Assembly: GCA_018066245.1 (NCBI GenBank)
Contig: JAGHRT010000049.1
Span: 1-32,410 of the forward strand
Origin: Candidatus Equimonas faecalis
GTDB taxonomy: Bacteria > Bacteroidota > Bacteroidia > Bacteroidales > Bacteroidaceae
Length of the DNA stretch: 32,410 nucleotides
Direction of reading: 5' to 3'
This document shows positions 1 to 32,410 of this stretch, in pieces (the first letter of the stretch is position 1; every line of letters begins with the position of its first letter). The position numbers were made by a program, and so were the translations under genes. A model generated the notes under the pieces. It did no database searches and was not told where the DNA came from. It saw only the letters and a program-made list of their open reading frames with translations.

Positions 1-14
1 CCCATATTGTATGA

Positions 15-88
15 GGGAAAGAATGGGCCAAAGGTCCATAGGTGTATACCCTAGGGCAGAGCGACCTCAGGAAGCGCCGCCCTGGGGG
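15..88 (+). repeat. Dispersed repeat, copy 1
   Basis: This segment of about 74 bases aligns with 2191-2262 with few differences. Shared blocks include GGGCCAAAGG, CCATAGGTG, GGCAGAGCGACC and GCGCCGCCCTGGGG. Both copies lie in the same orientation and flank the ATPase gene at 582-2138. Confidence 0.75.
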
Positions 89-523
89 CAATGGTTGCCG
101 TACATACGGCCGCGGCAATGCGTGTTACAGCTCGTCATCCTACTGTGTGTGTGCCCCTACCTACGGCGGCGCTCCCTGCGGTCGCTTGAAAGTCCTGAAA
201 GGACGGTATAACGGAGGGTAGGGCGTGAGCCCTGCCTCACTCCAGAAGCCTTTTCTTTGGGAGCGCTGTAAGTGCGACATGTTTCAAGTAAAATGGTAAT
301 TATATCGCACATACAGTGCTTCCATAAAGAATCAAACACAAAAGACAGGGCTGACGCCCTATCCTCCAATCTGTCGCACCTTCGGTGCTCTATACAACGC
401 AGGGCTTTCAGCCCAATTCTCCCATTGTTCACTCTCTCACTTTTCACTCTCCAAAATGTCAGTTTGGTATAACATAAGTTACGGGGTTTTATGACAAAAC
501 ACCAATTCCAAGGGCTGCCTTGC

Positions 524-552
524 TTGTGTTTGAGAAATTTTTCATAAATTTG
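524..552 (+). promoter_or_regulatory. Putative Bacteroidetes promoter of the AAA-ATPase gene
   Basis: A perfect -7 element TAAATTTG lies at 545-552. A weak -33 TTG lies at 524-526, 18 bases upstream. The leader to the ATG at 582 would be about 22 bases. Confidence 0.5.
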
Positions 553-581
553 CGGTCAGAAGTACTTTCACCACTGCAAGT

Positions 582-2138
582 ATGAAAACATTCAACACAG
601 CGGGTACTTGTCGCCCGAACGAACACTACATGGTGGACATCACCGAGCGTTTGGAAATTATCCGCAAGATGATTGCCAAGGGGGACTATTTCTGCATCAA
701 CCGTGGCAGGCAGTATGGCAAGACTACGACATTGGCAGCTCTGGCTGAATATCTTAAGACTGATTATTGTGTATTTAGCATCAGCTTTGAGGGTTTGGAT
801 GATAGCGTCTTTGCAAGCGCGGCCACAGTTTGTACCGCGTTCCTCAAAATAATGAAAAGGCACGCAAGAGTCAACGGAGCGTCAGAGGCCATGCAATCGC
901 TTCTCAAAGATGTCGCACCAATTGGGTGCGAGGAAATTGCGAGCACAGACTTTGCAGAAGTTATAGATGAATTATGTGTTCTCTCCGAGAAACCTGTAGT
1001 TGTCTTGATTGACGAGGTTGATCAAGCCAGCAACAATGATGGGTTCATCACATTTCTGGGTGTGCTGCGCAATATGTTCCTATCACGCGCAATGTTCAAA
1101 ACTTTCCAAAGTGTCATCCTCGCCGGTGTCTATGACATCAAGAACTTGAAGCTGAAGATGCGCCCGGAAGATGAGCATCAGTATAATTCGCCATGGAACA
1201 TCGCGGTTCCCTTCAATGTGGATATGAGCCTTTCGGCCAAGGGCATTGCCGGTATGCTTGCTGAATATAAGGCAGAACACAACCTGGCTTTTGATGAGGT
1301 ATTTGCAGGTCAGATGATACGCGACTATACAGCCGGTTATCCATTCCTGGTGAGCCGTATCTGCCAGATTGTCGATGCTGAACGGTACACATGGGACAAG
1401 GAAGGCATACTGAAGGCGGCCAATGCTCTGCTCAAAGAGGGCAATACGCTCTTTGATGACATGCAGAAGAAACTCACTCAGTTCCCAGGGCTGTCCGATA
1501 TGTTGAAATCCATCATCTTTGGCGGTAGGCGAGTGGCCTTCAACTATTACAATCAGGATATCAACATTGCCGTGATGTTCAACTTCGTGAAGGAAGAAGG
1601 CGGAGCGACAATGATAGCTTGCCGCATATTCGAGACATGGCTTTACAACTATTACATTTCTCTGGACAAACCATCACCCATTTATCAGTTGGGCGAATAC
1701 GAAAAGAATCAGTTCGTCCATGACGGCATTATCGACATGCGCCGCCTTATGGAGCGTTTCTGCGTTCACTTCAACGAAATCTATCGCCCCGGTCACGATG
1801 ATCAGTTTGTTGAGGACAACGGCAGAAAGATTTTCCTTACTTACCTGCGCCCTATTATCAACGGCATAGGCAATTACTACTGCGAAGCCCAGACACGCGA
1901 CCTCACCCGTACTGACATTATCATAGACTATCTCGGCCAGCAGTACATTGTGGAGCTGAAGATATGGCGAGGACAGTCATATAACGAGCGTGGCGAGAAA
2001 CAGCTTGCAGAATATCTTGAACGGTACAACCTGCAAACCGGTTACATGGTAAGTTTCTGCTTCAATAAGACAAAGAAGTCCGGCTTGCTGCCTCCAGTAG
2101 AATTGGATGGGCGAACGTTGATAGAAGCGATAGTGTAG
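582..2138 (+). CDS. AAA-ATPase-like protein with C-terminal PD-(D/E)XK nuclease-like domain
   Basis: This 518-residue protein belongs to the AAA-ATPase_like / PD-(D/E)XK_9 family, which occurs in many copies in Bacteroidetes genomes. The Walker A motif GRQYGKTT is at residues 42-49 and the Walker B motif VVVLIDEVDQ at 139-148. A central helical region follows. Near the C-terminus, residues 443-460 carry D445 and the E458-L-K460 pair expected of a PD-(D/E)XK core. Length and both domains look complete, so it is probably intact. The cellular role of the family is not established; mobile or defence-related functions have been inferred for it. The gene stands alone between two direct copies of a 74-base repeat (15-88 and 2191-2262), which suggests it moved in as a unit or lies in a repeat-rich insertion site. 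The ATG is chosen because a TAAATTTG promoter element lies just upstream. Confidence 0.85.
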   Translation: MKTFNTAGTCRPNEHYMVDITERLEIIRKMIAKGDYFCINRGRQYGKTTTLAALAEYLKTDYCVFSISFEGLDDSVFASAATVCTAFLKIMKRHARVNGASEAMQSLLKDVAPIGCEEIASTDFAEVIDELCVLSEKPVVVLIDEVDQASNNDGFITFLGVLRNMFLSRAMFKTFQSVILAGVYDIKNLKLKMRPEDEHQYNSPWNIAVPFNVDMSLSAKGIAGMLAEYKAEHNLAFDEVFAGQMIRDYTAGYPFLVSRICQIVDAERYTWDKEGILKAANALLKEGNTLFDDMQKKLTQFPGLSDMLKSIIFGGRRVAFNYYNQDINIAVMFNFVKEEGGATMIACRIFETWLYNYYISLDKPSPIYQLGEYEKNQFVHDGIIDMRRLMERFCVHFNEIYRPGHDDQFVEDNGRKIFLTYLRPIINGIGNYYCEAQTRDLTRTDIIIDYLGQQYIVELKIWRGQSYNERGEKQLAEYLERYNLQTGYMVSFCFNKTKKSGLLPPVELDGRTLIEAIV

Positions 2139-2190
2139 ATTATTGCCGTTACAAGCCGGTTGAACGGTAGGCCGTGCCCATGTCGTAGAA

Positions 2191-2262
2191 GGGAAGGAAC
2201 GGGCCAAAGGCCCATAGGTGATAGCCCAAGGCAGAGCGACCGAAGGGAGCGCCGCCCTGGGG
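2191..2262 (+). repeat. Dispersed repeat, copy 2
   Basis: Direct-orientation partner of 15-88. It shares GGGCCAAAGG, CCATAGGTG, GGCAGAGCGACC and GCGCCGCCCTGGGG. Its arms contain small palindromes such as GGGCCAAAGGCCC, better preserved here than in copy 1. Confidence 0.75.
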
Positions 2263-2371
2263 ACGCAGGTGCGACAACCAACATTGTTCACTCTTTCACT
2301 GTTCACTCTCCCATTGTTCACTTTTTCATTGAAAAGAGATGGTGAATGTGAAAAAAACGAGGAAAAGGTGC

Positions 2372-2400
2372 TTGGGTATTGGAAAAAATACGTATCTTTG
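2372..2400 (+). promoter_or_regulatory. Putative promoter of the small basic protein gene
   Basis: A -7 element TATCTTTG is at 2393-2400. A -33 TTG is at 2372-2374 with an 18-base spacer. A leader of about 80 bases precedes the ATG at 2486. Confidence 0.55.
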
Positions 2401-2485
2401 CAAGCAGAAACTCAGGCGCTGAAGCTACGCCAAATATAAAACCCCTCAAATCACCTTTTAACGTAACCCTAAACACCCCACAACT

Positions 2486-2728
2486 ATGGCTAACATCAAG
2501 AAAGCTCCTGCCGAACAGGCTATCGTCAGCAGCGTTGATGCCTTCTGGGCATTGTATCTCAGCCAAAAGAAAACCGTGAGAAAAGCCATCGCCAAGCGTA
2601 TCATCGACCTTGAAGCCTCCGAGCGCCGCAACTATAAGAAGAAGGCCGATGAGGTGAAGACCGGATGCAAAGGCCGCAAGCAAGCCCGCGCCATTGCGGA
2701 AAGCATGGACGAAGGCAAGCTCATCTGA
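2486..2728 (+). CDS. Small basic protein of unknown function
   Basis: This 80-residue protein is not recognised. It is strongly charged, with many lysines and arginines: residues 27-38 contain several K/R residues and the middle holds KKKADEVKTGCKGRK. It has no signal peptide or membrane segment and one cysteine. The composition would suit a nucleic-acid-binding or ribosome-associated protein, but no motif proves this. It has its own promoter (TATCTTTG at 2393-2400) and ends well before the LicD gene, so it is probably monocistronic. The ATG follows an A/C-rich leader typical of Bacteroidetes starts. A toxin-antitoxin role is possible only in principle, since no partner gene lies beside it. 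Confidence 0.6.
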   Translation: MANIKKAPAEQAIVSSVDAFWALYLSQKKTVRKAIAKRIIDLEASERRNYKKKADEVKTGCKGRKQARAIAESMDEGKLI

Positions 2729-2753
2729 CGGCTAAGCCACTAAACGGCACATG

Positions 2754-2839
2754 AGAAGTGAGGAAACGGCACGCCCCCTACCCTAACCCGTTGCCCCTGG
2801 GCCACGGAACGTAGCTGCACCGTCCGTTCCCTCACTTCT
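2754..2839. other. Long-armed inverted repeat between the small protein and LicD genes
   Basis: Arm 2754-2769 (AGAAGTGAGGAAACGG) pairs with 2824-2839 (CCGTTCCCTCACTTCT) at 15 of 16 positions. The 54-base C-rich loop contains smaller palindromes such as GCCCCTGGGC. No T-run follows, so a simple terminator is unlikely. It lies directly upstream of the LicD start at 2862. Confidence 0.6.
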
Positions 2840-2861
2840 TGCCTGCCACCCCCGCAAGCCC

Positions 2862-3668
2862 ATGTCCACCGCCCTCACACATTATTTATATACGCACCTG
2901 CGCGAGGCTCAGTTGAAGCAGCTCGCCATCTTGCAGGAAATCCACCGCATCTGCACCGCCCACGCCATTGACTACTGGCTGGACGGCGGCACGTTGCTGG
3001 GCGCCGTGCGCCACGGCGGCTTCATCCCTTGGGACGACGACATCGACATTGCCATGCGGGAAGAAGACCTGCCGCGCTTTGCCGAAGCCTGCCGCACGGA
3101 ACTGCCTGACCATCTCTACCTCCAAACGACGGACACGGAACCCGCCTGCCGGCTGCCCATCTGCAAGGTGAGGGACAAGGAGTCGTTCCTCGTGGAATAT
3201 GCCGACGACTTCACGCGTCCCTACGGCAAGGGGCTGTATGTCGATATATTCCCCATGATACCCTACCCCAGCGTGAGCCGCCGCTTCATCAGGCGCGTGG
3301 CCGGCGGCTACTGCAAGGCCAATGCCATACTGCAAAGCCAGCACTACTACTCATGGCGGTCGTGTGCCGAACTGTTGTGGTTCGGCTCGAAACGGGCGGC
3401 TCTGAAACTGCTGTGGCACGCAGCCGTGGCCCTGCGAGGCAAAGGAGAGTACACCAGCAACGTGCTCCACAACAACGGCTACGGCATCATGCACCGCACC
3501 GACAGCGTATTCCCCACCGCGCCCATCGCCTTTGAGGGGCACACGTTCCAGGGGCCGGCCAATCCCGATGCCTATTTGCAGGACCTCTACCGCGACTATA
3601 TGAAACTCCCACCCGAGGAAAAGCGAAGGGGACATGCCGTGTTTTTCATCCCCGACCTGAAAAAGTGA
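2862..3668 (+). CDS. LicD family phosphotransferase-like protein
   Basis: This 268-residue protein belongs to the LicD (nucleotidyltransferase-fold) family. Members transfer phosphocholine or similar phospho-groups to cell-surface polysaccharides. Residues 42-62 hold the family signature: GGTLLGAVRHGG followed by W57 and the acidic cluster DDDID, which is the likely metal-binding catalytic site. There is no signal peptide, in keeping with cytoplasmic modification of glycan precursors. Length is normal for the family. No glycan biosynthesis genes adjoin it; it stands alone between a small basic protein and the frd operon, so the acceptor cannot be inferred. Upstream lies a long inverted repeat (2754-2839) and no clear promoter was seen. 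The start ATG is at the head of the conserved N-terminus. Confidence 0.85.
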   Translation: MSTALTHYLYTHLREAQLKQLAILQEIHRICTAHAIDYWLDGGTLLGAVRHGGFIPWDDDIDIAMREEDLPRFAEACRTELPDHLYLQTTDTEPACRLPICKVRDKESFLVEYADDFTRPYGKGLYVDIFPMIPYPSVSRRFIRRVAGGYCKANAILQSQHYYSWRSCAELLWFGSKRAALKLLWHAAVALRGKGEYTSNVLHNNGYGIMHRTDSVFPTAPIAFEGHTFQGPANPDAYLQDLYRDYMKLPPEEKRRGHAVFFIPDLKK

Positions 3669-3677
3669 GGGAAAGCC

Positions 3678-3708
3678 TTTGCCGCTTCGTTAAATTTTAC
3701 TAAATTTG
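3678..3708 (+). promoter_or_regulatory. Promoter of the frdCAB operon
   Basis: A textbook Bacteroidetes promoter: -33 TTTG at 3678-3681, a 19-base spacer, and -7 TAAATTTG at 3701-3708. The AT-rich leader to the ATG at 3763 has no Shine-Dalgarno sequence. Confidence 0.85.
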
Positions 3709-3762
3709 CACCTGCTTAGAAAACCCATTAAACCTTTAACATATTAAACATTTCTTTTACCT

Positions 3763-4461
3763 ATGTGGTTATTTAACTCATCCATCGGGAGAAAAGTCGT
3801 GATGTCCGTAACGGGCATTGCCTTGATTCTCTTCCTGACGTTCCATGCCTGCATGAACGTCGTTGCCCTTTTCAGTGCGGAAGGCTACAACTGGATTTGC
3901 GAGATGCTCGGTGCCAACTGGTACGCCATCGTGGCTACCATCCTGCTGGCCGGCCTCGTTGTACTCCACTTCGTGTATGCCTTCATCCTTACCCTCCAGA
4001 ACAAGAAGGCACGCGGCACCAGCCCCTACGCTGTGGCAGAGAAGCCTGAAACGGTGGAGTGGGCCAGCCAGAACATGTTCGTGCTCGGCCTCATCGTCGT
4101 GCTCGGCCTCTGCCTGCATCTGTTCAACTTCTGGTTCAACATGATGTTTGCCGAACTCGCCAATGGCGGCGTGGCCTACGTAACGAACGCCACGGCCTCC
4201 GACGGCTACGCCATGATTTGCTACACCTTCGGCGGTGCCGGCATGTGCAGCATCATCTACAGCGTGCTCTACCTCGTATGGCTCACAGCCCTGTGGTTCC
4301 ACCTGACCCACGGCTTCTGGAGTGCCCTTCAGACCCTTGGCTGGAGCGGCAAGGTGTGGTTTGAACGCTGGCGTTGCATCGGCCAGACCTACGTAACCAT
4401 CCTTATCCTTATGTTTGCAGTTGTTGTCGTGCGCTTCGCTTGCTGCGGTGGCTGCTGCTAA
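3763..4461 (+). CDS. frdC: Fumarate reductase / succinate dehydrogenase cytochrome b subunit
   Basis: This 232-residue integral membrane protein is the diheme cytochrome b558-type anchor of quinol:fumarate reductase as found in Bacteroidetes. It shows about five hydrophobic segments (roughly residues 10-35, 50-75, 105-130, 150-180 and 205-228) with histidines within or near the helices. It should pass electrons from menaquinol to the FrdB/FrdA subunits at the cytoplasmic face of the inner membrane. It is the first gene of frdC-frdA-frdB, the usual order in this phylum. In fermenting Bacteroidales the enzyme mainly works as fumarate reductase, making succinate. A strong promoter at 3678-3708 drives it. 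The reverse name, sdhC, is equally used. Confidence 0.93.
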   Translation: MWLFNSSIGRKVVMSVTGIALILFLTFHACMNVVALFSAEGYNWICEMLGANWYAIVATILLAGLVVLHFVYAFILTLQNKKARGTSPYAVAEKPETVEWASQNMFVLGLIVVLGLCLHLFNFWFNMMFAELANGGVAYVTNATASDGYAMICYTFGGAGMCSIIYSVLYLVWLTALWFHLTHGFWSALQTLGWSGKVWFERWRCIGQTYVTILILMFAVVVVRFACCGGCC

Positions 4462-4467
4462 TTACCT

Positions 4468-4493
4468 TAAACGTTAAACACTAAACGTTAAAC
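4468..4493 (+). repeat. Direct repeat between frdC and frdA
   Basis: The palindrome-like 12-mer TAAACGTTAAAC occurs twice, at 4468-4479 and 4482-4493, with a 14-base period. It sits immediately before the frdA start. It may be an AT-rich translation-initiation leader or a binding site; the sequence cannot decide. Confidence 0.6.
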
Positions 4494-4499
4494 CAACAA

Positions 4500-6478
<1,979 letters not shown>

Positions 6479-6479
<1 letters not shown>

Positions 6480-7237
6480 TGGCACGCAATATCTCTTTTA
6501 CAGTTAAATACTGGAAACAGAACGGCCCCAAGGATGCCGGCCACTTCGAGGAGAAGCAGATGCACAACATCCCCGACGACACCAGCTTCCTGGAGATGCT
6601 CGACATCCTCAACGAGGAGCTCGTCAATGAAGGTAAAGAGCCCTTCGTGTTCGACCACGACTGCCGCGAGGGCATCTGCGGCATGTGCTCGCTCTACATC
6701 AACGGCACGCCCCACGGCAAGACAGAGCGGGGAGCCACCACTTGCCAGCTCTATATGCGCCGCTTCAACGATGGCGACGTAATCACCGTGGAACCCTGGC
6801 GCTCCGCCGCATTCCCCGTGATTAAGGACTGCATGGTCGATCGCTCCGCCTTCGACAAGATTCAGGCAGCTGGCGGCTACACCACCATCCGCACCGGCCA
6901 GGCTCAGGATGCCAACGCCATCCTCATTCCCAAGCAGGATGCCGATGAAGCCATGGACTGCGCCACCTGCATCGGTTGCGGTGCCTGCGTAGCTGCTTGT
7001 AAAAACGGTTCCGCCATGCTCTTCGTCAGCAGCAAGGTCAGCCAGTTCGCCCTCCTTCCCCAAGGTCGCGTAGAGGCTGCCAAGCGTGCCAAGGCCATGG
7101 TAGCCAAGATGGACGAACTCGGCTTCGGCAACTGCACCAACACCCGTGCCTGCGAAGCCGTATGCCCGAAGAACGAGAGCATTGCCAACATCGCCCGTCT
7201 CAACCGCGAGTTCCTCAAGGCCAAGCTTGCTGATTAA
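6479..7237 (+). CDS. frdB: Fumarate reductase / succinate dehydrogenase iron-sulfur subunit
   Basis: This 252-residue protein carries electrons between FrdA and the heme subunit. The N-terminal ferredoxin-like domain has the [2Fe-2S] ligands C62, C67, C70 and C89. The C-terminal domain has CATCIGCGAC (C161, C164, C167, C170), C174, and C219, C225 and C229, which together can hold one [4Fe-4S] and one [3Fe-4S] or [4Fe-4S] cluster. The start overlaps the frdA stop in TAATG. A hairpin at 7257-7290 probably ends the operon. Length and cysteine set are complete, so the complex should be functional. Confidence 0.95.
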
Positions 7238-7256
7238 AGTATATTAAAGTCTAAGT

Positions 7257-7290
7257 CCTCACCTGTGCTAACAAAAGTCCACAGGTGAGG
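7257..7290 (+). terminator. Hairpin terminating frdCAB
   Basis: CCTCACCTGTG at 7257-7267 pairs perfectly with CACAGGTGAGG at 7280-7290 (11 bp, 12-base loop). The following sequence is only T/C-rich (GCTCTCTCATTT), so the T-tract is weak. Confidence 0.65.
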
Positions 7291-7373
7291 GCTCTCTCAT
7301 TTGATATATGAGGTAGCGCAACTTCTTCCGGCCGAAGTGTGCCAAGCACATAGAAGCCACGACATATTAACTT

Positions 7374-7385
7374 GGACTTAAGTCC
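7374..7385. other. Perfect 12-base palindrome
   Basis: GGACTTAAGTCC lies just upstream of the long rod-like hairpin at 7387-7524. It could be a dimeric regulator site or part of the hairpin element's boundary. Nothing else supports a specific role. Confidence 0.4.
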
Positions 7386-7386
7386 T

Positions 7387-7524
7387 TGTTCTCGTCTTAC
7401 GAAACCGCCAAAACTTCCTGTGTGAGAACAAGTGATGATAGTTCACGCTTGCAAGGCGTGAATTGTTCGCACTTTCCACACAAAGGCGCTTGGCGGTGCC
7501 CGTAAGACGGAAATGCAAAGAACA
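7387..7524. other. Long rod-like inverted repeat, possible structured RNA or MITE
   Basis: Nested arms pair in register over 138 bases: TGTTCT 7387-7392 with 7519-7524; CGTCTTACG 7393-7401 with 7501-7509; ACCGCCAA 7404-7411 with 7490-7497; TGTGTG 7419-7424 with CACACA 7477-7482; GAACAA 7426-7431 with 7463-7468; TTCACGC 7442-7448 with 7456-7462. Small internal loops separate the helices. A T-run follows at 7533-7538. The rod shape recalls 6S-type RNA or a miniature inverted-repeat element; neither is proved. It lies in the 324-base gap between frdB and the AT-rich vWA-nuclease gene, which otherwise shows no gene. Confidence 0.6.
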
Positions 7525-7561
7525 GTTCCGCCTTTTTTATTATCCATCAATAACAATCATT

Positions 7562-9022
7562 ATGAAAAAAATCTTATTTTTATCTTTGTTTCTTTTGCAA
7601 ATCGCAATAGGTTATGCACAGAGTAACATTGTGCTTTTTGACGTTTCGGGTTCAATGGACGGCATCAACGGAGAGAAAATTCTGCCTAAAGCAAAAAGTC
7701 AACTTATCTCCTTTGTGAACTCCTTGGATTCAGCAGAAATTACCGTCATCCCTTTCACAGACAAAGTATTTGGCCAATATGAAGGCAAAGACTTTATTTC
7801 CAGTCCCATCATAAAACGGAGAGGGAATACAAACATTTTGAAGGCTTTGAACTATTTGCCAAAGGTTATAAACGATTCCGTCAAAAGTGTTTTTCTCCTA
7901 TCAGACGGACTTCAAACTACAGGTCAATCTGTTGAGCAACTTTCACAGTCGCTCAATGCAATTAAGAATGCAAACAAGAATAATTACTATTATTTTGTGG
8001 CATTGACAGAAAATATCAAAACCTCTCCACTCGCTGCAGTGTTTGACAGCGTCAATAATTTCATCCTTCTTGATAGTTTGTATATACCAACACCTAACGA
8101 GAAAGGAAGCACCTGTTCAGAAAGCCAAGTTACCAATATCCCAAGCAAGAAGTTTATTGGCAAGACTATAACAGAGAAAAGTAAATCTTTCAACTTTTAT
8201 TGGTGGTGGCTATTAATTGCATTGATTCTTATTTTACTTGTTATAAAGTCAAAGGGACTACTATCTTGGCTCTCTGTATCTAAGACGCTTCCTAACCTTA
8301 AAGAAATATCTGATTCAACGGAGGAAGTAGAAGAAGAAAAAGACCCATTCAAAAGTCTTAGAAAGGGCTCATACAAACCTTTAGCTGACGCTCCGAAAAC
8401 GACACAAACGAAGAACCCAGACGGTTCGATAACATATTCTGTGCCAGGCACTAATACAAGTATAACAAAACGACAAGATGGTACGTTCGTAGCAAAATCA
8501 GGCTGTAACAAAGGTGCAGAGATTTGGGCTCCTAATCACGCTTTGGATAGGCCTGAACCTAACGCCAAGTATGAAATACCTAATGACAAGATAGGCGCCA
8601 AGATAGATAGCGAAGGACGCACAAAATATGTTGAGCAAGAACTTAATGAAGATACTATCAACAAAGAAAGGCCCAATTTAGATGCACAAAGGCGAGAAGG
8701 TATAGGGCTAAAGCCTCATGATGGTCTGGACGCTAGCCACATTCTTGGAAAGCAAATGGGAGGCCCCAACGAAAATATCAACCTGATTCCTATGATAAGA
8801 GAACTCCAAGAACAAGGTTCAGATTGGGCTAATTATGAAAACAAAGAAGCCTCAATAACTCGTAATTTCCTTAAGGAGAACCCGGGTAAGAAATTAATAA
8901 GGACAAGAGAAATTGAATACTATCCAGGTACTAAATACCCCCAGAAAATAACTTGTCGCTTATTTGATCCTTCCACTGGAAAGGTTCTTCAAAATAGAGA
9001 CTTTGATTTTCCTAAGCCGTAG
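7562..9022 (+). CDS. Exported vWA domain - membrane helix - Endonuclease_NS_2-like nuclease fusion
   Basis: This 486-residue protein starts at the ATG at 7562, because a classic signal peptide (residues 1-20, ending IGYAQ) begins there; the frame is open for 33 more codons upstream, but those overlap the hairpin. Residues 22-175 form a von Willebrand A domain with MIDAS residues DVSGSM (27-32), T90 and D115. A hydrophobic helix at 213-228 follows, then an acidic linker. Residues about 280-486 resemble the DNA/RNA non-specific endonuclease type found at the end of polymorphic toxins: DASH with H393, GG at 400-401, N407, then a WANYEN segment (422-427). With a cleaved signal peptide and one helix the vWA would face the periplasm and the nuclease the cytoplasm. 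The gene is clearly more AT-rich than its neighbours, which suggests transfer. No immunity gene is recognisable next to it. Domain calls are good; function is inferred. Confidence 0.8.
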   Translation: MKKILFLSLFLLQIAIGYAQSNIVLFDVSGSMDGINGEKILPKAKSQLISFVNSLDSAEITVIPFTDKVFGQYEGKDFISSPIIKRRGNTNILKALNYLPKVINDSVKSVFLLSDGLQTTGQSVEQLSQSLNAIKNANKNNYYYFVALTENIKTSPLAAVFDSVNNFILLDSLYIPTPNEKGSTCSESQVTNIPSKKFIGKTITEKSKSFNFYWWWLLIALILILLVIKSKGLLSWLSVSKTLPNLKEISDSTEEVEEEKDPFKSLRKGSYKPLADAPKTTQTKNPDGSITYSVPGTNTSITKRQDGTFVAKSGCNKGAEIWAPNHALDRPEPNAKYEIPNDKIGAKIDSEGRTKYVEQELNEDTINKERPNLDAQRREGIGLKPHDGLDASHILGKQMGGPNENINLIPMIRELQEQGSDWANYENKEASITRNFLKENPGKKLIRTREIEYYPGTKYPQKITCRLFDPSTGKVLQNRDFDFPKP

Positions 9023-9059
9023 TAAGTATTTCTATGACATAGAATCCAAACAAGTATTC

Positions 9060-9090
9060 TTGCTGAAATCGCGAAGAATATGTAACTTTG
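9060..9090 (+). promoter_or_regulatory. Promoter of the alkyltransferase gene
   Basis: -33 TTG at 9060-9062, a 20-base spacer, and -7 TAACTTTG at 9083-9090. The ATG at 9110 follows after about 20 bases. Confidence 0.7.
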
Positions 9091-9109
9091 TGCTCCAAAC
9101 TACAAGCCT

Positions 9110-9427
9110 ATGCCCACTCCCTTCCAGCAGCGCGTCTATTCTGCCACCCGCCAGATACCGGCGGGCAAGGTAATGAGCTACGGCCAGTTGGCGCGAATCA
9201 TTGGCTGCGGCAGCGCACAAGCCGTCGGTCAGGCGCTGCGGCGCAATCCCTATGCTCCCGTCGTACCCTGCCACCGTGTAGTTTCTGCCGATGGCAGCCT
9301 CGGCGGTTTCATGGGTCAGCGTGGCGGAGAACAACTCCTGCGCAAACGCTTACTGCTGACATCAGAAGGTATCACCTTTGATGCCGAGGGCCGCGTTAAT
9401 CCACAGCATTTTGTCAAAACATCATAA
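9110..9427 (+). CDS. MGMT-family O6-alkylguanine-DNA alkyltransferase, short form
   Basis: This 105-residue protein matches the C-terminal catalytic domain of methylated-DNA-protein cysteine methyltransferases. The active-site motif PCHRV is at residues 53-57 with C54 intact, so it is not an alkyltransferase-like protein, in which a tryptophan replaces the cysteine. The helix-turn-helix part with YGQLARIIG and the following AQAVGQALRRNP segment, which carries the arginine-finger region, is present. The N-terminal domain of Ogt/Ada enzymes is absent, as in other short forms. It should repair O6-alkylguanine or recognise such lesions by moving the alkyl group to C54. It has its own promoter at 9060-9090 and sits between accessory genes. 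Confidence 0.88.
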   Translation: MPTPFQQRVYSATRQIPAGKVMSYGQLARIIGCGSAQAVGQALRRNPYAPVVPCHRVVSADGSLGGFMGQRGGEQLLRKRLLLTSEGITFDAEGRVNPQHFVKTS

Positions 9428-9754
9428 GGGTCTGTATTCTGTTTCCAAATCAGACATCCTTGCTGCTGGGTAAGCATATTCTATGACTTCACCGGCGAAC
9501 TTCATTATGACGTGCCAAAGCCACATAAAAACAGTTGGGCCTACATCAATTGGTTGCAGACAGACAAGGTATTGATTCTGCCAAAGTTTAATGCGCCCGA
9601 GGATGAACAGGCCTTGCGACAGGTATCAGCCTTCGTGCCCGAATACAAAGGACGAATTGAGATGGTAGATGCCACCGACCTCATAAGGTATGAGGGCTGC
9701 CTGAATTGTGCAAGCTGGGAGATAAGCCCGTTTATGAACGGAGAAGTTTATTAA
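9428..9754 (+). pseudogene. C-terminal remnant of an agmatine deiminase-like (PPAD family) gene
   Basis: An open frame from 9428 to 9754 encodes a stretch resembling the C-terminal part of agmatine deiminase / peptidylarginine deiminase family proteins. Segments such as WAYINWLQTDKVLILPKF and EGCLNCASWEI correspond to the family's final strands and its catalytic-cysteine region (usually GGxxHCxSW). There is no ATG; the only candidate start is a GTG at 9512 inside the homologous part. About two thirds of a normal protein of about 350 residues is missing, and the preceding alkyltransferase gene ends directly at the break. It is therefore read as a decayed fragment. The family assignment is from motif memory and moderately certain. 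Confidence 0.6.
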
Positions 9755-9788
9755 CAGAAAGTTCAATACTGTAAAAATGTGAAGAGAA

Positions 9789-9820
9789 TTTGGTAGGACA
9801 ACAACTTTATATTAATTTTG
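9789..9820 (+). promoter_or_regulatory. Promoter of the uncharacterised gene at 9842
   Basis: -33 TTTG at 9789-9792, a 20-base spacer, and -7 TAATTTTG at 9813-9820. The nearest ATG is at 9842, giving a leader of about 15 bases. This supports 9842 over the in-frame TTG at 9818, which lies inside the -7 element. Confidence 0.8.
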
Positions 9821-9841
9821 CACACCAATTTATTATTAGCC

Positions 9842-10543
9842 ATGAACGAACTGAAAACAGCGCTGAATGCATTTCAGACCCAATGGGAGAAGTCAGAACG
9901 GAGTGAGGAAAAGCTTGGAGAATTGTTTGAATCTGAAATTGCGAAGGAAGTCCTTTGCCGAGGATGCTTCGAAATTGACGGCAAGGATTATGTAATAGAG
10001 CCCGATGCCATAGAACTGTACTTTCACGAGGAAGTGCCTGAAGGCATCAAGGACCACATTATGTATCACACCAACGAGCAAGTGCCCGATTATTTAAAGA
10101 AGAGAGGTGTACGGGAGTATCCCTATTTTGAAATGGGAACATTCAATCTGCATCCATCCGGTGTGGATGTTACTTTTGAGAAAGAAAAGACTGAGCGTCC
10201 TTATCGAGCATCGTTTCTCATTCGCGAATACACATATCATCGGAAGGGCGAAAGAGGCACTCGGGATAAGTGTCCCACTCATCTTTTTGATGATTTGTTC
10301 CCTTATGGCATTAGTGCAGAAACACTTGCCAAGATACATTGGGTAAAGAGAGAACGGATGATACCCGAGGACAAGGTAAAGACCGACTACCGAGTAAATG
10401 TGGCAGAGTATGTTTATAAAAATGGTAAATTTGAGAAAAAGCCTGCTGGCAACTCAAAAAAAGATATAACTAAAAACGGAAAGTACATACAGTGTAAGCG
10501 TAAATGGCAGTTTAAGATAGAACAAGAGAGTAAATACTTATAA
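9842..10543 (+). CDS. Uncharacterised Bacteroidetes-type protein
   Basis: This 233-residue protein is not assigned to a named family. It has no signal peptide or membrane segment. Recognisable pieces are an N-terminal helical region, a segment IEPDAIELYFHEE, a central MGTFNLHPSGVDVTFE block, RASFLIREYTYH, and a lysine-rich C-terminus. From memory, similar proteins with HxSGxDxTFE and RAS-LIR blocks are widespread single genes in Bacteroidetes accessory regions, but their role is unknown to me. It has a strong promoter of its own (9789-9820) and no co-directional partner close downstream. The ATG at 9842 is chosen because the earlier TTG would overlap the promoter. Confidence 0.75.
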   Translation: MNELKTALNAFQTQWEKSERSEEKLGELFESEIAKEVLCRGCFEIDGKDYVIEPDAIELYFHEEVPEGIKDHIMYHTNEQVPDYLKKRGVREYPYFEMGTFNLHPSGVDVTFEKEKTERPYRASFLIREYTYHRKGERGTRDKCPTHLFDDLFPYGISAETLAKIHWVKRERMIPEDKVKTDYRVNVAEYVYKNGKFEKKPAGNSKKDITKNGKYIQCKRKWQFKIEQESKYL

Positions 10544-10597
10544 CGATATTCCATCGTGCCGTTGTATCTTTGCACCCCCAAGCAAACATACAACGGC

Positions 10598-10897
10598 TTA
10601 TTCATTCCTTGCCCTTGCAATGACATACTTTCGTTCCCGACCTTCAACCTCGCAAAGAAGATGGAAATTGCCTTTGTTAACTTGCTCCACACGGACACTC
10701 CTGAACGACTTTACATCAAACTCCTTGGCCAAGTCCGATGCAGACACCAACGTCGGACAGATATTTAACAGGTGAAGGGCTATGCGCTCAAATACATAAC
10801 GTGGACTTTCCGCTGCGAGAAGTTCCCGCAGAATGGGGTGTATGATGGGGCGATTGGAGCCAAGGCGTGATGTAATAAAATGGCCACCCCAGAGCAC
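10598..10897 (-). CDS. Doubtful small ORF, unknown function
   Basis: This frame of up to 99 residues has a reasonable amino-acid mix, with blocks such as PRYVFERIALHLLNIC and FHLLCEVEGRERKYVIAR, and no long low-complexity runs. Its only start is a GTG that lies in the loop of a terminator-like hairpin (10882-10908), and it contains no other methionine codon. It may be the tail of a lost gene rather than a working one. No family is recognised. Confidence 0.3.
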   Translation of the reverse strand: MLWGGHFITSRLGSNRPIIHPILRELLAAESPRYVFERIALHLLNICPTLVSASDLAKEFDVKSFRSVRVEQVNKGNFHLLCEVEGRERKYVIARARNE

Positions 10898-10980
10898 CTG
10901 AGGTGGCCTGCATACAGCCCCACGCCGTTGGAGATGTAGATGAGTAAGGCATGTTTATACCTTACTCGGGTGCAAAATTA
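10882..10980 (-). ncRNA. Candidate small RNA or leader on the minus strand
   Basis: Read on the minus strand, a -7 element TAATTTTG (10980-10973) is followed by a perfect 8-bp hairpin (10967-10942, GAGTAAGG/CCTTACTC). After a spacer of about 33 bases comes a stem of 10 pairs with one mismatch (10908-10882, GGCCACC arms, 5-base loop) followed by ATTTTATTA. Promoter, 5' hairpin and terminator-like 3' end would give an RNA of about 85-95 bases. No -33 box is seen. It could instead be a leader of the doubtful ORF downstream. Confidence 0.4.
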
Positions 10981-11033
10981 GAGTTTTTTTGAGGGAAAAT
11001 GCACTTTTTGGGGAAAAAATTTTAGCTTATGCC

Positions 11034-11063
11034 TTGGATTGGCACTTTACCACCCTACTTTTG
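11034..11063 (+). promoter_or_regulatory. Promoter of the membrane peptide - HIRAN - EVE/HNH operon
   Basis: -33 TTG at 11034-11036, a 19-base spacer, and -7 TACTTTTG at 11056-11063. A leader of about 110 bases follows, containing GC-rich palindromic patches before the ATG at 11181. Confidence 0.75.
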
Positions 11064-11180
11064 CACTCGCAAAGTCGAAAACGACCGCGCCCCGGCCTTC
11101 GCGCAACTATACTGCGCGGGCCGACAAACCGCTCTTTGCTTCGGACGAAAAAGCACTCGCAAACAAACAAAAATCACATT

Positions 11181-11294
11181 ATGCTTGTACTCATCAACCT
11201 TCTTGCACTCGGCCTGATGGCTGCCACAATAGCCATCCCCGCTACTATCATCTTTAATATCTATCGCGCTACGCACGAGGATCACTTCTGCTAG
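11181..11294 (+). CDS. Membrane microprotein, 37 residues
   Basis: A short gene starting at the ATG at 11181, after a typical A-rich leader. Residues 2-27 form one hydrophobic helix (leucine/alanine/isoleucine-rich), followed by a short charged tail with RATHEDHFC. It therefore looks like a single-pass inner-membrane peptide. The frame is open further upstream to 10989, but that part includes the promoter. It is the first gene of a tight cluster: the HIRAN gene starts 20 bases after its stop and the EVE-HNH gene follows. It may be a small regulator or effector of that operon, or a type I toxin-like peptide; nothing in the sequence decides. Confidence 0.55.
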   Translation: MLVLINLLALGLMAATIAIPATIIFNIYRATHEDHFC

Positions 11295-11314
11295 CCCTTA
11301 ACGTTTGCACAACT

Positions 11315-11679
11315 ATGGCTACAAAGAAATTTGAAACCAAACGCGTACACTTCGCATCGTTCTTTATCGCAGGCTTCAAATATTATGAAGGCCCCTTCGT
11401 GATGGACAAGCTCAAACTGGGCGACACCCTCCTACTCTACCCCGAGCCTACTAACAAGCACGACACCAACGCCATCATCGTGGCTGGAAGGACAAAGAGA
11501 CGAAAGAAGAGCACAAGCTCGGCTATGTGCCGGCTTCCGGGGACTTATGCAACGAAGAACTCATCCCTTTCATCGAGATGGACCGCATGGACATCTTCGA
11601 ACTCCGCATCGTGGGAATCTATCCCGACGCACAGCTCAACCGCCGTGTGGAAGTTAATATCTATCTTACTCACAAATAA
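11315..11679 (+). pseudogene. HIRAN domain protein interrupted by a frameshift
   Basis: Residues 1-56 read as the N-terminal half of a HIRAN domain (FASFFIAGFKYYEGP, then LLLYPEPTNKHDTNAIIV). The frame then becomes nonsense. Reading in the -1 frame from about 11482 restores the rest of the domain, beginning GWKDKETKEEHKLGYVP and ending at a TAA at 11677-11679. Restored length is about 121 residues. The break is at GTGGCTGG, which would be repaired by one extra G. No slippery heptamer is visible, so programmed frameshifting is unlikely. HIRAN domains occur alone or fused to helicases and nucleases and are thought to bind damaged or 3' DNA ends. A sequencing error is possible. Confidence 0.75.
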
Positions 11680-11691
11680 ACAACGTACATT

Positions 11692-12429
11692 ATGAGAACG
11701 TATATCCTTATGTGGAACCCCGCCATTTCCTCGGTGAAAATGGACGAGTTTGAGAACTACATTATTGACCCTACCCAGGAACTCAACTGGAGCGTATGGG
11801 ATTACGAAGACCTTGATTTCGAAGACCGTTTCTTCCTTGTGCGTGTCGGCGAAGGTAATACCGGCATCGTCATGTCCGGCACCTTCGTTAGCCTCCCCTG
11901 GCAAGGCGAAGATTGGAGCGGAAAAGGACGCGAAGTGTTCTATGCTGATTTAGATGCCGAGAGCATCTTCCACCCCGACCGAGAGCCCATCATCACCACC
12001 GCACAACTCCAAGAGGCCATTCCCGACTTCGATTGGACCGATGGACATTCTGGGCGCGTGCTCACCGATGAACAGGCCCAAAAACTTGAGGCGCTCTATA
12101 TGGACTTCATCCTGCAGCGTTATGCTGCCTACGGAGAGGTAGATGATTTCTACGACATTGAGACCCCTAATGCCTACATCTCCTCTAATGCCCTCTACCC
12201 CAACGCCCACCTACAGGAATACCTGCATCGCACCCGGGGAGAGTCTTGCGAACTCTGTGGCTACAACTACCAGGAGAAGTTCGGAGCCGACAACCCACAC
12301 CACAATGATTATATTCTCATCGGCAACGCTCTAGACGGACTTTCGCTGAAAGACTTCCACTGCCTCTGCCGCAGCTGCCGCGAAATGGAACGAGACTCCG
12401 CCATCACGGAAAAGCTAAGGCACAGTTGA
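11692..12429 (+). CDS. EVE-like domain plus degenerate HNH-like zinc finger protein
   Basis: This 245-residue protein starts 12 bases after the restored HIRAN stop. Residues 1-140 resemble the EVE (PUA-like) family: an N-terminal YILMWNP, W33, an EDRFFLVRVG block (44-53), GIVMSG (58-63), and an SGRVLTDE segment near 120-127. EVE/PUA-like domains of this kind read modified bases in modification-dependent nucleases. Residues 180-235 carry C186-x2-C189, H203-H204 and C226-x2-C229, the layout of an HNH finger, but the last histidine normally found as CxxCH is an arginine here (R230). It may therefore be a catalytically weak or dead HNH, or a diverged one. EVE-HNH fusions are known type IV-like restriction enzymes. 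The operon (membrane peptide, HIRAN, this gene) suggests a DNA-surveillance or phage-restriction role, by inference. Confidence 0.7.
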   Translation: MRTYILMWNPAISSVKMDEFENYIIDPTQELNWSVWDYEDLDFEDRFFLVRVGEGNTGIVMSGTFVSLPWQGEDWSGKGREVFYADLDAESIFHPDREPIITTAQLQEAIPDFDWTDGHSGRVLTDEQAQKLEALYMDFILQRYAAYGEVDDFYDIETPNAYISSNALYPNAHLQEYLHRTRGESCELCGYNYQEKFGADNPHHNDYILIGNALDGLSLKDFHCLCRSCREMERDSAITEKLRHS

Positions 12430-12555
12430 AACCCATTGAATTGCTAAAAAAGAAGGTTATAAATTAGGTCTTTGTATATATTTTTGGTCTTTACGCAATT
12501 TTTTGGCACTTCTATGCGCACAGGTGAATCCTTTTTATTATATTTGCACGCAGAT

Positions 12556-12583
12556 AAGTAAGTGGAGGTTCCCCAACTTACTT
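12556..12583 (+). promoter_or_regulatory. 5' hairpin downstream of TATATTTG element
   Basis: AAGTAAGT (12556-12563) pairs with ACTTACTT (12576-12583), and a short T-run follows. It begins about 10 bases after the -7 element at 12539-12546, so it would form the 5' end of any transcript. The same AGTAAG/CTTACT stem follows the minus-strand promoter at 10973-10980. Confidence 0.45.
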
Positions 12584-12678
12584 TTGACAAAGACCGCTGA
12601 CATACATTTGCATCACGCAAATACCACATACAATGCCTCCGTAGATAGATGAAACCTAACAAATAAGAATCTCAATCC

Positions 12679-12711
12679 GTGCTCAACATCATCAGCTAAC
12701 ATTTCTATCCT
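12679..12711 (+). pseudogene. Relic of a WYL-regulator gene start
   Basis: The segment GTGCTCAACATCATCAGC followed by TAACAT matches the start of the intact WYL gene at 14496 (ATGCTCAACATTATCAGC followed by CGACAT). Translated it reads VLNIIS-stop-H against MLNIISRH. It looks like the decayed 5' end of a WYL paralogue, left upstream of the nuclease gene. The match is short, so chance is not fully excluded. Confidence 0.5.
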
Positions 12712-12814
12712 CAAAGCAGAAATAAACCACATAGACAATAACCTCTACTAAAGGTTTACGAAGTTTGAAATCCAAATAGTTGAAGTCCAATTGTAATAAA
12801 CCTAGAAGTAAGAA

Positions 12815-12875
12815 TAACTACTCTATACACTATGCAAAATTAGCATTACACTAATGATAACTAGTCTATACACTA
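12815..12875 (+). promoter_or_regulatory. Pair of 18-base direct repeats, possible operator
   Basis: TAACTACTCTATACACTA at 12815-12832 and TAACTAGTCTATACACTA at 12858-12875 differ at one base. Their starts are 43 bases apart, about four helical turns. The second copy ends 36 bases before the nuclease start codon. They would suit binding by a dimeric regulator such as the WYL protein encoded downstream; this is inference. Confidence 0.55.
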
Positions 12876-12911
12876 AAAAACAGTTTACTTAACAAGGACG
12901 GATAATCGAAT

Positions 12912-14483
12912 ATGTCACGGAAAGTAACAACAGGAACTTTTATACAACGTGCCAGAGAAATTCATGGCTCGAAGTATGACTATTCAAAAGTGGTCTACAT
13001 AAAAGCCACTTCTCCCGTTGTTATTATTTGCCCCGAACATGGTGAATTTCTACAAACGCCCAACAAGCATTTAATCGGAAGAGGATGTCGAAGGTGCGCA
13101 GACCCAAACTATGGACTGACGACTCAAGAATTTATCGCTAAATGCAAAGATATTCACGGAAATAAATATAATTATTCCAAAACTGTCTATAAAAATTACA
13201 AACAGGCCGTCCAGATTATTTGTCCTGAACATGGAGAGTTTGCAATTTGCGCTTGTCAACATCTCTATGGACATGGCTGTCAACGATGTGGAAAAAGTGG
13301 GCGTTACACTACCGCAGAGTTCATTGTGAAACATAAAAGTATTCATGGAGACAAATACGATTATAGCAAGACAAACCTTGACAATCGCAAAGATGGTCTG
13401 ATTTGCGTTATATGTCCACAGCATGGTGAATACTACAAAAATACAACTTCACATTTTCACGAAGGATGTCCCAAATGTACTTCTCCACATCTCGGATTAA
13501 CTCAAGAGCAATTTCTAGAGATTGTTAAAAACGTTCATGGTGAAAAATACACTTACGAAAATACCTTATACAAAGGCATTTACGAAAAGATACATGTAAC
13601 TTGCAGGAGACATGGAGACATCATCGTTACACCAAACAACTTTATGCGAGGGCACGGCTGTAAGAAGTGCGCTGTTGAAGAACAGGCGAACCTTCGAAAA
13701 AAAAGAGCTGCATCAGATTTTGAATCAAAGGCCAGAGAAGTTCATGGCGAGAAGTATGATTACAGTAAGGTTAACTATCAGTCGGCAAGAACGCCAGTCT
13801 GTATAACCTGCCCTGAACACGGAGATTTTTATCAAGATCCCAACCACCATCTTTCCGGTTGTGGCTGTCCGAAATGCACACAAAGAAGCTGGGCTTATAC
13901 TACTGCCGAATTCATAAAACTCGCAAAAGACGAACACGGAGATAGATACGACTATTCAGAAACACAATATATTAACAACCATACAAATGTAAAGGTCATC
14001 TGCAAAGAGCACGGATCTTTTGAAATAAGTCCTTCATACCACATGAATGGAGGCAATTGCCCTGTGTGTACGGCCCTGAAAATTGAAAGTCGGCAAGAAT
14101 CTGAAATGCGGCATTTTTTGGAAAGACATTCTATACAATATGAAAGAGAAAAACAGTTTCCTTGGTTACGTCGTGGACGTGTAATGCCCCTTGATTTCTA
14201 TCTACCAGAATATAACATTGCAATAGAATGTCAAGGACTTCAACACTTTAAAAGTCATGTTTTTTTTGGAGGAACTAATGGTCTTAAAGATATTCAAGAT
14301 AGAGACAACCTCAAACGCAACCTTTGCAAAGAAAACGATGTTACTTTACTATATTATTCTGACCTTAAAATATCATATCCCTATGAGGTTTATGAAAACT
14401 TTGAAAGCTTATTAAAAAGAATACAGGGAACAAGTTCAACAATAAGAATAGCTCAACAGCTCTCTTTTGATTTTGAAAGTTAA
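12912..14483 (+). CDS. Six-module zinc-ribbon-like repeat protein with C-terminal Vsr/DUF559-like nuclease
   Basis: This 523-residue protein has six tandem modules of about 58 residues: 8-65, 70-128, 133-192, 196-255, 267-324 and 330-388. Each has a [I/V/E]HG-x-[K/R]Y-x-Y element and an ordered C-x2-H then C-x2-C set: C40/H43/C59/C62, C104/H107/C123/C126, C168/H171/C186/C189, C231/H234/C250/C253, C300/H303/C319/C322, C364/H367/C383/C386. This matches the DUF723-type repeat. Residues 396-505 form a PD-(D/E)XK-type domain with E398, LDFYLPEYNIAIECQG (D428, E439, Q441) and H445, as in very-short-patch-repair/DUF559 nucleases. The repeats should each bind zinc and probably DNA. It is AT-rich compared with the core. 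The WYL gene starts 12 bases downstream. Defence, homing or self-transfer are all possible; the role is unproved. Confidence 0.85.
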   Translation: MSRKVTTGTFIQRAREIHGSKYDYSKVVYIKATSPVVIICPEHGEFLQTPNKHLIGRGCRRCADPNYGLTTQEFIAKCKDIHGNKYNYSKTVYKNYKQAVQIICPEHGEFAICACQHLYGHGCQRCGKSGRYTTAEFIVKHKSIHGDKYDYSKTNLDNRKDGLICVICPQHGEYYKNTTSHFHEGCPKCTSPHLGLTQEQFLEIVKNVHGEKYTYENTLYKGIYEKIHVTCRRHGDIIVTPNNFMRGHGCKKCAVEEQANLRKKRAASDFESKAREVHGEKYDYSKVNYQSARTPVCITCPEHGDFYQDPNHHLSGCGCPKCTQRSWAYTTAEFIKLAKDEHGDRYDYSETQYINNHTNVKVICKEHGSFEISPSYHMNGGNCPVCTALKIESRQESEMRHFLERHSIQYEREKQFPWLRRGRVMPLDFYLPEYNIAIECQGLQHFKSHVFFGGTNGLKDIQDRDNLKRNLCKENDVTLLYYSDLKISYPYEVYENFESLLKRIQGTSSTIRIAQQLSFDFES

Positions 14484-14495
14484 GCCGCATTTAAT

Positions 14496-15395
14496 ATGCT
14501 CAACATTATCAGCCGACATATCTGGCTCATCGACCTCATAGCCAACCGGCAAGGAATCACCTTCCCCGAAATTAACGAGGAATGGCAACGCAGCTCCGTG
14601 AATCCCACTGGAGATTCGCTGCCGGTACGCACTTTCTGCAACTGGAAGAAGGACATCCTCGACGAGTTCGGCATTAAACTTCTGTGCAACCGCCGCACAA
14701 ACGGCTATTCCATTGACCGCATTGACGACATCAAAGACGGCAGCATTCGCGAATGGATGCTGAATGCCTTCACCGTCAGCAACCTCCTGAGCGAGCGCGA
14801 TGCTCTGGAGGGTCGCATCCTGTTGGAGAACGTACCGAGTGGTCAGGTGTGCCTGAAGCATTTCGTGGCTGCCATGAAGGGTAACAGGCGCGTGCGCTTC
14901 CAGTATAGCAAGTTCGTCTCTGGCGACACGCAGGAGGTCATTCTTGAACCATACTGCGTGAAGCTCTATGAACGGCGCTGGTATGTGGTGGGACGCAATG
15001 TGGAAAAGGATTCTCTCCGAACCTACGCCCTTGATCGCATGTCAGGGGTTGATATGCTGGACGACAGTTACAAAGTGCCAAAATCCTTTAATGCGGAGGA
15101 ATACTACGCCGACACCTTCGGCGTCATACACGATGATAGTATCAAACCCGAACTTATTCGCCTGCGTGTCAAAAAGGCCCAACGCGACTATTTCCGCACT
15201 CTCCCACTCCACCCCTCACAAAAAGAAGTGCTCACAGAAGACGAATACTCTGAGTTCACGGTTTTCCTTCGCCCGACCTTCGACTTCATCCAGCAAGTGC
15301 TCGCCCAACGTGAGTTTACACAAGTTCTAGAGCCGCTGGAATTACGAGAGAAGATTAAGTATATTCTAAATGATATGCTCAAACTGTACACATAA
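14496..15395 (+). CDS. WYL domain transcriptional regulator
   Basis: This 299-residue protein has an N-terminal winged-helix-like region (about 1-75), a WYL domain (about 130-190) with RRVRFQYSKF, EPYCVKLYERRWYVVGRN (W162-Y163-V164 in place of WYL) and RTYALDRM, and a C-terminal extension (about 215-299). WYL proteins are ligand-sensing regulators, often repressors of defence systems, that bind nucleotides or nucleic acids. It begins 12 bases after the nuclease gene and is probably co-transcribed, so it may control that gene through the direct repeats at 12815-12875. Its base composition is closer to the core genes than that of the nuclease. A decayed copy of its first codons lies at 12679. 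A bidirectional terminator follows at 15455-15482. Confidence 0.88.
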   Translation: MLNIISRHIWLIDLIANRQGITFPEINEEWQRSSVNPTGDSLPVRTFCNWKKDILDEFGIKLLCNRRTNGYSIDRIDDIKDGSIREWMLNAFTVSNLLSERDALEGRILLENVPSGQVCLKHFVAAMKGNRRVRFQYSKFVSGDTQEVILEPYCVKLYERRWYVVGRNVEKDSLRTYALDRMSGVDMLDDSYKVPKSFNAEEYYADTFGVIHDDSIKPELIRLRVKKAQRDYFRTLPLHPSQKEVLTEDEYSEFTVFLRPTFDFIQQVLAQREFTQVLEPLELREKIKYILNDMLKLYT

Positions 15396-15454
15396 CTACA
15401 TTTCCTCTGAACCCAAATTCAACTCTTTTTTAACGGGTTACTACAAAAACAAAA

Positions 15455-15482
15455 AAATCTCCAGAGTTGTCTCTGGAGATTT
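15455..15482. terminator. Bidirectional terminator
   Basis: AAATCTCCAGAG (15455-15466) pairs perfectly with CTCTGGAGATTT (15471-15482) around a TTGT loop. A-run on the left and T-run on the right let it work for the WYL gene (plus) and for the two tRNA genes (minus). Confidence 0.85.
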
Positions 15483-15489
15483 TAAGTTG

Positions 15490-15561
15490 TAGCGCCTACG
15501 GGACTCGAACCCGTGTACCCGGCGTGAGAGGCCGGTATCCTAACCACTAGATGAAAGCGCC
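15490..15561 (-). tRNA. tRNA-Glu (anticodon CTC)
   Basis: On the minus strand 72 bases fold as a cloverleaf. The acceptor arms GGCGCTT and AGGCGCT pair with G-U ends; the anticodon stem CCGGC/GCCGG encloses the loop CTCTCAC with anticodon CTC; and the T-arm holds GGGTTCGAGTCCC. CCA is not encoded. It is followed on the minus strand by the terminator at 15455-15482. Confidence 0.92.
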
Positions 15562-15569
15562 GTGGAGAG

Positions 15570-15657
15570 CGGAAGGAGGGGGATTCGAACCCCCGGTACC
15601 CTAATCGAGTACGTCAGTTTAGCAAACTGGTGGTTTCAGCCACTCACCCATCCTTCC
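15570..15657 (-). tRNA. tRNA-Ser (anticodon GCT)
   Basis: On the minus strand 88 bases fold with acceptor GGAAGGA/TCCTTCC, an anticodon loop containing GCT between CAGTT and AACTG, and a long variable arm typical of serine tRNAs. CCA is not encoded. It lies 8 bases upstream of tRNA-Glu on the same strand, so the two are probably co-transcribed. Confidence 0.92.
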
Positions 15658-15766
15658 TTCTCGCTAGGAGGACGTTTGTTTCCCAAACGCAAGTGCAAAA
15701 GTACGACTTTTTCGCAAACTTCCAAAACTTTTCAGGCTTTTTCTTCACTATTAGGTGCATTTTTTG

Positions 15767-15774
15767 TAATTTTG
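15767..15774 (+). promoter_or_regulatory. -7 element of the aspS promoter
   Basis: TAATTTTG at 15767-15774, about 35 bases before the aspS ATG. The -33 region is T-rich but has no clear TTTG. Confidence 0.6.
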
Positions 15775-15808
15775 CAGTCGAATTTCAAACAATACATTAT
15801 ATATTTAC

Positions 15809-17575
15809 ATGTATAGAACAAAAAACTGCGGTGAACTCCGCATTGAAAATGTGGGCGAGAGCGTGACCCTCGCCGGGTGGGTGCAGCGCACCCGTGAACA
15901 TGGTGGACTCATCTTCGTGGACCTCCGCGACCGCTACGGCATCACGCAGCTGGTATTTGACGAGGAGGTGAACGCCGACCTCTGCCACGAGGCCAAGCGC
16001 CTTGGACGCGAATATGTGATTCAGACCGTGGGTGAAGTGCGCGAGCGCTACTCCAAAAACCCCAATATGCCTACGGGCGACATCGAAATCAATGTGACTG
16101 AACTGCGCGTGCTCAACGCTTCGGCCGTACCTCCCTTCACCATTGAAGAGAACACGGACGGTGGCGACGACCTGCGTATGAAATACCGCTATCTGGACCT
16201 GCGCCGTGCTCCGGTGCGTGCCAATCTTGAACTGCGCCACAAGTTCTGCCTGGCCGTGCGCCACTTCCTCGACTCGAAGGGCTTCCTGGAGATTGAGACA
16301 CCGGTGCTGGTGGGCAGCACGCCAGAAGGCGCTCGCGACTTCATCGTGCCCAGCCGTATGAATCCCGGTCAGTTCTATGCTTTGCCGCAGAGCCCGCAGA
16401 CTTTGAAGCAACTTCTTATGGTGGCCGGCATGGACCGCTACTTCCAGATTGTGAAGTGTTTCCGCGACGAAGACCTACGCGCCGACCGCCAGCCGGAGTT
16501 CACGCAGATTGACTGCGAGATGAGTTTCGTGGAACAGAATGACATCATCCGCACTTTTGAGGAGATGACGAAGCATCTCTTCAAGGAGGTACGCGGCGTG
16601 GATTTGGGCGAGGAGCCCTTCCTGCGCATGAGTTGGAACGAGGCTATGCGCCGCTTCGGCAGCGACAAGCCCGATATGCGCTTCGGCATGGAGTTTGTGG
16701 AACTGATGGACGTGCTGAAGGGCAAGAGCGATTTCAGCGTGTTCAATCAGGCAGCCTACATCGGCGGCATCTGCGCCGAGGGTTGCGCAAGCTATACCCG
16801 CAAGCAGATTGACGAACTGACGAACTTCGTGAAGAGCCAGCAGGTGGGCGCCAAGGGCCTCGTCTATGCCCGCGTGGAAGAGGACGGCAACGTGAAGTCC
16901 TCCGTAGATAAGTTCTACACGCAGGAGGTGCTGCAAGAACTGAAGGCCGCCATGCAGGCCAAGCCCGGCGACCTCATCCTCATCCTCAGCGGCGAGGACA
17001 CCATGAAGACGCGCAAGCAGTTGTGCGAACTCCGTCTGCTGATGGGCGAACGCCTCGGCCTGCGCGACAAGAACAAGTTTGCCCTGCTGTGGGTAGTCGA
17101 TTTCCCGATGTTCGAGTGGAGCGACGAGGAAGGCCGACTGATGGCCATGCACCATCCGTTTACGGCTCCGAAGCCCTGCGACGTGCCCAAGCTCGACACC
17201 GACCCCGCCAATGTGCTGGCCGATGCCTACGACATGGTGTGCAACGGCATTGAAGTGGGCGGCGGTTCCATCCGTATCCACGACGCCGTGCTGCAAGCCA
17301 AGATATTCGAGGTGCTGGGCTTCACGCCCGAGAAGGCACAGGAGCAGTTCGGCTTCCTGATGAACGCCTTCAAGTACGGTGCTCCCCCTCACGGTGGCCT
17401 GGCCTACGGCCTCGACCGTTTCGTGAGCATCTTCGCCGGCCTCGACAGCATCCGCGACTGCATCGCCTTCCCGAAGAACAACTCTGGTCGTGACGTGATG
17501 CTCGATGCTCCCAGCTGCGTGGATCAGAAGCAGCTTGACGAGTTGATGCTGGATTTGCGTCCCGTTGAACAATAA
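15809..17575 (+). CDS. aspS: Aspartate-tRNA ligase
   Basis: This 588-residue class II aminoacyl-tRNA synthetase charges tRNA-Asp with aspartate. The N-terminal OB-fold anticodon-binding domain covers about 1-105 ([20 protein letters not shown]). Motif 2 contains [18 protein letters not shown] and motif 3 GLAYGLDRF near the C-terminus. The GAD insertion domain typical of bacterial AspRS lies between them (about 280-420). Length is that of the bacterial type. Whether it is discriminating cannot be told from this sequence alone; no gatCAB genes are in the window. A strong terminator at 17582-17623 ends the unit. Confidence 0.97.
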
Positions 17576-17581
17576 CATACA

Positions 17582-17623
17582 AGCCCAGTTCTCCTTGGCA
17601 TAAAGGGAGAACTGGGCTTTTTT
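17582..17623 (+). terminator. Rho-independent terminator of aspS
   Basis: AGCCCAGTTCTCC (17582-17594) pairs perfectly with GGAGAACTGGGCT (17606-17618), with an 11-base loop and a run of six T at 17618-17623. Confidence 0.95.
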
Positions 17624-17642
17624 ATAGAACCTGCCTAAAAAC

Positions 17643-18590
17643 ATGAAGAAGGTCTTTGTCTTATTCCTTTTGTTGGCACAAGTCTTCACTCCGATACGGG
17701 CGCAACAAACATTGATAATCTCCGAGACACGCCTGCCATACACCTCGCAGGTGTGGTGGACTGAAGGCGGAAACTGCCAATTGAGCGAACGAAAGATACG
17801 CAAAAACTGGGATGAAGGCCGCCAAATCATCTCACTGGCCTACACCAAGCAGGGATGGTTCGTGACGATGGCCAAGGACACCGACCTCCGCGACCAACAA
17901 ATCAAAATCAGTAATGAATGGCCAGAGAAATGGATTCGTTCCAACTGGGCCGCCGGCTACTATATCACGTCAATGGCCTATGGTAGCGGCGAATGGGCCG
18001 TGGTAATGTCAAAAGGCACGGACTACAAGGAGCAATGCTACTACGGCTACGAATGGACAGATGATGCACAATGGATTCGTCAGAAATGGGACGAAGGGTT
18101 CTACATCACCTCGGCCACCTTCAACGGCAAGTACTGGCACTTCGTGATGTCGCGCACAGCAGCCTACTCCTCGCAAGGCTATGTGTGGGCAAACTCATTC
18201 AGCGCCATGCAGGATAAAGTCAGCGAGAAGTGGGACATCGACCGCAACATCCAGATTCTGGAATACGGCGACGGGGAGTACCTTGGCATCTATTGTGTCT
18301 ATACCGATGACAACGGTCGCGGCCAAGCCTATGTACGCAATCCATCAAGCCTTAAAAACTATATTCAGGAAAAATGGGACGAGGACAAGCAAATTGCGTA
18401 CATCGGCGGCGGCCCTGGAAGTTACACCTCGTCATACTCCGAGGAATACACCACAGGCGATTGTTCCAACACCTACCACAGACCATCGACCACGCACACG
18501 TCTCCGTCTGCTCATCCCAAGTCTTCCCATACGCATCAGCAACCCCCGCCTCCAACCAGACAACAGCCCAACCGAGGTGGAGACAGGTAA
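17643..18590 (+). CDS. Exported WxxxW-repeat protein (DUF7477-like)
   Basis: This 315-residue protein has a signal peptide (1-20, ending IRAQ). Residues 50-260 hold about five repeats of about 46 residues, each opening with a W/I-x3-W-[D/A]-x-G-x-x-I-x-S element, for example IRKNWDEGRQIISLAY, WIRSNWAAGYYITSMAY and WIRQKWDEGFYITSATF. Such repeats are also known in the C-terminal part of plant MUT9-like kinases and in scattered bacterial proteins, and may form a propeller-like fold. Residues 265-315 are a low-complexity tail rich in Ser, Thr, His, Pro and Gln. The protein should sit in the periplasm or outer membrane. It lies 8 bases before truA and may be transcribed with it, but the two functions are not obviously linked. 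Ligand and role are unknown. Confidence 0.75.
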   Translation: MKKVFVLFLLLAQVFTPIRAQQTLIISETRLPYTSQVWWTEGGNCQLSERKIRKNWDEGRQIISLAYTKQGWFVTMAKDTDLRDQQIKISNEWPEKWIRSNWAAGYYITSMAYGSGEWAVVMSKGTDYKEQCYYGYEWTDDAQWIRQKWDEGFYITSATFNGKYWHFVMSRTAAYSSQGYVWANSFSAMQDKVSEKWDIDRNIQILEYGDGEYLGIYCVYTDDNGRGQAYVRNPSSLKNYIQEKWDEDKQIAYIGGGPGSYTSSYSEEYTTGDCSNTYHRPSTTHTSPSAHPKSSHTHQQPPPPTRQQPNRGGDR

Positions 18591-18598
18591 TTTTCACA

Positions 18599-19348
18599 AT
18601 GCGCTATTTCATCAACCTTGCCTACGACGGCGCGGCCTACCATGGATGGCAGGTACAGCCCAACGACATCACTGTGCAGCAAAAGCTCAACGAAGCTCTT
18701 GCCACGGTGCTACGTACCCCCATCGCCACGGTGGGAGCCGGACGCACTGATACCGGCGTGAACGCTGCCTACATGGTGGCTCACTTCGACTGCGACACCC
18801 TACCCTATCCTCCTGAGCAACTCGTCTATAAGCTCAACCGCCTCCTGCCGCCCGACATTGCCATCCACGACATACGCCCCGTGAAGGACGATGCCCACGC
18901 CCGTTTCGCCGCCCTCGCACGCACGTATCATTACTATATCTGCACGCAGAAAGCGCCCTTCCACCGCCACTATGCCATGCGGCTGCCTTTCGCCGTGGAT
19001 TTTGAAAAAATGAACCACGCTGCGGAAATCCTTTTGCAGACGGAGGACTTCACCTCCTTCTCCAAACTCCACACCGACACGAAAACCAACATCTGCCACC
19101 TCACCGCCGCCCATTGGGAAGAGACGGAGCTAGGCCTCTGGCGCTTCACCATCACGGCCGACCGCTTTCTCCGCAATATGGTACGGGCCATCGTGGGCAC
19201 GCTCCTCGACGTGGGGCGCGGCAAAATCTCCGAAGACGACCTCCACCGCATCATCAATGCCCACGACCGCTGTTCCGCCGGCGACAGCGTGATGGGCGAG
19301 GCCCTCTTCCTTGCCAATGTGCGCTATCCTGATGACATTTACCTTTAA
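18599..19348 (+). CDS. truA: tRNA pseudouridine(38-40) synthase
   Basis: This 249-residue protein starts at the ATG at 18599, where the conserved N-terminus MRYFINLAYDGAAYHGWQ begins; the frame is open upstream but only overlaps the preceding gene. It isomerises uridines 38-40 in the anticodon arm of tRNAs. The catalytic motif GAGRTDTGVNA contains D51. The RFLRNMVRAIVGTLLDVG block near the C-terminus is also conserved. Length is normal. It begins 8 bases after the exported repeat protein gene. Confidence 0.95.
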   Translation: MRYFINLAYDGAAYHGWQVQPNDITVQQKLNEALATVLRTPIATVGAGRTDTGVNAAYMVAHFDCDTLPYPPEQLVYKLNRLLPPDIAIHDIRPVKDDAHARFAALARTYHYYICTQKAPFHRHYAMRLPFAVDFEKMNHAAEILLQTEDFTSFSKLHTDTKTNICHLTAAHWEETELGLWRFTITADRFLRNMVRAIVGTLLDVGRGKISEDDLHRIINAHDRCSAGDSVMGEALFLANVRYPDDIYL

Positions 19349-19382
19349 CACGGAATTTGAAAGGGATAGACATATTACGGAA

Positions 19383-19461
19383 GTATATGAGCGGTAAAAC
19401 GGGAGTATATGAGCGGTAAAACGGGAGTATATGAGCGGAAAAACGGGAGTATATGAGGGTA
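19383..19461. repeat. 22-base tandem repeat, about 3.6 copies
   Basis: The unit GTATATGAGCGGTAAAACGG(GA) starts at 19383, 19405, 19427 and 19449 with an exact 22-base period. Copy 3 has one substitution and copy 4 is partial. It lies in the 266-base gap between truA and the convergent EF-G-like gene. It contains no gene and may vary in copy number. Confidence 0.9.
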
Positions 19462-19548
19462 AAGCTTGGAATACGCTGCCGTAAATTCCATTGCGCCACA
19501 TACATTCGTTTCCGCTGTATCAGACTCAAAAACGCCTTATAACAAAAC

Positions 19549-19589
19549 AAGCACCCGAACCTACCACATTCGCGTAGGTCCGGGTGCTT
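19549..19589. terminator. Terminator of the EF-G-like gene (minus strand)
   Basis: AAGCACCCG-A-ACCTAC (19549-19564) pairs with GTAGGT-C-CGGGTGCTT (19574-19589) with one mismatch and a 9-base loop. On the minus strand it is followed by TTGTTTTGTTAT. It may also serve truA on the plus strand, though the T-run there is short. Confidence 0.85.
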
Positions 19590-19614
19590 TGTATTGTACC
19601 AAATAGCGCGGTGG

Positions 19615-21768
19615 CTATTCGTCGTCCTTCTGCTGATTCTCGGCAATGAGCTTCTGCTGTATGTCGCTGGGCACGAGTTCGTAGGAGGCAAACTGCATGA
19701 TGAAGCTGGCGCGGCCACCGGTGAGACTGCTGAGCGTGGTGCTGTAGGAAGCCATCTCCTTGAGAGGCACCTTGGCCTGCAACTTTTCGTAGCCGTTCTC
19801 GCTGCTCATGCCTATCACCATACCACGGCGGCCCTGAATGTCGCTCATAATGTCGCCCATCTTGTCGGAGGGCACGAACACCTCGACGTCGTAGATAGGT
19901 TCGAGCACCTTGGGACCAGCCTCACGGAAGGCCTGGCTGAAGGCATTGCGGCCTGCAAGCATGAAGGAAAGTTCGTTGGAATCCACGGGGTGCATCTTGC
20001 CGTCGTAAACCACTACGCGCACATCGCGGGCATAGCTGCCGGTCAGGGGGCCTTGCTCCAGACGCGACATCACACCCTTGAGGATGGCGGGCATGAAGCG
20101 AGCATCAATGGCACCGCCCACCACGCTGTTGATGAACACGAGCTTGCCGCCCCATTCCAGTTGCACTTCTTCCTTACCTTTGACATTGATACGGATTTCC
20201 TGCCCGCCGAAGTTGTAAGCTACGGGGTCTTCCATGCCATCGAAGTAAGGTTCTACTATGAGATGCACCTCGCCGAACTGGCCGGCTCCGCCCGACTGCT
20301 TCTTGTGGCGGTAATCAGCGCGGGCTGCCTTGGTGATGGTTTCGCGGTAGGGTATGCGCTGTTCTTCAAACTGCACCTGTATCTTGTCCAAGTTCTCCAG
20401 ACGCCACTTGAGGGTGCGGAGGTGGAACTCGCCTTGGCCATGCACGAGAATCTGGCGCAGTTCCTTGCTCTGCTCCACTACCCATGTGGGGTCTTCCTGG
20501 CGCATACGGGTGAGAGCAGCCATCATCTTCTCGGTCTCGGCCTCATTCACGGCCTTGATGGCGCGGGTATATTTGGAATTGGGGTATTTGATAAAATTAA
20601 ACTTATTGTCGCAGTCCTTACCGTTGAGGGTGTTGCCGGTGCGCACGTCCTTCAATTTGACGGTACAGCCGAGATCACCAGCTTCCAACTTCTCCACTTT
20701 GTCGCGGTTGGAGCCAGAGCAGACAAAGATTTGGCCAAGACGCTCCTTGGAACCACGGTCGCCATTGGCAAGGTCATCGCCCTCATGCACGGTGCCGCTC
20801 ATTACCTTGAAGTACTGCACCTCACCGATATGCGGTTCGATACCCGTCTTGTAGAAATAGATGGAAGTGGGGCCGTTGGGATCGAGAGGCACTTCCTCAC
20901 CGCGCGTGTTGTGTTCGGCAGGCATTTCATCCACGAAAGGCACAACGTTGCCAAGGAACTCCATCAGGCGGCCTACGCCCATATTCTTGCCTGCACATAC
21001 GCAGAACACGGGGAAGATGCTGCGCGTCACCATACCCTTGCGGATGCCTTCACGCATTTCATCTTCTGTGAGCTGTTCAGTTTCAAAGAACTTCTCCATG
21101 AGGGTCTCGTCATTCTCGGCAGCAGCTTCCACGAGGGCTTTATGCATCTCGGTGGCTCGTTCCATTTCCGAGGCGGGAATGTCCTCAGCCTTGTAGTCGC
21201 CGCCTTCGGCATCCCACACCAGTTTCTTCATCAGTATCACGTCAATGAGCTCATGGAAGTCGGGGCCACAGTTGATGGGGTACTGCACGGGGACTGCCTT
21301 GGAGCCATAGATGGTCTGCAACTGTTCCAGCACTTGGTCATAGTCGCATTGTTCAGAGTCCAGTTGGTTGATGAGGAAAATGACGGGTTTCTTCAGCTTC
21401 TCGGCATAGCGGAAGTGGTTCTGCGTGCCCACCTCGGGACCGAAGGCTCCGTTGATAAGGAGCACGGCGGTATCGGTTACGGCCAGGGAGCTGACGGCAG
21501 CACCCACGAAGTCGTCACTGCCCGGGCAGTCGATGATGTTGAGCTTCTTGCCCTTCCACTCCACATGGAAAGGTGTGCTGAACACACTGTAGCCATAGTC
21601 CTGCTCCACGGGGAAATAGTCGCTCACAGTGTTCTTCTGTGTAATGCGTCCACGTCGCTGAATCTGGCCAGCATGGAAAAGTAAAGCCTCGGTCAGGGTT
21701 GTCTTGCCTGACCCGTCGTTGCCCAAGAGGGCAATGTTCTTGATGTCATGAGCGGAATACGCTTTCAT
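19615..21768 (-). CDS. EF-G-like translation factor (EF-G2 type) with altered GTPase motifs
   Basis: This 717-residue protein has the five-domain layout of elongation factor G. The ATG at 21768 (MKAYSAHDIKNIALLG) is chosen because a promoter -7 element sits just upstream; a TTG at 21810 would lie on that promoter. G1 is GNDGSGKT (16-23). G3 reads DCPGS in place of DTPGH, so the catalytic histidine is a serine. The switch I RGITI motif is replaced by DYGYSVF. G4 is NQLD rather than NKxD. These changes match the Bacteroides EF-G2 group, in which a second EF-G supports translocation with little or no GTP hydrolysis during carbon starvation. That role is taken from the family, not shown here. The main EF-G gene is not in the window. 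Confidence 0.9.
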   Translation of the reverse strand: MKAYSAHDIKNIALLGNDGSGKTTLTEALLFHAGQIQRRGRITQKNTVSDYFPVEQDYGYSVFSTPFHVEWKGKKLNIIDCPGSDDFVGAAVSSLAVTDTAVLLINGAFGPEVGTQNHFRYAEKLKKPVIFLINQLDSEQCDYDQVLEQLQTIYGSKAVPVQYPINCGPDFHELIDVILMKKLVWDAEGGDYKAEDIPASEMERATEMHKALVEAAAENDETLMEKFFETEQLTEDEMREGIRKGMVTRSIFPVFCVCAGKNMGVGRLMEFLGNVVPFVDEMPAEHNTRGEEVPLDPNGPTSIYFYKTGIEPHIGEVQYFKVMSGTVHEGDDLANGDRGSKERLGQIFVCSGSNRDKVEKLEAGDLGCTVKLKDVRTGNTLNGKDCDNKFNFIKYPNSKYTRAIKAVNEAETEKMMAALTRMRQEDPTWVVEQSKELRQILVHGQGEFHLRTLKWRLENLDKIQVQFEEQRIPYRETITKAARADYRHKKQSGGAGQFGEVHLIVEPYFDGMEDPVAYNFGGQEIRINVKGKEEVQLEWGGKLVFINSVVGGAIDARFMPAILKGVMSRLEQGPLTGSYARDVRVVVYDGKMHPVDSNELSFMLAGRNAFSQAFREAGPKVLEPIYDVEVFVPSDKMGDIMSDIQGRRGMVIGMSSENGYEKLQAKVPLKEMASYSTTLSSLTGGRASFIMQFASYELVPSDIQQKLIAENQQKDDE

Positions 21769-21807
21769 AGCAAAGGGTATTAAGGGGGTTAATAATTTTT
21801 GCAGGGG

Positions 21808-21836
21808 CAAAGATACTAATTTTTTTCAACTACCAA
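21808..21836 (-). promoter_or_regulatory. Promoter of the EF-G-like gene
   Basis: On the minus strand: -33 TTG at 21836-21834, an 18-base spacer, and -7 TATCTTTG at 21815-21808. The ATG is 40 bases downstream. Confidence 0.65.
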
Positions 21837-22062
21837 GGAAATTCCGGACTGTTTTTCGTTTTCTAACCCCTTTTTTGATAATATGGCCTGCTTTTTACGG
21901 TTTAAAAATATAAAAGAGAGATATTTTATTTATGCAAATGGCGCATTGTGTCGCAATGATTTCGTAATTTCGCAGTCGGAAAGCCCAAAGCCCATGTCTC
22001 CCACAGGCCACACGCATCCCCCCCAGCGAAAACATCTAAACTTTACACATTATTTATATAAT

Positions 22063-23487
22063 ATGAAGAAAACCCTTCTATCTTTTCTGGCCTTTGCCAT
22101 GAGCATGGCCGTCATGGCCATTGAACACGTAGATTTGACAGGTGCCGCCGAGCAGGCCGTCAATTCAGTGGTTTACATCAAGGTCACGGTGAACAGCAAA
22201 ACGCAGACCGTGGAGTATTTCGACCCCTTCGAGGATTTCTTTAGCGATCCCTTCGGCGACTTCTTCGGCCGCGGGCAGGGAAACGGTAAGCGCCAGCGCC
22301 AAGTGGAAACGCCCAAGAAGCAAGGCTCAGGCTCCGGTGTCATCCTTTCGGAAGACGGCTACATTGTTACCAACAGCCACGTCGTGGAAGGAGCCGACGA
22401 GATACTGGTGAAGATGAACGACAACCGTGAGTTTGCCGCCCGCATCATCGGGTCGGACAAGAGCACCGACCTCGCCCTCATCAAAGTGGAGGAGAAGGGA
22501 CTGCCCGCCATTCGCGTGGCCGACAGCAATACGCTCAAAGTAGGCGAATGGGTGCTGGCCATCGGCAACCCCTACGGTCTCACATCCACCGTTACGGCAG
22601 GCATCGTCAGTGCCAAGGCCCGCTCCCTCGGCGCACGCCAAAACAGCATCGAGAGCTTCATCCAGACCGATGCCGCCATCAACCCCGGCAACTCCGGCGG
22701 TGCCCTCGTCAATGCCGACGGCGCCCTCGTAGGCATCAACGCCATGCTCTACAGCCAGACGGGCTCCTTCACCGGCTACGGCTTTGCCATCCCCTCCTCC
22801 ATGATGAACAAGGTGGTGGCCGACCTCAAGGAGTTCGGCATGGTGCAACGGGCCAAGCTGGGCATACAGTATCGCGACGTAAGCGCCTACATCGACGAAC
22901 AGCACGGCAAGGACAAGGAAGTCGATCTCGGCACGGTCAGCGGAGCCTACATTGAGGAAGTCGCGGCCGACGGCGCAGCCGAAGAAGCCGGCCTCGAAAA
23001 GGGCGATGTCATCGTCAGCATCGACGGCAAGGAAATCACCAAGAGCGGCGACCTTCAGGAAATCATCGCCGTGAAGCAACCCGGCGACAAGGTGCCAGTC
23101 GTTTATCTCCGCAACAAGAAGCGCCACACCGCCACCGTCACCCTGCTCAACGAACAGGGCAAGGCCTCCAAGCTGGAAATCATCGACGAAGAAGGTCTCG
23201 GAGCCTCACTCCGCCCCGTCAGCGAACAGGAAAAGAAGGAACTCGCCCTCAGCCACGGCCTCGTGGTGCGCACCCTCACGCAGGGCAAGATGAAGGCTGC
23301 CGGCATTGAGAAGGACCTCATCATCCAGAAAGTAAACGGCAAGGAAATGCGCACCGTCGATGACTTCAACGCCGTCGTCAAGGCCGCCAACCTCAGCACC
23401 GACCGCGTGCTTGAAATCCGCGCAGTCACCAAGAGCGGCATCAAGAAGATGTTCCTCGTGGAATTGGAAGACCCCAAGAAGAAATAA
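22063..23487 (+). CDS. HtrA/DegP-family periplasmic serine protease
   Basis: This 474-residue protein starts at the ATG at 22063, where a signal peptide begins (MKKTLLSFLAFAMSMAVMA); the frame is open further upstream without a signal sequence. The trypsin-like domain holds the triad H106 (TNSHVV), D136 (STDLAL) and S211 (NPGNSGG). A Phe/Asp-rich linker at about 53-70 (the DegP LA-loop region) precedes it. Two PDZ domains follow at about 265-360 and 375-470. It should degrade or refold misfolded envelope proteins. A weak promoter-like TAATTTCG lies at 21965-21972. The gene stands alone and ends at the terminator at 23531-23567. Confidence 0.93.
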   Translation: MKKTLLSFLAFAMSMAVMAIEHVDLTGAAEQAVNSVVYIKVTVNSKTQTVEYFDPFEDFFSDPFGDFFGRGQGNGKRQRQVETPKKQGSGSGVILSEDGYIVTNSHVVEGADEILVKMNDNREFAARIIGSDKSTDLALIKVEEKGLPAIRVADSNTLKVGEWVLAIGNPYGLTSTVTAGIVSAKARSLGARQNSIESFIQTDAAINPGNSGGALVNADGALVGINAMLYSQTGSFTGYGFAIPSSMMNKVVADLKEFGMVQRAKLGIQYRDVSAYIDEQHGKDKEVDLGTVSGAYIEEVAADGAAEEAGLEKGDVIVSIDGKEITKSGDLQEIIAVKQPGDKVPVVYLRNKKRHTATVTLLNEQGKASKLEIIDEEGLGASLRPVSEQEKKELALSHGLVVRTLTQGKMKAAGIEKDLIIQKVNGKEMRTVDDFNAVVKAANLSTDRVLEIRAVTKSGIKKMFLVELEDPKKK

Positions 23488-23530
23488 ACACACGACATAC
23501 CCCCCATACACAAGGGGAAGTAATCAGGAT

Positions 23531-23567
23531 AGGAGGCAAATGCTAACCAAAAAGGCATTTGCCTCCT
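23531..23567 (+). terminator. Terminator of the HtrA gene
   Basis: AGGAGGCAAATGC (23531-23543) pairs with GCATTTGCCTCCT (23555-23567), 13 bp with an 11-base loop, followed by GCTTTCACATTT. Confidence 0.8.
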
Positions 23568-23580
23568 GCTTTCACATTTA

Positions 23581-23625
23581 CCATCCCCCCACACCGCCGT
23601 ACAAGCGGTTCCGCATACGGCAGCT
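23581..23625 (-). other. Possible group II intron domain V/VI remnant
   Basis: On the minus strand the segment reads GCCGTATGCGGAACCGCTTG, then TACGGCGGTGTGGGGGG. CCGTA/TACGG and GCG/CGC pair around a GAAC tetraloop with a 3'-side bulge, which resembles domain V of bacterial group II introns followed by the typical GGTGTG run. No reverse transcriptase or 5' intron part is nearby, so it would be an orphan 3' end. Recognition is from pattern memory. Confidence 0.35.
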
Positions 23626-23716
23626 TCGCATTTTCTTATTTCACGGTGTGCGGCAAGTTGCCCCCAGCTTTCCCTTGCCCCCGCCAAGGGTAATGCCCGA
23701 TGCCGGGCGAAGAAAA

Positions 23717-23746
23717 CAAGCCCCGCAGATGGCGCTGCGGGGCTTG
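23717..23746 (-). terminator. Terminator of the Omp28-like gene
   Basis: CAAGCCCCGCAG (23717-23728) pairs perfectly with CTGCGGGGCTTG (23735-23746). On the minus strand it is followed by TTTTCTTCG. Confidence 0.85.
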
Positions 23747-23833
23747 AATACATTGTATTATATCTACGTATGGGTTCTAACCTTGTCTGCTTTCGCTGTG
23801 GAACGGGAAGGGAGAGCTCTCCCGGCTCCTGCT

Positions 23834-25651
23834 TTATCGCAGCACTTTTTGCCCGCCAAGGATGCTTACTCCCTTGACGGGGGCGTTTATCGCGCGGCCT
23901 TGAAGGTCGTAGGCTGTTGAGAGTTGAGAGTTTGCAGTTGAGATCGGTGAGGGGGTGATGCCTTCGGCTCCGAGGAGGGGCGCGGTGGCGGCGTTGCAGA
24001 CGGTACAGTCGCAGGGGTCGGTGGCGTTGTAGTTGGCGATGAAGGCTATGGCGTGCATATTGGCGGGGTTCCACGCGGTGTCGAGGGTGGCGGTGAAGGT
24101 CTTGGTGCGGCTGCCGTCGGTGTTGTCGTGGGCGGTGCCCCAGGTGCCGGTGAGGGTGGCACGCATGACGTTGTTGTGGACGTAGCTCTTGTCCTGCTGG
24201 CCGGTGGAGAGCATCTGCCCCTGACCTACGGAGGAGGAGAGGATGCCGTCCTCGGTGAGCCACACGTTGAGGCGGCAGTCGGAACAGGGGAGTATGCCGA
24301 GTTGCTCGGTGGCTACGTCAAGGGTGAGCTGGCGCGTGGCGGGGTCGTAGCTGGGGGTGAGGGTGAGCCGGACGAAGGCGGGCACGGCGGCCTGACGGGT
24401 ATGGATGTCCAGGAGTGTCTCCACGTCGCCGGGGCCTACGAGGGGCGAGAAGGCGGTGGCAGCGTCGTAGAAGCCGTAAAGGTTGGTTCGGTCGAACATG
24501 ATGCCGGGGGCCCAAGTGGTGCCGTTCTCATTATAGAACCATGTGAAGGCCTTGTCGGCATCGGTGGTGAGGCGGTCGGTGCCGAAGCCGGAGTGATGGT
24601 CCACGCGCACGACGTTGGCAAGGGTGCCGAAGGCTTCGTCCTCGCGCTCGTGGGCTATGGGGCAGTTGGCGCACTGCATGGTGGTGAATCCTTCTACGAG
24701 GACGTTGCGGTCGAAATAGGTGTCGAATACGTTGATGAGGGCGGTGGCGGCATTGTCGGCGGGGTTGGGGTCGTCGGTGCCGGCGGGGATGACGGTGAAG
24801 GTGAGGGTGTGGGCTCCTTCCCTGTCGCAGAGGATGTCCTGCGTGAAGGATTTGCTCTGCTGTGCGGGGAGGACGGCATTGAGGGTGGCTCGGCCCAGTT
24901 CGGTGCCTTGCTCGCTCCACACGAGGTCGAAGCCGGAGACGGGGGTTGCGGCCTTGTTGGTGACGGTGTAGGAGAAGGTCTTGGTCTCGCCTACGCGGCT
25001 ATAGTCGGGGCCGCTGACGTCGGAGATGGCGATGTCGCCGGTGGGGAGGCTGTTGCCGGTGATGCGGAGCTTGAGGAGGAAGTTGTAGTGGGTGTAGTCG
25101 ATGTCGGCAGCGTAGGGGGGGAAGGCTGCGGGCGACTTCCACTTCTGCGTCTCGGGGTCGTAGAGGAGGGAGTGGCTGGCATCTTCGGCTTCTTCCACGG
25201 AGAAGTAGTAGGTGCCGCCCCATTCCTTGACGGGTGTGGTGCGTGCTCCGGCATAGAAGGGCTTTCCGGCCTCGATGGTGAAGGGCTGGTCGAGGGGGCG
25301 CTCATCCCAGGTGAAGGGCATGGGGTCGTCCTTGACCTCCTGCTGTATGGGATAGGTGGCGGGAAGGGGGCCGTCGGAGAGCGTGGGGGTGATGAAGATG
25401 CTGTTGTTGATGCCGTAGGTGGAGCCCCACATGACGGCGACGGCGGTAACCTTGCAGCCGGCGTACTTCTGCGTGAAGGCGTCGTCAAAATAGACGGCGA
25501 AGGCGTCGTCCTCAAGCAGGGGTGAGCCTATGGCATCGACGGAGATGTCGCCGCAGTAGCCTACAAGCATACTGGGCTGGCCGTCTTGAGCCTGAGCGGG
25601 AAGGCTGGCCGTCGTGGCAAGCATAAGAAGAGTGAGAAGGGAGTGCTTCAT
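23834..25651 (-). CDS. Omp28-family outer-membrane/secreted protein with C-terminal sorting-like tail
   Basis: This 605-residue protein starts at the ATG at 25651 with a signal peptide (MKHSLLTLLMLATTASLPAQA). Residues about 30-200 are a beta-rich N-terminal domain, and about 205-310 a CARDB/Ig-like domain (SRVGETKTFSYTVTN). An Omp28-like thioredoxin-fold domain follows with VLVEGFTTMQCANCP, whose CxxC is C327/C330. Later DCR and DPCDC segments add further cysteines. The last 40 residues (YDLQGRAINAPVKG...ILGGQKVLR) look like the C-terminal tails of Bacteroidales surface or secreted proteins. It should be exported and possibly surface-attached; its substrate is unknown. An excellent promoter (25707-25737) and a terminator (23717-23746) make it a single-gene unit. 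Confidence 0.82.
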   Translation of the reverse strand: MKHSLLTLLMLATTASLPAQAQDGQPSMLVGYCGDISVDAIGSPLLEDDAFAVYFDDAFTQKYAGCKVTAVAVMWGSTYGINNSIFITPTLSDGPLPATYPIQQEVKDDPMPFTWDERPLDQPFTIEAGKPFYAGARTTPVKEWGGTYYFSVEEAEDASHSLLYDPETQKWKSPAAFPPYAADIDYTHYNFLLKLRITGNSLPTGDIAISDVSGPDYSRVGETKTFSYTVTNKAATPVSGFDLVWSEQGTELGRATLNAVLPAQQSKSFTQDILCDREGAHTLTFTVIPAGTDDPNPADNAATALINVFDTYFDRNVLVEGFTTMQCANCPIAHEREDEAFGTLANVVRVDHHSGFGTDRLTTDADKAFTWFYNENGTTWAPGIMFDRTNLYGFYDAATAFSPLVGPGDVETLLDIHTRQAAVPAFVRLTLTPSYDPATRQLTLDVATEQLGILPCSDCRLNVWLTEDGILSSSVGQGQMLSTGQQDKSYVHNNVMRATLTGTWGTAHDNTDGSRTKTFTATLDTAWNPANMHAIAFIANYNATDPCDCTVCNAATAPLLGAEGITPSPISTANSQLSTAYDLQGRAINAPVKGVSILGGQKVLR

Positions 25652-25706
25652 CGTGTTGGATTTGGAAATTAAAGAGTGAGAAATGGAAATTATTTGCATC
25701 TGTGTG

Positions 25707-25737
25707 CAAATATATGAAAAAATGAGAAAACGGCAAA
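25707..25737 (-). promoter_or_regulatory. Promoter of the Omp28-like gene
   Basis: On the minus strand: -33 TTTG at 25737-25734, a 19-base spacer, and -7 TATATTTG at 25714-25707. This is a near-perfect Bacteroidetes promoter. Confidence 0.88.
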
Positions 25738-25850
25738 GGACACGCACTGTGATTTTAAAAAATGGATGGCCGAAAGGGTACGTACATTATGCATTTTACG
25801 CTATACATTATACATTTTGCAGGGCGAATCGCTAAAAAGTGAGCTTTTGC

Positions 25851-25881
25851 TTGGCAGATAAATGAGAAATGCGTAATTTTG
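25851..25881 (+). promoter_or_regulatory. Promoter of the YtxH operon
   Basis: -33 TTG at 25851-25853, a 20-base spacer, and -7 TAATTTTG at 25874-25881. The rest of the 307-base divergent gap (25652-25958) shows repeated TACATTAT/TATACATT motifs and no gene. Confidence 0.7.
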
Positions 25882-25958
25882 GCAAGCGAAAGGGCAGTAC
25901 TCCCACTGTCCATTAGCCCACACCCTAACTTTTCACCATTCATTTCACATTTACCACT

Positions 25959-26186
25959 ATGAGAACTTTCAGCATTTTGGCCGCCTTCATCGGTGGCGCA
26001 GCCCTAGGTGCAGCCGCAGGCATCCTCTACGCTCCCGAATCGGGTAAAGACACGCGCAAGAAACTGGCCGACCAGACCCACAATCTGAAACAGCGCATGA
26101 AGGAAGCTCTTGAAGAGCGTGGCATCCAGCTCAACAAGAAGGACTTGGAGGACATCTCCGAGGAACTCCGCGATGAAATGATTTAA
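25959..26186 (+). CDS. YtxH domain small membrane protein
   Basis: This 75-residue protein has one N-terminal glycine/alanine-rich membrane helix (residues 5-25) followed by LYAPESGKDTRKKL, the typical YtxH/gas-vesicle-GvpP-like signature, and a charged helical tail (about 35-75). Such proteins are thought to be envelope stress or structural proteins; their precise job is not known. It opens a small operon with the holin-X-like gene (26349) and a basic coiled-coil-like protein (26722), a common trio in Bacteroidales. The 162-base gap to the next gene holds a pairable GACACCC (near 26194) and GGGTGTC (near 26308), so internal processing or attenuation is possible. Confidence 0.85.
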   Translation: MRTFSILAAFIGGAALGAAAGILYAPESGKDTRKKLADQTHNLKQRMKEALEERGIQLNKKDLEDISEELRDEMI

Positions 26187-26348
26187 ATTGAAAGACACCC
26201 TTCTCCTTCCTCACATATCGGTTTTGTGGTTTTGAGGTTCAGGCCTTACAACCTTACAACCTAGCAGGAACCGGCATGGACACTGCTGACACGGAGGGAG
26301 GCGCAGGGTGTCCTCGTTTTTCTCCATCTCTCAAAATCTCCGCACACA

Positions 26349-26729
26349 ATGTTATTTTATAGTAAACAGAATGTGGAGCTCATCTGTCAGCTTCTGAAAG
26401 ACATCAAGGAGTATGGCAGCCTGCGTCTCGAACGCCTACAGCTGGACCTGACGCAGAAAATGGCTCTGGCCATAGGTTTCCTCGTAATGGGAACGGCCGT
26501 GGCAACCATCAGCCTGTGTGCCCTCATTTTCCTCAGCCTTGCGGCCGGCTACGCTCTCGCCTCGTGGATGGGAAGCAGGGCTTTGGCCATGCTTGTGGTA
26601 GCGGCCTTCTATGCAGCTGCGGCCCTTGTCGTGTATGCCAAGCGCCACGACTGGATTGTCAAGCCACTCACACTCTTTCTCCACGAACTTTTCCTCTCCA
26701 CCAAAGACACACCCGACAACGATGTATAG
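26349..26729 (+). CDS. Holin-X-like (phage holin 3_6 family) membrane protein
   Basis: This 126-residue protein has an amphipathic N-terminal helix (1-37), two hydrophobic segments (about 38-63 and 66-97) and a short C-terminal helix. This matches the putative actinobacterial holin-X / Phage_holin_3_6 domain, found widely in non-phage envelope proteins. It is not evidence of a prophage: no phage genes are nearby. Its stop codon overlaps the start of the next gene (ATGTATAG), which indicates translational coupling. It probably works with the YtxH-type protein at the inner membrane. Confidence 0.82.
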   Translation: MLFYSKQNVELICQLLKDIKEYGSLRLERLQLDLTQKMALAIGFLVMGTAVATISLCALIFLSLAAGYALASWMGSRALAMLVVAAFYAAAALVVYAKRHDWIVKPLTLFLHELFLSTKDTPDNDV

Positions 26730-26970
26730 CCCCCAATCGACCCAAGAAGAGCGGCTCCAAATGATTGAGCAGCGCAAGAAAGAGTTAGACAGGCAGATAC
26801 GTATAAAGGAACGTCGTATGCGCAGCATCTACGATGCCCTTACCGCCCCTTCCACACGTCCCTCCGGCCTTGTGTCTAAAGCCATTTCCAACGTCTCCAC
26901 CATGGCCGCCATTGCCGATGGCCTGCTGATTGGCTACCGCGTGTTGAGGAAGTTTCGACGCATCATCTGA
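26722..26970 (+). CDS. Small basic protein of the YtxH/holin-X operon
   Basis: This 82-residue protein starts at the ATG that overlaps the upstream stop by eight bases. Residues 8-38 are highly charged and likely coiled-coil (EERLQMIEQRKKELDRQI). The C-terminal half has a weakly hydrophobic stretch (SNVSTMAAIADGLLIGY) and ends KFRRII. It probably associates with the membrane with its two operon partners. No named family is recognised with certainty. The frame is open upstream to 26611 but that part overlaps the holin gene. Confidence 0.75.
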   Translation: MYSPQSTQEERLQMIEQRKKELDRQIRIKERRMRSIYDALTAPSTRPSGLVSKAISNVSTMAAIADGLLIGYRVLRKFRRII

Positions 26971-27019
26971 CCGGCCAGACCACCACTTTTTTACGATACA
27001 ATCTTAATTACACAATAAA

Positions 27020-29320
27020 GTGTTCCAGATAATCAGCAAGGAGCAATTCAGCGAGAAAGTCTATAAACTCGTCGTAGAAGCTCCACTCATCGCCCGCAGC
27101 CGCCGAGCCGGGCATTTTGTTATCGTACGCGTAGGCCAGAAAGGCGAGCGCGTGCCCCTCACCATCGCTGATGCCGACCCTGTGGAAGGCACCATCACCC
27201 TCGTCGTTCAGACCGTGGGCCACAGCACCACGCAACTCTGCGCCCTCAACCCCGGCGACTGCATCACCGATGTGGTTGGCCCCCTGGGCAAGGCCACGCA
27301 TATCGAGAATTTCGGCACCTGTCTCTGCGCAGGCGGCGGCGTGGGCGTGGCACCGATGCTGCCTATCGTGCGGGCACTGAAAGAGGCCGGCAACAAGGTG
27401 GTCGTCGTACTGGCAGGCCGCACGAAGGAACTAATCATCCTTGAAAAGGAGATGCGCGAGGCAGCCGACGAGGTCATCATAATGACCGACGATGGCAGCT
27501 ACGGCCAGCAGGGTGTGGTGACGGTAGGCATGGAGCAGGTCATCCAGCGCGAGAAAGTGGACAAGTGCTTCGCCATCGGCCCTGCCATTATGATGAAGTT
27601 CTGCTGTCTGCTGACAAAGAAATATGAGATTCCCACCGATGTCTCCCTCAACACGATTATGGTTGACGGTACCGGAATGTGCGGTGCCTGCCGTATCAGC
27701 GTGGGAGGCAAGACGCGCTTCGTGTGCGTGGACGGCCCTGAATTCAACGGCCACGAAGTGGATTTCGACGAGATGCTGAAGCGTATGGGCGCCTTCAAGG
27801 AGGAGGAGCAAATTGCCCCCTCCGCCTGCGGACAAGAAACGGGTAAAGACATCGCGGGCGAACCGCACGGCCTCCCCATAAAGGGGGAGGTGCCCGAAAG
27901 GGCGGAGGGGGTAATCACCCCCAAAGAGCGTGCCCAGATTGAGCGCGTGAAGATGCCGGAACTCGACCCCGTCTATCGTGCCACTACGCGCACCGAAGAG
28001 GTCAGCCAAGGCCTCACTGCCGCTATGGCCCAGCGCGAGGCACTGCGCTGTCTCAACTGCAAGAACCCCACCTGTATGACGGGATGCCCCGTGAGCATCC
28101 ACATCCCCGAGTTCATCGGCAAAATCAGCGAGGGCGACTTCCTCGGCGCCGCCAGAGTGCTGAAACAGACCTCTGCCCTGCCCGCCGTCTGCGGCCGCGT
28201 ATGTCCGCAGGAGAAGCAGTGCGAGAGCCAGTGCATCTACAACAAGATGAAGAAGGCGCCCGTGGCCATCGGCTATCTGGAGCGTTTCGCCGCCGACTAT
28301 GAGCGCGAGAGCGGCCAAATGGTCCAGCCAGAGTGCGCCCCCGCCAACGGACACAAGGTGGCCGTCATCGGCAGCGGCCCCTCCGGACTCTCCTTCGCCG
28401 GCGATATGGCCAAAATGGGCTACGACGTCACCGTCTTTGAAGCCCTCCACGAGATTGGCGGCGTGCTGAAATACGGCATACCCGAATTTCGTCTGCCCAA
28501 CCGTATCGTGGATGTGGAAATCAGCAACCTCGAGAAGATTGGCGTGAAGTTCGTGAAGGACTGCGTGGTGGGCAAGACCATCAGCGTGGACGACCTCAAA
28601 AAGGAAGGCTTCGAGGGCATCTTCGTAGGCTCCGGCGCCGGCCTGCCCAACTTTATGGGTATCCCCGGCGAGAACGCCAACGGCATTATGTCGTCCAACG
28701 AATACCTCACCCGCATCAACCTTATGGACGCCTCCTCACCCGACAGCGCCACACCCATCAAGAAGGCCCGCCGCGTAATGGTGGTGGGCGGCGGCAACAC
28801 CGCTATGGACTCTTGCCGCACAGCCAAGCGCCTCGGCGCCGAACACGTGATGATTGTCTATCGCCGCTCCGAAGCCGAGATGCCCGCCCGTCTGGAAGAG
28901 GTACGCCACGCCAAGGAAGAGGGTATTGAGTTCAAGACGCTCCACACTCCCCTGGAATACCTCACCGACGACAAGGGCAATGTCCGCGCCGTCGTACTCC
29001 AGAAGATGCAACTCGGCGAGCCCGATGCCAGCGGACGCCGTCGCCCCGAACCCATTCCCGGAGCTACGGAGACCATAGAGATTGACCAGGCCATCGTGGC
29101 CGTAGGCGTCAGCCCCAACCCCATCGTACCCACCAGCATCGACGGTCTGGAACTCGGCCGCAAGAACACCATCGCCGTGAACGACCAGATGCAGAGCAGC
29201 ATCCCCACCATCTTCGCCGGCGGCGACATTGTGCGTGGCGGCGCCACCGTCATCCTCGCTATGGGCGACGGACGCAAGGCAGCTGTCTCGATGCACGAAT
29301 TCCTCTCCGGAAAAGCCTGA
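27020..29320 (+). CDS. Fused NfnA/PyrK-like and GltD/NfnB-like flavoprotein oxidoreductase
   Basis: This 766-residue protein joins two enzymes. Residues 1-260 are a ferredoxin-NADP reductase-like subunit of the dihydroorotate dehydrogenase electron-transfer/NfnA type, with CAGGGVGVAP (103-112) and iron-sulfur ligands C221, C224 and C236. Residues about 305-766 are a glutamate synthase small-subunit (GltD/NfnB)-like part: CxxC...C...C sets C344/C347/C352/C356 and C391/C395/C401/C405, FAD-binding GSGPSG (451-456), a second GGGNTA dinucleotide site, and GGDIVRGGATVILAMGDG. Together this resembles NADH-dependent ferredoxin:NADP oxidoreductase, in which bifurcation links NADH, NADPH and ferredoxin. 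The linker at about 275-303 is encoded by a palindromic repeat (27871-27922). The start is GTG at 27020, as an in-frame stop lies at 27005. A terminator follows. Confidence 0.9.
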   Translation: MFQIISKEQFSEKVYKLVVEAPLIARSRRAGHFVIVRVGQKGERVPLTIADADPVEGTITLVVQTVGHSTTQLCALNPGDCITDVVGPLGKATHIENFGTCLCAGGGVGVAPMLPIVRALKEAGNKVVVVLAGRTKELIILEKEMREAADEVIIMTDDGSYGQQGVVTVGMEQVIQREKVDKCFAIGPAIMMKFCCLLTKKYEIPTDVSLNTIMVDGTGMCGACRISVGGKTRFVCVDGPEFNGHEVDFDEMLKRMGAFKEEEQIAPSACGQETGKDIAGEPHGLPIKGEVPERAEGVITPKERAQIERVKMPELDPVYRATTRTEEVSQGLTAAMAQREALRCLNCKNPTCMTGCPVSIHIPEFIGKISEGDFLGAARVLKQTSALPAVCGRVCPQEKQCESQCIYNKMKKAPVAIGYLERFAADYERESGQMVQPECAPANGHKVAVIGSGPSGLSFAGDMAKMGYDVTVFEALHEIGGVLKYGIPEFRLPNRIVDVEISNLEKIGVKFVKDCVVGKTISVDDLKKEGFEGIFVGSGAGLPNFMGIPGENANGIMSSNEYLTRINLMDASSPDSATPIKKARRVMVVGGGNTAMDSCRTAKRLGAEHVMIVYRRSEAEMPARLEEVRHAKEEGIEFKTLHTPLEYLTDDKGNVRAVVLQKMQLGEPDASGRRRPEPIPGATETIEIDQAIVAVGVSPNPIVPTSIDGLELGRKNTIAVNDQMQSSIPTIFAGGDIVRGGATVILAMGDGRKAAVSMHEFLSGKA
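27871..27922. repeat. Palindromic repeat inserted in frame in the Nfn/GltD fusion gene
   Basis: Three hairpins follow one another: CCTCCCC/GGGGAGG (27871-27877 with 27884-27890), GCCC-GAAA-GGGC (27892-27903, GNRA loop) and GGGGGT/ACCCCC (27907-27912 with 27917-27922). Such CCTCCCC...GGAGGGGG elements are usually intergenic in Bacteroidetes. Here the element is read through and encodes HGLPIKGEVPERAEGVITP between the two enzyme parts. Confidence 0.8.
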
Positions 29321-29340
29321 CACAGACACTTCTAAACGCG

Positions 29341-29376
29341 ACCTATGCACGAGGACACTTGTGCATAGGTTTTCTT
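29341..29376 (+). terminator. Terminator of the Nfn/GltD fusion gene
   Basis: ACCTATGCAC (29341-29350) pairs perfectly with GTGCATAGGT (29361-29370), 10-base loop, followed by TTTTCTT. Confidence 0.9.
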
Positions 29377-29393
29377 ACGCTTGAACAACCTCT

Positions 29394-30017
29394 ATGCAGT
29401 TCACATTTACACAGATTCTCGACATCATCGGCACGCTGGCCTTCGCCATCTCCGGCATACGCCTCTCCTCCGCCAAGCGCTTCGACCTCTTCGGAGCCTA
29501 CATCGTGGGCCTCGTTACGGCTATCGGCGGCGGCACGGCACGCGACATCATGCTCAACAACGAAATCTTCTGGATGCACGATCCCATCTACCTCATTCTC
29601 ACGGGCATTGCCCTCATCTGGGTGATGATATTCGGCAAGCAACTCATCCACCAGAACTCCACCTGGTTCCTGTTCGACACCATCGGCCTGGCCATGTTCA
29701 CCGTAACGGGCATCGAGAAGACACTCTCCGCACCCGACGACTACCCCTTTTGGGTGGCCATCATCATGGGAGCCCTGACCGGAGCCGCAGGCGGCGTGTT
29801 CCGCGACGTATTCATGAATCAAGTACCCCTCATCTTCCGAGGAGAAATCTACGCCATGGCATGCATTGCAGGCGGAGTGTTCTATTGGGTCCTGTCAGCT
29901 TTTGGCTGCAACCACGTTACGTGCGGCATAGCCTGTGCCGTGCTTGTCATCGTACTCCGCCTCGTGGCCGTCATGTTCAAACTCCACCTCCCCTTCCTCA
30001 AGGGCGAAGACAACTAA
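29394..30017 (+). CDS. TRIC-type cation channel family protein (UPF0126/YicG-like)
   Basis: This 207-residue membrane protein has about seven hydrophobic segments and the twofold internal repeat of the family: GGGTARD (45-51) in the first half and GGVFRD (133-138) in the second. Prokaryotic TRIC homologues form trimeric channels for monovalent cations in the inner membrane. The physiological role in bacteria is uncertain; some members have been linked to glycine transport. Length is normal. It follows a strong terminator by about 18 bases and has no obvious promoter element of the TAnnTTTG kind. Confidence 0.88.
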   Translation: MQFTFTQILDIIGTLAFAISGIRLSSAKRFDLFGAYIVGLVTAIGGGTARDIMLNNEIFWMHDPIYLILTGIALIWVMIFGKQLIHQNSTWFLFDTIGLAMFTVTGIEKTLSAPDDYPFWVAIIMGALTGAAGGVFRDVFMNQVPLIFRGEIYAMACIAGGVFYWVLSAFGCNHVTCGIACAVLVIVLRLVAVMFKLHLPFLKGEDN

Positions 30018-30332
30018 CGCCCCCTACCCTACCCCTGCCTGCCTGTCTGTCCCCAAACGTTTCTCAGCCCCCACCATGAGACGTTAGGGGGCGCAGCGCA
30101 GTCCTGTCCGATGAGGAACGGACGAAAGGAAAAACTCGTTTTTCAGTTTCGTCCGTTCTTCAGCGGGAAGAGTGAGCGTAGCTAACTATAGCCACAAAGC
30201 TTTATTTTCTAAATTTTCATCCTCCTTCATACAAGTTTTCGTTATAGTTATCGTTTTCGTTGCCGAAGGCCTTTTCGTTTTCGTTATCGTTTATCCTCTC
30301 ATCATTCATCGTTCATCGTCTTTCCTAATCTT
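30018..30332. other. Structured, low-complexity gap downstream of the TRIC gene
   Basis: No gene is seen. CGCCCCCTA (30018-30026) pairs with TAGGGGGCG (30085-30093) around a smaller hairpin (AACGT.../...ACGTT), a possible terminator-like structure. A second long hairpin lies at 30116-30158. The segment about 30237-30300 is a low-complexity run of CGTTTTCGTTATCG-type units, a pattern often seen between Bacteroidetes genes. Confidence 0.6.
30104..30158. promoter_or_regulatory. Hairpin with competing pairing partners
   Basis: GAACGGACGAAA (30116-30127) pairs perfectly with TTTCGTCCGTTC (30147-30158), with AAAAAC/GTTTTT extending the stem inside. The same CGGAC (30119-30123) can instead pair with an upstream GTCCG (30104-30108). 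The two folds exclude each other, as in attenuators. No downstream plus-strand gene is seen that it would control. Confidence 0.45.
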
Positions 30333-31433
30333 TCACATCCTCTCCAAACTATCAGTATCCATTAGGAAATCAAACAGACCAGTTATCAATATGCCATATT
30401 CATTATAGTGCGGTATATGATACCCTCCCACGATGATCACTTTCTTGAAAGCATCGTTGATGTTCAGGAGCGAAGCCTGTTCCTGCTCCTCTTTCTTGCG
30501 GTCGGGCATAATCAGAGCGGATTGGATGTAGATTCTCACAGACGCCTTGTTGAGCACAAAATCAACCTCCAGCTGCTTCTTGAATGTAATGCCCGCTGCA
30601 TCCTTTCCCCACACATCAACCTGTCCCACATCCACCTGATAGTGTCTTCTTATAAGTTCGTTGTACATGACATTCTCCATAGCGTGAGCCTCTTCCACCT
30701 GTCTGAAACCGAGCACGACATTGCGCCCCCCCATATCCTCAAAATAGTACTTCGTGCCTGTACCAATATATTTCCGTCCCTTCACATTGTAGCGCAACGC
30801 CTCCGAAATGATGAAGGCATCCTCCAGATGTTCCAGATACTTTGCAATCGTATTGGGCGAAATATCCATTCCCGCCTCCGACTTGAAGGTGTTCACGATA
30901 CGCTTCACGTTCGTACCTGCCCCCATTGCCGATGCAAGCACACGCACCAGTTCTCGTAAACCATCAGCATTCCTGAGGTGATTTCGCTGCACGACATCAC
31001 GTATATACACCGTCTCATACACCTCCTTCAGATACGCCACCTTCTCTTCTGAAGACTCCAGCACCACTCCGGGAAGTCCTCCATAACGATAATACTCCAT
31101 CAGCAGCTGGGACTTATCGCCACCTCTGGCTTCATAAATCTCGGCAAAACTCAGAGGGTGTACACGTATCTCCCAACCTCGTCCACGGAACTCTGTGATG
31201 ACATCTTTCGACAGAAACTTTGCATTTGATCCCGTCACGAACACCTCTGCATTCTTCACATGCAGATACGAATTCAGCACATCCTCAAACTCCGGTACCA
31301 GTTGCACCTCATCCAGCAGAATGTAATACGTGTCCATATCCACCATTTTGGAGTCCACATACTCCAGCAACGCATCCGGGTCACGGAGTCTCTTGTTTCT
31401 GCGATCCTCAATGTTCACCTCAATGATACTTTA
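30333..31433 (-). pseudogene. 5'-truncated AAA_14/DUF4143 family ATPase
   Basis: The remaining part (361 residues from a GTG at 31418; homology seems to continue to SIIEVN at about 31433) matches the AAA_14-DUF4143 ATPases common in Bacteroidetes. Visible pieces are the Walker B-like YYILLDEVQLV, FVTGSNAKFLSKD (sensor), the DUF4143-type region with YRYGGLPGV and YIRDVVQRN, and the C-terminal EVDFVLNKASVRIYIQSAL with its nuclease-like D. The N-terminal Walker A segment (about 50-70 residues, GARQVGKT type) is missing. An in-frame stop lies directly upstream and a 110-base palindrome begins 19 bases beyond. It therefore cannot bind ATP normally and is read as a broken gene. Confidence 0.8.
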
Positions 31434-31436
31434 TAA

Positions 31437-32410
31437 ACCCCACCCGAGAGAGGAAAACAAAATGCGTCAAAATGAAAATGAACTACTGGTGGCGACTGAT
31501 TTACGAGAGTAAAATCCCATGAGTCGAGTCGCCACGAGTAGTTCATTTTCCGTTGTTTTCCCCATAACCGTTCCTATTTTGTTACTTTTGCCATTTTTCA
31601 AGCAATTTCAGGTACCTCTGATAATCATCTCAAAAAGGATTCATCCTGGAACATCACCAGAAGCGGTAAAAAAATTACTTTGCAAAAACTGGCTCATGAT
31701 TTTTATAATGGTGGCAATTTCAAAAGTAATTTTTCAAAAGGGCTGTATTATAAGCAATTACATTCATAAAAAGCGCAGCCACCAGACGCGTATAGTGTTA
31801 ATTTTCAGATTATTGCAGACACTTTCAGCATTATTTCTTCTGTGTCTGCAAAAAGAATAAAATATTACGCAGACTGTTTGAGACAACAAATATTTCGATA
31901 AAACCAATAGCATTTATGCCAACTGACGAGAGCGAACGAAAACTGTCTGCGTAATAAAATGCAACGGCATTTTTGGGTAAAAACAAGAGTCAATTTGTGC
32001 CCATACGGATTGTGGTAAAAGTAACATGTGGAATGTCCCCAGATTGGGTATAAATGATGCTGGTTTTAGCATGATCTTCCCTAGCAATTCTGATGAAAGA
32101 TGGAGCTGGTCTATGGATATAAATCGTTCAGGAATTCGTGTGCACATTGGGTAATGTTGCTGGTTGCTACTTGGCATCGTGATTTTGGCCCAAATTGCCA
32201 CTTTTTCGCAAAACCGTGTATCGTTTGTTACCCGAGGCATGAAAAATCGTACTTTTGGAAGCCCAGAATTGGCTTGAAAATGGCCAATAAACACTTCCCT
32301 CTCTGAGTGTAAAATGTCTCACGCGCGCACGTATATATAATAATGTATACTTGGCGTTTTGTCTGGGTGCTATCGCTAATCAGTTATAATTTTATTAAAA
32401 GGTATTAATA
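31437..32410. other. AT-rich region without recognisable genes
   Basis: Nothing here resembles a known protein on either strand. The longest frame (31914-32294 minus) has an unconvincing composition. The region begins with a 110-base palindrome (31452-31561) and contains two further inverted repeats built on GCAGAC: TTGCAGACAC/GTGTCTGCAA (31813-31822 with 31842-31851) and ATTACGCAGAC/GTCTGCGTAAT (31864-31874 with 31945-31955). A -7-like TACTTTTG is at 31583-31590. It looks like decayed mobile or intergenic DNA. Confidence 0.55.
31452..31561. repeat. 110-base imperfect palindrome
   Basis: Three helices stack: GGAAAACAA (31452-31460) with TTGTTTTCC (31553-31561), GAAAATGAACTACT (31474-31487) with AGTAGTTCATTTTC (31537-31550), and GGCGACT (31491-31497) with AGTCGCC (31527-31533). 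The 29-base apical part holds a TTTAC-GAGA-GTAAA mini-hairpin. It lies next to the truncated ATPase gene and could be a MITE, a transposon end or a strong terminator. Confidence 0.8.

Follow-up and report, generated by a model that had tools for sequence, protein, structure and literature searches.

Positions 12912..14483 of the window, the whole 32,410-nucleotide stretch of Candidatus Equimonas faecalis DNA that was analysed, carry what is probably a free-standing homing endonuclease gene. It is of the type that joins a CapR/DUF723 array to an EDxHD/Vsr nuclease, and it lies in a variable chromosomal site beside tRNA-Glu. The six zinc modules of the protein probably lie along a long DNA target, where they would position the C-terminal Vsr-fold nuclease. 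The nuclease would cut an allele that is without the gene, and repair of the cut allele would then copy the gene in. Homing is favored because of the nuclease structure, the PHROG and phage matches, the sporadic occurrence of the family, a clade that crosses phyla, neighbors of mobile type and deviant base composition, and because the closest relatives occupy a different site without a WYL gene. The features of the region are as follows.

12430..12911, no strand: AT-rich leader preceding the nuclease gene (GC 0.34)
12912..14483, plus strand: homing-endonuclease-like gene, 523 aa, with six DUF723/CapR-like zinc modules and an EDxHD/Vsr-type nuclease
12933..13100, plus strand: module 1 (aa 8-63), with CxxH at 40-43 and CxxC at 59-62
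13125..13292, plus strand: module 2 (aa 72-127)
13317..13481, plus strand: module 3 (aa 136-190)
13506..13673, plus strand: module 4 (aa 199-254), then a long helix (251-278) in the structure model
13713..13880, plus strand: module 5 (aa 268-323)
13905..14072, plus strand: module 6 (aa 332-387)
14082..14435, plus strand: Vsr/EDxHD-fold nuclease domain (aa 391-508), with E396, D428, E439, H445, D465 and K468 conserved
14457..14474, plus strand: C-terminal QLSFDF (aa 516-521), resembling a beta-clamp motif, in a low-confidence tail of the structure model
14496..15395, plus strand: WYL/WCX-domain regulator gene, judged a neighbor and not a partner
15489..15561, minus strand: tRNA-Glu(CTC)
15569..15657, minus strand: tRNA-Ser(GCT)

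The first-pass annotation had described a zinc-type module array joined to a nuclease, with six CxxH...CxxC modules of about 58 residues. Six modules followed by a nuclease are indeed present, but the period of the array is 63-69 residues and not 58. The PF05265 (DUF723) profile, suggested as a check, matches the window protein above the cut-off (28.8 bits compared to 20.9). As members of this family, the six modules are predicted to bind zinc and to read DNA. The Vsr-like core was also recognized correctly, with all conserved catalytic positions present in a Vsr-fold domain. Across 100 unique rows, conservation was 99% for E396, 100% for D428 and for E439, 96% for H445, 94% for D465 and 97% for K468; the pairing of the EDxHD motif letters with residues of the window protein is our assumption. 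The structures nearest to the domain are Vsr, which in E. coli is a mismatch-repair nicking enzyme, and the homing endonuclease I-Bth0305I, although the Foldseek search gave no strong E-value for any structure. The best PHROG families for the window protein are a phage 'endonuclease' (E 1e-101) and an 'HNH endonuclease' (E 2e-95). Membership of this family suggests that the protein cleaves DNA and homes.

This architecture has been published as an outgroup of the EDxHD/Vsr homing endonucleases; the window protein adds to that outgroup a new chromosomal member with six modules. In PMC12350094, homing endonucleases from phage introns are described as carrying 'three to five ~60aa domains' akin to CapR, DUF4379 and DUF723 ahead of an EDxHD/Vsr-related domain, and the paper refers to thousands of relatives in UniProt. 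The window protein shares with them the tandem modules of about 60 residues and the C-terminal position of the nuclease, but has six modules, is encoded on a bacterial chromosome with a WYL gene beside it, and ends in a tail resembling a clamp motif. In addition, no intron was found: Rfam intron families had no match in the window, nor at the loci of 16 viral and 12 bacterial relatives. Homing endonucleases usually lie in an intron or an intein, but this is not defining, and free-standing ones exist. Comparison to I-Bth0305I, an EDxHD homing endonuclease (PDB 3r3p), concerns the catalytic domain, which is the sole part in the structure. In the case of E. coli Vsr (1cw0, 1vsr), identity is 18% and the chain is too short for a module array. 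Repeated DUF723/CapR or related zinc modules are also carried by the T5orf172/GIY-YIG homing endonucleases described in PMC10448857, but there the nuclease domain is T5orf172, unlike the Vsr type of the window protein. That paper also proposes that modularity diversifies targets, i.e. retargets the nuclease.

The family is common in phages and sporadic in bacteria. The window protein matched 1,081 of 50,697 phage records, 102 of which cover at least 80% of the query, and 54 of 72,556 plasmids; 574 of the 577 pattern-matching IMG/VR stretches encode a relative. A module protein was found at E<=1e-20 in 10 of 399 genomes of the window's taxonomic family, its own genome included, and near-full-length matches within that family were confined to its own genome, G150, G038 and G176. 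The closest relatives found, L004/L005 from Prevotellaceae MAGs, are 57% identical and lie at another site, with an SGNH-like hydrolase ORF on one side and a GNAT-like ORF on the other (assigned by eye).

The family also appears to cross phyla. The nuclease gene of a Treponema MAG (L007) shares 67% identity over 511 residues with that of G176 from the window's family (L048 = L122), and 63% with that of a Clostridia MAG (L006). The three copies form one clade (SH-aLRT 98) in a tree of 96 of the 169 tails, which has few columns and in which 47 of 93 forks are open. This similarity points to transfer between phyla, with the reservation that metagenome bins can hold stray contigs, and such a clade is expected of a mobile gene. 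Among 20 hand-chosen neighbor ORFs at relatives' loci, five are of mobile type, comprising integrases (L019, L298), a resolvase with IS605 OrfB (L022) and KilA-N (L122); the remainder are mostly ordinary genes or without a family. At L019, the module nuclease (4657-7570) is flanked by a phage integrase gene and a tRNA gene. Base composition is deviant as well, with a GC3 of 0.31 in the nuclease gene compared to 0.78-0.80 in core genes and 0.64 in the WYL gene. Both this AT-richness and the cross-phylum clade make it look as though the gene was transferred, as had been suspected from the window.

The WYL gene does lie close downstream, 12 nt from the nuclease gene and on the same strand, and co-transcription is possible. 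The two genes had been read as a pair with a role in phage defense. In a system of this kind, the WYL regulator would control a modular nuclease with sequence specificity for cutting phage or plasmid DNA. The spacing agrees with such a two-gene system, as do the match of the WYL protein to PADLOC WYL models (E 1e-27) and the genes of unusual composition upstream, including the VWA-nuclease gene and the HIRAN ORF described below. However, the pairing does not recur in either direction. WYL hits were obtained at three of 142 module-gene loci, but each of the three is an overlapping copy of the window, which leaves none among the 139 other loci (duplicates included); the profile was built from the window WYL protein and 29 relatives from the window's family, and could miss divergent WYL proteins of other phyla. 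The module-gene loci have median flanks of about 3.9 kb, and some overlap or duplicate each other. Conversely, none of 29 WYL loci (flanks of about 1.5 kb) has a module protein beside the WYL gene. WYL relatives are ordinary in the window's family, being present in 201 of 399 genomes at E<=1e-20 with a best identity of 42%. The nearest relatives of the nuclease, L004/L005, are without a WYL gene, and the nuclease and WYL genes differ in base composition. The nuclease protein itself had no strong PADLOC match (best E 0.006 and 0.009, to the nuclease part alone). Labels of the phage homologues among the matches listed are hypothetical protein, homing endonuclease or HNH endonuclease, with some Hef-like endonuclease, and no positive evidence for a defense role emerged. 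A two-gene defense system is thus very unlikely, and the lack of recurrence makes the two genes best seen as chance neighbors.

The chromosomal site was compared to two congeners, G365 and G413, of the 58 genus genomes. In each instance, similarity to the window starts at position 15487, 2 nt outside the tRNA-Glu 3' end, which places the nuclease and WYL genes in a variable site. G365 has stretches resembling window positions 10533-10602 (90% over 70) and 9371-9496 (94% over 126) at 0.8-1.1 kb beyond the tRNA, but nothing on its contig resembles window 10603-15486. The part with the nuclease and WYL genes is therefore absent at that place in G365. An empty allele of the exact site was found in neither G365 nor G413, both of which differ beyond the tRNA. 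This arrangement bears on a second alternative, that the nuclease travels as cargo on an integrative element or satellite linked to a tRNA, and acts against rival elements rather than in its own homing. The position abutting the tRNA-Glu 3' end, with two congeners differing immediately outside it, would suit such an element, and relatives at L019 and L298 lie near phage integrases, in the case of L019 also near a tRNA. PMC10448857 reports homing-type nucleases in phage-satellite conflict. Chimeric phage nucleases are reported to act against satellites. Against this, no integrase was found among the seven island ORFs scanned, and the window has no second copy of the tRNA-Glu end at up to 3 mismatches. 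We consider the cargo explanation improbable, and homing of the nuclease gene itself is preferred.

Other features of the window were observed in passing. In an AT-rich gene at 7463-9022, a region resembling von Willebrand A (below cut-off) is fused to a DNA/RNA non-specific endonuclease domain. In a HIRAN-domain ORF (11315-11695), the domain match breaks off midway and seems to resume in another frame; the ORF seems to be either a broken gene or an assembly error. The ORF at 11692-12429 (245 aa) has two CxxC pairs near its end and is HNH-like by eye, with no match in four libraries. On the minus strand, an Acido-Lenti-1 RNA match at 191-236 exceeds the family cut-off.

Variation among modules was assessed over 845 unique modules. 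The first-pass annotation had asked whether residues vary between modules; the ligand positions are nearly fixed while other positions are hypervariable. Across the four ligand columns there is almost no variation (C, H, C and C in 840, 822, 837 and 834 modules, respectively), and columns 24, 25, 39, 41, 43, 44, 47 and 49 reach at least 3 bits of entropy. Most of these high-entropy columns alternate with conserved F, Q, P, H, L and G. The pattern is compatible with specificity positions set in an unchanging scaffold, although there are many reasons for surface positions to vary. Module number, another of the suggested checks, varies among homologues: the 146 non-redundant module ORFs divide into 107 with a Vsr-type tail, 27 with another ending and 12 with fewer than 60 residues left, and the Vsr-type proteins carry 1 to 8 modules, contig-end fragments included. 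Window modules 1-5 pair in order with L004 modules 1-5, and module 6 narrowly prefers L004 module 5. Compared to five other homologues the order is lost, which suggests that the arrays are rebuilt over longer times. No binding code is derivable from this comparison of module sequences.

Module arrays are also found on other proteins. In a Bacteroidia MAG (L014 5944-9963), a Leptospirales MAG (L017 5992-9684) and a viral contig (L155 4007-7540), 5-7 modules are fused to a DarB/SNF2-like helicase and Methyltransf_8 in proteins of about 1,180-1,340 aa. Joining a DNA-reading array to a helicase-methyltransferase would make a different kind of machine. The window's own genome encodes a second module protein (G000:C52 44514-45134; L120 5198-7135), in which three modules precede a tail of about 440 aa; the tail has no Pfam match at E<=0.01 and is GIY-YIG-like by eye. 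At four loci a stop codon separates two module ORFs (TAG at L009 7372, TAA at L186 4880 and L194 4196, TGA at L170 4979), ending one shortly before the next starts; the two ORFs at L009 hold 10 and 1 modules.

The C-terminal tail of the window protein provides a lead, not a finding. The beta-clamp-binding consensus, as given in PMC13254535, is Q-phi-x-[L/M](-x)-[F/L]. The window hexamer QLSFDF has F at position 4, where L or M is expected, and so does not fit exactly. Relatives end in QLELDF (L004, L005, L048), QLELPF (L007) and QLSLDL (L291), in each instance after an unalignable linker. Within the last 25 residues of Vsr-type tails, the consensus is present in 5 of 25 bacterial tails, which are those from genome collections and may include some from prophage, and in 0 of 146 viral tails, compared to 0.14 and 0.38 tails, respectively, expected by shuffling. 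The difference gives a Fisher p of 5e-5, uncorrected for the post-hoc choice of motif or for the near-identity of L004 and L005.

These observations raise a particular form of homing, in which the tail would dock the nuclease on the bacterial replication clamp. The cut would then fall on DNA that has just been replicated, where a template for repair is available. We regard clamp tethering as possible but rather doubtful. The terminal Q-L-x-L-x-F/L hexamers of L004/L005, L007, L048 and L291 and the low-confidence tail of the structure model are consistent with it, as is the use of C-terminal clamp motifs by IS transposases, according to PMC4549789. Those transposases are likewise mobile-element enzymes with a terminal Q-L-x-L-type motif, but their clamp binding was measured, whereas in the nucleases the motif is known from sequence. 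Several points weigh the other way. The motif was spotted by eye before it was counted, two of its carriers are near-identical, and the window hexamer is one position off the consensus. Bacterial relatives such as L006, L015 and L018 are without the motif, whereas QLSLSF stands close to the C-terminus of the viral protein L157, which does not belong to the Vsr class. The host DnaE has no exact match to similar patterns, and the published consensus may not be that of the host clamp. On the side of tethering, the trait needs at least 3 changes on the weakly resolved tree when the window is counted as a carrier. It is conceivable, at rather less than even chances, that some members in bacterial genomes gained a clamp-binding peptide in three separate places of the tree, which would deliver the nuclease to freshly replicated DNA. 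The window gene might, just as tentatively, carry a degenerate or variant form of this putative peptide. None of the titles and abstract openings listed for the open-licence papers searched reports a clamp-binding homing endonuclease.

These results indicate that the layout of a modular zinc nuclease beside a WYL gene is that of a mobile nuclease next to an unrelated regulator, and caution against listing it among new defense systems. The module family is large, natural and modular, and any binding code that its modules may have would be of use. The tail motif makes it possible to test directly whether homing nucleases attach to the replication clamp, as many transposases do. If true, the clamp peptide would be a case of convergence with transposases of insertion sequences, and would give homing endonucleases a new mode of action.
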